This document shows positions 1 to 64,000 of a stretch of 64,000 nt of DNA, one piece after another. A program made the translations under genes and the position numbers. The stretch is from assembly GCA_012271135.1 (NCBI GenBank), contig JAAXGZ010000064.1, positions 37,664 to 101,663 on the forward strand, given 5' to 3'. Origin of the DNA: Caldilineales bacterium. GTDB taxonomy: Bacteria > Chloroflexota > Anaerolineae > Caldilineales > Caldilineaceae. The notes under the pieces were generated by a model. The model was given only the letters and a program-made list of their open reading frames with translations, made no database searches and was not told where the DNA came from. How positions within the stretch are numbered: position 1 is the first letter of the stretch; every line of letters starts with the position of its first letter.

Positions 1-2
1 AG

Positions 3-506
3 TTCCTCGCCTATTCCTGGTCCGCGGCCGTGGGAATCGTCACCGCCCAGAGTTTGGTCGCCACCGGCCTGCTCATGTATCCGCGGTTCAAGGCAGGCGA
101 ATTCGGCGGCGACTTTCTGCTCGGCTCCTCGTCCGGCCTGCCGTCGCTGGAGGCGGCGCCGCAAAGCGACCCGATCGGAAAGTTCTGGCTGGTCAACACC
201 GACGAAGGCCCGCGCGCTCTCTACATGGTGTGCACGCACCTGGGCTGTCTCTACAAGTGGGTGGACGCCAACAAGCGCTTCGAATGCCCTTGCCATGGTT
301 CCAAGTTCACGCGCGAAGGGGATTATCTTGAAGGACCCGCGCCCCGCAGCCTGGACCAGTTCGTGGTTGAAGTAACGCAAAACGGCAGCGTCGTGGCTTC
401 CACGCAGAGCGCGGTGCACGGTATCCAGCCCCCGGGCGCGCCCGCCGAAGGCACCGAAATCGTGGTCAAGACAGGCAGCAGGATTCAGGGACCAGCCCGT
501 CCGTAG
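3..506 (+). CDS. Rieske 2Fe-2S protein of a bc-type complex (5' partial)
   Basis: High-potential iron-sulfur subunit that takes one electron from quinol at the Qo site and passes it to cytochrome c. The reading frame is open to the first base of the window, so the N-terminus is missing. What remains starts with a hydrophobic segment (about bases 3-85) that is probably the membrane anchor. The two cluster-binding motifs are present: CTHLGC at bases 231-248 and CPCHGS at about 284-301, giving two Cys and two His ligands and the Cys pair that forms the stabilising disulfide. Cytochrome b starts 5 bp after the stop, so the two genes form one operon. Family assignment is firm; bc1 versus b6f-like naming is open. 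Confidence 0.93.
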
Positions 507-510
507 TTCG

Positions 511-2136
511 ATGTCAGTTCAAAGTCCCGCGCCCCAAAAGAAACCCTGGTTCATCGCGTTGCTGTCCGCGCTGGACGGCATCTTCATCTACCTGACGGCC
601 GGCATTTCGACCCGCGAGTTCCGGGCGATGTTGCGCGGGGATGCACCAGGACGCCCCAACACGCGGCTCACGCCGCACGCCGATGCCTTCCTGTTGCACA
701 TCAAGCCTTCCTACTACCACGAAAGCGTCACGCGCTTCACGCACACATACCGCCTGGGCCTGCTTTCGACCTACCTGTTCCTGTTTGAAACGATCACCGG
801 CATCATCCTCATGATTTGGTACGCCCCGACCCCCGAACGGGCGTACGTGGACATGATCCGATTGCTGAACAACGTTCCGTTCGGGCAACTGATGCGCGAC
901 CTGCACCGCATCGGCGCGGAACTCATGGTGGGCATCGTGACACTGCACATGGTGCGGACCTACTTGACGGGTAGCTACAAGCCGCCCCGGGAGTTCACGT
1001 GGCTAACGGGTGTGCTGCTGTTGGTCATTACCCTGTTCCTCAGTTTCTCCGGCTATCTGCTGCCTTGGGATCAGCTGGCGTTCTGGGCCGTCACCATCGG
1101 CACCTCGATGGCCGAAGCCGTGCCTCCCGCATTTGTGGGCGAGATCATCAACCTCCTGGCACGCGGCGCTCCGGACATTGCGGCCAACGGCCTGTTGCGG
1201 TTCTACCTGTTGCACGTACTGTTCCTTCCCCTGCTGTTGATTCTGTTCTTCTTTGTCCACTACTACAAGGTCGTCCTCTACGGCATCAGCCTTCCGGCAC
1301 AGGAGGAGGAAGTGGGAGAGGATACGGCCAACCGGGTCCCGGCCAACCGCCGGGTCTACTACCTGCCCGAGGTCCTGTTGGACGAAGGCACGTTCCTCCT
1401 AGCGGTGACAGCCATCATCACCGCGGTCACGGTCTTCCTCTTCCAGGCACCCCTGGAACACATTGCCAATCCGCAGCAGACACCGTTCCATACGGTTGCA
1501 CCGTGGTACTTCTACTGGCTGCAGGGCCTGTTGAAGATCGCCGACAAGATGTGGGCGGGCGTCATCATTCCCGGGGTCCTGCTGGTGATGCTCATGGCCA
1601 TTCCGTACCTGGACCGGAACCCCAGCCGTCGGGGAGCCGACCGCCGAGTCGCCACCATTTCCGGCATTGTGGCCGGCGTTCTCATGATCATCCTGAGCTG
1701 GATGGGCACTCCGGCCTATGCGGTTCAGGGTGCTCCTGCCCTGGAGGTTGTCGAGAAATTGATGCCTGAAGAGAAGGTCGGCATATCCCGGAAAATCGGC
1801 TACAAACACATTCCACTCGGAACCTACGACACCAGGGAACCCATCACCACGGACGACGCGGAGTTTGCCAAGTTGTTGGACAAATTTGTCCACTTGCTTG
1901 AGGACTGGGAGGAAAAGGCACCCGATTTCAATGATCCATGGGGCCTGTTGACGGTGACGCAGGACCAGGCAAACCTGAAGCACCTGAGATGGGAGATCAC
2001 GTGGATCAGCGACGCGGGAACCGAGGAGTACTTCAAGCAGGACTACTGGCTCCACAAGGGCTCCTACTACTGGGAACAGTACGGCCGCAAGAAATTCGGC
2101 GTGCCTGAGTTCCTTGAAATGCAGAACGGCGGCTGA
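511..2136 (+). CDS. Cytochrome b, b6/subunit IV fused form with C-terminal extension
   Basis: Membrane core of the quinol:cytochrome c oxidoreductase. Four haem-ligand histidines are visible at about residues 132, 146, 235 and 250. The second pair is separated by 14 residues, as in b6-type proteins, rather than 13. The N-terminal b6-like part is followed by a subunit IV-like part with further membrane helices (about 292-312, 348-364 and 382-397), so both halves are in one 541-residue chain. The Qo-site PEWY motif is replaced by APWY at residues 330-333, so the conserved Glu is a Pro. After the last helix comes a charged tail of about 140 residues that I do not recognise. Lies between the Rieske and cytochrome c genes. 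Confidence 0.93.
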
Positions 2137-2189
2137 GCCATCCGGGCCATCCGGCGTCGCAAGCCCGTTTCAAACCCAAGAACCGTTTG

Positions 2190-3137
2190 ATGCGCTCTCT
2201 TTACGTCCGCAGTTTTGGCTCCAAATTGATTTGGGGGCTGGTTTCATCGTTCGTGATCGTGGTCTGCGTGGGCCTGACCGCCCAGACTGAGGACACCCGC
2301 ATGGAGGTCCAGACCAAGAATTGGGAAGGCCGCGGCATCGAAAACGGCGCTGTCCTCTTTGCCAACAACTGCGCTACCTGCCACGGACAGCAAGGCCAAG
2401 GTCTACAGGGGGTCGCACCGGCCCTGAACAGCCGCTACTTCTTTACCCGCCGCTTGGGGGATGTGGGCCAGGACGGGGTGATGACCCTGTCCAACTACGT
2501 CTACCTGACGGTGGCCGCGGGCAGGCCCAGCAAGGACAACTCCCAGTGGGCCAACCGCATGGTCCCGTGGAGTTCCCAGTTTGGCGGTCCCCTGCGCGGC
2601 GATCAGGTGGTCGACGTGGTGGCCTATGTGATGAATTTCGAGGAGACGGCGCTGCAGCAGACCGCCTCCGAGGATCCGTTCCAGCCGTTCCTGGACGTGT
2701 CCAAGCCGCCCGAGTTCCAGAACATCGGAATCAGCGCGGATGCGGAGTGGACACCGGTCCAATTGGCAGTCACTTCGGTTTTGCCCATGGGCGACCGGGA
2801 TCCGGACTACCTGTTCGGAGCCCTGGCATGCAGCGGCTGCCACGACCTGAATGAACCGCAGGCTCCATCGTCCATGGGCGAAAGCGGTCCCAACTTCGGG
2901 ACCATTCACGAACTGGGCACCTATCGTCCGGAAGCGGCTGCCGATCCGGCCGCCTACCTCAAGGAAAGCATCATGTCACCCGATGCATTCCGCGTGGAGG
3001 GCTACGACGACGCCATGCCCGACGACTTTGCCAGCCGCATGACGGAAGAGGAAATCGATCGGCTGGTGCAGTGGCTTCTGGATCCCAATCGCGTCACCCA
3101 TACGCGGGATGCCGGAGGCAACATCATCGACGAGTAG
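2190..3137 (+). CDS. Membrane-anchored diheme cytochrome c
   Basis: Electron acceptor partner of the upstream Rieske/cytochrome b. An uncleaved-looking signal anchor spans about residues 13-31. Two haem-binding motifs follow: CATCH at about residue 61 and CSGCH at about residue 214. Between them is a full class I cytochrome c domain, and the second domain ends in a helix-rich stretch before the stop. Start chosen as the ATG at 2190; a TTG lies directly in front of it. Same operon as cytochrome b (53 bp gap). The pairing of a diheme cytochrome c with fused cytochrome b and Rieske resembles the three-gene complexes of several Gram-positive and Chloroflexota lineages. The exact acceptor (oxidase or other) is not in the window. 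Confidence 0.9.
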   Translation: MRSLYVRSFGSKLIWGLVSSFVIVVCVGLTAQTEDTRMEVQTKNWEGRGIENGAVLFANNCATCHGQQGQGLQGVAPALNSRYFFTRRLGDVGQDGVMTLSNYVYLTVAAGRPSKDNSQWANRMVPWSSQFGGPLRGDQVVDVVAYVMNFEETALQQTASEDPFQPFLDVSKPPEFQNIGISADAEWTPVQLAVTSVLPMGDRDPDYLFGALACSGCHDLNEPQAPSSMGESGPNFGTIHELGTYRPEAAADPAAYLKESIMSPDAFRVEGYDDAMPDDFASRMTEEEIDRLVQWLLDPNRVTHTRDAGGNIIDE

Positions 3138-3153
3138 CTTCTCGTAGCGGAGT

Positions 3154-3181
3154 TTGTGCGCGTTTCGCCTTGGCGTATGAT
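3154..3181 (+). promoter_or_regulatory. Possible promoter of tRNA-Gly
   Basis: A TATGAT hexamer at 3176-3181 lies 29 bases before the tRNA, with a weak TTGTGC 16 bases upstream (3 of 6 consensus bases). The -10 is good, the -35 poor. Confidence 0.3.
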
Positions 3182-3210
3182 TCCCGTCAAGGACAATGGT
3201 CTCCCTGCCG

Positions 3211-3282
3211 GCGGGTGTAGTTCAGTGGTAGAACGTCAGCTTCCCAAGCTGAATGTCGACGGTTCGAGTCCGTTCACCCGCT
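3211..3282 (+). tRNA. tRNA-Gly (anticodon CCC)
   Basis: The sequence folds as a complete cloverleaf. A 7-bp acceptor stem pairs GCGGGTG with CACCCGC, the D-arm is GTTC/GAAC, the anticodon stem is TCAGC/GCTGA with loop TTCCCAA, and the T-arm has the standard TTCGAGT loop. Loop positions 34-36 read CCC, so it decodes GGG. The 3' CCA is not encoded. Confidence 0.95.
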
Positions 3283-3361
3283 CTTCGCTCCGGCGCAGCT
3301 CCTGACACCGGTTTGCGCCGGCCTTCGCAACCGGCCAACCAGCAGTTCCACCTGCGGGCGG

Positions 3362-5251
3362 GTGCTGCCTGTGGTAATCCCGAACATCCCCTCCGAGATC
3401 TGGTTCTCCGCCATATTGGCGGCGGCGACCTATCTCTTCATCACGGCCCGGGTTCCGTGGGAACTCACGTCGATCCTGATCATGGTGGGCTTGGCCTTGA
3501 CCCGGATCCTGACTCCAGCGGAGGCGGTGGCCGGCTTCGCCAACCTGGCCACGGTCACCATTGCCGCCATGTTCGTACTGAGCGAAGGCATGGTGCGCAC
3601 CGGTGCCCTGGAGCTTGTCAGTGTATTTCTGGGGCGGGTAGTCAAAGGGAGTTCCGTACGCCTGCTCCTGGTCCTGGCCGCCACCGTGCCGCTGCTCAGC
3701 GCGTTCATCAACAACACGCCGGTGGTGGTGATGATGGTGCCGGTGATCGTGTCCCTCTGCCTGCGGAACCAGCTGAGCGTATCCAAGATCCTGATCCCGC
3801 TCAGCTACTTCTCCATTCTGGGCGGCACCATGACACTGATTGGAACCAGCACGAATATCCTGGTCAACGAACTGCAGATCGCCAATGGCGAGCCGTCGTT
3901 CCGTATGTTCACGTTTGCTCCCATGGGCGTCGTCGCCATTGTCGGCGGCGTATTGCTCATCATTGCCTTGGGAAACAGGTTGCTTCCGGATCGCGATGCC
4001 GAGGAGGGCGATCAGGACATACCTGCCCATGCGTTTGTCAGCCAGATGCTGATTCCGCCCAACTCGGCCCTGGTGGGACGTCGAGTCGTCGAGTCGTTCG
4101 CCAACCTCAAGGTGTCCCAGAGCATGCAGCGCCGGGTGTCCCGGGTACGACGCCTGGACGGAGACCCGGAATCGGCTGACGAGAATGCGGAGGTCCGGTT
4201 GCTCGCCCTCAGCAGAGGCGAAACCAACGAGCCGCACAGCCTCGAGCCCGGCCAGGAGTTCCAGGCTCACGACTTGGTTCACATGAAGGGATCGGCACAC
4301 GGCTTGGCAGCCATCCGCGACAGGTATGAGCTCGAACCAAGCCTGGCCCGGGTAACCCGCCAACACCGGCAATCCCAATCGCCGGAGCTGGCAGAAACGC
4401 TCCAGGCCGTCATCCTTTCCCGCTCGGCACTGATTGGACGTACCTTGCTGGAAGTCGAAAGCCTGCGCAACTTCACGGTCATGATCGCAGGGATCCTGAC
4501 AAGCGGCTCCGGTCCCACGGACCGCGTTACGGCCAACACCGAACTGGTCAGTGGCGACGCCTTGTTGCTGACGGGACCGCGAACCGAACTGAACCGCGTG
4601 CGTGACCGGTATGGGCTTCTCTATACGGAGGACGATCCCAAGCTGCCAACTTCACTGGATCGCAAGTACCTGGCCATCGCCGTCATGGCACTCGTGGTTC
4701 TGGGCGGCGCGCTGACGGCGATTCCGATTGCGATCCTGGCCTTGATTGGGGCCTGCATCATGGTGATCACGGGATGCCTCGCCACCGAACAGGCCTTCGC
4801 CGCGTTGGACACCAAGACCCTGATGCTGATTGCCGGAACCATACCGCTGGGTCAGGGCATGCAAACATCCGGTCTGTCCCAGCGCATTGCGGAGACCCTG
4901 ATGACCAGCAATGCCATGCAGGACAACGTCTACCTGACAGTGTCGATCCTGTTCATGGTTGCGTCCGTCCTGTCCGCCTTCATCTCCAACGCCGCGGTCG
5001 CAGTCCTACTGGTTCCCATCGCCCTGCAGATGGCAGGTGCAATGGGAATTGCCTCCCGGCCCCTGTTGATGGCGGTCTGTTTCGGTGCCAGTTCCAGTTT
5101 CAGCACACCCATCGGCTACCAGACCAACACGATCGTCCAACGACCAGGCAGATACCGCTATCTGGACTACGCCCGTCTGGGACTGCCGCTGCAGGCAATG
5201 GTCTGGGGCCTGTGCACGTTTCTGCTGCCCGCCTTCTATCCCTTCAGGTGA
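3362..5251 (+). CDS. SLC13-type permease with internal TrkA-C (RCK_C) domains
   Basis: Predicted sodium- or anion-coupled symporter of the SLC13/DASS type (sulfate, phosphate or dicarboxylates; substrate not decidable). The 629 residues show an N-terminal block of membrane helices with a GTSTN substrate motif near residue 162, a hydrophilic middle of about 200 residues with two RCK_C-like repeats, and a second helical block whose GASSSFSTPIG segment is the matching second substrate loop. That architecture is standard for the TrkA-C-containing subgroup. Start is GTG at 3362; no clear ribosome site. Convergent with the HMCES gene, 59 bp apart. Confidence 0.85.
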   Translation: MLPVVIPNIPSEIWFSAILAAATYLFITARVPWELTSILIMVGLALTRILTPAEAVAGFANLATVTIAAMFVLSEGMVRTGALELVSVFLGRVVKGSSVRLLLVLAATVPLLSAFINNTPVVVMMVPVIVSLCLRNQLSVSKILIPLSYFSILGGTMTLIGTSTNILVNELQIANGEPSFRMFTFAPMGVVAIVGGVLLIIALGNRLLPDRDAEEGDQDIPAHAFVSQMLIPPNSALVGRRVVESFANLKVSQSMQRRVSRVRRLDGDPESADENAEVRLLALSRGETNEPHSLEPGQEFQAHDLVHMKGSAHGLAAIRDRYELEPSLARVTRQHRQSQSPELAETLQAVILSRSALIGRTLLEVESLRNFTVMIAGILTSGSGPTDRVTANTELVSGDALLLTGPRTELNRVRDRYGLLYTEDDPKLPTSLDRKYLAIAVMALVVLGGALTAIPIAILALIGACIMVITGCLATEQAFAALDTKTLMLIAGTIPLGQGMQTSGLSQRIAETLMTSNAMQDNVYLTVSILFMVASVLSAFISNAAVAVLLVPIALQMAGAMGIASRPLLMAVCFGASSSFSTPIGYQTNTIVQRPGRYRYLDYARLGLPLQAMVWGLCTFLLPAFYPFR

Positions 5252-5310
5252 CGCTGCGATCCGGCTTGGAGCGGGACGGCCGTTGACCGCCGGGCCAGCA
5301 CCAATTGCCG

Positions 5311-5979
5311 TTACTCCGCATCCAGCAGGTGGGGGCCTTCGTTGCCGGCGTCGTTCACCAATCTGCTGGCTGGTTGGGCATCAAGCGCGTCGTCGGGACA
5401 AGCCTGACAGAGATCCCGCAACCCCGGTACTGCCCATTCGTCGGCCATCAGCCACATGTCGTACTGCCTTGGGTGCAGGATCACCGGCATGCGGTGGTGG
5501 TAGGTTTGCATGAATTCGTTGGCGTCGGTGGTCAGGATGGTACAGGACTCGATCTCATGGCCGTCGGGACTTTGCCAGTGTTCCCAAAGCCCGGCCATGG
5601 CAACGTAGCTGCCGTCGGCCATTGCAAAGCGGTACGGTTGTCTGCCGCCCCGCTCCCGTGTCCACTCGTAGAAAAACGTTGCCGGGATCAGGCATCGCCT
5701 CCGCTTGAACGCAGACCGGAAAGATGGTTTCTCGGCCGCAGTTTCACTGCGCGCATTGATGAGGCGCGCAGCCCAGGAGGTGTCCTTGGACCACCCCGGA
5801 ATCAGACCCCAGTGTGCAACCGTCAATTCCCTGTCTTCCGCGACGGGGTTGCGGCGGACGATGGCCACAGGCTGGGTCGGTGCAATGTTGAACCGCGGCA
5901 CGATGCCCTGGGGCAAATCCACCGCGAATTGCAGTTGGAAGGAGGCCTGCTTGGGGATGAGACCAAAGCGTCCACACAT
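5311..5979 (-). CDS. HMCES/YedK DNA-protein crosslinking protein
   Basis: SRAP-family protein that protects abasic sites in single-stranded DNA by forming a covalent link through Cys2. The start is fixed by the family's obligatory MCGRF N-terminus: ATG at 5979, although the frame is open upstream. After removal of Met the Cys is exposed. Other active-site positions are visible: Asn31 in the FNIAPTQ segment, Glu105 in FFYEW, and the HHRMP motif near 161-165. At 222 residues the length is typical. It is divergent from fmdB with 125 bp between them; I looked for a LexA-like dyad there and saw none. Confidence 0.93.
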   Translation of the reverse strand: MCGRFGLIPKQASFQLQFAVDLPQGIVPRFNIAPTQPVAIVRRNPVAEDRELTVAHWGLIPGWSKDTSWAARLINARSETAAEKPSFRSAFKRRRCLIPATFFYEWTRERGGRQPYRFAMADGSYVAMAGLWEHWQSPDGHEIESCTILTTDANEFMQTYHHRMPVILHPRQYDMWLMADEWAVPGLRDLCQACPDDALDAQPASRLVNDAGNEGPHLLDAE

Positions 5980-6104
5980 GCGACAGTCCTCGAATTGTGC
6001 CGCGACCAAGTGCCCGCGGTTTCCTGATCGGTTGCCTGCACCATACAATAACGCCCCGAAGAAGGTACGGCCTCAATGTTCGGTTCCCGGGTCCGCCCAA
6101 TCCC

Positions 6105-6389
6105 ATGCCTGTCTACGAGTACACCTGCCCAGCTTGCTCCATTCGGTTCGCGCACCTTTGGAAAACGATGGCGGCGGCCTCCGCAGGGAACAGTCCGGCC
6201 TGCCCGGAGTGTCGCCATCCCGACACCAAGCGGGTCGTTTCACAGCTTGCGGTACTGGACAGCATCGGCGGCCTAACCCAGGGAGAAGTCAATCAGGTCA
6301 AGGCGGCCGAAGAACGGGCGGCGTCGTTCACCCCCCGTGAACACATCGACCAGCTCAGGGCGGGACGCGCCCCTTCGGAAGGGGCGTAG
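6105..6389 (+). CDS. FmdB-family zinc-ribbon protein
   Basis: Small putative regulatory protein of 94 residues. It begins with MPVYEYTC, the signature start of the FmdB family, which fixes the ATG at 6105. Two Cys pairs, CPAC near residue 8 and CPEC near 34, form a zinc ribbon. The rest is polar and probably unstructured. The function of the family is not established. The final codons lie in an 8-bp hairpin (6368-6386), 17 bp before hisZ. Confidence 0.85.
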   Translation: MPVYEYTCPACSIRFAHLWKTMAAASAGNSPACPECRHPDTKRVVSQLAVLDSIGGLTQGEVNQVKAAEERAASFTPREHIDQLRAGRAPSEGA

Positions 6390-6402
6390 CCGTACGAGGT
6401 AA

Positions 6403-7791
6403 ATGAACACCGAGTACACGCTTCCGGCCGGTGGTAGTCGGCGGCCGGAAGCCACAAATCGGCGGCACCTGCCGCTGGGCGTGCGCGAGTACCTGTGGCA
6501 GGACGCCCGGCTGCGGCAGCAGTTGGAAACTGCGGTCAACCGGACGTTTCGGACCTGGGGCTACAACACCGTCATCTTGCCGATGTTCGAATTCGGCGAC
6601 ATGCTGACGACCCGCACGCACGCTGCCACCCACGATCGCCTGTACCGCTTCCTGGACATGGAAGGCCGCACACTGATTCTGCGGCCCGACATGACAGCCG
6701 CCGTTGCCCGCTTGGTGGGCACGCGCCTGGCCGGGATGGAAGGCCCCTTCCGGTTTTGCTATGCCGGCAGCGTGTTTCGTCACGAGGAAACCTCGGGTTT
6801 GGAGTATCAGCAGGAGTTTCGGCAGGCCGGAATTGAGTTGGTGGGATCCGCCGACGCCATGGCCGATGCCGAAATCCTGGCATGCATGGCAGCCGGCCTC
6901 AACGCATGCAACCTATCGGATTTCAGGATTGTGGTCGGCCACGCGGACTACTACGGCGGATTGTTGGACGCCCTTGACCCGCAGCCGTCCGACGCCCGAC
7001 AGTTGCGGTGGGCAATGCACCGCAAAAGCGAACACGCTCTGGCCCGGTTTGTCGAATCCTGCCGCCCGAGTCCGAGGCAACGGGCCACACTAGAGAACCT
7101 GCTCACGCTGCAGGGTGCGGATGTGGCCGGGTTGTTGGAACGAGCCGCGGGGTTTTGCCTCAATCAGCGCATGGAATCGGCGCTGCTCAACCTGAGGGAA
7201 CTGACCGAACAGCTGGATGCGTACGGCATCCTGGCACGAGTCACGCTGGATCTTGCCGAATACCGGAACCTTGAGTACTACACCGGAATGACATTCGAGT
7301 TTCTGTTGCCCGATTCGGCTGCAGTGGCCGGCAGCGGCGGCCGGTATGACGGGTTGATAGGCAGATTTGGGCGCAGTCGTCCGGCGGTCGGCGGGATCCT
7401 GCATCTCGACCGCCTGGTCCGGGCTGTGCATTCAAACCAAGCACCGCAGGCCCTGAGCCCCAAGCCTCCGCTCTGTCTGGTGGGGCAGACCAATTCCGGG
7501 GTTGCACTAGAGTCGCTGGGCAGGCTGCGCCAACAGGGACTCGACATCGTCGTGCACACTGATCCGCTGCCCGCATCAGGGATTCTGGCCATGGGGCACA
7601 GTCTGGGGGCCCGAGTCGTGGCGGACTGGTGCGACCGCACACAGTCCTTCGATGTGCTGGCATGCACGATTCCGGAGTGTGTCGGGCCGATGGACGTGTC
7701 GAAGTTCGAGCAACTGCTTGAGAGCCTGCAGCGGACCGAGCCGTCCGCCTCCGATCAATCCACCGCGATCATGGCAGGGGGAAATGTCTGA
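6403..7791 (+). CDS. hisZ: ATP phosphoribosyltransferase regulatory subunit HisZ
   Basis: Regulatory partner of short-form HisG in the first step of histidine synthesis. It has a class II tRNA synthetase-like core related to HisRS (dimer motif region around residues 25-135, and a conserved YYTGM motif near 290), but lacks a full synthetase role. The C-terminal 100 residues resemble an anticodon-binding-like fold. Being directly followed by a 218-residue HisG supports HisZ over HisS. GAGG at 6396-6399 is the ribosome site. The stop overlaps the hisG start by 8 bases, indicating translational coupling and 1:1 assembly. Confidence 0.88.
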   Translation: MNTEYTLPAGGSRRPEATNRRHLPLGVREYLWQDARLRQQLETAVNRTFRTWGYNTVILPMFEFGDMLTTRTHAATHDRLYRFLDMEGRTLILRPDMTAAVARLVGTRLAGMEGPFRFCYAGSVFRHEETSGLEYQQEFRQAGIELVGSADAMADAEILACMAAGLNACNLSDFRIVVGHADYYGGLLDALDPQPSDARQLRWAMHRKSEHALARFVESCRPSPRQRATLENLLTLQGADVAGLLERAAGFCLNQRMESALLNLRELTEQLDAYGILARVTLDLAEYRNLEYYTGMTFEFLLPDSAAVAGSGGRYDGLIGRFGRSRPAVGGILHLDRLVRAVHSNQAPQALSPKPPLCLVGQTNSGVALESLGRLRQQGLDIVVHTDPLPASGILAMGHSLGARVVADWCDRTQSFDVLACTIPECVGPMDVSKFEQLLESLQRTEPSASDQSTAIMAGGNV

Positions 7792-8440
7792 CGCGACCTG
7801 CCGGCGGCCCCTGCGCATATCCCTGCCCAAAGGACGTTTGGCCGACGACGTGGCACGGCACCTTCGGGACGGGGGACTGGACGTTCCGGACTTCTCCGCC
7901 TCCCGGCAACTGACCCTGCGCACCGCGGACGGCACCCAGGAGTACATTCAATCCAAACCGACCGATGTTCCAACCTTCGTGGTGCATGGGGGCGCGGACA
8001 TCGGGTTCTCGGGCTTGGATACGCTGCGGGAAGAAGGGGTGGACGTACTTGAACCCTTCACGCTCCCCATCGGCATCTGCCGGATTTCCTTGGCGGGGCC
8101 GCGGACGTGGCGCGACGTGGACCTGCATCTGAAGGACCACCTGCGGGTGGCCACCAAGTACACGCGCATCGCGTCCGACTGGTTTGTGTCCCAAGGGATC
8201 AATGCCGAGGTAATCAAGCTCAATGGTTCCGTGGAACTGGCACCCCTGACGGGTCTTTCAGACCTGATCGTCGATTTGGTGGAGACCGGGCGCACCCTGC
8301 AGGCGAACGGGCTGGTGGAACTGCAGCACGTGTTGGACAGCAGGGTGGTGGTCATCGTCAACCGCTCGGCGTCCAGGCTGCGGGAGAACGAGGTCAGTCG
8401 CTTCCTGGCCTGCGTCCGTCCCTGTCCGCCGGGAGCCTGA
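7784..8440 (+). CDS. hisG: ATP phosphoribosyltransferase catalytic subunit, short form
   Basis: Catalyses ATP + PRPP to phosphoribosyl-ATP, the committed step of histidine biosynthesis. The 218 residues match the short family that lacks the C-terminal regulatory domain and needs HisZ. Visible motifs are the N-terminal LPKGRL, the GGADIGFSG segment, and the PRPP-binding region around GSVELAPLTG. ATG at 7784 lies inside the end of hisZ. No other histidine genes are in the window, so this pair is separated from the rest of the pathway. Confidence 0.93.
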   Translation: MSDATCRRPLRISLPKGRLADDVARHLRDGGLDVPDFSASRQLTLRTADGTQEYIQSKPTDVPTFVVHGGADIGFSGLDTLREEGVDVLEPFTLPIGICRISLAGPRTWRDVDLHLKDHLRVATKYTRIASDWFVSQGINAEVIKLNGSVELAPLTGLSDLIVDLVETGRTLQANGLVELQHVLDSRVVVIVNRSASRLRENEVSRFLACVRPCPPGA

Positions 8441-9004
8441 GTGATGGATGCCCCTTCCCGTGCGCCGGCAACCGGAATTGCCGGCGCCAAAATCAGAGTG
8501 CCGCGGTGGTTCGAGGATTCCAGGGGTCGTTTCGCCGAAACATGGCGTTCGGAATGGTGCCCGGGTTTCGACATGTCCCAACTGCAGGGAAATCGCTCGG
8601 ACAGCCGTCCGGGAGTGCTGCGGGGCTTGCACTATCACTTTCTCCAGTTCGACTATTGGCAGGTGGTCCAAGGGGAAATCGAAGTTGGCCTGGTCGACTT
8701 GAGGGCCGATTCGGACACCTTCCTCCGGGCCGAAGTCCTGCGCCTGAACGCGCAGGCGGGCTGGGGATTGTTCATTCCGCCCGGCGTGGCCCACGGCTTC
8801 CATAGTCCCCGCGGGGCAATTCTGACGTACCTGGTCAACCGGTACTACACGGGAACCGACGAGTTCAGCGTACTCTGGAACGATCCGGAGCTTGCAGTCC
8901 CGTGGACCTGCACCGATCCCATCCTGTCCGAGCGTGACAGCCAGGCACCGCGCTGGCAGGACATTCCCGATTCAGACAGACCAATGACAAAGGCAATTCG
9001 ATGA
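8441..9004 (+). CDS. RmlC-like cupin, dTDP-sugar 3,5-epimerase family
   Basis: Cupin of the dTDP-4-dehydrorhamnose 3,5-epimerase family. Characteristic segments are present: VLRGLHYH with the catalytic His at about residue 64, IPPGVAHGF, and the YYTGTDE...WNDP stretch near the C-terminus. Either GTG at 8441 or ATG at 8444 can start it. The 3' end overlaps mtnP by 4 bases (ATGA). No other dTDP-rhamnose genes (RmlA, B, D) are nearby, and the neighbours are histidine and methylthioadenosine genes, so the true substrate is uncertain. The family call is firm, the pathway call is not. Confidence 0.82.
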   Translation: MMDAPSRAPATGIAGAKIRVPRWFEDSRGRFAETWRSEWCPGFDMSQLQGNRSDSRPGVLRGLHYHFLQFDYWQVVQGEIEVGLVDLRADSDTFLRAEVLRLNAQAGWGLFIPPGVAHGFHSPRGAILTYLVNRYYTGTDEFSVLWNDPELAVPWTCTDPILSERDSQAPRWQDIPDSDRPMTKAIR

Positions 9005-9885
9005 ACGAACCGATTCGCATCGGCGTCCTGGGCGGCAGCGGCGTCTATGACATGGAAGCCCTCACAGACGTGAGGGAACTAACCCTCGAAACCCCCTTCG
9101 GTGCTCCTTCCGGTCCCTACTTGGTCGGAAACATCCATGGACAAAGGGTGGCATTTCTGGCCCGGCACGGCCGCGGACACACCATCTCGCCCTCGCGCCT
9201 GAACTTCAGGGCCAACATCTACGGCTTCAAGCAGTTGGGGGTCGAGTACCTCATCAGCGTCAACGCCTGCGGCAGCTTGCAACGGCGATACAAGGCCGAG
9301 CAGATCATGGTGCCGGATCAACTGTACGACCACACGCGGCTGCGGAACCTGTCGTTCTTCAACGACCCGGATGTTGGAACCGAGAATATTGTGTGTCACA
9401 TCAGCCTGGCCGATCCGTTTTGTCCAGCCCTCAGCAAAGTCTGCTATCAGGCCCTGGTGGACACGGGAGCCGACGCCATCAAGGGCGGCAACATGATCAC
9501 GATCGAGGGTCCTCGCTTCAGCACGAAGTTCGAAAGCCGGACCTTCGCCAGTTGGGGTACGGATGTCATTGGCATGACCACGTCACCCGAAGCGCAACTC
9601 GCCCGCGAGGCCGAGATGAGCTTCGCGGTCATGGCCCACATCACGGATCAGGACATCTTCGACGAGGAGGCCACGGTTACCGTGGAGGTGGTGCTCGGAC
9701 ACATGGAGGCCAACATTCGTGCCGTGCGGCTCGCCCTGGTCAGGGTGGTGGAGCTATTGGAGGGTGCAACACACTCCCCCTTTCACAGGGAACTGGACTC
9801 CGCCATTCAATCCGGACGCAACTACATCACCGACGAGCAGTACCGTCGGTTTTCCCATCTCATCGGGCGCTTGAAGGCCGTCTGA
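9001..9885 (+). CDS. mtnP: S-methyl-5'-thioadenosine phosphorylase
   Basis: Cleaves methylthioadenosine with phosphate to adenine and methylthioribose-1-phosphate in methionine salvage. The 294 residues carry the nucleoside phosphorylase family 2 signatures: GGSG near the start, ARHGRGH for phosphate binding, a SVNACGSL segment, TIEGPRFST, and GMTTSPEAQLAREAE. No other salvage enzymes (MtnA, B, C) are in the window. The start codon overlaps the end of the preceding cupin gene by 4 bases. A purine nucleoside phosphorylase is the main alternative, but the segment pattern favours MTAP. Confidence 0.9.
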   Translation: MNEPIRIGVLGGSGVYDMEALTDVRELTLETPFGAPSGPYLVGNIHGQRVAFLARHGRGHTISPSRLNFRANIYGFKQLGVEYLISVNACGSLQRRYKAEQIMVPDQLYDHTRLRNLSFFNDPDVGTENIVCHISLADPFCPALSKVCYQALVDTGADAIKGGNMITIEGPRFSTKFESRTFASWGTDVIGMTTSPEAQLAREAEMSFAVMAHITDQDIFDEEATVTVEVVLGHMEANIRAVRLALVRVVELLEGATHSPFHRELDSAIQSGRNYITDEQYRRFSHLIGRLKAV

Positions 9886-9891
9886 AACAAC

Positions 9892-11097
9892 GTGTCTTTG
9901 CCGGTCTCGAACCGCGCAGCCTGCCGCCTGCTGCGCAATCTGGTCGAAATCCCATCGGTCAGCGGCGACGAACTGGCCGCCAGCCGATGGCTGGCCGCGC
10001 AGATGCGCGACCTCGGCTATGACCATGCCGAGGTGGACTCCGCCAACAACGCCGTAGGGCGCATGGGCAGGGCCGACGCTCCGCGCACCGTGATGCTACT
10101 GGGCCACATCGACACGGTGCCTGGACACATTCCGGTGGAACTCAAGGTTGTCGGCGGGAAACAGGTTCTGTACGGCAGGGGCACAGTGGACGCCAAGGGA
10201 CCGCTGGCCACCTTCACCGTCGCGGCCGCAAACCTGAAACAGACATTGCCCGAAGACTGCCAAGTGGTAGTGGTGGGTGCGGTGGAAGAGGAAGCCGCCA
10301 CATCCAAAGGCGCCCGTTGCGTCAGGGATCGCCACAACGGCCGCATCCTCCCGATTCCGGACTACTGCCTGATCGGGGAACCAACTGGCACCACGGGCAT
10401 TGCCCGTGGCTACAAGGGCCGCATCCTGCTGCGGTTCCATGCCTGGCAGCCCACGGCACACACTGCCGGCCCAAGCATGGAAGTCGCGGAGCTGGCCGTG
10501 GCGTTTTGGTTTTATGTAAAACAGTTGGTGGAAGCCGGAGGACAGCCGGGATCCCAAGTGTTTGAGGCAGCATCCCCTAGCCTGCGCGAAATCAACACCG
10601 AACTTTGGCGGAACGGTCGAAACCATGTCAACACCCTGATTGGGATTCGCCTGCCGCTGGGTTTCGACGCGTTGCACTTTGTGCAGAATCTGCGCCGTTG
10701 GTGCGAGCAGCAGATCGGACCGGTCCGGGAGCCTATGCCGGCGCGCATCGATGCGGACACCTCGATCGGGTTTGCCTGCGCCGGACCGATCGTCGAAGCC
10801 CAGCTCGACCTGAGCGGGTTCGAACCCGCCTGGCTCACCCCGCGGCGCAATCACCTGTCCACCTGCCTGCGGGGCGCCATTCGGCGGGTCACCGGCGGGC
10901 CACCCCGCTTCCTGGTTAAGACCGGCACCTGCGACATGAACGTGGTCGGCCCCGCCTGGGGCTGTCCCGTGTTCGCCTATGGGCCGGGAGACTCTGAACT
11001 GGACCACACCCCGGAGGAACACATCGAAATCGAAGGATACCTCGATGCTGTCCGTGTTCTGACGGACTCGTTGGGCACCCTGGTCAGGATGTTCTGA
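9892..11097 (+). CDS. M20 metallopeptidase, LysK-like [LysW]-aminoacyl deacylase
   Basis: Zinc-dependent deacylase of the M20 family. The metal-site pattern is complete: GHIDTVPGH with His72, GRGTVDAKG with Asp100, and EEE at 132-134. The C-terminal segment [18 protein letters not shown] followed by LDHTPEEH closely resembles LysK, which releases lysine or ornithine from the carrier LysW. No LysW, LysX, LysZ, LysY or LysJ genes are visible, so it is an orphan here. GTG start at 9892, 6 bp after mtnP. Its last 14 bases overlap the convergent ABC-F gene. ArgE/DapE-like activity is the alternative. Confidence 0.8.
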
Positions 11098-12772
11098 CCG
11101 GCTGCCGACGCGGGCCGGGGTTCCGTTTCCGGCTTCCTGCCAGATTGGTGAGGTAGTCGCCGAACGTGCCTTGGAATTCCCTCAGGGCACCGTTCTGCAG
11201 GACCACGACCCGGTCTGCCAGGCGGTCCAGGAAGTAACGGTCGTGCGACACCATCAGGATGGCGCCGGCGAAGCCCAACAGGACCTCCTCCAGGATTTCG
11301 GCCGACTGGATGTCCAGGTTGTTGGTTGGTTCGTCCAAGACCAGGAAGTTGGGTTGCTGAAGCATCATCAGGGCCATCTGCAACCGGCTCCGTTCGCCAC
11401 CCGACAACGCCCCCACGGGATCCAGACACTGGCGGTAGCCGAACTGGAATTTCCGCAGGAAGGAAACGGCGGTGGCCTCGGTCATGGAGTGGTCGCGGCG
11501 CACCGTGGCAACCAGGTTCAGCCGGTAGTCGAGGTTGCGGTGTTCCTGGTCGTAGAAACCCAGCTTCAGGCTGGGCCCCAGCTTAATCGTACCGCCGGTG
11601 GGCTGCAGTTGGCCGCGGATCAAATTGAGCAACAGGGACTTGCCCGCACCGTTGGGACCCACAATGGCCACCCGTTCACCCTTCCAAACCAGCAGATCCG
11701 CGCGGTCGAACAGCCGGACACCCGTATCGGGAAAGGTGAAGGAGACATTGGTCAACTCCAACACCTTCTCGCTCCCCCGCCGGTACTGCAGGGCCAGGTC
11801 CATGGTTTCGGAGTCGGTAACCGGTGCATCAATGCGGTCAATGCGGTCAATGCGCTTGAGAATGCTCTTGCCGCGGGTGATTAACTTGGGATTGTCAAAG
11901 ACGGCTCCCCAGGTCAGAAGGCGCTTGGCCGACTCCTCCAGCCGTTTGATTTCCTTTTGTTGTGCCTGGTAGTGACGGGCCTGACTGGCAACCGCGGCCT
12001 CCTTCTGGATCACGTACTCCGAATAGTTGCCCGGCCAGGCAAATACCTTGCGTCGTTCCAGTTCAATGATGGAATCGACGATCAGGTCCAGCAAGTAGCG
12101 GTCGTGGGACACAATCGCCACTCCACCGCCAAAGGCACCGATAATCCGTTCCAGCAACTGCTTGCCGCGCAGGTCGAGATGATTGTCGGGTTCATCCAGC
12201 ACCAGGAAATCGGGCCGTCCAACCAGAATGCGCGCCAGGGCCAACAGCTTCTTTTGACCTCCGCTCAGGTCGGAGACCCGCAGACCAAAGCTGTCCTCCG
12301 CCAAGCCGACCTGCCTCAGGGTCGCTTCGATGGTCCGTTGGAAACTGGGACCGCCCAGTTCGGCATACCGGGCAACCAGTGTGTCCTGGCGAGCGATGGC
12401 CGCCTCCAATCTGGCCGGCTCCCCGTATACCTCCTCCAGTCCCATGCTGGCCTCGACCTCTTGGAGTTCCGCCTCAACCCGGTCCAGTTCCGGGAGGGCA
12501 CCCTGCATCGCCTCCAATACCGTCGCGGACCGAGGCAACTCGGCCTCCTGAGGCAGATAGCCGAACCGGACTGGACGGTCGTGGACCACGCTGCCGACAT
12601 CGACACCATGAATCCCCGTAAGGCATTTGAGCAACGTGCTCTTGCCCGAACCATTGCGTCCCACGACACCAACAGTCTCCTGGCTGTACACAGCCAGGGT
12701 CACGTCCTCCAGGACGGGTTCGTCAAAGTAGGCCGCCGTAACCTGGTTGAACGAAAGGACTCTTTCCTTCAT
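11084..12772 (-). CDS. ABC-F family ATPase
   Basis: Soluble tandem-ATPase protein of the ABC-F class (translation factors and ribosome protection; no membrane domain). Domain 1 has Walker A GRNGSGKST, signature LSGGQKKL and Walker B FLVLDEPDNHLDL. Domain 2 has GPNGAGKS, LSGGERSRL and FLVLDEPTNNLDI. Between them lies the interdomain linker, which contains a short in-frame repeat RIDRIDRID. The ATG at 12772 is preferred over an upstream GTG at 12793. I cannot tell a housekeeping role (EttA/Uup-like) from antibiotic protection. Confidence 0.92.
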   Translation of the reverse strand: MKERVLSFNQVTAAYFDEPVLEDVTLAVYSQETVGVVGRNGSGKSTLLKCLTGIHGVDVGSVVHDRPVRFGYLPQEAELPRSATVLEAMQGALPELDRVEAELQEVEASMGLEEVYGEPARLEAAIARQDTLVARYAELGGPSFQRTIEATLRQVGLAEDSFGLRVSDLSGGQKKLLALARILVGRPDFLVLDEPDNHLDLRGKQLLERIIGAFGGGVAIVSHDRYLLDLIVDSIIELERRKVFAWPGNYSEYVIQKEAAVASQARHYQAQQKEIKRLEESAKRLLTWGAVFDNPKLITRGKSILKRIDRIDRIDAPVTDSETMDLALQYRRGSEKVLELTNVSFTFPDTGVRLFDRADLLVWKGERVAIVGPNGAGKSLLLNLIRGQLQPTGGTIKLGPSLKLGFYDQEHRNLDYRLNLVATVRRDHSMTEATAVSFLRKFQFGYRQCLDPVGALSGGERSRLQMALMMLQQPNFLVLDEPTNNLDIQSAEILEEVLLGFAGAILMVSHDRYFLDRLADRVVVLQNGALREFQGTFGDYLTNLAGSRKRNPGPRRQPVRTS

Positions 12773-12881
12773 CGTAGCCGTCCGCCCGGGCACCGCATCG
12801 CCATCGAATGGTCAATCCTCCTGCACCGTGCCCCGCGGCCGACCTGCGGAGGTTTAGGGTCGCAGGGCACCGAATTCCAAA

Positions 12882-13673
12882 TCAGGGAAGGGCTCCCGTA
12901 AAACCTCCATCCACGGCCAAACCGACGCCGGTGATGAAGCCTGCCTGCCTGCTGCACAGGAACGTGACCGCCGCACCAAATTCCATGGGATCCCCAAGGC
13001 GTCCCAGCGGCACCGTGGCTGCTCGTTCGGCAAACGCCTCCTCCACGGTGATGCCCTTCTGGTCGGCAGCCTGTTGGGCCAGTTCATCAAGCCGATCCGT
13101 CTTGGTCACACCCGGGCACACGGCATTCACGGTCGTCCCGGTCGCGGCAAGTTCCATGCTCAGGGTTTTGAGCACGCCGTGAACCCCGGTGCGCGTGGCA
13201 TTGCTCAACACCATGCTTTCCATCGGATGCTTGGCACTGACGCTGGTGATGGCCACCAAGCGGCCCTGATCACTGGCGGTGACATGCGGCAAGGCGGACC
13301 GGAGGAGCCTGACGGCGCTCATGAGGTTCAGTTGCAACGCCAAGGCCCACTCGGTGTCGGTCTTGTCCGCGAACTCTCCGCTGGGCGGCCCCCCGGCGTT
13401 GGCCACCACAATATCAAGGCCGCCGAACCGATCAGCAGCCGCTTGGATGAAAGCGCCTGGAGCCTCCGCGTCGGACATGTCCGCAACCAAGGCCAACACC
13501 TCGGAACCGGTCTCCTCCCGTATACGGTCCGCAGCCGCCTGCAGGCGGTCTTCGTTGCGTGCGCAGATGGCAACGCGGCAGCCTTCCTGCGCCAAGGTCA
13601 GAGCTGACGCGAAGCCCAATCCGGCACTGGCCGCCGCAACAGCCGCGGCCCGGCCCTTGAGGTTCAGATCCAT
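12882..13673 (-). CDS. Short-chain dehydrogenase/reductase lacking the catalytic Tyr-Lys pair
   Basis: Rossmann-fold protein of 263 residues, typical length for SDR. The cofactor loop reads ASAGLG (residues 15-20), NAGG is present at 92-95, and the C-terminal GFITGVGLAVDGG is standard. At the active site Ser144 is present, but the usual Tyr and Lys positions (about 157 and 161) are Ser and Arg in a SNATRTGV segment. SDR subfamilies with this SNxxR pattern exist, so this is probably not a sequencing error. Substrate unknown; catalysis by the usual mechanism is doubtful. ATG at 13673 with GGGGA upstream. Confidence 0.85.
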   Translation of the reverse strand: MDLNLKGRAAAVAAASAGLGFASALTLAQEGCRVAICARNEDRLQAAADRIREETGSEVLALVADMSDAEAPGAFIQAAADRFGGLDIVVANAGGPPSGEFADKTDTEWALALQLNLMSAVRLLRSALPHVTASDQGRLVAITSVSAKHPMESMVLSNATRTGVHGVLKTLSMELAATGTTVNAVCPGVTKTDRLDELAQQAADQKGITVEEAFAERAATVPLGRLGDPMEFGAAVTFLCSRQAGFITGVGLAVDGGFTGALP

Positions 13674-13789
13674 GGTTGTTCCCCGTTGTGCACTGACGAT
13701 GAGTCCTGGGAAACCGAATCGACGTGGCCTGCCGGTTCGGCCTGCGGCCAGAATAGCACGGTCGGCCCGCGCCGGGCCGCCGGGCCGAC

Positions 13790-14599
13790 CTACAGTTTCA
13801 GGGCGCGCACGAACAGGACTGGGGGAATGTCCGGCATCGACCCGTACGACAGGGGTTGGAACGGCTCTTCGGTCGGCGGAAAGGACGGCTCCACCAAGCC
13901 GTTGACAACCAGACCCGCGGCCGTGAGGTGGCTTACGATGGACTGTAGGGACCGATGGAAGTAGTAGTGGGTTTCCGGTTGCGTACGGATCCCGGTGGCC
14001 TTGTAGGGTTCCACATTCAAGTAGCGGTGGACCATTACGCTATTCCGTTGCCCGGCAATGCCTTGCGCAGCCACGAGTTCCGCGTCGGGAGTGACAAAAC
14101 AGGGATGCTGTTGGGAAATCACCCATATTCCCCCGGAGCGCAACAATGAGGCCACTTGCCGGCACATCAGGTCCACGACGGCAACATCCATGAACAACAT
14201 ATTGCAGACCACCGCGTCGAATCGTTTGTGGCGCCGATGCAAGCATTTCCAGTCCTCTTCGCTGGTGACGTCCAGACTCAGGACCTCGCAACCGGGATTG
14301 CGCCGGGAGGCAATGTGTACAAACGCTTCCGCGCCGTCCGTGGCAACAACGTCCGCTCCCGCCCGCAGCAGGTCGCGGGTGTACAGACCCGCGCCGCATC
14401 CCAACTCCAGAATCTTGCGGCCGCGCACCGGCTCCAGCAGTTGCATGGCAACGGGCCGAACCAGAACATTGTGAAAATCGTTGCCGCGGTCACCCATGTA
14501 GGCATCCCAACATTCGGCGATCCGTTCCCAAACGGCCAAGGCATCCCGGTTGTACTCCGGCCACTGACCGTCGCGGATCGCATTGGCAGCCGTGCTCAC
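13790..14599 (-). CDS. Class I SAM-dependent methyltransferase
   Basis: Methyltransferase of unknown substrate, 269 residues. Motif I is ILELGCGAGLY (about 63-73), followed by an acidic motif II (VVATDGAE). DAVVCNMLFMDV matches motif IV. The N-terminal half is the conserved fold; the C-terminal part carries a HYYFHRSLQS helix region seen in small-molecule methyltransferases. GTG start at 14599 overlaps the stop of the upstream SRPBCC gene by 4 bases, so they are co-translated. Nothing in the context names the substrate. Confidence 0.82.
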   Translation of the reverse strand: MSTAANAIRDGQWPEYNRDALAVWERIAECWDAYMGDRGNDFHNVLVRPVAMQLLEPVRGRKILELGCGAGLYTRDLLRAGADVVATDGAEAFVHIASRRNPGCEVLSLDVTSEEDWKCLHRRHKRFDAVVCNMLFMDVAVVDLMCRQVASLLRSGGIWVISQQHPCFVTPDAELVAAQGIAGQRNSVMVHRYLNVEPYKATGIRTQPETHYYFHRSLQSIVSHLTAAGLVVNGLVEPSFPPTEEPFQPLSYGSMPDIPPVLFVRALKL

Positions 14600-15009
14600 A
14601 GGGCCTCCGCACAGTGCCGAAACGCATCCATGGCCCGGGTCAGTTTTCCCGTTCTGGCCGGACGGGTGATCGGTCCGAGCCAGGCGGCAGGGCCATGCCA
14701 GGTTTCCCTAACCTTCGCCTGGCACCCCCCAACCGAATCCTCGACCTCAAAAACAAGCACGGCGGTCGAAGACCATATCCGCACCTCAATTACCGCCATG
14801 CTCGGCTCTGCCGCCAGCCGCACGCAGGCCGCAAGCACTCCCCATCTGCTGTCAAGCCTCAGCATGGAACCATCCGCCCACGGCTTCCCCTTCACCCACG
14901 CCGCGTGCCGGATGCCGTCGTACCACGCCGGCCAAGCAGACGTATCCGTGAAAACCGACCATGCCCGATTTCGGCTGGCTTGGATGAATGTACTCGCACT
15001 TGCCTGCAT
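14596..15009 (-). CDS. SRPBCC (START-like) superfamily protein
   Basis: A 137-residue helix-grip protein with the polyketide cyclase/START pattern: an N-terminal strand, a RNRAWSVFTDTSAWPAW segment, and a long C-terminal helix. The fold binds hydrophobic ligands in a cavity; the ligand is unknown. ATG at 15009 is preferred over GTG at 15024. Coupled to the downstream methyltransferase by a 4-base overlap, which suggests a joint role on one hydrophobic substrate (inference). Confidence 0.68.
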   Translation of the reverse strand: MQASASTFIQASRNRAWSVFTDTSAWPAWYDGIRHAAWVKGKPWADGSMLRLDSRWGVLAACVRLAAEPSMAVIEVRIWSSTAVLVFEVEDSVGGCQAKVRETWHGPAAWLGPITRPARTGKLTRAMDAFRHCAEAL

Positions 15010-15174
15010 AATGGCTCGGACCACCGGGAATCGCGGGACTGCACCGGCCGGTGCAGTTTGCCAGTTTCGAGTGCAAACCGGAAGCCATCCTGCCCCACTT
15101 CCACCTCAACAGGCCGTTTCCAGAGATCATGATTGAGTGTGGCAAATGCAATCGATGTCCGGGCGGAGCCTGCC

Positions 15175-16713
15175 ATGACAACTCTCAATTCCTGTGAAAT
15201 CCATCTGACGCTCCGCCCCGAGCAGTCCCGGGTTCTGGACCGGTTCCTGGAGGCATGGGGGCCTCCGGTTTGGATTGTGGGTGGCATGGTCCGCGACCGC
15301 CTCCTGGGAATTGCACCCGGACACGACCTTGACTTGGCCGTACCGCGATCGAACCCATTGGAGGACCAACGCTGGGTCCCCGGCGGCTGGCACGCCTTTT
15401 GCCTGGACCCCCGCAGGCAGATCTGGCGATTGGCATCACACCCGCCATCCGAGCGGGAGCCGGTTCGAACAATCGATTTGGTCGTCTTGGGAGACAGCCG
15501 CATTGAAACCGATCTGGGACAACGCGACTTTCGCGTGAATGCCATGGCGGTCCAGGTCAAGTCGGTCGTCGGCACGCACGTGACCGGCACGCTGGTCGAT
15601 CCCTTCGGGGGACGGGTTGACCTTGCCCAACGCACAGTAGTCCCCGTCTCCGAACACAACCTGTTGTCCGATCCCTTGCGCATGCTCAGAGGTGTCCGGC
15701 TATCCCACAGCCTCGGGCTGACGCTGTCGGCGGAATTGCGGTCGTTCATAGGGCAACATGGCCACCTCGCCGGACAGGCTGCGCGAGAACGGGTAGGGCC
15801 GGAAGTGTGGAAACTGGTAACCAGTCCCGCCTCGTCCATTCGTGATGTCGCACACGACCTGAACGAGCTGAACCTCTGGCCGCTGGTTGCCGACAGGAAA
15901 AGCGGGACGTTCATCCTGTCCGAGAACAATGTGCGCTGGCTTTCGCGGTTGCAGGCGTGGACAAGGTCAACGAAACCGGACCGGAGCCAGTGCGAACGGA
16001 ACCCGAATCCCATGGAACCGGACCTCGATGCGGTGATCGACCTTCAGCAGATGGCTCGCGGGTACCTGGGTCCGGGGCGCCTGCGCGGTGACTGGTGGGT
16101 CATGGCCGCCGTCCTTTGGCTGATCCTCCCGGACACGCCTGCGGCCAGACCGAGTGCCGGCATGAAGCGCTGGGCCAGACGATGCGCCTTTGCCAGTGCG
16201 GAGCAGCAGTGGCTGGGTGCTGTCGGCGCGGCCCTCGACCAAGTGTGGCGGCAGTGGGTGCATCCGGCCCACCGTTGCGGTGCCCGGGAACCGACGGTGA
16301 TTGAGTGTCACCGTTTGATGGAGAAGACCGGCTGGCACCTTGGCCTGCCTGCGTTGCAGGATGCATGTGCAATCGCAGCGCCGTTGGCAATGGCAACCGG
16401 AACCGGGGCGCAAACCCGCCTGACGGCAACCCAGCATGCCGTCAATCGTCTGTGGAGGCTTGGTCAAGGTGGACCAGTGCGGCCGCTGGCAACCGGACAG
16501 GATCTTCTGAACTGGTATGCCCTGGCCCCCGGCCCGGAAGTCGGACGATTGCTGACCCTCCTCATCGAGGCCCAGGTGATGGGCCGCGTCACCTCGCCCG
16601 CCGAAGCGCGGGTGTTCCTTGATGATTTGCTGTACCATAGAAGTGCAACCGATCCTTTTCAAGGACCCAACACTTCCCGACCGCAACGTCGGACCTGCAA
16701 TGGCACTAGCTAG
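15175..16713 (+). CDS. tRNA nucleotidyltransferase/poly(A) polymerase family protein
   Basis: Class II CCA-adding enzyme or poly(A) polymerase, 512 residues. The head domain shows VGGMVRDRLLG with GG at about 36-37, followed by DLDLAV carrying the two metal-binding Asp (51, 53). QRDFRVNAMAV is the RRDxxxNAM motif. DPLRMLRGVRLSHSLG is the neck motif for base recognition. The C-terminal 250 residues are poorly conserved and no HD motif stands out. GGAG at 15165-15168 supports ATG at 15175 over an upstream TTG. The tRNA here lacks an encoded CCA, consistent with a need for CCA addition. Confidence 0.85.
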   Translation: MTTLNSCEIHLTLRPEQSRVLDRFLEAWGPPVWIVGGMVRDRLLGIAPGHDLDLAVPRSNPLEDQRWVPGGWHAFCLDPRRQIWRLASHPPSEREPVRTIDLVVLGDSRIETDLGQRDFRVNAMAVQVKSVVGTHVTGTLVDPFGGRVDLAQRTVVPVSEHNLLSDPLRMLRGVRLSHSLGLTLSAELRSFIGQHGHLAGQAARERVGPEVWKLVTSPASSIRDVAHDLNELNLWPLVADRKSGTFILSENNVRWLSRLQAWTRSTKPDRSQCERNPNPMEPDLDAVIDLQQMARGYLGPGRLRGDWWVMAAVLWLILPDTPAARPSAGMKRWARRCAFASAEQQWLGAVGAALDQVWRQWVHPAHRCGAREPTVIECHRLMEKTGWHLGLPALQDACAIAAPLAMATGTGAQTRLTATQHAVNRLWRLGQGGPVRPLATGQDLLNWYALAPGPEVGRLLTLLIEAQVMGRVTSPAEARVFLDDLLYHRSATDPFQGPNTSRPQRRTCNGTS

Positions 16714-16716
16714 TTC

Positions 16717-18057
16717 ATGGGACTAATCGCGATCCTGGGTTCGGTTGTCGCGATTATCCTGTTGACTGCCTTTTACGTCGCTGCCGAAATCTCCCTTGCA
16801 GGTTCGCGGCGTTCCCGAATCCAACAGCTGCAGGATGATGGCAACCGCCTCGCCGACAAGGTGGGTGGCATCATTCACGACCCCAGCCAGCTCAGTGCCT
16901 ACATTTCAAGCTGTCAAATCAGCATCACGATTTGCAGCATCGTCCTTGGATTCGTGGGCCAGGCCGGGGTCGCGCCCCGCATTGAGCCTCTGCTCCTGAA
17001 ATTGGGCCTGAACTCAACCACCGCCACGTCGCTGGCGGTGGGATCGACGCTCATGGTCCTTTCCACGGGACAGGTGTTCATCGGCGAACTGGTGCCCAAG
17101 AACCTGGGCATCCGCATTCCCGAGCGGTTGGCCATGTCCACCGTGACCTACCTGCGGGCCTACCACTTCCTGTTCCAACCTTTCCTGTGGATCTTCAATC
17201 TGTTCAACCGGGCCATCCTGTTCCTTGCCCGGGTCGAGGTCACACACCAGCACGGCTTAGTGCTGACCGACCAGGAGATCCGGCGGATTTCCAGGGAGAG
17301 TCAGGAACAGGGCCAGTTCGACTGGGACGAAGGAGGTGCCATCGACCGCACCCTCAACATCGACAAGGAACCGGTTTCGGCGAAGATGGTGGCTCGGGAA
17401 CACATTTTCGCCGCCCCTGAATGGACGACCCAGGACCTGCAGCGAGACCTTCTGGCCAACTCCCCCTACTCCCGCATGCCCGTCTTCGACGGCTCCCTGG
17501 ACAATCTGACCCGCACCGTTCATCTGCGGGATCTGATGTGCGAAGCGGCACCGCGGTCCGGCGCTGAAGCGGACCCTTTCCCGGCGTTTGCAGAAGACAT
17601 CAAGGTGGACGACGCGCTGGCGGACATGCTGCACAACAAGGTGCACTTGGCGATGGTGCGGGACGATGCGGGAGCAACCTCCGGGATCATCACGCTGGAA
17701 CAGTTGGTGGAAGCCGTCGTAGGGGACATACGGGACGAGTTCGATCAAGAAGCACCGCCACCCTTTCGGTTCGTCAACAACGATGTGCTGTTCATTGAAG
17801 GATCGGTGACTCCGAAAGTACTCTCGGCCGTCTTCGATCCCGAACACCAAGCCCTGGATCCCAAGGCTCTCCCACTTGAACCGTCCCCGCAAGCCCCGGC
17901 CCACATGACGGACATCGCGCACGAGGGTCTCCGCCGTGCCGGACCCAATGTGGCGGACGGCTTTTTTGTGAACGCCACCGAGAAAACAGTCAGGCTGGCA
18001 CTGCAACTGCGGACGGTTTCCGCCAACCGGGATCCGTCCGAACACGGTGACCCATGA
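16717..18057 (+). CDS. CorC/HlyC (CNNM) membrane protein, copy 1
   Basis: Hemolysin C/CorC-type integral protein with a DUF21 (CNNM) membrane domain in roughly the first 180 residues, a CBS pair in the middle and a CorC_HlyC domain at the C-terminus. The family is implicated in Mg2+/Co2+ export, though activity is often untested. The first CBS unit is poorly conserved compared with copy 2. Start ATG at 16717, 3 bp after the upstream stop. The stop overlaps the ATG of the second paralogue by 4 bases. Confidence 0.88.
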   Translation: MGLIAILGSVVAIILLTAFYVAAEISLAGSRRSRIQQLQDDGNRLADKVGGIIHDPSQLSAYISSCQISITICSIVLGFVGQAGVAPRIEPLLLKLGLNSTTATSLAVGSTLMVLSTGQVFIGELVPKNLGIRIPERLAMSTVTYLRAYHFLFQPFLWIFNLFNRAILFLARVEVTHQHGLVLTDQEIRRISRESQEQGQFDWDEGGAIDRTLNIDKEPVSAKMVAREHIFAAPEWTTQDLQRDLLANSPYSRMPVFDGSLDNLTRTVHLRDLMCEAAPRSGAEADPFPAFAEDIKVDDALADMLHNKVHLAMVRDDAGATSGIITLEQLVEAVVGDIRDEFDQEAPPPFRFVNNDVLFIEGSVTPKVLSAVFDPEHQALDPKALPLEPSPQAPAHMTDIAHEGLRRAGPNVADGFFVNATEKTVRLALQLRTVSANRDPSEHGDP

Positions 18058-19421
18058 TGGAAGCCTTGGTTCCTATTGCATTGATTGCCTTGTTTGTGGC
18101 CGCCAACGGCTTCTTCGTCGCGGCGGAATTCTCCGTGATGCTGGCACCCTATCCGCGGATCGAAAGCAGGGAGGAGGCCGGACACCGTCAGGCACCCTAT
18201 GTCCTGACCATTCTCCGGGACAAGGTACGCCGCAACGACTTCATCGCCACCTCCCAGATTGGCATCACGCTGGCCAGCTTGGCTCTGGGCATGTATGCCG
18301 AGGAGCGCGTGGCACACTGGCTGCACGAGGTACTCCACATACCATGGTTGTCGGAGCAAGCCGCATCCACAGCCGCGCTGCTCATCGCTGTTTGCGGTCT
18401 GTCATTCCTACATGTCGTCGTAGGCGAGATGGTTCCCCAGACCATTGCCGTCCAGATGCCGGAAACGGTGGTACTGGCAGTGGCCGGCACCATGCGGCTC
18501 TGCGAAACGATATTGGGGCCCTTGGCACACCAGTTGAACCGCGCGGCCGAATTTCTCATCGTCAGGTCTCCGATCCCCGTCGACCAGGACTCGGGGTTGG
18601 CCTATTCCAAGGAGGAAATCCAGATCCTGATTGAGGAGAGCTACCATGCCGACCACATCGAGGATGACGAGTTCGGCTACCTGGAACGGATTGGGAACTT
18701 CGACGACCGCACCGTCAACGAAGTGATGACTCCCCGCACGCGGGTTGTGGGCATCCAGGAGGATGCAACCTACGCGGAGGTGATCGAGGTGATGCGGGGA
18801 GCCGGCCAGTCCCGCTATCCCATCTACGGAAGCAACCTGGACGACATCAAGGGGATACTCCACTTCAAACAACTGGCGCGGCTGGACCGCAGCGCGGAGT
18901 TTCGGCTTGTCAACATCATCACAAGGGTGCCGGACGGGGATCAGGAACAGGAGACGGGAGCACTGGTGGTTCCAGGTTCCACGCCGCTGCCCCAAATGCT
19001 GAAGCTGTTCCAGTCGCGCGGAGCCTACATGGCAGTGGTGCAGGACGAATTCCAGGGTACGGCGGGATTGGTAACCCTGGAAGACCTAATGGAGGAAATC
19101 TTCGGCGAAATCGAAGACGAATCGGACCTCGAGACCAACCGCGCCCGGGAAGCGCCCCGGCTCGAGGTCCGATCCAAAACCACCGTGGTGGCCCGGCTCG
19201 ACGTTCCGGTGAACGAACTGCCCGAGGACTTCGCGGAAGCCTTGGGAGAGACCAAAGGCGAGGCGGAAACCATCAGCGGGATGATAATGAACGCGATCGA
19301 CAGGGTTCCTGCGAGGGGAGACGAAACCCACCTGGGGAAGGTCTTCGTACGCGTGGAGGGCGATCCGCCGGACTTGCTGGCCTTTCTGAAATTGTCGCCA
19401 TCCAAGCCCTCGGGCAATTGA
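18054..19421 (+). CDS. CorC/HlyC (CNNM) membrane protein, copy 2
   Basis: Second tandem paralogue, 455 residues, same order: CNNM membrane domain, CBS pair (first beginning near VNEVMTPRTRVVGI, second ending near GLVTLEDLMEEIFGEI), then a CorC_HlyC domain. The CBS residues are better conserved than in copy 1. Translationally coupled by an ATGA overlap, which fits a heteromeric pair; CNNM proteins are known to dimerise. Ion specificity cannot be read from sequence. Confidence 0.9.
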   Translation: MMEALVPIALIALFVAANGFFVAAEFSVMLAPYPRIESREEAGHRQAPYVLTILRDKVRRNDFIATSQIGITLASLALGMYAEERVAHWLHEVLHIPWLSEQAASTAALLIAVCGLSFLHVVVGEMVPQTIAVQMPETVVLAVAGTMRLCETILGPLAHQLNRAAEFLIVRSPIPVDQDSGLAYSKEEIQILIEESYHADHIEDDEFGYLERIGNFDDRTVNEVMTPRTRVVGIQEDATYAEVIEVMRGAGQSRYPIYGSNLDDIKGILHFKQLARLDRSAEFRLVNIITRVPDGDQEQETGALVVPGSTPLPQMLKLFQSRGAYMAVVQDEFQGTAGLVTLEDLMEEIFGEIEDESDLETNRAREAPRLEVRSKTTVVARLDVPVNELPEDFAEALGETKGEAETISGMIMNAIDRVPARGDETHLGKVFVRVEGDPPDLLAFLKLSPSKPSGN

Positions 19422-19487
19422 CGGCCGACGAGAACCCGAGTGGCGGTGCACAGGGCAGCCCGTGCACCGCCTACGCTTTCCACACCC

Positions 19488-20900
19488 ATGCAGGATCCAC
19501 AATTGGCCCCAAACCGCCGCATGTCGGCGCTCTTCAAACTGATCTACGGCTCAGGAGAGTGGATTCCGGCCATCACCTCAACCAGCCGCTCCCTAATCCT
19601 GAACTACTTCCTGGTGACCGTAGTCGGCCTCAGGCCGGGCTTTGTGGGCGTGATCCTGATGATTGGCCGCATCTGGGACGCGGTCAACGATCCGCTCGTG
19701 GGGCTCATCAGCGATCGGTTGCAGACCCGGTGGGGCCGGCGGCGTCCCCTGATGCTGGCGGCCGCCGTACCCATGATGGTGCTGTTCGCCCTGTTGTGGA
19801 CGAAACCCTTCGACAATCAGTGGAGCCTGTTCGCCTGGTTCGTCGTGATTTCCGTGGTGCTCGACACCGCCATCACCGTGTTCTCAGTGCCCCACACGGC
19901 CCTGGTGGCGGAATTGTCCAGCGACTACGAAGAAAGGATTGACCTCAGCGTTTGGCGCAACGCCTTCTTTATTCTGGGCGCCCTCGTCATCGCGGCCCTG
20001 TTCAAGATGCTGGCGGAAGACTGGCTGGGCATGCTGGGCGGGGAATCCAACGTTTTCCGCGGCTACATGCTGGCCGGATGGCTGTTCGGTGCATCCCTGC
20101 TGGTGGCACCGATCCTCAATTTCATCACGGTAAAGGAGCCGGCCAATGTAGTGTCCGAGGTTCCCATCAGCGTGATGGAGGGACTCAGAACTGCCTACCG
20201 CAATCGTCCCTTCCTCCTGCTGTCAACCGCCTATTTCTTCGCATTGACCGGACTTGAAGTTGTCATCGCCACGTTTGTCTGGTACTTGCAGATTGTTTTG
20301 AGGGCGACGCCACTCCTAGAGTCGTTGTTGCCGGCGGTGCTGCTGGGTTCATCCCTGCTGGCCCTGCCCCTGGTCAACCTGCTGGTCAGGAAACTGGGCA
20401 AGCTCAAGGCATACATAATCTGCGGCTTCCTTTGGATTGCAACACTGCCGGCATATGCCCTGTATCCGCAGGGAGCCGCCGATACGTTTCTCTATTTTTG
20501 CGTCTGGCTGGGATTCACCTACGCAGCGGGCATCACCATTCCGTGGGCCATGCTGCCCGACGTTCTCGAGTACGACGAATTGCAAACCGGTAACCGCAGC
20601 GAAGGACTGTTCACAGCCTACATGGTCTTTTTCCGCAAGTTGGGCGGTGCCGTGGCAGTATTCGTCGCCAATCTCATCCTTGCCCAGGCCGGCTTCATCG
20701 AGGCCACATACGGCACCGGCATCGAGCAGCCCCAGTCGGTGGTGACTGCCCTGCGGCTCCTTTCCGGTGTACTGCCGACATTGTTGGTAGCGGTTGGCAT
20801 CTTCGTCATTCGCAAATACCCGATCACGCGTGATCGCCATCGTGAACTGCTGGCCGAGCTGGCCGAGCGCCGACAGAACGACCCCGTTGTCGCTGACTGA
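19488..20900 (+). CDS. GPH-family sugar:cation symporter (MelB-like MFS)
   Basis: About 12 membrane helices over 470 residues. The hallmark DAVNDPLVGLISDR and following RWGRRRP place it in the glycoside-pentoside-hexuronide (GPH) family. It probably imports a sugar or glycoside with Na+ or H+. Start set at ATG 19488; ATG 19521 is also possible. Substrate not identifiable; the hexuronide link would fit the beta-glucuronidase about 21 kb away, but that is inference from family range only. Confidence 0.87.
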   Translation: MQDPQLAPNRRMSALFKLIYGSGEWIPAITSTSRSLILNYFLVTVVGLRPGFVGVILMIGRIWDAVNDPLVGLISDRLQTRWGRRRPLMLAAAVPMMVLFALLWTKPFDNQWSLFAWFVVISVVLDTAITVFSVPHTALVAELSSDYEERIDLSVWRNAFFILGALVIAALFKMLAEDWLGMLGGESNVFRGYMLAGWLFGASLLVAPILNFITVKEPANVVSEVPISVMEGLRTAYRNRPFLLLSTAYFFALTGLEVVIATFVWYLQIVLRATPLLESLLPAVLLGSSLLALPLVNLLVRKLGKLKAYIICGFLWIATLPAYALYPQGAADTFLYFCVWLGFTYAAGITIPWAMLPDVLEYDELQTGNRSEGLFTAYMVFFRKLGGAVAVFVANLILAQAGFIEATYGTGIEQPQSVVTALRLLSGVLPTLLVAVGIFVIRKYPITRDRHRELLAELAERRQNDPVVAD

Positions 20901-20969
20901 CGCCAAGCATTCGCTAACGGTTGCCCACGCCTTGGTCCAGCCGGCTCACTCGAGCCGCACCCTGTCACC

Positions 20970-23900
20970 ATGCCTCCCGTACCCAACGAACCACTGAACA
21001 TCTACGGTCTGCACGACGCGGGCGGCGAGCACCTCTTCGAAGAGGCTGATGTACACGGCTGGGTGGTGTTCAACGAATTCATCGGCATGGATGCCGCCGA
21101 CCGCTCCGGCGTGGACTACAGTGCCTGGTCGGAACGAGGCTACGGAGTCATTGTCAAACTGCAATTGGGTTTCAACCCGGACGGCACGCTTCCGGCCGTC
21201 GGCAACCACTGGAAATTTGCCCGGCGATGCGGCCGTTTCGTCAAGGTCTCCCGTGGCTGCCGTCACTGGGTGATTGGGAACGAATTCAACAATTGGGCCG
21301 CGCGCCCGGGCGCAGACGCACGCGCCCGGATATCCCTGCTCAAGGACGTGAAGGACCCAGCGCAGACGCAGGCCGTGCTGCGAGCCTTGCCCGAGCGCTT
21401 TGACGCGCTTCATGCCGACGGGACCACGACCAACCTGGCCACCGTCGGCGAAGCCGTGCACCCGGACCGCTATGTCGCCTGTTTCAGGCAGTGCAGGGAG
21501 GCTATCCGCCAGGCCGACCCGGACGCACTCGTCATTACTGGGGCGGTTACCCCATGGAACACCCACACCCGCTATGCGGGCAACGAGAACGGGGATTGGA
21601 TCACCTATTTCAGCGACATCCTGAACCGGTTGGGCCCCCAGGGTTGCGACGGCATCGCGCTGCATGCCTTCACGGTCACGGACGATCCCGTCGACGTTAC
21701 CGCCGATGCCTGGATTCCCGACCGCTCGCCACGCCGCCGCAGCGGTTTCAGGGCCTATCGCGACTTCATGCGCGGCATTCCGTACCCTATGCGCCAATTG
21801 CCTGTATACATCGTGGAAGCGGATCAATTCCAATCCTGGAGCGCCCGGCAAAACGGATGGGTGCAGGCGGTCTACCGGGAAATCAACGGGTGGAATGAAG
21901 GTCCGGGACACCAGCAAATCCGATGTGCCGCCCTGTTCCGGTGGGCGGCCAGCCCCGGCGGTCGCTGGCAACTATCCGCATCCGATGCTGTCTTGGCGGA
22001 CACCGCCGCGGCCCTCAACCAACACTATGCCTGGGATCCCCAAAAGGCTCCCCTGCTCAACCCCGAACAGCCCGATGTCTCCGCCAGCCTGTCCCCCGGC
22101 AGCGTAGTAAGGACCATCGGCGACATCAACCTACGGGCCGTGCCCGGCTTCGTAGGATCGCCCCCGGACGCCATCGTGACGAAGCTTCCGTCGGGCCAGC
22201 AGTGTCTGATTGTCGACGGCCCCGAACAGGTGGACCGGCTGATCTGGTGGCACGTCACGGTCACGATGTCCGACCATACCCGGGTCGACGGCTGGTTGGC
22301 TCAAGCCGGCGTGGATGCCCAACCATTTATCGCCAGGGTGTCCGGTGCCCCGGATCTGGCAGCCCCCTTCGACCCGGTGCCCATCCCGGACACGGACGCC
22401 CTGGCACCAGGCACCTACTTCCTGATACGGCAACCCACCGAACTGCGGCGCACACCGGGCACGCAGGCCAAGGAGGTGGACGACCTTTTGGGAACTGTCC
22501 CCATCGGGACTCCGGGCATCGTGCAGGAAGGGCCGTTGTACGTCGAGGACGGTATCTGGTGGCGCGTGCGCACTGCCTGGCCAGAAGACCGAGATTCGAC
22601 AGGGTGGTTGCGGGAGGAAACACACCGCAACAAACGCAACCTGCAGGTCATCGCCATGCCTGGAACACCGGCAATTCCCGAACCCAGGTTTGCGGTTGGC
22701 GACACCGTCTGGGTATGGCGCAATGCTCTCCTGCGCCGTTTGCCCGGAACCTCCAACCAGACGATCGACGACATCGTCATGCAACTGGCTCCCGGCATGT
22801 CATTGACCGTGGAAGACGGCCCGCGGATGGAAGACAGGCTGGTGTGGTGGCAGGTGGCCACTCCCTCCGCGGTGGAGCCCGTGCTGCGGGGATGGGTCTC
22901 GGACATGACGCCGACCGGCTACGACCTCCTTCAGGACTCGGCACCAAACCTACCGGGTCGGGACAGGCAAGCGCTCCAGCCGGGCGACAGCATTTGGGTG
23001 ATTGCCAAAAGCCCGATGCGGCGCACGCCGGGTCTGGACGGGGATGCAGGCTACGATGTCCTTGGTGAAGTGCCCCGCAACACGCTGTGTACGGTCCTAG
23101 GACATCCACAGGGGGTGAGCGAAATCGCATGGTGGCTGCTGGCAGTGGCCACGGACGAAAATGACCGGATGTGGGGATGGGTGGCCCAAAATGCACCGAA
23201 CGGCACGCCGCAGATGGGAGCCCATCCGCTGCCCGCAGTCAGTCCCCCCGTCCCGCGCCGTGCACCCAGCACCCGGGAACGTCGGACCTTTGCCAACCGC
23301 GACCGCGTCATGAACATCCAACCCGATGTTCTGCGGATACGCAGGACTCCCGGACACGTGGGGAAGCCGGATTCGGACATTGTCGGGCGGGCGCCGTCCC
23401 GCAGCACCCTGATCGTCAACGGAGGGCCGGAGATCAGAGACAATCTCCGTTGGTGGCAGGCGAACATGGTGATCCCTCCCTCGACCCAGTCATCGGGCTG
23501 GGTCGCCGAAGGTTCGCAGAGCGGACTGCGCCTGCTGGCCTACGACTTCCTGGCCGACCACATCGACATCGCTACTCCGTTTCCGGGCCGTTTCCCGATG
23601 TCCCAGGGCTGGGGCACCAATCCGCAGTTCTACAGCCGATTCACCTACGGCGGGGTTCCTATGCGGGGCCACAACGGCTTCGACTTTGCCTTGCCGGTAG
23701 GCACACCGTTGCTGGCGACGGACACCGGCAGGGTCACCCGAACCGATTTCGGTGTGGGCGGTTTCGGCAAGTTCGTGCTCATGGAGCACGACTGGGGGGA
23801 ATCGGTGTACGCGCACATGAGCGAATTCTCGGTCAGTGTGGGCCAGACCGTCGGGCGCGGAGCCACCCTGGGGCTTTCGGGCAACACGGGTGCCAGTACG

Positions 23901-24071
23901 GGCCCCCACCTGCACTTCGGAATACGGATTCTGCCGTATCGCAGGCCCGACGGCTGGGGCGGGTTCTGCAACCCGGCGCAATTCATGTCGCAGGACATTT
24001 TCCGCAATCGTCCAGTGGCCATGGAGCCATCCCCGCCCGGCGTGGAAAGCGACTCCAACATCCTTCCCTGA
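20970..24071 (+). CDS. Glycosidase-like TIM barrel, five SH3-like repeats and M23 peptidase in one chain
   Basis: A 1033-residue protein with three regions. Residues 1-355 resemble a TIM-barrel glycoside hydrolase: GNEFNNW with Glu105 and YIVEADQ with Glu282 sit like the acid/base and nucleophile of clan A. Residues about 375-855 hold five bacterial SH3-like repeats, each with an L/MRRTPG-type core and a DGxxWWxV core. Residues 865-1010 form a LytM/M23 endopeptidase: HNGFD (His900, Asp904), YAHM, and HLHF (His979, His981), so the zinc site is intact. No signal peptide or membrane helix is visible despite this cell-wall hydrolase architecture. The two catalytic halves suggest peptidoglycan cleavage at both glycan and peptide; that is inference. 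Followed 14 bp later by a phosphatase gene. Confidence 0.8.
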   Translation: MPPVPNEPLNIYGLHDAGGEHLFEEADVHGWVVFNEFIGMDAADRSGVDYSAWSERGYGVIVKLQLGFNPDGTLPAVGNHWKFARRCGRFVKVSRGCRHWVIGNEFNNWAARPGADARARISLLKDVKDPAQTQAVLRALPERFDALHADGTTTNLATVGEAVHPDRYVACFRQCREAIRQADPDALVITGAVTPWNTHTRYAGNENGDWITYFSDILNRLGPQGCDGIALHAFTVTDDPVDVTADAWIPDRSPRRRSGFRAYRDFMRGIPYPMRQLPVYIVEADQFQSWSARQNGWVQAVYREINGWNEGPGHQQIRCAALFRWAASPGGRWQLSASDAVLADTAAALNQHYAWDPQKAPLLNPEQPDVSASLSPGSVVRTIGDINLRAVPGFVGSPPDAIVTKLPSGQQCLIVDGPEQVDRLIWWHVTVTMSDHTRVDGWLAQAGVDAQPFIARVSGAPDLAAPFDPVPIPDTDALAPGTYFLIRQPTELRRTPGTQAKEVDDLLGTVPIGTPGIVQEGPLYVEDGIWWRVRTAWPEDRDSTGWLREETHRNKRNLQVIAMPGTPAIPEPRFAVGDTVWVWRNALLRRLPGTSNQTIDDIVMQLAPGMSLTVEDGPRMEDRLVWWQVATPSAVEPVLRGWVSDMTPTGYDLLQDSAPNLPGRDRQALQPGDSIWVIAKSPMRRTPGLDGDAGYDVLGEVPRNTLCTVLGHPQGVSEIAWWLLAVATDENDRMWGWVAQNAPNGTPQMGAHPLPAVSPPVPRRAPSTRERRTFANRDRVMNIQPDVLRIRRTPGHVGKPDSDIVGRAPSRSTLIVNGGPEIRDNLRWWQANMVIPPSTQSSGWVAEGSQSGLRLLAYDFLADHIDIATPFPGRFPMSQGWGTNPQFYSRFTYGGVPMRGHNGFDFALPVGTPLLATDTGRVTRTDFGVGGFGKFVLMEHDWGESVYAHMSEFSVSVGQTVGRGATLGLSGNTGASTGPHLHFGIRILPYRRPDGWGGFCNPAQFMSQDIFRNRPVAMEPSPPGVESDSNILP

Positions 24072-24085
24072 ACCGATTCTCCGCT

Positions 24086-24805
24086 GTGGCCCCGGCTCCC
24101 GTCGTCCAGCTAGCCGTCTCCAAAGTCCCGAAGTACGCCACGCGCGAAAGCGGGGACACGGTCGAGGTGGTCGAGAGGCCGCACGGCGGTTTGAGTGCGG
24201 TCCTGGCCGACGGTCAGCGCAGCGGACGCAGCGCCAAGAACATCAGCAACCTCGTGGTGCGCAAGGCCATCTCACTGTTGGCCGAAGGCGTGCGCGACGG
24301 AGCCACGGCGCGGGCGGCACACGACTACCTTCGCACGTATCGACGGGGCCAGGTGAGCGCCGAATTGCAAATCGTCAGCATCGACATGGACTCCTGGACA
24401 CTTGTCGTCTCGCGCAACTGTCATTGCCCGGCCTGGTTCCGGACCTGCAACAGCCAGGGGCTGCTGCAGGCCCACAGTCAAGCCATCGGCATCCACCGCA
24501 ACACGCGTCCGGACATCACCGAGCTGCCAATCGAGGCCGGCAGCATGGTGATAGCGGCCTCCGACGGGGTGTGGGAAGCCGGCCGCCATCCCCAGGACCG
24601 CATGAATCTGCCGGCCCTGGTCTGTGACGCGGACCCCGACGGCAGCCTGCCGGCGGACCGTCTCGCCCGACTGCTGCTCGACACCGCGCTGGTCCTTGAG
24701 GAAGGCCGTGCCCGGGACGACCTGACGGTGCTGGTCGTAAAGGTCCTGGACCGTAGCAAACGGGACGACGCGCGGCACATGACAGTCAGTTTTCCCTTGG
24801 GATAG
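24086..24805 (+). CDS. SpoIIE/PP2C-type serine phosphatase
   Basis: Metal-dependent protein phosphatase, 239 residues. Asp positions of the two-metal site are visible: ESGDT near the start, LADGQRSG, ASDGVWEAG, and RDDLTVLV at the C-terminus. The short form without a sensor domain resembles RsbX/RsbU-like phosphatases that act in partner-switching control. GTG at 24086 is the only usable start near the domain; no ribosome site is evident, but it lies 14 bp after the M23 gene. No anti-sigma factor or antagonist (STAS) gene is visible nearby, so the target is unknown. Confidence 0.78.
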   Translation: MAPAPVVQLAVSKVPKYATRESGDTVEVVERPHGGLSAVLADGQRSGRSAKNISNLVVRKAISLLAEGVRDGATARAAHDYLRTYRRGQVSAELQIVSIDMDSWTLVVSRNCHCPAWFRTCNSQGLLQAHSQAIGIHRNTRPDITELPIEAGSMVIAASDGVWEAGRHPQDRMNLPALVCDADPDGSLPADRLARLLLDTALVLEEGRARDDLTVLVVKVLDRSKRDDARHMTVSFPLG

Positions 24806-24842
24806 GAGCCAATCCGGCCGGGACCGGGCAACAGGAATTGGA

Positions 24843-25226
24843 ATGCAGCGTCCGCTCATCAAGGTTGTGGGTGTCAGCGCGGCCGGGAAGTCCACTTTGG
24901 CGGCAACCCTCGAGCAGTTGGGCATGCGCGTCCGATGCGCCAGCCAGGAACACAGTTATGTCAAGGATATGTGGCAACAGCTTCATCCTCCCGATATTCT
25001 GATATTCCTGCACGCGGACCTGGGAACCCAGTTGTCCAGACGCCCGTGGGGGCGGTATACCGAGGCCGGCCACCGGGAGGAATTAGAGAGGCTGGCCCAT
25101 GCCCGGACGCACGCGGACCTTGTGATAGAGACCTCGCCGATGACAAAACGGGAAGTGGTCCAGGCAGTTCGGCGGTTTCTGGATGATCGGCATGTCTCCA
25201 ACGCCCCGTGCGCTCCCCAAGGCTGA
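24843..25226 (+). CDS. Small P-loop NTPase/kinase-like protein
   Basis: A 127-residue protein with Walker A GVSAAGKST at about residues 10-18 and a hydrophobic strand ending in FLHAD that could serve as Walker B. It is too short for standard nucleotide or shikimate kinases and I cannot assign a substrate. AGGA at 24833-24836 with 6-base spacing supports the ATG. The two upstream genes are on the same strand, 37 bp away, so the three probably form one transcript. Confidence 0.6.
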   Translation: MQRPLIKVVGVSAAGKSTLAATLEQLGMRVRCASQEHSYVKDMWQQLHPPDILIFLHADLGTQLSRRPWGRYTEAGHREELERLAHARTHADLVIETSPMTKREVVQAVRRFLDDRHVSNAPCAPQG

Positions 25227-25400
25227 CATTTTATCGCTGATTCGGCCACGGATTTTGCCCAAGACGGCACCATTTGTTGTGTTATCATCAAACATGGCTG
25301 AGCAGCCTGGATTCAATAGGTTGAATCGGGTCGGATTGGTTCCGTAACGCGCGCGGGCGCGCGCTCGTCGTCGGAGTAGTAACAAGGGGTAAACGCAGCA
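25227..25400 (+). promoter_or_regulatory. Leader of the pyruvate:ferredoxin oxidoreductase operon with two dyads
   Basis: This 174-bp gap holds an inverted repeat GATTCAA-TAGG-TTGAATC (25310-25327) and a GC-only dyad of alternating GC at 25349-25364. AAGGGG at 25384-25389 is a possible ribosome site, 11 bases from the ATG. I could not place a convincing -35/-10 pair. The AT-rich dyad could be an operator. Confidence 0.35.
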
Positions 25401-27458
25401 ATGGCTATGCGAAAGATTTCCAGCAACGGCCATCTGTCGGCCAACGGGCGCTCCCATGACAGCGGAAACCTGAACGGTGCGGTGCCCAAACCGCGTTTCC
25501 CCGGCATTCAGACCACCACCGATGGTTCCGGAATGATCACGTGGGTTGAAACCCAAATCACGCAGGGGGCCTGCGCCTATCCGATTACCCCGACCACGAC
25601 CATGGGCGGCGGCTACGGCGCATCCGTGGCCAACGGTGCCCGCAACCTGTGGGGCCAGCCGCTCAAGTTTTTGGAGCCCGAATCCGAACACAGCGCGGCC
25701 ACCGCTTGCGAGGGCTTTGCCGTGGCGGGAGGGCGCGTCAGCAACTTCACCTCGGGCCAAGGCCTGGTCCTGATGAAGGAGGTGCTCTACACCATCAGCG
25801 GCAAACGCCTGCCCGTGGTGTTCCACATCGGTTCGCGGGCCATCACACGCCAAGGCCTGAACGTGCATGCCGGGCATGACGATGTGATGTGTGTGGCGGA
25901 CTGCGGCTGGGGCATCCTCTTTGCCAAAAACGCACAGGATGCCGGCGACCTGGCGGTGATGAGCCGTCGTATCGCCGAAGACGGCTTTACCCCCATCCTG
26001 AACGTACAGGACGGCTTCCTGACCACCCACACGGTGGAAGACGTACTGTTGCCCGAGTCCGAACTTCTGGAGGAGTTCGTGGGGCCTCCGGGGGACAAGG
26101 TGCCCAACCTTTTCGATCCCATGAACCCCATCATGACCGGAGTTGTCCAGAACCAGGACAGCTACATGAAAGGCATCGTGGCCCAGCGCAACTACTACGA
26201 CCGTCTGCCCGGCATCATCGACGACGTGTTCGCGGAGTACTCCGAACTCACCGGTCGTCCTTACGACGTGATCGAACAGTACCGGATGGAAGACGCCGAC
26301 TACGCCATCGTGGGCATCGGCTGCTACATCGAGACCGCCCGCGCCAGCATCGACTACCTGCGCGAGACATTCGGCATCAAGCTGGGCATCGTGCACGTCA
26401 CCTGCTACCGGCCGTTCCCCGGCCGTCAACTGGTCGAGGTCTTGGCCGGCCTCAAGGCATTCAGCGTCATTGAACGCATGGACGACGCGCTGGCCCCCAA
26501 CAATCCGCTGGCCAACGACATCAAGGCTGCGTTCAGCGACGCCATGATGGGACATCCCGACTTCCCGCAAATCACGCGGATCCCGCAGATCTTCTGCGGG
26601 ATCGCGGGCCTGGGCAGCCGCGATGTGCGGCCGGCCGACTTTGCGGCCACCGTCCGCAACATGCTTGAAGGGCACCAGCGCTTCTTTGTCCTGGGTGTGG
26701 ACCACGACCTGACCCTGCCACCGGAGCACGATCCTGACTTGCGGCCTCCGGGCGCCTTCTCGATGCGTGGCCACTCCGTCGGCGGTTTCGGCTCCGTGAC
26801 CACCAACAAGGTGATTGCCACGATTGCGGGCGATGTCTTCAACAAGAAGGTGCAGGCCTATCCGAAGTACGGATCCGAGAAGAAGGGCCTGCCCACCACC
26901 TATTACCTGACGGTGGCGAACGACCAGATCCTGACGCACTGCGAGCTCAACCACGTCGATTTCGTTCCCATGAACGACATCAACGCCTTTGTGTCCGGCA
27001 ATCCGCTGAGTGGCATCCTGGAGGGTGGATCCATCTTTGTCCAGACCTCAAAGACGGACCCGGTTGAGATTTGGGCGGACATTCCACCTGATTCGCAGGC
27101 CAAGATACGCGACAAGGACATTCGTGTGTTTGCGGCGGATGCTGCCCTGATTGCCCGCGAAGAAGCGCCCATTCCAGACCTGTCCGTGCGCATGCAGGGC
27201 ATCGTGCTGCTGGGCATCTTCCTCAAGGTGACGCCGTTTTCCGAGGAAGCTGACCTGACGTACCCAGAGGTGATGGAAAGGGCAGAAAGTGCCTTGCGCA
27301 AGTACTTTGGCAAGCGCGGCGAAGCGGTCGTGCAGGCCAACCTCAAGGCCGTGAAGCGCGGCTATGACTCGGTTATCGAACTGTCTGCGGAGACCAAGGC
27401 CCTTGAGGTCACGGCACCCAAGTTCGATCCCTCCGCCCAAATTGAATTGTTCGTCTAG
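25401..27458 (+). CDS. Pyruvate:ferredoxin oxidoreductase, fused alpha-gamma subunit
   Basis: Oxidises pyruvate to acetyl-CoA with ferredoxin as acceptor, together with the next gene. The first about 420 residues are the alpha (POR_N and domain II) part, with GACAYPITPTTTM and SEHSAATACEGFAVAG segments for TPP pyrimidine-side contacts. The last about 230 residues are the gamma domain, beginning near FSMRGHSVGGFGSVTTNK. The N-terminal 28 residues are low-complexity polar. Fusing alpha-gamma and delta-beta into two genes differs from single-chain PFOR. Pyruvate is the likeliest substrate; another 2-oxo acid cannot be excluded. 57 bp before the beta gene. Confidence 0.88.
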   Translation: MAMRKISSNGHLSANGRSHDSGNLNGAVPKPRFPGIQTTTDGSGMITWVETQITQGACAYPITPTTTMGGGYGASVANGARNLWGQPLKFLEPESEHSAATACEGFAVAGGRVSNFTSGQGLVLMKEVLYTISGKRLPVVFHIGSRAITRQGLNVHAGHDDVMCVADCGWGILFAKNAQDAGDLAVMSRRIAEDGFTPILNVQDGFLTTHTVEDVLLPESELLEEFVGPPGDKVPNLFDPMNPIMTGVVQNQDSYMKGIVAQRNYYDRLPGIIDDVFAEYSELTGRPYDVIEQYRMEDADYAIVGIGCYIETARASIDYLRETFGIKLGIVHVTCYRPFPGRQLVEVLAGLKAFSVIERMDDALAPNNPLANDIKAAFSDAMMGHPDFPQITRIPQIFCGIAGLGSRDVRPADFAATVRNMLEGHQRFFVLGVDHDLTLPPEHDPDLRPPGAFSMRGHSVGGFGSVTTNKVIATIAGDVFNKKVQAYPKYGSEKKGLPTTYYLTVANDQILTHCELNHVDFVPMNDINAFVSGNPLSGILEGGSIFVQTSKTDPVEIWADIPPDSQAKIRDKDIRVFAADAALIAREEAPIPDLSVRMQGIVLLGIFLKVTPFSEEADLTYPEVMERAESALRKYFGKRGEAVVQANLKAVKRGYDSVIELSAETKALEVTAPKFDPSAQIELFV

Positions 27459-27515
27459 GCTGCTGTTGACAGACCGCCGCCACTGCCACCCGGCGCCCGG
27501 CGTCAGGGAGTTTTC

Positions 27516-29138
27516 ATGGTAACCACTAACGAAATAGACGTTGCCTCCATTAGCAAGACCAAGAACGGTTCCGGCGAAGGCCTCGACGCCACAATTGTGG
27601 ACGTCAACGATTTCTTTGACCGTATCGTCCAGGGTTACAACGACGGCTCCGGGGAACTCCATCTCCCGGCGGATGTGGGCGTGGCGCGGTCCGTGATACC
27701 GGCCGGCACCGGTGCAGCCCGCGACTTCAGCTACATTGCCCCCGAGATTCCGGAGTACATCGAAGGCAACTGTACCGGCTGCATGAGTTGCGTCAACCAG
27801 TGCCCCGACACGGCCATCCTCGGCAAGGTTGTGAAGTTGGACGTCCTGGACAATGCCCTGGCCGAATTGACCGACGAGGCCGAACGCGGCTTCATGGCCA
27901 ACCAGTTCGCCGAAACCAACAAGTTCTTCAAGGTTCCCCAGAAACGCAAGAAGGATCCGGGCAAGTTTGGCATCTTCATCGATCCCACCAAGTGCAAGGG
28001 CTGCGCCGAATGCGTCGAAGCCTGCGCGGATCTGGGCTACAACGCCCTGAAGATGATCCAGAAGGAAGACAAGACGGTCCCGATCTACGAGAAGAGCATC
28101 AACTTCTTCCGCTCGCTGCCCGCGACGCCGGACGAATTCATCAACGACCGCATTGCCGTCGACATGATGCTGGCGGAGCAGAGCATGCTCTACGTGGGCG
28201 GTGCGGGATCCTGTGCCGGCTGCGGCGAGGCCACCGTCATCCGGATGTGGCTGGCGGCCTTGGGATACGTGTACGGCGCCGACAACATCGGCATTGCCGC
28301 CAGCACCGGCTGCAACACGGTCTATGGCAGCACCTATCCCTACAACCCCTATATCGTTCCGTGGAGCAATTCGCTCTTCGAAAACGGTCCCGCCTTCGCC
28401 ATGGGCATTCGCATGAAGTGGGATCAGCAGGGATGGGAGGACAAGCAGCTCTGGGTCATGGGCGGCGACGGGGCCATGCTGGACATCGGCTTCCAATCGC
28501 TGAGCCGGATGCTGTCCAGCGGCATGAACATCAAGGTCCTGATTCTGGACACGCAGGTCTACTCCAACACCGGAGGACAGACCAGCACCGGGTCCTACAC
28601 GGGCCAGGACTCCAAGATGTACTCCTACGGCAAGGAGAAGCCCGGCAAAACGGAATTGCGTAAGGAGATTGGCCGCATCGCCATGATGCATCCCAACACC
28701 TTCGTGTCGCAGACGGTAGCCTCCATTCCCAACCACTTCTACAAGTGCATCCTGGACGCGGCATCCTTTGACGGTCCAGCCATCGTAAACACCTTCACCA
28801 CGTGTCAGCCGGAACACGGTGTGGCCGACGACATGGCTCGCCACCAAGCCAAGTTGGCAGTGGACAGCCGGGCATTCCCCGTGTTCGTCTACGACCCACG
28901 CAAGGGGGATACCATCAAGGAGCGGTTGAGCCTGCAGGGCAACCCCGCGGCCAAAGAGGACTGGTACACCATTCCGAAGACCGGCGAGACGATTGACTTC
29001 ATCACCTTCGCCCGTTCGGAGGGTCGATTCGCCAAGCAGTTCGACCGCGAGGGAAACCCATCGGAAACATTGATGGATTCCCAGGCCGACCGTCTTGCCA
29101 ACTGGCGCATGCTCCAGGAAATGGCCGGCATGCGCTGA
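27516..29138 (+). CDS. Pyruvate:ferredoxin oxidoreductase, fused delta-beta subunit
   Basis: TPP-binding catalytic half with the ferredoxin domain. Two 4Fe-4S motifs lie at C86-x2-C-x2-C-x3-C and C160-x2-C-x2-C-x3-C; the second is followed by Ala instead of Pro. A further CAGCGE (C233, C236) is the beta-domain cluster. GDGAMLDIGFQSL with a later NTGG is the TPP-Mg motif. The delta domain is N-terminal, so this is a delta-beta fusion. Same operon as the alpha-gamma gene. The downstream terminator at 29165 closes the unit. Confidence 0.92.
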   Translation: MVTTNEIDVASISKTKNGSGEGLDATIVDVNDFFDRIVQGYNDGSGELHLPADVGVARSVIPAGTGAARDFSYIAPEIPEYIEGNCTGCMSCVNQCPDTAILGKVVKLDVLDNALAELTDEAERGFMANQFAETNKFFKVPQKRKKDPGKFGIFIDPTKCKGCAECVEACADLGYNALKMIQKEDKTVPIYEKSINFFRSLPATPDEFINDRIAVDMMLAEQSMLYVGGAGSCAGCGEATVIRMWLAALGYVYGADNIGIAASTGCNTVYGSTYPYNPYIVPWSNSLFENGPAFAMGIRMKWDQQGWEDKQLWVMGGDGAMLDIGFQSLSRMLSSGMNIKVLILDTQVYSNTGGQTSTGSYTGQDSKMYSYGKEKPGKTELRKEIGRIAMMHPNTFVSQTVASIPNHFYKCILDAASFDGPAIVNTFTTCQPEHGVADDMARHQAKLAVDSRAFPVFVYDPRKGDTIKERLSLQGNPAAKEDWYTIPKTGETIDFITFARSEGRFAKQFDREGNPSETLMDSQADRLANWRMLQEMAGMR

Positions 29139-29164
29139 ACCCCAACTCCCGTCAGCCAAGCCCA

Positions 29165-29190
29165 AAGGGCTGGCAATGCCAGCCCTTTTT
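29165..29190 (+). terminator. Intrinsic terminator after the oxidoreductase operon
   Basis: Perfect 10-bp stem AAGGGCTGGC / GCCAGCCCTT with a 3-base loop, followed by a T run. It ends the plus-strand operon; the reverse strand also carries AAA before the stem, so it may act weakly on the convergent polyprenyl gene. Confidence 0.9.
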
Positions 29191-29423
29191 GTTGCTCGGC
29201 CAACTTGCATTCCGCCGAGTCGGCTTGTGGCCGCATTGCCGGCGCTGAAATCCCGCTTGGACGACTGGCCGGACGGTTCGGGGCCCCGGATGCGTGCCAA
29301 TCCTGAACAGGTGCAGGGGATTGAACCAAGCGAACAACCGCCAAAACCGTGCGAAGGTCGAGACACTCCTGAGCCTCCCGGCGACCTCAACAACGCGGGT
29401 GCCTGGCCTGTACCGGCACGCCC

Positions 29424-30476
29424 TTACCTCAAGTCAGGCACGGATAACAGCCTGCCGATGAATTCCGCCAGCAGGTCAACGGATCTGCCTTCCAAGTGAA
29501 GCACGCGGCCAATCTCTTCAAGAGTCCGTCGGATTGCAACCTGTTGGAGACCGTACAAGTGCAGGCACCGTTCCCTGATGTCGGCCGCAGCCAGAAGTGC
29601 CAGGGTTGCCTCCACGTTCTCGGGCTTCATGTCCCTGTTGTACAACGCAAGTATGCGTTCGCCGATATTCCGATCGCCGAACGCAAGCGCGATGGGAAAC
29701 GACTTCTTGCGGCGTCGGATATCTTGATGCGGTGCCTTGCCGGTGTCGTTCGCATGGGCCCAGATACCATTGATGTCATCAAGCATTTGATAAGCGATGC
29801 CGGTCTGCTCACCCAATCGCCTGAAACGCTCGCGCATGGGCCCATCATTGGTGCTTAGGTGCGCGCCGCACGCCAGGCATGTTCCGAACAGTGCTGCGGT
29901 CTTGCCCTGAACCATGCGGGTGTAATCATCCAGCGACAGGCGGGTACGCTGTTCGAAGTCAATGTCCAGGAACTGGCCCTCCGTCAAGGCAATGCTGGTG
30001 TCAATCAGCATGGACATGGCAACCGCCACGGTGTCCGATCCGAACCCGGTGCCGTGCAACCCGGCCATGGCTCGGAATGTACAACCAAACAGGCCATCGC
30101 CCACATTGATGGCCTGAGGTATTCCCCAGATCTTCCAGACGGTCGGGGAGTGCCTTCTGAATTCGTCCCCGTCCTCGATGTCGTCGTGCAACAGGGAATA
30201 GGCGTGCAGGAGTTCGACACTGACCGCTGCCGGCAGAGCCTTCTCCGCGTCAAGTCCCAGGGTTCTGCACGCCAGCAGAAGGAGCAAGGGCCGTGAACGC
30301 TTGCCAACGAAACGGGCAATCGGTCTGAACTCCCTGTTCACCCAACCCATGTGGTAGTGCATCATGCCCATGTACGGGTCCAGGATGGGTTCCGGGCTCG
30401 CGAGGTGCTCCTGCAACGAGGTTTCCACCATGCTGCGCCAGTCCGCAATCAATGCTTCGAGAGTGGTGTCTTCCAT
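29424..30476 (-). CDS. Polyprenyl diphosphate synthase family protein
   Basis: Trans-prenyltransferase that elongates allylic diphosphates with IPP. The first Asp-rich motif HDDIED is intact near residue 90; the second is DDINGIW, where the last Asp of DDxxD is Gly. That DDxxGIW form is common in this branch, so activity is plausible. The 350-residue length is normal. ATG at 30476 chosen; ATG at 30506 is also possible. Chain length of the product cannot be read safely. The IPP isomerase lies upstream on the same strand. Confidence 0.87.
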   Translation of the reverse strand: MEDTTLEALIADWRSMVETSLQEHLASPEPILDPYMGMMHYHMGWVNREFRPIARFVGKRSRPLLLLLACRTLGLDAEKALPAAVSVELLHAYSLLHDDIEDGDEFRRHSPTVWKIWGIPQAINVGDGLFGCTFRAMAGLHGTGFGSDTVAVAMSMLIDTSIALTEGQFLDIDFEQRTRLSLDDYTRMVQGKTAALFGTCLACGAHLSTNDGPMRERFRRLGEQTGIAYQMLDDINGIWAHANDTGKAPHQDIRRRKKSFPIALAFGDRNIGERILALYNRDMKPENVEATLALLAAADIRERCLHLYGLQQVAIRRTLEEIGRVLHLEGRSVDLLAEFIGRLLSVPDLR

Positions 30477-30739
30477 TGTCGTCCCTTGGCGTACTTCGGT
30501 GTTCATGGCAGAGCCGTCGATGTTCGGGATTTCTCCCCTCGGTGGCTGCGAGCCGATGGGGAGCAGTTTCTTGTCGCATCCAAGGCTCCGACAGGGAATG
30601 GCATCGGACGTTGAACAGAGACTGTCGCCTGTACTTCCGGGACCGCGGTCACCGAGTCCCGCCAATATCGCACCTGGAACCCAGACGGCACCGGGCCTTC
30701 CGCCAGCCAGGATCGACAGATCACCAATGGCGAATTCCG

Positions 30740-31801
30740 CTATCCAATGAGTGGCGGCTCTGCGGGAACCACCATCCGGCGGTCCACATCCGACACGGCG
30801 AAGCATCCACTGCAGAACATGGCTATGCGCAGCACCGAGCCCCATATCTCCAGTTCCTCGACGACAGCCTCCGCGGACTTCACCGCCTTGCGCAGGAGCG
30901 GTCCGGCCACTCCCGCCAGATCCGCACCCAGGGCCAAGGCCTTCAGAATATCCAGCGGCGAACGCACCCCGCCGGACGCAATTACAATCGGCTTGTCCAA
31001 GCCTGCGGAACGGTCGCCAACGACTGCGTCGACTTCTTGCAGACATTCGGCAGTCGGAGTGCCCCAATGCCGGAATGCGGCCGCAATCCTTTGTTGCCGC
31101 CGCGTCCCGGCCCGGTGCATTTCAACCTCGCTCCAGGACGTACCGCCGGCTCCGGCCACATCAATGCCGGCGACACCCGCCTCAAGCAGGCGTTGGGCGG
31201 TTCGGCCATCGATGCCCCACCCGACTTCCTTCACTATCACGGGCACCGACAACTCCCGACATACCTGCTCGAGTTTCGCCAGAAGGCCCGTCCAGTCGGT
31301 GTCGCCTTCGGGCTGCACGCACTCCTGCAGGACGTTGAGGTGCAGGATCAGGGCCTCGGCCTCGATCACCTCCACCGCCTGAATGCATTCCGCGAGTCCG
31401 AACCCTTTGTTCAGTTGCACCAAACCCAGATTGGCCAGCAGTGGCACATCCGGCGCCACGCGCCGCAATTCCCGCCAGTTGCGAGCAGCTTGGCGTTCCT
31501 CCACCATGATGCGCTGGCTGCCAACCCCCATCGCAACGCGCCGGTGCTGCGCCGCCTCGGCCAGGTTCCGGTTTACCCGACTGGCGGTGTCCGTACCTCC
31601 GGTCATGGAACTGATCAACAATGGCAGTGTCAAACGCCGTCCCAAGAACCGGGTCCCGGTGTCCACGCGTTCGAGATCGCCTTCCGGCAAGGGGCAGTGT
31701 CGAATCCGATACCGTTCGAAACCGGTGTGCACCCGTTCCGATTCCACGTCCTCGGCGAGGTTGATGCGGATGTGATCGTCTTTCCGGTTCTGGGAACTCA
31801 T
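30740..31801 (-). CDS. fni: Type 2 isopentenyl-diphosphate delta-isomerase
   Basis: FMN- and NADPH-dependent isomerase of IPP to DMAPP, 353 residues. Visible segments include the N-terminal RKDDHI, ISSMTGGT for FMN binding, LHLNVLQE, VIVKEVGWG, and the C-terminal IASGGVRSPLDILKALALGA. ATG at 31801 fits the family N-terminus. It feeds the polyprenyl synthase 263 bp downstream on the same strand. Divergent from acpP. Confidence 0.93.
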   Translation of the reverse strand: MSSQNRKDDHIRINLAEDVESERVHTGFERYRIRHCPLPEGDLERVDTGTRFLGRRLTLPLLISSMTGGTDTASRVNRNLAEAAQHRRVAMGVGSQRIMVEERQAARNWRELRRVAPDVPLLANLGLVQLNKGFGLAECIQAVEVIEAEALILHLNVLQECVQPEGDTDWTGLLAKLEQVCRELSVPVIVKEVGWGIDGRTAQRLLEAGVAGIDVAGAGGTSWSEVEMHRAGTRRQQRIAAAFRHWGTPTAECLQEVDAVVGDRSAGLDKPIVIASGGVRSPLDILKALALGADLAGVAGPLLRKAVKSAEAVVEELEIWGSVLRIAMFCSGCFAVSDVDRRMVVPAEPPLIG

Positions 31802-31915
31802 CGGGTTTGTCCATCGGCAATCCAGGCCGGACGAACGGCTGCAGGGCCCGGCCAGCGGTGTTGCCGCGTGCATTGACCAACCCCGTCCGTGCGAACACAA
31901 AGCCCTCGGTTATTG

Positions 31916-31943
31916 TTGACTCCGGCTCCGGCACTCCTATAGG
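31916..31943 (+). promoter_or_regulatory. Candidate promoter of acpP
   Basis: TTGACT (31916-31921) and TATAGG (31938-31943) with a 16-bp spacer, about 115 bp before the acpP ATG in the divergent region. Nothing else is seen in this 258-bp gap. Confidence 0.5.
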
Positions 31944-32059
31944 ATTCGGCACTGTGCAGGGGTCTGAAGTCAGGCGTCCCGCATGCTTTGTTCTTTCCCC
32001 TTGGACCTGGTCGGGCCCAAGGATGCCCTACAACGCCGCTGAAGCTGGGAGACTGACCG

Positions 32060-32293
32060 ATGAGCTCTACACTTGACCGGGTCAAGGAAATCATCGTTGA
32101 TCATCTGGATGTCGATTCCGATGAGATTCAGATGGATTCCAACTTCAGGGACGACCTGAATGCCGACAGCCTGGACCTGGTCGAACTAATCATGGCTTTC
32201 GAGGAAGAGTTCGAAAGCGAGATCAGCGACGAAGAGGCGCAAGCGTTGCAGTCAGTGGGCGATGTCGTGAACTATCTCGACAATCAAAGCTGA
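32060..32293 (+). CDS. acpP: Acyl carrier protein
   Basis: Carries acyl chains on a 4'-phosphopantetheine arm in fatty acid synthesis. The attachment serine is Ser37 in the ADSLDLVE motif. The 77 residues are highly acidic with the expected four-helix pattern. Single gene with its own terminator 18 bp downstream. FabI is at 46 kb, so fatty acid genes are dispersed. Confidence 0.97.
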
Positions 32294-32311
32294 ACCCAGT
32301 CCGGACATCGA

Positions 32312-32341
32312 AAAAAGGTGGAGGTGTATCCCCACCTTTTT
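32312..32341 (+). terminator. Intrinsic terminator after acpP
   Basis: Stem AAAAAGGTGG / CCACCTTTTT with a 10-base loop ending in a T run. The reverse strand also gives a T run, so it may serve the convergent isomerase-like gene as well. Confidence 0.85.
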
Positions 32342-32423
32342 GATTCCCGGACTGCCTGCATAAGGACCAGCGTCCGGAACCGACCGGATCGGCGACACTC
32401 CGGACCGTCTCGGGGGGCCGAGC

Positions 32424-33269
32424 TTAAAGCCCCGCTTCCGTCCAGCAGGCACCCAAGGCCGTGCTGGTCTCGGCAATTGCTTCGTCGGCCGTCACGTCCC
32501 GTAGGCGTTGCAGGAACGGCTCCACCGAGCAGGGGCCGTCGTAGTCGATGGACTTCAGCTGCCTCAGCAATCCGGCACAGTCGGTAACTCCGTTCGCGCC
32601 CGGCAAATCCCTGACCAGGTCCAGTTGTTCATCCGGCCCCAGGCCGGCCTGCCCGTCGTTCAAGTGCACGAGAACGATGTCCCGGTTTGTAAGACCGCCC
32701 ACGTCCTCCAGTTGCGTGTGCGACGTGTACAGGTGAAACAGGTCAACCAGCAGACCCACATTTGCACAGTCGAGGGCTGCCGCCAGTCCCAGCACTGAGT
32801 CCATGGTGTGCAGGAACGGATGGCGGAATGTATCCCTCAGGGTACGGGGACCTATGAATTCCAGGCCCAGTCTCAGTCCATGGAACTCCAGGGCTGCGGC
32901 GACCGAACCGAGCCGCGCCACGTGAAAGTCCCAGTTGGTCTTGAAGTCCCTGTCGTTGCTGCCCGGCATGACAACCGTCGTCGTGCGGGTGTAGCCGGCA
33001 GCGTAGGCCGCATCGGCCGTGTTCGCGAAATCCCCGGTCAAGTCTCCTGCCAGAATCGCCTCGGGGCCGATGTACCGGATCGGCAACATGACGATGCCGG
33101 GCACCAGATCGTGGCTCTCGAGGATGTCCTGTACCTGGGACGCACCCAGTTCCTTCAGTTCGGAGCCTGCGATATCCACACCTTTAAAACCATGTTTCCG
33201 AGCCGCGGCACAGGATTCCGTGAAACCAAGGCGGTGCCCAAGCATGTTGGGATTGAGCGATCGATACAT
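32424..33269 (-). CDS. Sugar phosphate isomerase/epimerase (xylose isomerase-like TIM barrel)
   Basis: A 281-residue AP endonuclease 2-type TIM barrel. Metal-site segments are recognisable: LEFIGP for a Glu, LLVDLFHLY with Asp and His, VHLNDG, and SVEPF at the C-terminus. This family includes inosose dehydratase and sugar epimerases, and the substrate is not evident. ATG at 33269 has GGAG six bases upstream, better than the GTG at 33287. Lies between acpP and the ABC exporter. Confidence 0.82.
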   Translation of the reverse strand: MYRSLNPNMLGHRLGFTESCAAARKHGFKGVDIAGSELKELGASQVQDILESHDLVPGIVMLPIRYIGPEAILAGDLTGDFANTADAAYAAGYTRTTTVVMPGSNDRDFKTNWDFHVARLGSVAAALEFHGLRLGLEFIGPRTLRDTFRHPFLHTMDSVLGLAAALDCANVGLLVDLFHLYTSHTQLEDVGGLTNRDIVLVHLNDGQAGLGPDEQLDLVRDLPGANGVTDCAGLLRQLKSIDYDGPCSVEPFLQRLRDVTADEAIAETSTALGACWTEAGL

Positions 33270-33371
33270 GCGCTGACTCCAGTTCACTGACTTGCACGGG
33301 GAATCCTAACGGAAGACTCGCCACCGACGTAACTATCGGTCCGGTGCGCAGTTGAACATCGGGACACACCC

Positions 33372-35198
33372 TTATGCAGGAGCCACCGCCGACCGGCTGT
33401 TGTGGAAGGGATCGAGGGCCCGCCCCTTTTCCTCCCGGAACTGGCTCGTGTACAGATGGTGGTAGTAGCCCCCGGCCGCCAGCAACTCACTGTGAGTGCC
33501 CATCTCCTCGATCCCACCACCGCGTACCACCAGAATCCGATCCGCCAGGCGGATCGTGGACAGTCGGTGTGCTATCACCAGGCTGGTGCGGTCGCGCAGG
33601 ACTTCGTTCATGCCTTGTTGAATCAGCGCCTCGGTAAGGGTGTCGACCGAGCTTGTTGCTTCATCCATGATGAAGATGTCCGGCTGTGCCAGGATGGCCC
33701 GGGCAATGCTTACCAGCTGCCGTTGGCCGACACTGAGCTTGACCCCTTCCTCTCCCACAGTGCTCTGATAGCCGTCTGGGAGGTTTGCAATGAAGGCGTG
33801 GGAACCGGCCAAATGCGATGCAGCCAGAACTTCGTCGTCCGATGCTTCCAGTCGGCCGTAACGGATGTTCTCCTGAATCGTTCCAGAGAACAAGTGCGGT
33901 ACCTGAAGCACCATCCCGACACGGGACTGGACCGATCGCTGTGTCAGGGTGGCCACATCCCGGCCTCCAATCGAAATTCGGCCGCGCTGCGGCTCATAGA
34001 AGCGGCAAATCAGGTTGACCAGTGTCGACTTGCCGGCCCCGGTCGGACCCACCAGGGCAACCGTTTCGCCATTTCCGATGGTCAGGCACAGGTCGGTGAA
34101 CACCGGCACATCGCTGTCGTAGGCGAAATCCACATGACTGAACTCAATGTCCCCCTGTATTGATGCTGCGTTGGCGGCATCCGGCGCGTCGACGATTTCC
34201 GGCTTGGCCCCAAGCAGGCTGAAGACCCGTTCACCGCAAGCCATGGCCTGCTGCATTTCGGCGAACACCCTTGACATCTCCTCGATCGGCATCAGCATGA
34301 GCGCGATATAGGCAACGAAGGCCTGAATCCCTCCGATGGTGATGTCGCCGAGCTGAAACTGCCATCCGCCATACCCAATGATGGTGCCAACGGCCAGGGC
34401 TGCCACAAGCTGGACGGAAGGCAAGAACAGCGCGGACAGGAACGCGGCCCGGAAACTGGATCCGAACATCTCCAGGTTGAGTTCGTTGAACCGATCCGAA
34501 TTGAGTCGTTCGCGTGCCAGGGACTTGACCACCCTAACTCCGGTCAGCATCTCGTTGTACTCGCCGGTCAGGCGGCTGTTGGTGCTTCGGACATGCCGGT
34601 ATGCCCGTACGATGCGCGTCTGAAACCGCAGCGCGACGAAGAACAGAATCGGAATGATCGCGGCCATGATCAGGCCCAGCTTCCAGCTAATGGCCACCAT
34701 GAAGCCCAGGGATACGAAAATGCTGGACAGGCCCCAAAACAGATCCATGAAGCCCCAGGAGATCATTTCGCCGATGCGCTTGGCATCGGACGTCAGGCGA
34801 GCCATGAGCCACCCTACGGGGGTCCTGTCGAAGTAGGACAGCGACAACTGTTGCAGTCTGTCGAACATGTCGCGACACAGATCGTACCGGATCAACTCCC
34901 CGAGGTAACCTGCTCCCAGAATGAATCCCACAACCGGGATGCTGAACGCCGCAAACACCGCACCGTAGTGGACGACCAACCCCACGACATGCGGCCAATC
35001 TCCTGCCACCAACCCTTCGTCCACAATCCGTTTGGTGAGGAAGGTGAGATAGGCCTCCTGCACCGCAATCGCCAGAGTGGACGCCAGGTAGATCACTACC
35101 CAACGCTTATGGCGGAGTTGGAGCCGCAGTAGTTGGACCAGCGTCCGGCCGTCGAACGCGGTTTCGAATTCCTCTTCCTCGAAGTACTGTTCGGTCAT
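33372..35198 (-). CDS. ABC exporter half-transporter, canonical-ATPase half
   Basis: Six-helix membrane domain followed by an ATPase domain, 608 residues. Walker A is GPTGAGKST, Walker B IFIMDEATSSVD keeps the catalytic Glu, and the signature is LSVGQ instead of LSGGQ. It starts inside the stop of the upstream half (ATGA overlap), so the two form a heterodimer. Substrate unknown; lipids or drugs are typical of the family. Confidence 0.92.
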   Translation of the reverse strand: MTEQYFEEEEFETAFDGRTLVQLLRLQLRHKRWVVIYLASTLAIAVQEAYLTFLTKRIVDEGLVAGDWPHVVGLVVHYGAVFAAFSIPVVGFILGAGYLGELIRYDLCRDMFDRLQQLSLSYFDRTPVGWLMARLTSDAKRIGEMISWGFMDLFWGLSSIFVSLGFMVAISWKLGLIMAAIIPILFFVALRFQTRIVRAYRHVRSTNSRLTGEYNEMLTGVRVVKSLARERLNSDRFNELNLEMFGSSFRAAFLSALFLPSVQLVAALAVGTIIGYGGWQFQLGDITIGGIQAFVAYIALMLMPIEEMSRVFAEMQQAMACGERVFSLLGAKPEIVDAPDAANAASIQGDIEFSHVDFAYDSDVPVFTDLCLTIGNGETVALVGPTGAGKSTLVNLICRFYEPQRGRISIGGRDVATLTQRSVQSRVGMVLQVPHLFSGTIQENIRYGRLEASDDEVLAASHLAGSHAFIANLPDGYQSTVGEEGVKLSVGQRQLVSIARAILAQPDIFIMDEATSSVDTLTEALIQQGMNEVLRDRTSLVIAHRLSTIRLADRILVVRGGGIEEMGTHSELLAAGGYYHHLYTSQFREEKGRALDPFHNSRSAVAPA

Positions 35199-37168
35199 GT
35201 CGTTCGACCATTGATACCGACGGAACCGGGCACACCGGCCCCGTTCATCCCGACGTGCGGAAGCGGATCGGCAGCCACTGTCGCCTTCCGCAACTCGTCC
35301 TGCAACTCGCTTTCAATATCGGACTGGATGCGGAACACATCCCGGTACAGGCCATCCCGGTCCTTGAGATCATGATGGCGTCCGTGTTGGACAATGCGGC
35401 CCTTGTCCAGCACCAGGATCTGATCCGCATGCATGATCGACTGGATACGATGGCCGATGATGAAGGTGGTCCGATCCTTCATCAACGCCTTCAGGGCTGC
35501 CCGGATGTGCCCTTCCGTCGAAACATCCACCGACGAAAGGGCATCGTCCAGAATCAGGATGCGCGGATTCTTGAGCAGGGTGCGGGCGATCGTCACACGC
35601 TGTTTCTGACCACCCGACAGGGTGACGCCCTTCTCCCCCACGATGGTTTCGTACCCGTCCGGAAACGCCTGGACCACATCGTGGATGTGCGCAACCCGCG
35701 CCGCGGCGTAAAGGGTTTCATCATCGATTTCACCCTGAACGCCCATGAGCATGTTGCGACGAATGGTGGTAGAGAAGAGAAAGGGATCCTGTTGGACGAT
35801 GCCGATGTACCTCCGCAGCCAACCGCGCGGCAGCGTTTTCAGGTCGTGTCCGTCGATCGTGATGCGGCCCTGCGTGAATTCATAGAACCGCGGAATCAGG
35901 GATACGAGCGTGGACTTGCCGGAACCTGTGGGTCCCAGCAGTGCAACGACCTGGCCGGGCCGGGCCATGAACGATACGTCTTCGAGCACCGCGGGGGACT
36001 GAGCGTTTCCGGCGGACCCCGAGTCGTCGACCGTGATTGTTGCCTGGTAGGCAAACCCCACGTGCTCGAAACGGACCTCGCCCTCCATGCGCTGCGGCGG
36101 GAGGCTGGTTCGTTCACCAGCCGACTCGCGTTCCTGGCGCACCACGGCCATGATACGGGTATAGGACACCCAACCGGTGGATACCCTGGTAATCACCTGC
36201 CCCAGGTTGCGCACAGGCCACATGAATTGGCCCAGCATGGCAACGATCGCAAGATAGGAGCCAAGCGTCAACTCTCCCGCCAGCACTGCTCGCGCCCCCA
36301 GATACACCGACAACACCATCTGGGCGGCCACCAGCAGGTCGGTCCCGGACCAGAACGCCGCATGCAGGTTGGTGAGCTTCAGGCCTTGGTTCTTGAGCCC
36401 GCGATTGTCCCGTTCGGTCATTCGGATTTCGTAGGCCTGACGCACAAAGGCGCGCACGACCCGGATGCCACTGAGGTTTTCCTGTAGGCGGGTCGAGAGA
36501 CGAGCCTCCTGCTGTTGTGCCAAGTCGTACCTGCTCCTGATCAAGGGGAAAAACCGGAACGAAGCCGCCAAGATGAACGGGACGGTGACGGTGGACCACA
36601 GGGCCAGACGCATATCCAGCAGGATCATCCCGGTCATGAACACGCCAATCAGAAGGCCGGAACGCCCGATGCCCAACAGGGTGTTGGCAAACAGCTTGCG
36701 TACGGCTTCCACATCGGACGTGGCCCGTTGGAGCAGATCCCCCGTCGCGTTGTTGTCGTGGAACAGGAACGGAAGGGCCTGCATGTGGTCGTAAAGGTAG
36801 CTGCGAATGCGGAAACAGGCACCTTCGGCAGCCTGCGCCGCCAAGCGACCTGCACCGAAGCTGCATGCACCGGTCGCCACCCCCAACAACACGAACCCGG
36901 CTGCATAGGCAGGAAGCGGCCAGGCGCCATTGCCCATCAGGCCCTGGTCCACGAAGTTCCGCAGCAGAAACTGGCTGCCAGCCCGTGCCAGGGCCGCCAA
37001 GCCCAAACTCAGGATCGCGATCCCGTACGCGAGTCGATATCCCGTGATCAAGCGCCACAAGGCTACGACGCGATGGGAGTGCGCCGTCTGCTTGAGGTCA
37101 AAGTCGTTGGCACGCAGCAACCTTTGGGTTCCGGCCACGCCCATTCCGACTGAAGTAACCGACATCAT
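35195..37168 (-). CDS. ABC exporter half-transporter, degenerate-ATPase half
   Basis: Partner of the gene above, 657 residues with an N-terminal extension before six helices. The ATPase domain has GPTGSGKST, a canonical LSGGQKQRV, and Walker B ILILDDALSSVD where the catalytic Glu is Asp. Asp in this half together with LSVGQ in the other half gives one degenerate site, the asymmetry known from TM287/288 and BmrCD exporters. ATG at 37168 (with another at 37165) is preferred over GTG at 37249. Confidence 0.92.
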   Translation of the reverse strand: MMSVTSVGMGVAGTQRLLRANDFDLKQTAHSHRVVALWRLITGYRLAYGIAILSLGLAALARAGSQFLLRNFVDQGLMGNGAWPLPAYAAGFVLLGVATGACSFGAGRLAAQAAEGACFRIRSYLYDHMQALPFLFHDNNATGDLLQRATSDVEAVRKLFANTLLGIGRSGLLIGVFMTGMILLDMRLALWSTVTVPFILAASFRFFPLIRSRYDLAQQQEARLSTRLQENLSGIRVVRAFVRQAYEIRMTERDNRGLKNQGLKLTNLHAAFWSGTDLLVAAQMVLSVYLGARAVLAGELTLGSYLAIVAMLGQFMWPVRNLGQVITRVSTGWVSYTRIMAVVRQERESAGERTSLPPQRMEGEVRFEHVGFAYQATITVDDSGSAGNAQSPAVLEDVSFMARPGQVVALLGPTGSGKSTLVSLIPRFYEFTQGRITIDGHDLKTLPRGWLRRYIGIVQQDPFLFSTTIRRNMLMGVQGEIDDETLYAAARVAHIHDVVQAFPDGYETIVGEKGVTLSGGQKQRVTIARTLLKNPRILILDDALSSVDVSTEGHIRAALKALMKDRTTFIIGHRIQSIMHADQILVLDKGRIVQHGRHHDLKDRDGLYRDVFRIQSDIESELQDELRKATVAADPLPHVGMNGAGVPGSVGINGRTT

Positions 37169-37273
37169 CAAGCCTGCAAACCGAGCTCCCAAACCTGCGG
37201 GGAACGGGCGTCCCGCCGCGCAACAGAGCGGGAGGTATACCAAAGCCACCCTTCAAACGCAACATTTCCGTAC

Positions 37274-37305
37274 AAAAAACAGGCCCGCCGATCGCGGCGG
37301 GCCTG
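37274..37305 (-). terminator. Intrinsic terminator after the sugar gene cluster (minus strand)
   Basis: Stem CAGGCCCGCC / GGCGGGCCTG with a 6-base loop, followed on the minus strand by six T. It lies about 110 bp beyond the stop of the xylose isomerase gene, separating it from the ABC exporter. Confidence 0.87.
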
Positions 37306-37411
37306 GTCCAAGCCTGCGGATTTGCCACGCGGGTGCGCGGCAGCAGACACATTCATGGGGGAAGTGATCCTTAGGGGTTACCTGGCATTGCCGTCCCGAC
37401 TGAGACGCCTT

Positions 37412-38584
37412 TCAACGAACCCCGAGCAGCAGATCAATCAACAACTGGTCCAGCCGTTCGTACGGCTTACCGCGGGCCCCCAACGCATCCCGGTCGAAGA
37501 GGTGTCGGCGGAGTTCGTTGTTGCGGCCGGGATCGTATCCACCCTCAAGCCACATGGACATGGATCCGTCGTCCGCCGTGCACTCCGCAATCAATGCCTG
37601 GATCTCGCTGTCCGCTGCAAACTGCCGGCTCTTGTCCTTCAGGATCAGGTAGGTACGCATGCAACCCCGCGCAAACTCCTTGACATCGTCGAGATCGCTG
37701 GAACGATAGGCGTGGGCATCGAAGTGGCGCGGGTTGTCATACCCGACGGATTCAAGGAAGTGAACCACGTTGAACGCCTGCTTGATGCTGTGGGAGCCGA
37801 ACCTGAAGTCCTGATCATACCGGTCCATGTTCTGATCGTTGAGATCAATGTGGAACAGCTTGTCGGCTTCCCAGGCCTGTGCAATGGCATGCATGAAATT
37901 GAGCCCCGCCATCTGTTCGTGGGCCATTTCCGGGTTAACTCCGACCATTTCCGGATGGTCCAGGGTTGCGATGAACCCGAGCATTGATCCCACCGTAGGC
38001 AGATAGATGTCGCCGCGCGGCTCGTTCGGCTTGGGTTCCAGCGCAAAGCGCAGGTTGTATCCCTGGTCGATCACGTAGTCGCACAGATAGTTGATGGCAT
38101 AGCGGAAGTGCCGTCCCGAATCAACCGCACACTTGCCCACATCGGTTTCCGTCCCTTCGCGACCACCCCAGAACACGTAGGTTTCCGCACCCAGTTCGAC
38201 ACCAAGATCGATGGCTGCCATAGTCTTTTGCAGTGCATAGGCGCGCACCTCGGGATCACTGCTGGTAAAGGCACCGTCCCGAAACACCGGATGCGTGAAC
38301 AGGTTGGTGGTGGCCATGGGCACCACAATCCCGGTATCGTCCATGGCCTTGCGGAAGTCCCGCACGATGCGATCCCGTTCGGCAGCCGTGGCATCGATGG
38401 GCACCAGATCGTTGTCGTGGAAATTGACGCCCCAGGCGCCAACCTCGGCCAGCATGTGGACGATTTCGACCGGTGTCACCACCCCGCGGACCGGATCGCC
38501 GAACGGATCGCGGCCGATGTTGCCCACGGTCCACAATCCAAAGGTGAACTTGTCCTCCGCCCGGGGAATGTACTGATTGCTCAT
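37412..38584 (-). CDS. xylA: Xylose isomerase
   Basis: Converts D-xylose to D-xylulose (also glucose to fructose). The 390 residues match the short class I form: NFHDNDLVP with catalytic His, [19 protein letters not shown] metal ligands, [13 protein letters not shown], and FHIDLNDQ with Asp ligands. ATG at 38584 fits the class N-terminus. No xylulokinase is nearby. It ends the minus-strand cluster that starts with beta-glucuronidase. Confidence 0.93.
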
Positions 38585-38686
38585 GTTCCGTTGTACCCCT
38601 CCTTCAACAAGCCGGCCAGGCCGAAGCGCCTGGCCGTCCTCGCTATGCAACAGTTTTGCGACTGTTACCGGCCGCCACCGGGCGGC

Positions 38687-39877
<1,191 letters not shown>

Positions 39878-39937
39878 GGCTATGGGGTTCCTTGGAATAG
39901 TTGGTAAGGATGGGCAAATCCGCGGTGGGACTGCGTG

Positions 39938-40933
<996 letters not shown>

Positions 40934-41035
40934 GGATTCCTCCCGTTGGAACAGCAAGATGGGTTTGGAGCTACAGACGCGGAGTGCGCGGTATTTGCAC
41001 CTCCGATTATACCGCCCGGCCCGACCCTTACACTT

Positions 41036-41217
41036 GCAGCCGGGGCACTGTTTCAATCTCGTTGATACGGGTATCCATTCACTGTCAACGGGGCGGCTCC
41101 CCTGTGTTCCATTGCGTCCTATACCGACTGATTTGATGACGCTTGGTACAGCGTGCCCATCACTGCCTGCGGCTTCCTTGACCAAAATCAACGAAAGTGA
41201 AACAGTGCCGCAGCCGG
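41036..41217. mobile_element. 166-bp miniature inverted-repeat element (41044-41209) with 8-bp target duplication
   Basis: The element starts GGCACTGTTTCA and ends with the reverse complement of the same 12 bases. The inverted similarity extends about 29 bases with a few mismatches. It is flanked on both sides by GCAGCCGG (41036-41043 and 41210-41217), a perfect 8-bp direct repeat and so a target-site duplication. No reading frame of transposase type lies inside, so it is non-autonomous. It occupies the 419-bp gap between the TIM-barrel isomerase and beta-glucuronidase genes. Eight-base duplications with GG-starting ends are seen in ISL3- and IS256-like elements; family not proven. Confidence 0.87.
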
Positions 41218-41352
41218 AGGGTTCGCAACCGGCCTCCGAATTGCTCGGTGTGGACGGGCAGGCCGTTCCCGGGAAGGCATGACGGGAACCCGCCGACCTG
41301 CCTCCGGTCAAGCGTGTTCAAGTTGCCGGTCGCCAGGTGAACCGGCAACGTC

Positions 41353-43167
41353 CTACGCAGCAACGTCCTCCCGCCACCGGGATCGCAGGAAGTGGGCGGC
41401 CATCTTGGGCCTGCGTTCACGGGTGAACACGCCCTTGTGGTTGAGCGATGCCGGTCGCATAACCCCCTGCCCCGTCTTGAAGTCGGCGAAGTTCCAGACG
41501 TGCAGACCCGCAATCCACGGTCGCTCCGCTGCGAGATCGAGCGTCATTCTCAGCACGTCAACCTGGTACTCCTCGGAGAACATCTCCGCCGGCTCGCTGT
41601 GATGGCCCGCGATCGTGTCCGCCCCGAACTCGGCGATGATGATGGGCTTGGCCAGCCGCTCGTGCAGCGCATCCAGTTCCTCTTCCATCCCGGCCCGCGC
41701 CTGCTCGATTTGGCCGCCCAGTCGATACCAGCCCCAGTACCGGTTGATCATCACGGCATCGCAGAGCTCCAGCCATTCGACCGGCCCTCCCATCACGCCG
41801 GCCAGTGAAAACGGCCGGCTGCGGTCCAGTTCCCTGCCCGCGTCCACCAGGGCAGCGAAGAAATCGGTCCCGGTATCCACAAAGGCCGGATTGGCGCCGG
41901 CGCCCCGGAACCGAGCCATGAAGTCGGCGGTCATCGGTTCGTTGGCCACGCTCCACATGATGACGCTGGGATGGTTCAGATCGCGTCGAATCAGGTCGCG
42001 CAACTGGCCCTTGCAAACCTCAAGCCAGCCGGCGATCCGGTCGCCATTGTCCCCGAACATCAGCCCGACCGCCGGGATTTCGTCTATGACCAGCAGACCG
42101 GCCCGGTCCGCGTACCGAAGCGCCTCCTCCGCGTACGGGTAGTGGGATGTGCGATAGGAGTTGGCACCCATCCACCTGAACAGTTCCCCGTCCTTCACGA
42201 TCAGGGGCAGATTCAGGGCCCGGCCGTGCACGGGGAAGTCTTCGTGCTTGCCGAAACCCTTCAGGTAAATCGGCTCGCCGTTGAGCAGAATCCGACTGTT
42301 CCGCACCTCAATGGTCCGCACACCCGTTTCCAGCCTGTAGGTGTCGCGGACCTTGCCCTCGTCGTCCCGGAGCTCCATGGCAACCGTGTACAGGTGCGGA
42401 TCGGCAGGGGACCACAGGCGGACCCCAGGCAACTCAAACCCGCATTCCGCCGTCCCGTCCTTCACGTCGCATGTGCTCTCGGCCACTGGCCGGCCGTCGG
42501 CGTCGAGCACCTGGCATGCCAGCCGCGCGGCAGCCGCACCGGCTACTTCGGCCTGCAGATTGACGTATCCGGTCAGGCCGTCGCTGCGATCGAATCCCGT
42601 CTCAACGCGCGCGGAGACGATGTGCACGGCGTCCAGGATCGAAACCCACACCGGACGGTGGATGCCCCCGTAGGGAAAGAAATCAAAGCTGGTCGGAGGA
42701 AACGACGACATCATGGACGAGAAGGGCGAATCCGACGCATTGCCCGGGGGCACGCGGTCCGGCCTGAGATCGTTGTTGACAAGCACGGCCAGCCGGTTGC
42801 GTCCGTCCCTCACCAAAGCCGAAATGTTGAACTCGAACGGCAGATGGCCGCCTTCATGGGATCCGACTTCAGTCCCGTTGAGCCACACCCGCGCGCTGTA
42901 GTTGACCGAATCGAAACGCAGACTCAACACCGAATCGGGACCGGGAGCACTGGCATCGAACTCCGTGACGTGCCAGGCATCCCCAAGGTAGTCGCGGTGC
43001 TCGGGGAACAGTTCGTTCCAGCTGCCGGGTACCGCAATCTGCCGGCCGGCCGGCAGTCCGTTCCACCACGCCTCCCGTTCACCCACCCCCTCGGGATCGA
43101 CCTGGAACGACCAAAAGCCGTCCAAGGCCAAGGAACATCGAAAACGGTTGGTTTGGGGATACAACAT
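41353..43167 (-). CDS. uidA: Beta-glucuronidase, glycoside hydrolase family 2
   Basis: Hydrolyses beta-D-glucuronides, releasing glucuronate. At 604 residues it matches the E. coli enzyme in length. Order: sugar-binding domain, immunoglobulin-like domain, TIM barrel. The acid/base Glu is in WSVANEP (about residue 410) and the nucleophile in IIAEFGADT (about 512); the nearby AGHHSEPAEMFSEEYQ stretch is typical of GUS rather than beta-galactosidase. ATG at 43167. First gene of the minus-strand sugar cluster, now separated from the next gene by the miniature element. Confidence 0.9.
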   Translation of the reverse strand: MLYPQTNRFRCSLALDGFWSFQVDPEGVGEREAWWNGLPAGRQIAVPGSWNELFPEHRDYLGDAWHVTEFDASAPGPDSVLSLRFDSVNYSARVWLNGTEVGSHEGGHLPFEFNISALVRDGRNRLAVLVNNDLRPDRVPPGNASDSPFSSMMSSFPPTSFDFFPYGGIHRPVWVSILDAVHIVSARVETGFDRSDGLTGYVNLQAEVAGAAAARLACQVLDADGRPVAESTCDVKDGTAECGFELPGVRLWSPADPHLYTVAMELRDDEGKVRDTYRLETGVRTIEVRNSRILLNGEPIYLKGFGKHEDFPVHGRALNLPLIVKDGELFRWMGANSYRTSHYPYAEEALRYADRAGLLVIDEIPAVGLMFGDNGDRIAGWLEVCKGQLRDLIRRDLNHPSVIMWSVANEPMTADFMARFRGAGANPAFVDTGTDFFAALVDAGRELDRSRPFSLAGVMGGPVEWLELCDAVMINRYWGWYRLGGQIEQARAGMEEELDALHERLAKPIIIAEFGADTIAGHHSEPAEMFSEEYQVDVLRMTLDLAAERPWIAGLHVWNFADFKTGQGVMRPASLNHKGVFTRERRPKMAAHFLRSRWREDVAA

Positions 43168-43239
43168 GCCTGATTTCCTGCTGTGTCCGCGGCCCAAAGT
43201 GTGGACCGGCCTGCCCGGCGGAGCGACCCGCCGCCTTGT

Positions 43240-43587
43240 TCAGGAGGGTTCCGCGGTGTCCGCGGGACTTTCCCGGTACTTGCGACCCTCGTCAATCAGC
43301 ATTACCGGTACGCCGGATCGGATTGGATACCGATAGCCGTTGCGGGGATTCAACAGAAACCGCCCCTCGTCCACCAGTTCAAGGCTGCCCTTGTCCTCCG
43401 GGCACACCAGAATTTCCAGCAAATCGGGACTTACCTCACCCCCCAACGGTGCTTCATCGTAGGGCTCGACATCCTGCTCCGGGATGTTGGCGGCCGACAT
43501 GTCCGCCGATTCCAGCAGCTTCCGGGCGTACTTCACCACCAGGTAGGCAATCGCCAGGAAAAGTAGGATTTTGATGAGTCTGCGCAT
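43240..43587 (-). CDS. Membrane-anchored Trm112/UPF0434-like protein
   Basis: A 115-residue protein with one N-terminal membrane helix (about residues 4-20), a short acidic linker, and a C-terminal UPF0434-like domain: LLEILVCPEDKGSLEL then YPIRSGVPVMLIDE. Only one Cys remains where Trm112 has a zinc-binding Cys set. Soluble UPF0434 proteins are common, but a membrane anchor is unusual. Function unknown. 175 bp downstream of the HAD gene on the same strand. Confidence 0.7.
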   Translation of the reverse strand: MRRLIKILLFLAIAYLVVKYARKLLESADMSAANIPEQDVEPYDEAPLGGEVSPDLLEILVCPEDKGSLELVDEGRFLLNPRNGYRYPIRSGVPVMLIDEGRKYRESPADTAEPS

Positions 43588-43762
43588 GGAGTTGGTTTCC
43601 GAGAAAATCCTGCAGGTATACGGGTTGGCTGGTCACAAAGTTTGGTCAGCCTGCAACCCCAACGGCAAAAGGCCGCCGGAGATGGATCATATCAGAGCGG
43701 AAGCGCGCCGGCCGGTGGGCCTGCCACCGGCGCTGCAGGCCGAACCAACCCGCCGGACCGGT

Positions 43763-44674
43763 TCAATGCGGGCTTGGCGGGCGGCATCCCAGAAGATTCG
43801 ATCCACCGAACAAGTCCAGGAACTCCGCCATGTCCTGTACCACGAAGTTCGGCGGTTGGTCCTTGCCCAGGAACTCCTCCACGGACGTCACCCCGGTCCC
43901 GATGCCCAGGGTCCAGATGCCGATTTTCTGGGCGCCCTCAATGTCCGTTTCGTAGCGGTCACCCACCATCAGGCATTCATGAGGCTGCAGCAACAGCCTG
44001 GCCATGGCCTCCTCGAACATGCCCGGACTCGGTTTGCCAATGACGGTCGGCTCCACGCCCGAGGCTGTCTTCAAGAGCGACACGATGGCTCCGGCACCAG
44101 GGATGTTGCCCTCTTCGGACGGAAACGTGGAGTCAACGTTCGTGGCAATGAAGTCGGCTCCGGCCGCGATGGCCAGGGTCGCCTCGGCGCACTTGCGGTA
44201 ATCCAGGTTGAAGTCCATGCCGACCACCACGAAGTCGGCGGCCTGAGGCGAATTGGCTGGCTGGAATCCCCGCGTGATCATCGCGTTCCAGACACCGGGT
44301 CCCCCCACAATCTGTACCTTGCTACCAGGCTGAACATGGCGCACCATCCAGCCGGCGGTGGCTTCGGCACTGGTGATGATTTGATCCGGAAGCGCCTCAA
44401 TGCCCATGGCCGCCAACTTGTCAACGAACATAGAGGGTGTCTTGGTAGCGTTGTTGGTTACGTACAGGAGGCGGATCCCCATGTCCTCCGACCAGGCGAG
44501 GAAATCCAGAACTCCGTCAAGGATGGTCTCACCGCGGTACACCACTCCATCCATGTCGAGCAGAACGGCCTTGATGGCCCCGGTGGCTTCCCGCACCTCG
44601 GCCAGGCCATGACTTGAAGTACCGTGCGCACCGGGCACATTGCCTGTCCAGCAGTCCCTGACCGTGAATGCCAT
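43763..44674 (-). CDS. HAD-IIA family phosphatase (NagD-like)
   Basis: A 303-residue HAD hydrolase. Motif I is LLDMDGVVYRG, motif II YVTNNAT, the conserved Lys lies in IGKPSPGMF, and motif IV is GDRYETDIEGA. This pattern marks subclass IIA (NagD, phosphoglycolate or p-nitrophenyl phosphatase). ATG at 44674 has AGGA upstream with 4-base spacing. The frame stays open for 270 more codons upstream, but that part overlaps the tyrS region and has no conserved features. Confidence 0.88.
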   Translation of the reverse strand: MAFTVRDCWTGNVPGAHGTSSHGLAEVREATGAIKAVLLDMDGVVYRGETILDGVLDFLAWSEDMGIRLLYVTNNATKTPSMFVDKLAAMGIEALPDQIITSAEATAGWMVRHVQPGSKVQIVGGPGVWNAMITRGFQPANSPQAADFVVVGMDFNLDYRKCAEATLAIAAGADFIATNVDSTFPSEEGNIPGAGAIVSLLKTASGVEPTVIGKPSPGMFEEAMARLLLQPHECLMVGDRYETDIEGAQKIGIWTLGIGTGVTSVEEFLGKDQPPNFVVQDMAEFLDLFGGSNLLGCRPPSPH

Positions 44675-44983
44675 AGTTCCTGTAATCCTTGTACCGTCTG
44701 TGTTGCGCGGGACGGAACCTTGTCTCGCGTCCTCGAAGCGCAGAATACATCCTGAACAGCCAATAACGAAGCAAACGGAAGACGCGCAGGGAGAATCGTG
44801 TTCTGCAGCCGAACCGGTTTCCCTACCAACGCCACACGGAATCGGTATCCGTGGGCATGCGGCACCTGGAATGTTGTCGGTGCGGACAATTGGCATCGGG
44901 GCGCAAGATCCGGCGGGGGAAGGCCGGCCTGCGGTTTCCTGTCTATAATGGGCCGACGTCAACTTCCATCGAACAATCCAACC
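44675..44983. other. Divergent intergenic region between the HAD gene and tyrS
   Basis: A 309-bp gap. A TATAAT sequence at 44944-44949 fits a -10 box for tyrS, but no good -35 lies at the right distance. No T-box-like TGGNACCGCG sequence is present. Nothing else stands out. Confidence 0.4.
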
Positions 44984-46252
44984 GTGCAGAACGAACCCGA
45001 CTTGAACAAATTCCGGCCGGTTGATGAACAGCTGGCTATTCTCATGCGCGGCGTGGACTGTGGTGATCCCCGGACACGCGACAACATGGAGAAAGAGCTC
45101 GGGGACCGCTTGGCCGGCTCCAGGGACTCGGGCAAGCCCTTGCGCGTCTACTGTGGATTCGATCCATCGCGGTCGGACCTTCACCTTGGCCACACGATCC
45201 CAATGCGCAAGCTGCGCCAGTTTCAGGAACTCGGCCACCAGGTCGTGTTCCTGATCGGATCGTTCACCGGAACCATCGGAGACCCCAGCGACAAGGATTC
45301 GGCGCGCGCCCAGCAGACCCTGGCGGAAGCCCTGGACAAGGCGGAAACGTTTGCGGCCCAGGCCTTTCGCATTCTGGATCGCGACGCCACCATCATCGAC
45401 TACAACCACCGCTGGCTTGAGAAGCTGACCTTTGGCGATGTGATTGACATCGCCAGCCTGTTCACGGTCCAGCAGTTTCTGGCCAGACACAATTTCCGGC
45501 AGCGCCAGGAACGCGGCGACGCCATCTGGCTACACGAATTCTTCTATGCATTGATGCAGGCCCAGGATGCCGTCGCCCTCGAAACCGATGTCCAAATCGG
45601 CGGCACCGACCAGTTGTTCAACCTCATGGCAGGACGCAAGCTGATGGAAGCACGGGGCATGAAGCCCCAAACCGTGCTGACCTATCCCATCCTGCCGGGC
45701 ACGGACGGGGTCCTCCGCATGAGCAAGTCCTCCGGCAACACAATCAACATCGATGACGACCCGGGCCTGATGTTTACCAAGGTCCTAAACCTTCCCGACG
45801 AAGTGGTCCCCCTCTACTGCGATCTCGCCACGCGATGGGACAAGGCCACCCTGGACGCGGCCCAACACAGGGGGCAGGACGACATCGCGGGTGTCAAGCG
45901 GGACTTGGCGAAGGAAATTGTCAGTACCTTCCACGGGAACGACCTGGCCGAGCAGGCCGTCGCCGACGCAGCCCGCATGCACGGTGGCAACGCACCAAGT
46001 TCGGCACCCGTTGTTGACGTGTCGGAACCGATGTCGGTCCTGGACCTGCTGGCGGATGCCTCCCTGGTCAAGAGCAGGGGCGAGGGCCGCCGTCTGGTGG
46101 CCCAGGGCGGCGTGCGCCTCAACGGCGCAACCGTGTCGAATCCGATGCTGAAGGTACATCCCCAACCCGGGCAGGAACAGGTGTTGCAGGCGGGCAAGAC
46201 AAGATTCCTGCGCCTTACCCATCCCATGCCGAAAGTACAGAGGGCCAGCTGA
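44984..46252 (+). CDS. tyrS: Tyrosyl-tRNA synthetase
   Basis: Charges tRNA-Tyr. The HIGH-type signature is HLGHT near residue 70 and the KMSKS-type signature is MSKSSGN. A C-terminal S4 domain begins near [13 protein letters not shown] and is intact. The start is ambiguous: GTG at 44984 is listed because the ATG at 44948 lies inside a TATAAT sequence that is probably the -10 box. About 422 residues, normal for the long TyrRS form. The fabI gene follows 97 bp later. Confidence 0.93.
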
Positions 46253-46349
46253 AGCGGAGCTGTCCGAATTGTGGGTCCCGAGCCTCGCACGCGGACTTGG
46301 ATGAGCACACACCCCTCACAGACAAAACCCCCAGTCGAAGTAGGTCCAC

Positions 46350-47156
46350 ATGTCACTAGAAGGAAAGCAAGGCCTGATATTCGGCGTTGCCAACAAAAAC
46401 TCCATTGCCTGGGGCATCGCACAGGCCCTGCATGCCCAGGGGGCCGAACTGGGCTTCACCTACGCCAACGACAGACTCGAACGCCGCGTGCGGCCCCTGG
46501 CCGAGAGCATCGACAGCCGGTTCATCGAGGAATGCGATGTGACCGACGAGGAGGCCTTGGCCCGAACCTTCGAACGGGCCAAGGCAACGTTCGGAACAAT
46601 CGACTTTTTGGCCCACTGCATCGCCTACGCGCCGCGCGAGGATTTGAGCGGACGCTTCCAGGACACGTCCAGGGAAGGGTTCCAGATTGCGCTCGATGTC
46701 AGTTGCTACAGCCTGATCGCGATGTCGAGGCACGCGGCCGCCCTGATGCCGAACGGCGGCAGCATCATCGCCATGACCTACTTTGGTTCCGAGAAGGTAA
46801 CCCCCAACTACAACGTCATGGGGGTGGCCAAGGCCGCCCTGGAAGCGTCCGTTCGCTACCTGGCCTGGGACCTGGGGCAGGACAACATCAGGGTCAACGC
46901 CATTTCGGCAGGTCCCATCCGGACGCTCTCGGCCTCCGGCATTGCCGGGTTCCGCAAGAGCCTGGACTACATCGGCCACGTCGCCCCGGGGGGTACGGTA
47001 ACCCAGACCGACATCGGCAATGCGGCCTGGTTCCTGGTCTCCGACCTGTCCACCGGCATCACAGGAGAGGTCATGCACGTGGACGGTGGATACAACATCA
47101 TGGGGGCCCCGGACGACTCCGTAATCGGTTCCCTGACACTGAATCCGGACGGCTGA
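46350..47156 (+). CDS. fabI: Enoyl-[acyl-carrier-protein] reductase FabI
   Basis: Reduces enoyl-ACP with NADH in the last step of each fatty acid elongation cycle. FabI-type rather than FabK/Fab[14 protein letters not shown] nucleotide loop, and Tyr144, Tyr154 and Lys161 in the [20 protein letters not shown] region match the E. coli Y146/Y156/K163 set. The C-terminus [11 protein letters not shown] is typical. 268 residues. The lactonase-like gene begins 43 bp later. Confidence 0.95.
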
Positions 47157-47199
47157 TCCGAACTGCAGGCTCGGCAAGGGCAACCACACGGAGCGCGGC

Positions 47200-48237
47200 G
47201 TGACCGGCCCGGAAATCCGCATCGCGGCCTCATTGTCCGGTGAGGATTGCGTCGACATCCTGGACTATGTGCCGGAAGAGGGCCGCCTGCTTCGGGTGGC
47301 CCGCCTACCCGCCCCCACCCGTCCCGGTCCCTTGGTCCAGTCCCGAGACGGCACGACCCTGTACGGGGGCCTTAGGGGCTCCCGCCATCTGGTGACATGG
47401 AAGTTGGCGGGAGACGCCTGGTCCACGTCGGATCCGGTGCAAACCGTTCAGTTGGACTCCGATCCCTGTTATCTGGACCTGGACAGCCAAGGCGAATGGC
47501 TCCTGGCCGCCCATTACGGGGCCGGATGTGTTTCGGTCCATTCCACGCAGGCGGGCAATGGCCTGTCCACGATGCCTGTTTGGACTGCCGCCACGGGTCC
47601 GAAAGCCCATTGCATCAGGGAAATCGGTACCACCAGTCGCCTCCTGGTCCCGCATACCGGCGACGAAAATGCAATCCACGAGTTCGAACTTGACCGGCAC
47701 ACCGGGGCATTGAGGCCACACGGCAAGGTCGCAGCGGAGTCCGACCCATGGATCGGGCCGGCAGGGCCGCGCCACTTCGAGGTCCATCCGAACAGCTCAA
47801 GCCTCTTCGTCTCCAACGAACACAGTTCCACAGTGGGCCACTGGCGCCTGGACCCCGACGGACGACTGGGCCCTTGCCTTGGTTCCGTTTCAACGCTGCC
47901 CCATCCCTGGGGATTGGCCAACACCTGTGCCCAAATCCGGCTCACGAACGACGCTCGGTTCCTGTACGTCAGCAACCGCGGACACAACAGCCTGACCCGT
48001 TTTAAGGTTGATCGGCAATCCGGCGACCTCCGGCGGCTGGGCTGGCAGTCAACCGAGTCGATCCCCCGCGCCTTTGGCATTTCGTCCGATGACCGGTTCC
48101 TATTTTGTGCCGGCCTGGCCACAGGCTGTATGACCGTCTACGAAGTTTGTCCCCGTACGGGTCGACTGGAATTCCGAAACCGGTTTGCCATCGGCACGGA
48201 ACCAATGTGGATTCTGCCGTTGCGGTCGGCGAACTGA
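47200..48237 (+). CDS. Lactonase-like seven-bladed beta-propeller (6-phosphogluconolactonase family)
   Basis: A 345-residue protein of the YbhE/Pgl beta-propeller family, which hydrolyses 6-phosphogluconolactone or related lactones. Repeated blade units with FLYVSNRGHNSL and GPRHFEVHPN segments support the fold. GTG start at 47200. A 6-phosphogluconate dehydrogenase lies about 4 kb downstream, in keeping with an oxidative pentose phosphate role. Some family members act on other lactones, so the substrate is a guess. Confidence 0.78.
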   Translation: MTGPEIRIAASLSGEDCVDILDYVPEEGRLLRVARLPAPTRPGPLVQSRDGTTLYGGLRGSRHLVTWKLAGDAWSTSDPVQTVQLDSDPCYLDLDSQGEWLLAAHYGAGCVSVHSTQAGNGLSTMPVWTAATGPKAHCIREIGTTSRLLVPHTGDENAIHEFELDRHTGALRPHGKVAAESDPWIGPAGPRHFEVHPNSSSLFVSNEHSSTVGHWRLDPDGRLGPCLGSVSTLPHPWGLANTCAQIRLTNDARFLYVSNRGHNSLTRFKVDRQSGDLRRLGWQSTESIPRAFGISSDDRFLFCAGLATGCMTVYEVCPRTGRLEFRNRFAIGTEPMWILPLRSAN

Positions 48238-48337
48238 CGGTCGTTCGCGGCGGCGGCCGGACCGTTGCACCGTTGTGTGCCTGTTCCTTGGCAGGTTATC
48301 GGTCTACCGCCGGGTTGATCGAAAGTTTGAAACTCTG

Positions 48338-48366
48338 TTAGGAATATACAGTTGTTGTCGTATAAT
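48338..48366 (+). promoter_or_regulatory. lexA promoter with overlapping dyad
   Basis: TATAAT at 48361-48366 is a consensus -10, 45 bp before the lexA ATG, with a weak TTAGGA 17 bases upstream as -35. The sequence CTGT-9-ACAG (48335-48351) overlaps this promoter; a second, perfect 11-bp palindrome AGTTTGAAACT is at 48324-48334. Either could be a self-repression operator. Spacing differs by one base from the E. coli CTGT-8-ACAG box. Confidence 0.45.
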
Positions 48367-48410
48367 CAAAGTTGCTGCAAACCGCACAGATTCCGATCAG
48401 GAGCATAGCA

Positions 48411-49115
48411 ATGCCACGCACAGGTAAACGCGGAAAGTACAAACTGCGTGAACTGACAGATCGCCAACGCAAGATGTTTCAGTTCATTCACGAATACATT
48501 GCGCAAAGGCAATATCCTCCTTCCATTCGGGAAATTTGCGACGCAATCGGCGTGCCCAGTTCCTCTGTGGTCAATTACAACCTTGGCAAATTGGTTGAGC
48601 ACGGTCTCATTTCAAGGGAACGACATGCCAGCCGTGCCATCAAACTCAACTACTCCAAGGCGGAGGAGAAGGGGTTTGAGATCGAGGAAGCGGATCGGCA
48701 GAACCACCAGATGGTGCCCGTATTGGGAAACATCGTCGCCAGCAATCCGGTGGATGTGGGAGAAACCCGCACGTGGCTGACCGCAGACGAACACGTTCAC
48801 GTGTCCCAAGAAATGATTGGATACCGCGCCAATGTTTACGCCTTGCGCGTCCAGGGCGATTCCATGATCGACTCCGGGATTCTCGACAACGACATTGTCG
48901 TCATGTCCCAGGAGGAATCGGTACGCAACGGCGACTTGGTGGCTGCCTGGATCACGGACGACAACGCCATGACCCTGAAGCAGTTTTACCGGGAAGGGGA
49001 CTTCGTGCGGCTTCAGCCGTCCAGTCCCAACCACATGCACCAACCTGTCCGACGCCACGCATCGCAGGTGGAGATCCAAGGCAAGGTTCTCGCGGTTCTG
49101 CGCAGCCTCGACTGA
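48411..49115 (+). CDS. lexA: LexA SOS repressor
   Basis: Represses DNA repair genes and cleaves itself upon RecA activation. 234 residues: winged helix at about 12-75 and S24 peptidase domain after a hinge. The catalytic pair is Ser151 (QGDSMID) and Lys190 (TLKQFY). The scissile bond region reads VLGNIVASNPVD, so the usual Ala-Gly is Ala-Ser (110-111). AGGAG at 48399-48403, seven bases from the ATG, is a good ribosome site. Own promoter just upstream. Confidence 0.95.
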   Translation: MPRTGKRGKYKLRELTDRQRKMFQFIHEYIAQRQYPPSIREICDAIGVPSSSVVNYNLGKLVEHGLISRERHASRAIKLNYSKAEEKGFEIEEADRQNHQMVPVLGNIVASNPVDVGETRTWLTADEHVHVSQEMIGYRANVYALRVQGDSMIDSGILDNDIVVMSQEESVRNGDLVAAWITDDNAMTLKQFYREGDFVRLQPSSPNHMHQPVRRHASQVEIQGKVLAVLRSLD

Positions 49116-49244
49116 CGTCGACGCCCATCCAATTCGGTCGTTTGCGGCGGTTGCGACCGGTGCCGAATTCGGCCAAGCCTGCATCCGTGTCAGCAGACTT
49201 GGTCTTCCCAACCCCAATCCTGACCCCGAAGCCGACCGGCCGAC

Positions 49245-51377
49245 GTGTTTACCCGACCCAAGCCGTGGGGCGGCATTGCGACGGCCATCGGAGCAGCATG
49301 TCTGTCGGCCGGACTGATTTGGCTGGTATGGGCGGACTCCCGTGCGGTCGCGGTCGACCTGTCTTCAAAAAGTTTGGATTCGATCACGGGCACGCTCGGC
49401 ACCGGGACCGCGGTGTCGGCCGCCGGTCCCGTGCTGGCCGACACGGTCTGCAGTTCTTCCGAGCCGGGTACCGCTCCGGCAAGTCCACCGTGCCGGCCGG
49501 GTGACGTACTGGAAGTTGATTTCACCTGGGAAGGAACGGAACTGTGGCTGGTGCTGGACAGGGCGGATGTGCCGGCGCAGCTGCGCCTGATCGTTGACCA
49601 AGCGCCTGCCAGCGAACTGCGCCGGTTCCTGGATTCGGAGTCCCTTCTGGGCACCATACCGTTACTCTCGCCCTGGGAACACCCGCGGATGCGGCCCGAA
49701 ACAGAATGGATATTGGCACACCGGAGTGCCCATCCCGGGGTTCACACCGCATCCCTGACCGTTTGGCAGGCTCCCTGGGTGGATGAGACGTTTCAATTGC
49801 AGGATTTTCTGTTGGGTGTGGCTTCCGATCCGGGACCTGCCCAAGAGTGGCCGACATGGCCGGGGGGTGCCCTGTCCTTGTTGGGTTTGGCCTGCTGGAC
49901 ACTTGCGCCCTGGAGACCCTTGGCTCCCGCGTGGCGGAAGTCCGCGGCGACACTGGAGGATTTGGGGATCAAGACTGTCTTGACGAAGTTGCTTCCTTCG
50001 TCCCCGGCGGTTCAAAGAGTGATTGCCGCAGTGGCTACGGCAGGTGTCGCGGTCGGTACCGTAAGCGACACCTGGTGGCTAACGTTGTCGGGGCTCGGCC
50101 TGTTGGGCCTACTGGGGACGAGGCAGCCGGTTCTGTGGCTGGGACTGACGCTGGCCGGTCTCCCCTTTTACCTCCATCCCTTGCCGCTGGCACCAGGCCT
50201 TGCCCTGAATCTAATCGAAATCGGCACCTGGGGCGGTTTCGCCGTAACACTGGCCCATGTTCTGGTCTTCGAGCCGACGGCCCGGGAGTATCCGTTTCGG
50301 CAGTGCATGAGATGGGTTGTCCGATTTCTGTTCCTGGCGATCGGTCTCGCCCTGGTTTCGGCCTTGGCCGCGAACTACCTGCCTCAGGCAATCCGGGAGT
50401 GGCGCACGATTTTCCTCGCCGGAGGGGTATTCCTAGCCTCGCTGCTCCTTCTCCTTCAACACACCCCGGACCCCGAGCGCGCAGCGTACAGCCTCATCGG
50501 CCTGTGGATGGCAGGGGCCGTCGCGATTTCCCTGTTCAGCATCGTCACCTGGACCCAGGGCATTCAGGTGACGGACGTGGAAGGCGTCAGGCGGACGCGG
50601 GGGCTGTTCGGGTCTCCCAACAACCTTGCGCTGTACCTGGAACGATGCTTGCTGGTTGCCCTAGTCCTGCTTGGGTTTGCGGAGACGTGGAAACAGCGAT
50701 TGGCCTGGGGCTTGTCCGCGGTCTTGACCGCAGGAACTGTTCTGCTCACCTTCAGCAAGGGAGCCCTGTTCCTGGGGCTGCCTGTGGGGGGCCTGACGAT
50801 CCTGCTGGCCGCCATCGCCACGCGGCAACGCTGGCCGGAAGCCAAACGGTTGATCTGGATCCTGGCGGGAACCGCGGTAGTGGGAATAGTTGCGTTGGTA
50901 CCGTTTCTCGACACACCGCGGATGTCGGGGATCCTGAATTGGCGGGAAAGCTTCCCCACCCTGGTTCGTATCCACCTTTGGCGCAGTGCGCTGGCCATGT
51001 TTACGGACCATTGGTGGTCGGGTGTGGGGCCCGACAACTTCCTGTACTGGTACCGAAGCGTCTACGTTACACCTGAAGTCTGGAACGAACCCAGCTTGAA
51101 TCATCCGCATAATGTTGTCTTGGACCTGTTGACACGCCTGGGCCTGCCGGGCCTCTTGATTGGTTTGGCCTTGGCGTGGGTGGCCGCGTGCGGACTTCTG
51201 CGACAGTTGTCGTCCGTGCGGCCCCAGCCGGTGGCCGTGGCCGCGCTCGGTGCCTGTGCAGCCGGAATCGCGCACGGCATGGTGGATGCCAGCTACGCGC
51301 TGCCCGAACTGTGGTTAGCGTGGATCCTGTTGCTGTCCATGGGATTGGTGCACCGACAAGGCGCCGAATCAACCTGA
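49245..51377 (+). CDS. O-antigen ligase/polymerase-like multi-pass protein
   Basis: Integral membrane protein of 710 residues with about 12 predicted helices. RGLFGSPNNLALYLE, a later FSKGA, and HPHNVVLDLLTRLGLPGL near the C-terminus match the Wzy_C/O-antigen ligase pattern, which transfers or polymerises surface glycans. An N-terminal portion of about 200 residues before the main helical core looks soluble and has two Cys (about residues 66 and 78). GTG start at 49245. No glycan cluster is adjacent; the GT2 gene is at 61 kb. Confidence 0.8.
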   Translation: MFTRPKPWGGIATAIGAACLSAGLIWLVWADSRAVAVDLSSKSLDSITGTLGTGTAVSAAGPVLADTVCSSSEPGTAPASPPCRPGDVLEVDFTWEGTELWLVLDRADVPAQLRLIVDQAPASELRRFLDSESLLGTIPLLSPWEHPRMRPETEWILAHRSAHPGVHTASLTVWQAPWVDETFQLQDFLLGVASDPGPAQEWPTWPGGALSLLGLACWTLAPWRPLAPAWRKSAATLEDLGIKTVLTKLLPSSPAVQRVIAAVATAGVAVGTVSDTWWLTLSGLGLLGLLGTRQPVLWLGLTLAGLPFYLHPLPLAPGLALNLIEIGTWGGFAVTLAHVLVFEPTAREYPFRQCMRWVVRFLFLAIGLALVSALAANYLPQAIREWRTIFLAGGVFLASLLLLLQHTPDPERAAYSLIGLWMAGAVAISLFSIVTWTQGIQVTDVEGVRRTRGLFGSPNNLALYLERCLLVALVLLGFAETWKQRLAWGLSAVLTAGTVLLTFSKGALFLGLPVGGLTILLAAIATRQRWPEAKRLIWILAGTAVVGIVALVPFLDTPRMSGILNWRESFPTLVRIHLWRSALAMFTDHWWSGVGPDNFLYWYRSVYVTPEVWNEPSLNHPHNVVLDLLTRLGLPGLLIGLALAWVAACGLLRQLSSVRPQPVAVAALGACAAGIAHGMVDASYALPELWLAWILLLSMGLVHRQGAEST

Positions 51378-51382
51378 GGGCG

Positions 51383-51964
51383 TCAATTCAGGATGCGCGA
51401 GATGCCTTCCGTTAGGACCGCGGCATTCATTTCCCCCGTCACTTTGGCCCTGATGACACCGCTCCTGTCGATGAAGTAGGTAGTTGGAATGCTGCGCACG
51501 TCGTAGGCCGCGTGCCCCTGACCTCCCGGCGCGTCCATCGCGAGTTCGTAGTTAATGCCGAACTCGGCCGCCATGGTTCTGGCCCCTTCCGCGTCGGACG
51601 GTTCCACAATCCCAACCACGCGCACTTCTTGGCCAAAGCGCCTGGTGGCCTCCACCAGTTCCGGGATCTCCCGGCGGCACGGGTTGCACCAGGACGCCCA
51701 GAAATTGAGGACCACAGGCACCCCCACTCCGTCGACAACGTTCACCACGGTTGGATCCGCCAGTGACACCAGCTGGATCGGCGGTGCCGCATGACCGATG
51801 AACGGACCGGTCGAGTCTTCCAGCACCGCGGATGTGCGGCCGGGTGCCGACACCCAGATCCATGCCGAACCGAGAACAAGCGTCAGAAACGTGGCCGCGA
51901 GCCAGAAGCGTGCCGGGGAAGCCGTCGACACGGGACGGGTGGTTGGGTGGACCTGGGTGGACAT
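51383..51964 (-). CDS. TlpA-like membrane-anchored thioredoxin
   Basis: Thiol-disulfide oxidoreductase outside the membrane, used in cytochrome c maturation or redox defence. One N-terminal helix (about residues 21-38), then a thioredoxin fold with the redox motif WCNPC and a cis-Pro in SIPTTYF. 193 residues. ATG at 51964 lies 4 bp after the gnd stop, so it is co-transcribed with that gene. The convergent ligase gene ends 5 bp away. Confidence 0.9.
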   Translation of the reverse strand: MSTQVHPTTRPVSTASPARFWLAATFLTLVLGSAWIWVSAPGRTSAVLEDSTGPFIGHAAPPIQLVSLADPTVVNVVDGVGVPVVLNFWASWCNPCRREIPELVEATRRFGQEVRVVGIVEPSDAEGARTMAAEFGINYELAMDAPGGQGHAAYDVRSIPTTYFIDRSGVIRAKVTGEMNAAVLTEGISRILN

Positions 51965-51968
51965 TGGC

Positions 51969-53381
51969 TCACGACCATGTTGAATGAAAGGTTCCGGGCC
52001 GATCGGTGCGCTCATAGGTATGGGCTCCGAACAGGTCCCGCTGGGCCTGAATGAGATTGGCGGGCAGCCGTGCACTCCGGTAGGAGTCGTAATAGGCGAG
52101 ACTGGCCGACAGCCCCGGTACGGGAATGCCGGCCTTGACTGCCTCCCCCACGATGGTGCGCCAAGCCGGCAAACGCTGTGCCAAAGCGGCCTGGAACTCC
52201 CCGTCCAGCATCAAGTTGGGCAGGTGAGGATCCCGCTCGTAGGCCTCCGTGATGCGATCCAGGAAACGGGCGCGAATGATGCATCCACCGCGCCAGATGC
52301 GGGCCACTTCCCCCAGGTCCAGTTCATAACCGTATTCGTCGCTGGCCAGGCCCAGCAGTGCCATGCCCTGTGCATAGGCGCTGATTTTGGCGGCATAGAG
52401 AGCGGCGCGCACGCCTTCAATCAGGGTTGTCCGGTCCACGTCTCTCGGAGACGCGGCAGGGCCGGGCAAAACCTCTGACGCCGCCACCCGCTGGTCCTTG
52501 AAACTCGATACGATGCGGCCCACCACCGCCGCGTTGATGGTCGGGATCGGAGCCCCCAAGTCCAGGGCGTCCTGGCTGGCCCACTTGCCCGTGCCCTTCT
52601 GGGCAGCCTTGTCCAGGACCATGTCCACCAGATCGTTGCCGGTTTCCTCGTCGCGGGTTTTGAAAATGGTGGCTGTTATGTCAATCAGAAAGCTGTCCAG
52701 CTCCGCGGCGTTCCACTGGCTGAACGTGGCGGCCAGCTCCCGATTGTTCAATCCCCCTAGGTCGCACAGGATTTGATAGGCCTCCGCGATCAGCTGCATG
52801 TCTCCGTATTCAATGGCATTGTGGACCATCTTTACGTAGTGTCCGGCACCCCTGGGGCCAACGTAGGCGACACAGGGTTTGCCGTCGCGCTCGGCCTTGG
52901 CGCTGATCGCGGTCAGTATGGGTGCGACCCCGGCCCACGATTTCCTCGACCCGCCGGGCATGATGGACGGTCCCCACAAGGCGCCTTCCTCACCACCACT
53001 GACGCCGATGCCCATGAATTCCAGGCCGGCCGCGGCCACCTCCCGACTGCGCCGTTCGGAGTCGGTGTAATGACTGTTGCCACCGTCAATGATCAAGTCC
53101 CCTTGCTCCAGCAATGGAACAAGCTCTCCGATCACCGCATCCACGGCACCGCCGGCCTGCACCATCACCATGACTTTGCGGGGCGGCTTGAGATCGGCCA
53201 CGAACTCGGGAAGTGTTGCCCATCCCGCAACGGAAACACCCGCATGGGCGTTCACGAACTCCGTCATGCGCGCAGTGGTTCGGTTGTAGACCGCCACGCG
53301 ATACCCGTTGCGCGCCATGTTCAGGACCAGGTTCTGGCCCATCACAGCGAGACCAATCAATCCAATATCAGCTGTAGGCAT
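51969..53381 (-). CDS. gnd: 6-phosphogluconate dehydrogenase, decarboxylating
   Basis: Oxidises 6-phosphogluconate to ribulose-5-phosphate with CO2 release. 470 residues, long form: GLAVMGQNL nucleotide loop, VYNRTTAR, GVSGGEEGALWGPSIMPGG substrate region, HYVKMVHNAIEYGDMQ with the catalytic Lys, and the C-terminal extension into the second subunit. AAGG before the second ATG (53381) favours that start over 53387. Operon with the TlpA gene. Confidence 0.95.
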   Translation of the reverse strand: MPTADIGLIGLAVMGQNLVLNMARNGYRVAVYNRTTARMTEFVNAHAGVSVAGWATLPEFVADLKPPRKVMVMVQAGGAVDAVIGELVPLLEQGDLIIDGGNSHYTDSERRSREVAAAGLEFMGIGVSGGEEGALWGPSIMPGGSRKSWAGVAPILTAISAKAERDGKPCVAYVGPRGAGHYVKMVHNAIEYGDMQLIAEAYQILCDLGGLNNRELAATFSQWNAAELDSFLIDITATIFKTRDEETGNDLVDMVLDKAAQKGTGKWASQDALDLGAPIPTINAAVVGRIVSSFKDQRVAASEVLPGPAASPRDVDRTTLIEGVRAALYAAKISAYAQGMALLGLASDEYGYELDLGEVARIWRGGCIIRARFLDRITEAYERDPHLPNLMLDGEFQAALAQRLPAWRTIVGEAVKAGIPVPGLSASLAYYDSYRSARLPANLIQAQRDLFGAHTYERTDRPGTFHSTWS

Positions 53382-53682
53382 AGGCATCCTTCAAGTCACG
53401 GCGCGGGCGAAGCGACAGTCACACCCGCACCAAAATTCGGAACATTGAGCTGCAGTTGCCGGATAGGCGAAACCGACCGGCACTCCAAATTTTGCGAGGC
53501 AAGCACCGGGTCACCGGATGTGGACACACGTCCAAAGCCGACATCCTCCAGGAAGCGCAATCGGGAAACCGGCTCCGGCTCCCTTCGCAGTACCCGCCAA
53601 CGGCTGCTGCTGTCATCCTCTCCACATGCATTGGACCGTAGGCACGCGCTGTTTCGCGGACGGGGCCTGCCACAGGCGCAGG
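53382..53682. other. Intergenic stretch upstream of gnd
   Basis: 301 bp between the GlgD-like gene's stop and gnd, both on the minus strand. I see no reading frame of merit, no strong hairpin and no clear promoter here. Confidence 0.35.
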
Positions 53683-54987
53683 TCAACCCCCTTTCGGCTC
53701 GCCCCTGCGGCGGGGATCCTGCCCGACGATGTCACCGGACACCACTTCTCCCTCGGATGGAAACGCATCCGCACTGGTTCGAGAATGCACTTGGACGTTG
53801 CGTCCAATTTTATGGCCGGGCGGCACATGGGATTCGAGACCAATCAATGTCAGACCCGTGTTGAGCACGTCGGGCAATTGTCTGTTTGGAGACTCGTCCT
53901 CTCCGTGTCCGACCAAGGCACCGGCACCTATCACGGTGTTGTCGTCGATTACGCTCCGATCCACTACGGCGTCGGCACCGATGTGCACGTTTCGCAGGAC
54001 CACGGAATTGGTCACGCGGGCTCCGGACTCGACCACCACTCCGGGGGACAGCACACTGTGCCTGAGGGTTCCACCCACCCGGCATCCATTGGAAACCAGG
54101 CTATCGGACACGTCGGAATCCGGTTCGATGCGTGCGGCCGCCTGCGTTTCACTGCGGGTCCGCACAACCCATTGGCGGTTGTACAGGTTCAGGGCCGGCT
54201 CATCGGCGATCAACCCCATGTTGGCTTCCCAGTAGGCCTGGACCGTGCCCACGTCCGCCCAGTAGCCTGGGTACTCGTAGGTGTGGATCCTGGCCTCCTG
54301 TTCCAGGAACCACGGAATCACATCGCGGCCGAAGTCGTTCAGTTCCGGATGTGAAATCAGGGCATCGGCCAGAGCATTCACGTCGAAGACATAGATGCCC
54401 ATGCTTGACTTGGAGCGGCGGCTGCGCCCCGGTTTTTCCTCAAAGGCCACTAGCCTCTGCTCCTGATCCGACACCAGCATCCCGTAGCGAAAAGCGTCGT
54501 GCGGTGAAGTGATGTGGCGTGTTCCGACGGTGACTTCGCTGCCCCGTTCCATGTGCTGCCGCAGCATGGGACGGTAGTCCATCAGGTACATGTGATCCCC
54601 CGCCAGGATCAGTACGTCCGTGGCACCCTGATTGCGGATGAAGTCCAGGTTGCGCCGCACCGCATCGGCATTGCCACTTTGCCAGCCACCCCACATTCCA
54701 CCCATGTAGGGTTGCAGCAGGCGCACGCCGCCGGTGGCGCGATCCAGATCCCAAGGTTTGCCCACGCCAATGTGGTCGTTCAGGGAACGGGGCATGTACT
54801 GGGTCAGAACCCCGATGTTGTACAGCTCGCTGTTGGTGAGATTGCTCAGCGGAAAGTCGATCAGCCGGAACTTGCCGCCGATGTGCAGGGCCGGCTCCGC
54901 CCTGGCCTCCGTGAGTGCACCCAGGGTTTCGCTGGCCCCCCCCGCCATGATGAGGGACAGGATGCGATCCGATAAGACCGACTTCAT
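53683..54987 (-). CDS. GlgD-like ADP-glucose pyrophosphorylase paralogue (degenerate)
   Basis: Sequence-related to GlgC over 434 residues with a C-terminal beta-helix, but the catalytic loop differs. Where GlgC has GGAGTRL this copy has GGASETL, and RAKP is RAEP. The N-terminal SLIMAGG, GGKFRLIDFPLSN and FEEKP regions persist. In Firmicutes a GlgD subunit with such losses regulates GlgC in a heterotetramer, which is the likely role. ATG at 54987 is chosen over TTG at 55005; the gap to the glgC stop is 14 bp, so they form an operon. Confidence 0.83.
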   Translation of the reverse strand: MKSVLSDRILSLIMAGGASETLGALTEARAEPALHIGGKFRLIDFPLSNLTNSELYNIGVLTQYMPRSLNDHIGVGKPWDLDRATGGVRLLQPYMGGMWGGWQSGNADAVRRNLDFIRNQGATDVLILAGDHMYLMDYRPMLRQHMERGSEVTVGTRHITSPHDAFRYGMLVSDQEQRLVAFEEKPGRSRRSKSSMGIYVFDVNALADALISHPELNDFGRDVIPWFLEQEARIHTYEYPGYWADVGTVQAYWEANMGLIADEPALNLYNRQWVVRTRSETQAAARIEPDSDVSDSLVSNGCRVGGTLRHSVLSPGVVVESGARVTNSVVLRNVHIGADAVVDRSVIDDNTVIGAGALVGHGEDESPNRQLPDVLNTGLTLIGLESHVPPGHKIGRNVQVHSRTSADAFPSEGEVVSGDIVGQDPRRRGEPKGG

Positions 54988-55001
54988 TAACCTGCCGTCC
55001 T

Positions 55002-56294
55002 TCAACCGATGGTGGAGCCGTCCGCCACGACCCCGTCCGGCGGAAAGTGCGACGCGTCGGCGTCCGCCACAATGTGGACGTTGCCGCCGATGACGCAGTG
55101 ATCGGGAATGAAAGCTCCCTTGCCCACCACGGTCAGCCCGGTGTGAAGCCGGTCGGGGTGCACCTGGTTGGGATCGCAGTCGCCGGACACACCGATGCGG
55201 GCGCCGGCGGCAACCACGACCGACTTGTCGAGGATCGCATTCTCAACACGCGCTCCGGGTCCAATCCATGTGTCGCTCATGAGAATGCTGCGGACGACCT
55301 CGGCACCCACGCTCACCTGAACCCCGGGGCTCAGCACCGAGTCGTGAACCTTGCCCTTGATCACCGACCCGTTGCAGACCAGCGACCGTGAAATCTGCGC
55401 CTGGGCCGACACCTTGGCCGGCGGGTGTTCGGTGGACCGGGTCAGGACGGGCCATTCCCGCGTATACATGTCGAGTGGCGGATCCGGTTTCAGCAGGTCC
55501 AGATTCGTGGACCAGTAGGAGTCCAACGTACCCACATCCACCCAGTAGCCATCAAAGTTGAAGGCATATACCCGATCGTTGCATTCGAGCATGGCCGGAA
55601 TGACATGCTGGCCGAAATCGTCGCGGGGATCCCCGTCCCTGCCCTCCCGCAAACGTTGCACCAACCGGTTCGTCGAAAAGATGTAAATCCCCATCGAGGC
55701 AAGGTTGCCCTTGTCCATGCCGGGCGGCTTTTCGTGGAACTCCAGAACCCGGTTGGCGTCATCGGTCTCCATGATGCCGAACCGGGACGTTTCCTCCAGC
55801 GGCACCGGCATGACGGCAACCGTCAGATCGGCCTCGGTGCGCCGATGCTGCTCCAGCATGGGCATGTAGTCCATCTTGTAGATGTGATCGCCCGACAGGA
55901 TGAGGACAGCATCCGGATCGTGATCCTCGATGAAAAAGAGGTTGCGAAGGATGGCGTCGGCGGTACCCGAGTACCAGGCCTGTGCATCCGGTGCGGTATA
56001 GGGCTGAAGTACGCGGATTCCGCCTTGCGCGCGGTCCAAGTCCCACGGTTTGCCAATGCCTAAGTGGTCCTGGAGACTGTGCGGTTGATACTGGGTCAGG
56101 ACCCCGACCGTGGAGATGCCGGAATGTACGCAGTTGCTGAGCGTGAAATCGATGATGCGAAACTTGCCCGCGAAAGGAACCGCGGGCTTGGCTCGTTGCT
56201 CCGTCAGGGACATCAACCGGGTCCCGGCACCGCCGGCCAGGATCATCGCCAAGGTCTTGATGTCAACAGCTCCCTGCAAGTCGACGTGGCCCAC
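55002..56294 (-). CDS. glgC: Glucose-1-phosphate adenylyltransferase, catalytic subunit
   Basis: Makes ADP-glucose for glycogen. The catalytic loop GGAGTRL (residues 21-27), RAKP (34-37), [22 protein letters not shown] and FHEKP are all intact, followed by the left-handed beta-helix. 430 residues. GTG start at 56294. Upstream gene of the two-gene operon with the GlgD-like protein. No glycogen synthase or branching enzyme is present in the window. Confidence 0.93.
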
Positions 56295-56486
56295 CGGGTG
56301 ACATTATGAACGAAAGGTTGCCCAACAGCGCAGTGCCAGGTGGCTTGAGTTTAGGCCGTTCCGGGCCGGTTGTCCCGGCGGCAGGCACCACAACGTTCCC
56401 GTTGTCGCTCGCAGTTCAGAGGTGCCGCCCGGGTAACGAAAACGGCGCGAGACCTTTCAACAGGTGCAGGAACCGAATCCCGCCAA

Positions 56487-56495
56487 TGGTATAAT
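56487..56495 (+). promoter_or_regulatory. Extended -10 promoter before the unassigned gene pair
   Basis: TGGTATAAT is a perfect extended -10 (TGN plus TATAAT). No -35 stands out 17 bases upstream. It lies about 100 bp before the 544-codon gene and faces it. The rest of the 299-bp divergent gap shows nothing else. Confidence 0.5.
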
Positions 56496-56593
56496 TATCA
56501 GTTGCGCTGGCCTGCCGCCGCAGGCCGACCCTGTGTTAAGTGAGCTTGTGATTTCCCCGCGATTCCGCCCTGCCGACTCGGAGTTCCTGATTG

Positions 56594-58225
56594 ATGCTGC
56601 GCAAAACGTTGGACCCCCACTTCTGGACATCCGAGTTTACGGCCACCGACGGGGATCTTGATTTTCTGTACGAGCAACTGGCCACCGGCCAACTGGGTAC
56701 CCCTGCACCGTTCGAGAAGCTTGCCATCAGCCTGATTGAACACTATCAGGCACGCGAAAACAGCCAGATCGAAAAAATGCTGAAGCTGGGCACTATGTAC
56801 CAACCCGGCAAGAAATTCGCCAAGGACCAAACCTTGGTGTTCACGGCCATGGCCTACCGTACCGGCACGGTCATGGACATTCGGAACGGCTACAACCCCG
56901 AACACGGCAAGTTTTCCGTACTTGAAGTCCTGATGTCCGACCCCGAGGAAATCTGCGAATTTGCCGCTCAGCTTAGAACCAAGCATCCGCTCAACGACCT
57001 GGGCGAAGAGGATTTCAGTGCCGCCGGCATGCTCACTTCGGAAGAAATCTTCGAACAGCACGAGGAGGAGATTGAGGATGCACTTCGGTATGCCCTGGAA
57101 GAGGGCCCGAGGTCCGGTGAATTCATCGAATGGAATGGCGAATGGCTGCTGCGCGACCAGCTCGTCGAAGTGGATGAATTCAGCCTGAATATGGCGGAAG
57201 CCAAGATTTACGACGAGGAACGGCCTGTCTTGTCCTCGGAAATCCTTGGCGTCCTTGATTTAAAGGCCGATTCACTCAGCCCGGAACTCCTGCAACTGAG
57301 TTTGGACATCGGGCTGTCACAGGATCCCCGGTTCGAGGAAGTCATGGCCGGTGGCGTTGCCTGTTGGCACCGAGCCAGCGGCCTCCCGGTGGCGGCCCGA
57401 TCCGTACCCGTGGCACTCCAGCCAGTCAGGGTCAACTACGTCTATTCGACATTCACCAACGATCTGCTCAGCCTGGAGGCGAACCTGGCGGACGAGTGGT
57501 CGGATCGCCAACCGCAGCTCGACACGCTGGGACAGGTACACCTGGTACTTCTGTACCCCCACAGACTCCACGGCACGTTGCCCGTCACCGGTCCGATGGA
57601 AGAGCTCCTGGATCTCGATCCGGACTTCAAGACCCGGATCGAGATGCGCGATCCGGTGCATGGAGGGGTAATGGAGTGTTGGTACGTTCCCGAGGGCCGC
57701 TACATTTGTGGGTTGGAGGAGTACTATCTGAACCACAACATCCCGGCCGGCGCCAACCTGTATGTCGAGCGTCGTTCGGACGGCACGATTACCCTCAACT
57801 TCAACACGCGTCGGCCAAAACAGGAGTGGTTCTGGACCCTGAACGCGGTTGAGGATCCCCTGCTGGACGGGGGCCCCGGCGAAACGGTGCCACTCAGGCT
57901 TGAAATCGACCGGGCCAAGTCCATTATGACCATCGGCTGCGAACTGGATACGCATCAGGCTGTTGCCTGTACGGACGAGGAGAAACTGGCCGCGTACAGG
58001 ACCCTGTTCCGGAACCGCGAGAGCGGCAACTCCATATTCAACTTGGTGGAGGAAGTCGCGATGGAGCTCCTCAAGAAACCGGACAGCACCATCCATGCCA
58101 GTACCGTGTACAGCGTCGTCAATGCAATCCAACGCTATGCACCCGGTTTGGTGATCCACGCCCTGACATCCAATTCGCGCCTGCGCAGCCTATCCGACCC
58201 CCGTGAGTTCGGACTGACCAACTAA
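56594..58225 (+). CDS. Conserved-looking protein of unknown function, 543 residues
   Basis: I do not recognise this gene. It is soluble, acidic, and has no membrane segment, signal peptide or known nucleotide motif. The first about 200 residues are rich in Glu and helical. The middle is more beta-like, with a run around [21 protein letters not shown]. The last 60 residues ([21 protein letters not shown] onward) look like a small helix bundle. Only one Cys-poor region is present and no metal motif. Start ATG 56594, just after a TTG. It is coupled to the next gene by a 53-bp gap, behind an extended -10 promoter. Confidence 0.75.
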
Positions 58226-58278
58226 TCCCCACACAACGAAAGGCACCAACCGCAACCTCAGGGAGACGCGACCGCAAG

Positions 58279-58758
58279 ATGTTAGAACAGTCAACGCGCG
58301 TCCACGCATCCCGCCGCTTCGGTCCGGGTGTGGACACGGAGTTTCACATCGACCACGACTGGTGGGCCAACAGCAACCTCGACTACCGCTTTCACCTGTA
58401 CCAGCAGTTGTGCGACGAATGCCGACAGCGGTTTCGCACCCACGTGGACACGGAGGAAGTCGACTGGGTGGACGCGGAAACCGGCGAGGTCCGCAGGGTG
58501 GACGCCCTAACGGAGTGCCTGCGCGTCAACTGCACCCATCAACCGGATTTCATCGACGACACGCTGCCCCTGACGGCTGCGTGCTTCAGGGTTTTTCTGT
58601 CCAACGACAACAGACCCTTGTCGCCCACCGAGCTAAGCGGCATCTTCGAGCAGTCCGGGGCATCCCGCCGCAGCCATTGGACCCCGAAGGAGATCCTCCG
58701 GATCCTCAACGGCAAACAGGTGTTTCTGGGCATTCGTCCGGCCCCTGCCGCACACTGA
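58279..58758 (+). CDS. Protein of unknown function, 159 residues, with two Cys pairs
   Basis: Not recognised. Cys45 and Cys48 (CDEC) and Cys80 and Cys85 (CLRVNC) could bind one metal ion. The C-terminal part from about residue 112 ([12 protein letters not shown], then [12 protein letters not shown]) looks like a winged-helix. That would make it a DNA-binding or adaptor protein. GGGAG lies 12 bases before the ATG. It follows the unassigned gene above and precedes threonine synthase by 137 bp. Confidence 0.65.
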
Positions 58759-58895
58759 GCGGTGCGGGGCCCGGTGCGCGCGTCCCGCCAACACCGTTCC
58801 TGACAAGATTCCCCTCCGGGGACCGGTGGGCAATTCGGGCCCGATTGCAAGGGGCTTGCGCCATCCGCTACCGACAACTGGCAGAATGCTGGGCG

Positions 58896-60257
58896 ATGTC
58901 CGCAAACAATTCCCAACCCAGTTCCCTGCGTTGTTTCAACCGCTGCGGGAACACGGCTGTGTACTCCGTCGACGAGGTCGTGTACCGCTGTCCAGCCTGC
59001 AATGGGCTGCTTGAGGTTCAACACGATCCGCAGTTGCTGACGAGCCGTTCCGGTCGGGAGTGGCGAATCCTGTTGGACGGCCGCAACGGATCCAGCACCT
59101 ACCCCGTAGGCAGCGGTGTATGGCGCTACCGCGAGTGGGTCATGCCGGACCTGGCCGACGATCACATCGTCAGCATGTACGAAGGCAACACCAACCTGTT
59201 TCGTGCCCACGCCCTGGGCCGGCATCTGGGACTGGCGGATCTGTGGGTCAAGATGTGCGGCAACAGCCACACGGGCAGCTTCAAAGACCTTGGCATGACG
59301 GTCCTGATAAGCGTGGTCAACCGCATCGTCCAACGCGGTGGCAGCAGCATCCAGGCCGTAGCCTGCGCCAGTACCGGAGACACGAGTGCGGCCCTGGCCG
59401 CCTACGCCGCCGCCGCCGGCATTCCCGCCATCATCTTTCTGCCCATGGGCAAAATCAGCCCCGCCCAGCTCATCCAGCCGATCGCCAACGGCGCCCATGT
59501 TCTGGCCCTGGACACGGACTTTGACGGTTGCATGCAGGTGGTGCAGGCTGTCACCGCCGACCGGTCCATCTACTTGGCCAACTCGATGAACAGCCTCCGG
59601 ATCGAAGGACAACAGACCGTGGCCATGGAGATTGTCCAGCAGTTTGACTGGGAGGTGCCCAACTGGGTCATCGTGCCCTCGGGCAACCTGGGCAACATCA
59701 GTGCCATGTACAAGGGCTTCCGACTGATGCGGGCATTGGGCGTAATCGACAGGATACCGCGCCTGGTGGCGGCCCAAGCGGAGAAGGCGAATCCGCTGTA
59801 CCGCAATTTCCTGAACGGATTTGTGGGATACGAACCCGTGACCGCCAAGTCCACGCTGGCCTCGGCCATCCAGATTGGCAATCCGGTCAGCTACGACAAG
59901 GCCGTGCAGGCGATTCAGGCATCCGATGGCCTCGTGGTTTCGGTGACCGAGCACGAACTGGCCAATGCCGCGGCCTTGGCGGATCGGTCCGGAATGTACA
60001 CCTGTCCCCACACCGGGGTTGCCCTGGCCGCCTTGGTCCAGCTCGTGGAACAGAAACAAATCCGCGAACACGACCGCGCCGTGGTCGTAAGCACGGCCCA
60101 TGGCCTGAAGTTCACCAAGTTCAAGACAAACTATCACCTCGCAGACTTGGAGGAAGTGGAAAGTACGCTGGCCAACCCCTTACGGGAGCTGTCGGCAAGC
60201 GTGGATGTAGTGAAGGAGGAAATCCACCGTATTCTGAACACCGCCGGTGGACACTGA
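58896..60257 (+). CDS. thrC: Threonine synthase
   Basis: PLP enzyme converting O-phosphohomoserine to threonine. Lys130 in [10 protein letters not shown] binds PLP, and the phosphate loop is SGNLGN. A zinc-ribbon-like N-terminus with Cys13, Cys17, Cys32 and Cys35 precedes the catalytic core, as in a subgroup of threonine synthases. 453 residues. ATG at 58896 chosen; the frame is open far upstream but shows no family features. No hom or thrB in the window. Confidence 0.9.
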
Positions 60258-60315
60258 CGGTTCGGTTCGGCAATCCTCGGTGAACACCAGGAACACGCCG
60301 TTCAGCCAAGGGCGC

Positions 60316-61056
60316 ATGGACTTCCCGTGGGAACCCCTGACCGAGGAAGACCATCGACGCATCCTGGGGGATTGGCAACGCGGCAAAGGTCTGCTGGGTG
60401 GCGATCCGCGCCTGCGGCCATCCGATTCACTGGAACCCGCATGGGCCGAGGGCCAGCGTTTCATCCGTTCCCTGATGCTTGACGCGCCGGCATCGAAAGC
60501 TGCCGCTCAATTTCTGGAGAGCCGCGAAGCTGCCCGAGCCATCGAACTGGAAATCGGGCCAGCCCGAGCCGACTTCATCCTGAACCGAGCCCACCACGAA
60601 CCGGACACCCTCTTTCTGGGAGTGGAAGTCTTGACCGCAGCCGTCCGACGCGCCCTGGTTCGGGTCGCCAGGCAGAAACTAGACAACATTTGGTTCTGCG
60701 ATGACGATGTGCGATTCGCCTTGCCAAGGCTCTGCACAAGTCGATCGCTGGCGGCGGTACATATGCTGTTCCCCGATCCTTGGTGGAAACGCAGGCACCA
60801 GCATCGAAGGCTGATGTCTCCTCCGTTCCTGTCCATGCTGGCCGAACACATGGCACCGGGAAGCCTTTTGCATGTCAGGAGCGACGTGCCGGAATTCATG
60901 GCTTGGACAAGTTGGCTCGTGGAGCAGTCCCCGGACTTCCAGCCGCCCAACATGGCCCTGGCCTGCCGGTTGCAACCCTATCAGCCAACCCATCGCGAAC
61001 TGTGGTGCAGGTCGAACGGGCTCCCGATATCCGTCCTCTGCTGCCTCCGGGCTTAA
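60316..61056 (+). CDS. trmB: tRNA (guanine-N7)-methyltransferase TrmB-like
   Basis: Methylates G46 of tRNA with SAM. The family hallmark FPDPWWKRRHQHRRL is intact. SAM motif I is unusual: EIGPARADF replaces the Gly-rich EIGxGxGxF. ATG 60316 has AAGGG close before it; GTG 60247, overlapping thrC, would add 23 residues. A long N-terminal part (about 60 residues before motif I) is present. The gene follows thrC directly. Confidence 0.83.
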   Translation: MDFPWEPLTEEDHRRILGDWQRGKGLLGGDPRLRPSDSLEPAWAEGQRFIRSLMLDAPASKAAAQFLESREAARAIELEIGPARADFILNRAHHEPDTLFLGVEVLTAAVRRALVRVARQKLDNIWFCDDDVRFALPRLCTSRSLAAVHMLFPDPWWKRRHQHRRLMSPPFLSMLAEHMAPGSLLHVRSDVPEFMAWTSWLVEQSPDFQPPNMALACRLQPYQPTHRELWCRSNGLPISVLCCLRA

Positions 61057-61093
61057 CCGCCCAAACTGTACTCCTGCATCCGGTTTACTCGAC

Positions 61094-61873
61094 ATGGCCG
61101 TTATCCCCCAGTGGTATCTCGACAACTACAGCCCGGACCGCGACACCGAAAACGGTTCCACGGCCCTGCCCCCCTTCACCGTGGTAATTCCTACGCTCAA
61201 CGAAGCGGAGTCCTTGCTGCCGATTCTGCATGTCGTCCGACGGATGGCCGATGAGGTACTGGTGGTTGACGGGAACAGCACGGACGGGACGGAGCAGGTG
61301 GCTGCCGCCGCCGGAGCGACCGTCCTGCGCGACAACGGCATGGGCAAGGGCGCGGCCGTACGGCAGGGCCTACTGGCGGCGCGCAACGAAATCGTCGTCC
61401 TGATGGATGCGGACGGCTCCCACGACCCCACCGAAATCCCCCGCCTGATCGGCTCCATCGTGCGCAATGAGGCTGACCATGTATCGGGCTCCCGCATGAT
61501 TGGCGGCAGTGATGAACTGCATGCCACCGTCAAGCAGTCCATCCGCTTGTTTGGCAGCCAGGTCATTACGCTGGTCATCAACTACAGTCAGGGGGTCCGC
61601 ATGACCGACTGCCAGAATGGCTTCAGGGCCATTCGGCGCTCGGTGGCCCTGGACCTGGGGCTGACGGAGGACATTCACACCATCGAACAGGAGATGATTA
61701 TCAAGACGATCCGTTGCGGATACCGTCTGTGCGAGGTGCCCAGTCATGAATTCCCGAGGGCCAACGGCGATTCCACGTTCCGCATTCGCGACGTTTGGCT
61801 GCGCTTTGGGCTGACCCTGCTCTACTTCCTGTTCTGGTGGTCCCCCGCAAAACGAAGTCCGACGACGGTCTGA
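61094..61873 (+). CDS. Family 2 glycosyltransferase, polyprenol-phosphate type
   Basis: Transfers a sugar from a nucleotide donor, likely to a polyprenyl phosphate. VVIPTLNEAESL begins the GT-A fold, LMDADGSHDPTEIP carries the DxD site, and SQGVRMTDCQNGFRAI is typical of the DPM1-like branch. 259 residues with a hydrophobic C-terminal segment (about 232-250). Followed 62 bp later by a large membrane protein that could use the product. Confidence 0.87.
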   Translation: MAVIPQWYLDNYSPDRDTENGSTALPPFTVVIPTLNEAESLLPILHVVRRMADEVLVVDGNSTDGTEQVAAAAGATVLRDNGMGKGAAVRQGLLAARNEIVVLMDADGSHDPTEIPRLIGSIVRNEADHVSGSRMIGGSDELHATVKQSIRLFGSQVITLVINYSQGVRMTDCQNGFRAIRRSVALDLGLTEDIHTIEQEMIIKTIRCGYRLCEVPSHEFPRANGDSTFRIRDVWLRFGLTLLYFLFWWSPAKRSPTTV

Positions 61874-61935
61874 CGGCCGAAGCCCCTGAAACGCCTGTCC
61901 GGGAAACCCGCTGCGCGCAGTTCCGGTCGCACGCC

Positions 61936-63840
61936 ATGCACGCCACCGGCCCGAAGCCTTGGCCCGAGGGCCGTGAACGACTCTGGATTGCCGGCCTGCT
62001 GTTGCTCTTTGCGCTGCTGGCCGCGTACTTTAGCGTCGCAGTGCCCGCCTTTGAAACCCCCGACGAGTTTCAGCACCTGGCGTTCGTCCAGCATGTCGTT
62101 ACCTGGTACGACCTGCCGCGTTCGGAACCGAACACGCCGGGTCTCTGGCAACAACAGGGCACCCAGGCACCCCTCTATTACATCGCCGGCGCGATCCTTA
62201 CGGGGTGGATCGATCTGTCGGACTTCCCGGCTCTGGCCGACCGCATCAACCCATATGCCCATCTAGGTCAGGAAACGGCTACGGAGAACCGGAACTACTT
62301 CCTGGCGCACGGCAACGACGGTTGGCCATGGTCGGGCCCATTCCTGGCCCTACACATCCTGCGCCTGTGGTCCATCCTTCTGTGTTGCATCACCCTGTGG
62401 GCAACCTACCGTTTCGTCCGGTTGTTCCTGAATCCCGCCGTGGCCCTGTCAACCACAGCCCTACTCGCATTCGTGCCGCAATTTGTGTTTATCGGGGCCT
62501 CCGTCAACAACGACAACCTGATAGTCGCCGCGGCAGCAGTGCTAATCTGGCGCCTGGCGGAATGGATGCGCTTTGGGGATGCTCCGCACTGCCCCCAGGA
62601 TCGACGGGCCGCGGTGCATCAGGGATGGTCGCTGGGAGCTTGGCTCGGCATCGCACTTGGGGCCAAGCTGAGTGGTCTGGGGTTGACGGCCGTGGTTCTG
62701 TTGGCCTTGGCTTGGATTGCCTGGAGGCGCGGCGACGGCAGGTTTGTCTTCGACACGGGTTGGCGGATGGCGGTCCCGGCCGCGATGGTGTCCGGGTGGT
62801 GGTACGTGCGCAACCTGTCGATGTACCGTGATCCACTGGCTTGGAACATTTGGGAAGCCAATATCGACCTGCGCCGGGAGGCTCTGACCTTTTCCGGCTT
62901 TGTCCGTGAACTCCCGTTCATGTTTCGCAGCTTCTGGGGTGTCTTCGGTGGGCTGACACTTCCATATCCAAAGGTTGTTTACACAGTCCTTGGCATCCTG
63001 ACACTGGTCGCGGTGGCCGGCTTTCTGCTGTGGGTTCTGCGGTGGGCACGCCGCCTTGACCCCGAACAGTACCTCTTTCACAATGTCCGATTCATGCAGG
63101 GCATGCTGGCCTTCTCCTGGCTGGGAATCCTGCTGGTTGCCTGGCTGAGGTTCATGTTGGTGGCACCGGCGGCGCAGGGACGGTACTTGTTTCCCGCGAT
63201 CCCGGTGCTGGCACTGGCGGTCGGCTTGGGTGCAGGCCTCTGGCCCGCCGGAGTTCGCAAAATCCTTGTGATTGTTCCGGCCGGATTGTTCCTTCTCAGT
63301 ACCGCCACACCATCCTGGATCATTAATCCGGCCTTTGTGCCACCCGAATCCCTGCGCTACGTGGATGCAGACTGGGAAGTCCACAGGGACTGGACCGGTC
63401 CGGCAGGCGACCATCCCAGCATGCAGCTGTCCGCCGTTGACCTGCCATCCGCGGTGACTCCCGGGAAATCTGTCCGGGTCCACTTGCAGCTGGCGGCAAT
63501 CGAGCGGCCGCAGTCCGACTGGGCCCTGTTCCTGCACCTGCGCGACCGGGACGGCAACATTGTGGCGCAGTTCGACTCCTTTCCCGGAGGCGGCCTTTGG
63601 CCGACCACGCAGTGGCCCATTGGCGAGGAGCGGCAAGAACGGATTACCGTTTCGGTACCCGCACATGTGGAACCCGGCGCGGAACTGGCCTGGGTGTTCG
63701 GCCTGTACCATCCGGTCCGCTGGACACGAACCCATTGGGTGGACGCGGATCACATCGGGCCGATCAATCGGGATGCGGCCCACAACGAACTGTTCCTGGG
63801 TACGTCCCGCGTGGTGCAGCCGACGGCTGCGGAGGGCTGA
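61936..63840 (+). CDS. DUF2142-like multi-pass membrane protein
   Basis: A 634-residue integral protein with about 11 helices. ETPDEFQHLAF after the first helix matches the PDExxH motif of DUF2142/GT-C-like proteins, which are probably glycosyltransferases using lipid-linked donors. The C-terminal about 150 residues are soluble and beta-rich. ATG 61936 is used; a GTG further upstream cannot be excluded. Context with the GT2 gene suggests surface glycan assembly (inference). Confidence 0.75.
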   Translation: MHATGPKPWPEGRERLWIAGLLLLFALLAAYFSVAVPAFETPDEFQHLAFVQHVVTWYDLPRSEPNTPGLWQQQGTQAPLYYIAGAILTGWIDLSDFPALADRINPYAHLGQETATENRNYFLAHGNDGWPWSGPFLALHILRLWSILLCCITLWATYRFVRLFLNPAVALSTTALLAFVPQFVFIGASVNNDNLIVAAAAVLIWRLAEWMRFGDAPHCPQDRRAAVHQGWSLGAWLGIALGAKLSGLGLTAVVLLALAWIAWRRGDGRFVFDTGWRMAVPAAMVSGWWYVRNLSMYRDPLAWNIWEANIDLRREALTFSGFVRELPFMFRSFWGVFGGLTLPYPKVVYTVLGILTLVAVAGFLLWVLRWARRLDPEQYLFHNVRFMQGMLAFSWLGILLVAWLRFMLVAPAAQGRYLFPAIPVLALAVGLGAGLWPAGVRKILVIVPAGLFLLSTATPSWIINPAFVPPESLRYVDADWEVHRDWTGPAGDHPSMQLSAVDLPSAVTPGKSVRVHLQLAAIERPQSDWALFLHLRDRDGNIVAQFDSFPGGGLWPTTQWPIGEERQERITVSVPAHVEPGAELAWVFGLYHPVRWTRTHWVDADHIGPINRDAAHNELFLGTSRVVQPTAAEG

Positions 63841-63934
63841 CGGCGGGAACCGATCGCGAAGTCTCATTCCGTTGGTTGGCAGGACACGCGGGGACCTGCC
63901 TCGGGGAGCCGACCCGCGCAGCTGGCTAGTGGGC

Positions 63935-64000
63935 GGCACTGTTTCAATCTCGTTGATATGGGTGGCGGTCCGTCAGGGGCATCCTCCGTACCAGCGCGTT
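63935..64000. mobile_element. Terminal end of an insertion element running off the window
   Basis: Begins with the same GGCACTGTTTCA as the miniature element at 41044, and matches it over about the first 29 bases with one change. The flanking 8 bases are TAGTGGGC. Interior bases after 63964 differ from the short element. The other end and any transposase lie beyond the window. The 94 bp between the upstream gene and this end show nothing. Confidence 0.7.

What the first reader, a model, noticed from the sequence alone, without database searches (positions are those of the whole stretch)
41036..41217. Miniature inverted-repeat element with a perfect 8-bp target duplication inside a sugar operon
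Bases 41044-41209 form a 166-bp unit with inverted ends GGCACTGTTTCA... and an exact GCAGCCGG duplication on both sides. It lies in the gap between a beta-glucuronidase and a sugar isomerase gene, so it could also change coupling of that operon. There is no transposase, so it must move by one elsewhere.
Basis: seen in the sequence. Interest (0 to 1): 0.75.

Follow-up and report, generated by a model that had tools for sequence, protein, structure and literature searches.

The report
Mini-transposon family that lands upstream of promoters
This 166-base stretch is a small jumping DNA element without a known gene of its own, present in several copies in each of four closely related bacterial genomes and missing from this exact spot in the other three; it is likely moved by a separate transposase gene, and its family lands far more often than chance about 40 bases upstream of promoter-like TATAAT motifs, so it would tend to alter how genes are regulated rather than break them.

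Summary
It is mobile: three congeners carry the same locus without it, with a single target copy (1-2 mismatches), and 99% and 98% identical copies sit elsewhere in the genome. The likely mover is found: insertion sequences of 1.07-1.21 kb in the congeners (a disrupted one in the own genome) share its ends, make 8- or 9-bp duplications, and encode a ~337-aa DDE transposase with the C(2)H signature of prokaryotic Mutator-like transposases; ISH6 is its nearest model, but it is far below every NCBIfam cut-off. A 142-bp sister MITE looks like an internal-deletion product of a second such group; the 166-bp MITE shares only its ends. The window copy has an exact, conserved TATAAT at base 33, before the isomerase gene. 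Promoter-upstream targeting is published for TnGBS, ISLre2 and some ISKra4 elements; here it appears in an unnamed family and its MITEs. Effects on the sugar genes are untested.

The parts
41044..41209 (+). the 166-bp MITE (type A)
   Evidence: 7 copies of 163-170 bp in own genome, empty site in 3 of 3 congeners
41044..41066 (+). left terminal inverted repeat; the first 29 bases of the unit are 97% identical to an end of the group-A insertion sequences L137 and L170
41187..41209 (-). right terminal inverted repeat; its outer 22 bases are identical to the ends of three of four group-B insertion sequences and 86-95% identical to group-A ends
41036..41043 (.). target duplication GCAGCCGG, left copy
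41210..41217 (.). target duplication GCAGCCGG, right copy
41006..41011 (-). TATAAT (promoter -10-like), reading away from the MITE toward the isomerase gene, starting 33 bases from the element edge; kept in 3 of 3 congeners
   Evidence: sequence; no full two-hexamer promoter match here
39938..40933 (-). sugar isomerase/epimerase-like gene downstream of the TATAAT (start codon 40933 predicted; the frame is open further upstream, through the MITE, to 41311)
   Evidence: PF01261, E 6.7e-43; ORFs
41353..43197 (-). GH2 glycosidase gene (beta-glucuronidase-like) on the other side of the gap
   Evidence: PF02836, E 1.3e-64 for 41353-43164; ORF
63935..64000 (+). end of a group-A-like insertion sequence running off the contig end

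Best explanation
The 166-bp unit is a multi-copy mobile MITE that is likely moved in trans by a Mutator-like DDE transposase encoded by 1.07-1.21-kb insertion sequences with the same ends, and this family inserts preferentially about 40 bp upstream of TATAAT-like motifs that are likely promoter -10 elements. Shown: the copies, the 8- or 9-bp target duplications, the empty sites, the shared ends, and the position-specific TATAAT enrichment. Inferred: that this transposase acts on the MITE, that the TATAAT motifs are working promoters, and that the transposase finds them through the transcription machinery or by reading the DNA. For the window copy, the inferred result is a promoter region whose -10 is intact while the sequence further upstream, from about 33 bases before the -10, has been replaced by element DNA, in front of the isomerase gene.
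Against: No complete intact transposase gene is assembled in the window's own genome: the longest open stretch covers residues 78-337 and stops at a contig end, and L057 has one stop and an N run. The window copy's TATAAT is at 33, not at the 39-41 mode. No clear -35 signal at spacers of 13-22 in the 33 flanks with a -10 at 38-42 (mean 1.1-1.8 of 6 matches to TTGACA), and the two-hexamer scan found no promoter at this locus. Promoter-side flanks did not show longer reading frames than other flanks (13 of 28 with at least 120 aa, against 48 of 85). 14 of 42 complete elements have no duplication. 21 of 30 MITE A copies have no -10-like hexamer at 30-43 by the 1-mismatch rule. No transposition was observed.
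Confidence: 0.82

Rival explanations
1. The MITE belongs to the IS6/IS26 family, whose ends (GG..CTGTT) and 8-bp duplications look alike.
For: The end GGCACTGTTTCA resembles the IS6 pattern (G dinucleotide at the tip, cTGTt) described in PMC7986276 (section 18 read); IS6 makes 8-bp repeats and has two known MITEs (passage). All 29 transposases match the NCBIfam IS6 model weakly (best 3.4e-11), and 12 of 29 match PF13610 at E up to 1 (best 0.00022).
Against: PF13610 has no match at E <= 0.001 in the own genome. The insertion sequences that carry these ends encode a 337-aa transposase scoring 26.7 bits against the IS6 cut-off of 125 (P0003); ISH6 scores higher. 8 of 42 elements have exact 9-bp duplications.
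Confidence: 0.04
2. The TATAAT-like motif is a DNA sequence or AT-rich shape read directly by the transposase, not a promoter; the promoter link is incidental.
For: No clear -35 signal; no excess of long reading frames downstream; no other aligned position around the hexamer reaches 50% of one base.
Against: The hexamer points away from the element far more often than toward it (44 against 8 of 183 at 31-42). The distance equals that published for TnGBS: 15-17 bases upstream of -35 puts -10 at about 39-41 with a 17-base spacer (my arithmetic). In the window the motif is 73 bases before the predicted isomerase start. The base frequencies inside the hexamer say little, because the flanks were chosen by their match to TATAAT.
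Confidence: 0.27
3. The unit is a conserved regulatory or structured-RNA element of the sugar operon.
For: The interior is recognisable across diverged copies (165-bp consensus; majority base in 69-84% of copies per 10-bp block); 6 of 28 predicted pairs have a kept two-sided change.
Against: Absent from the same locus in 3 of 3 congeners; copies at unrelated loci; no Rfam match at the unit; half of the consensus pairs are the inverted ends, and the covariation term is only -0.73.
Confidence: 0.03

Closest known systems
Type II MITEs of bacteria (PMC10969869; passages and section 2.2 read)
   Same: Short, no known gene, inverted ends and target duplications, similarity to an autonomous insertion sequence confined to the ends.
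   Different: Its partner is an insertion-sequence family outside the named ones tested, and its insertions share the promoter-upstream preference.
TnGBS / ISLre2 (p-MULT 3) and some ISKra4 members (p-MULT 4) (PMC3942029; passages and section 12 read)
   Same: Insertion upstream of promoters: 15-17 bases upstream of -35 there, which puts -10 near 39-41; here -10 peaks at 39-41. C/D(2)H motif 11-19 residues after the second D; here 18-19. With near-symmetric ends promoters lie on both sides, as here.
   Different: The transposase scores 13.9 bits against the ISKra4 cut-off of 205, and no ISLre2 model is among the 19 NCBIfam families matched; no clear -35 signal here; the main text holds no word beginning with MITE.
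ISH6 family (p-MULT 2)
   Same: Best-scoring NCBIfam model for P0003 (E 4.2e-12), matched by 29 of 29 aligned transposases.
   Different: 45.5 bits against a cut-off of 240; ISH6 targets AANATNTT, which none of the 25 exact duplications fits.
IS256 family (the solved ISCth4 transposase; its IS256 membership is recalled)
   Same: Closest solved fold; 8-9 bp duplications (recalled for IS256).
   Different: 25.1 bits against a cut-off of 150 for P0003; IS256 insertion is reported as random.

Membership tests
MITE | terminal inverted repeats and target duplication | tested here: met
   8-bp exact
MITE | several copies, no gene of its own | tested here: met
   7 copies of 163-170 bp. Open frames cross it (minus 39938-41311, plus 40866-41282), but they run over from the flanks and nothing shows that they code there
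MITE | autonomous element with matching ends in the same or a sister genome | tested here: met
   congeners: complete elements; own genome: disrupted L057 and contig-end pieces only
MITE | mobilised in trans | not testable with these tools
   needs a transposition assay
[quoted passage not shown]
   DETW (first D) in 26 of 29; C-x2-H at 18-19 residues, H kept in 26 of 29; definition from PMC3942029
ISH6 | score above the NCBIfam cut-off | tested here: not met
   45.5 of 240 bits for P0003
ISH6 | AANATNTT target duplication | tested here: not met
   0 of the 25 exact duplications fit (read by eye)
IS256 | score above the NCBIfam cut-off | tested here: not met
   25.1 of 150 bits for P0003
ISKra4 | score above the NCBIfam cut-off | tested here: not met
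   13.9 of 205 bits for P0003
IS6/IS26 | IS6 transposase | tested here: not met
   PF13610 no match at E <= 0.001 in own genome; 26.7 of 125 bits for P0003
promoter-upstream targeting class (TnGBS-like) | fixed distance to a sigma-A promoter | tested here: inconclusive
   -10-like hexamer at 39-41 bases: yes; -35 element: no clear signal

The most novel reading that the evidence does not exclude
An undescribed family of Mutator-clan insertion sequences, with at least two transposase groups and their own MITEs, has promoter-upstream targeting that needs only a -10 element, so that a gene-free 166-bp MITE spreads through a genus by docking upstream of working promoters and rewiring their upstream control.
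Probability: 0.5. Interest if true: 0.68.

Novelty: new variant of a known kind. Interest (0 to 1): 0.5.

Why it matters
Elements that land just upstream of promoters spread without breaking genes and leave promoters with new upstream DNA. How a transposase finds a promoter is, as far as I know, open: by touching RNA polymerase, or by reading -10 DNA. A family with two transposase groups, 1.2-kb parents and 142-166-bp minimal donors would be a compact system for testing that, and its old and young copies give a natural record of promoter positions in bacteria known here only from metagenome-assembled genomes.

Tried and rejected
IS6/IS26 membership was my first guess from the ends; rejected after the PF13610 search and the discovery of the likely partner. 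IS1595 was tried next: fragments of an IS1595 transposase exist in the genome, but I did not examine whether these ends surround them. Structured RNA: no Rfam match at the unit, weak consensus fold. Origin of the MITE A interior: no match longer than 13 bp in 11 insertion sequences, so it is not a simple deletion product of those; its source is unknown. A faint A-versus-B interior similarity (9 of 200 shuffles as good) was not pursued.

Empty site for the 98% copy (L003): inconclusive, its two flanks match different places in the congeners. Downstream-ORF test: against my reading or at best uninformative. A strict orientation of the element toward the promoter was looked for and not found: of 44 promoter-side ends 29 are ATCTCG, 11 CTTTCG, 3 GTTTCG, 1 ATTTCG. 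Plasmid and viral collections: no match. PDB by sequence: only weak, unrelated-looking hits, mainly zinc fingers. VIA-align lists mainly ISCth4 and retroviral integrases; other families not being listed proves nothing.

Papers: 0 held papers join 'miniature inverted-repeat' with Caldilineaceae, 0 join Caldilineaceae, transposase and sponge. Searches gave listings, of which I opened only PMC7986276, PMC10969869, PMC9208149 (passages) and PMC3942029; the others I saw as titles and abstract beginnings. I saw no description of this family there, but the library holds only open-licence papers, and ISfinder was not searched.

Dropped before counting: flanks shorter than 120 bases or holding N; homologous flanks were merged (201 to 183). 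Ends that do not fit the search pattern were never in these sets, nor in the 42 (for example L057 and the C9 copy). The MITE A and B copy lists merged copies with identical interiors, and the 14 B rows are 7 copies in both orientations. The 30 MITE A copies include sites shared between species, so they are not all independent. The promoter test was thought of after reading PMC3942029; the 64 later flanks are the independent check. One search stopped with an error after printing part of its output; searches replaced it.

Full report
What is there. Bases 41044-41209 are a 166-bp unit with 23-bp inverted ends (21 of 23 paired) inside an exact 8-bp duplication GCAGCCGG. The 23-mer end occurs 3 times in the window and never in 100 shuffles. 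The unit lies 110 bases upstream of the predicted start (40933) of a xylose-isomerase-like gene on the minus strand and 143 bases from the end (41353) of a GH2 glycosidase gene on the same strand.

It is mobile. The own genome (4.05 Mb, 159 contigs) holds 7 copies of 163-170 bp at 76-100% identity. Of 61 genomes searched, all 4 of the genus have the element and one other genome has only a 22-base end. In all three the two flanks of the window site are joined, with a single target copy: GCAGCCGAAGGG, GCGGCCGAAGGG and GCAGCCAAAGGG, where the window has GCAGCCGG-element-GCAGCCGGAGGG. So the insertion most simply happened in the window's lineage after the split. A second MITE A site (L046) is empty in G002, and a MITE B site (L061) is empty in G003. 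Other copies share both flanks between species, for example L077 with L118 and L119 with L121, so the family seems to have been moving for a long time.

Its likely mover. Insertion sequences of 1073-1210 bp with the same ends and a transposase match occur in the congeners. They fall in two groups by ends and transposase. Group A (ends ...CAATCTCGTTGATA and variants) has transposases 80-98% identical to P0003; group B (ends ...CACTTTCGTTGAAA) about 43-49%. MITE B (142 bp) matches 82-86 bp of one end of the group-B insertion sequences at 87-91% identity and, in L168, 30 bp of the other end exactly; about 27 bp in the middle are unmatched, so it looks like an internal deletion product. MITE A shares only its ends: the left 29 bases are group-A-like (97% to L137), the right 22 bases are identical to three of four group-B ends and 86-95% to group-A ends, and the interior matches neither. 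Of 42 complete elements that fit the end pattern, 17 have exact 8-bp and 8 exact 9-bp duplications, 3 one mismatch, 14 none; elements below 220 bp and above 700 bp show both lengths.

Where it lands. Reading outward from 126 distinct ends, TATAAT with at most one mismatch piles up at bases 31-40 (26 hits, against 0-3 in each 10-base bin from 51 on). After adding loci from the congeners and merging homologous flanks, 44 of 183 independent flanks have such a hexamer starting at 31-42 and pointing away; 200 shuffles give 4.6 +/- 2.1, at most 11; 12-base control windows give 0-4 elsewhere and 8 at 43-54. The flanks used first give 28 of 119, the 64 later ones 16. The peak is sharp: 33 hits at 39, 40 and 41. 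With a looser -10 (at most 2 mismatches, A2 and T6 fixed) 55 of 183 flanks have one at 39-41, against 6.3 +/- 2.3. The pattern is seen for A-type ends (34 of 127 flanks) and B-type ends (10 of 56) and for MITE A itself (9 of 30 copies, control 2 of 30). In the three empty-site comparisons the hexamer is present without the element, so it was not brought in.

The window copy. Its left flank has an exact TATAAT on the minus strand at 41011-41006, starting 33 bases from the element edge, kept in all 3 congeners; its near end is 73 bases from the predicted isomerase start codon. 33 is off the 39-41 mode but in a thinner shoulder (9 flanks at 32-35). No two-hexamer promoter was found here. No effect on expression is shown.

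Weak points. There is no clear -35 signal and no excess of long reading frames downstream, so 'promoter' rests on the direction and fixed distance of the -10-like hexamer and on the equal distance known for TnGBS and relatives (15-17 bases upstream of -35; PMC3942029 section 12). The base frequencies inside the hexamer are partly made by the search itself. Trans-mobilisation is inferred from shared ends, shared duplications and shared host range.

Compared with the known. As an element it fits a type II MITE (PMC10969869 section 2.2). Promoter-upstream insertion is published for TnGBS/ISLre2 and some ISKra4 elements, random insertion for IS256 and AANATNTT for ISH6. New here, as far as my searches go: a family below the cut-offs of the NCBIfam models it matched, its MITEs, and the same insertion habit in both. 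That is a new variant of a known kind. On re-checking I moved the best-explanation odds from 0.83 to 0.82 and the DNA-reading rival from 0.25 to 0.27, because the hexamer frequencies turned out to be no independent evidence.

Noticed in passing
window 63935-64000: A group-A-like insertion sequence end runs off the contig end; at least 12 contigs of this genome begin within 26 bases of such an end, so these repeats seem to have broken the assembly.
   Followed up: partly
L138 312-503, L227 303-495, L228 304-496, L236 347-539, L245 366-559: A third miniature class of 192-194 bp with the same outer ends in congener G003.
   Followed up: no
L115 1501-1742: A 242-bp composite in G001 with MITE A sequence on one side and MITE B sequence on the other, as if two MITEs had recombined or nested.
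   Followed up: no
L046 777-946 and L105 1501-1670: In these two MITE A copies the two end types are swapped relative to the interior, and they sit near each other at the same locus in two species, where the L046 site is empty in the second: it looks like two separate hits on one upstream region.
   Followed up: partly
L188: A genome of another family of the class (G037) encodes a nearly full-length 29% relative of the transposase in an open frame of 356 codons.
   Followed up: no
L077, L078: IS1595-family transposase fragments, some with a stop, in the own genome.
   Followed up: no
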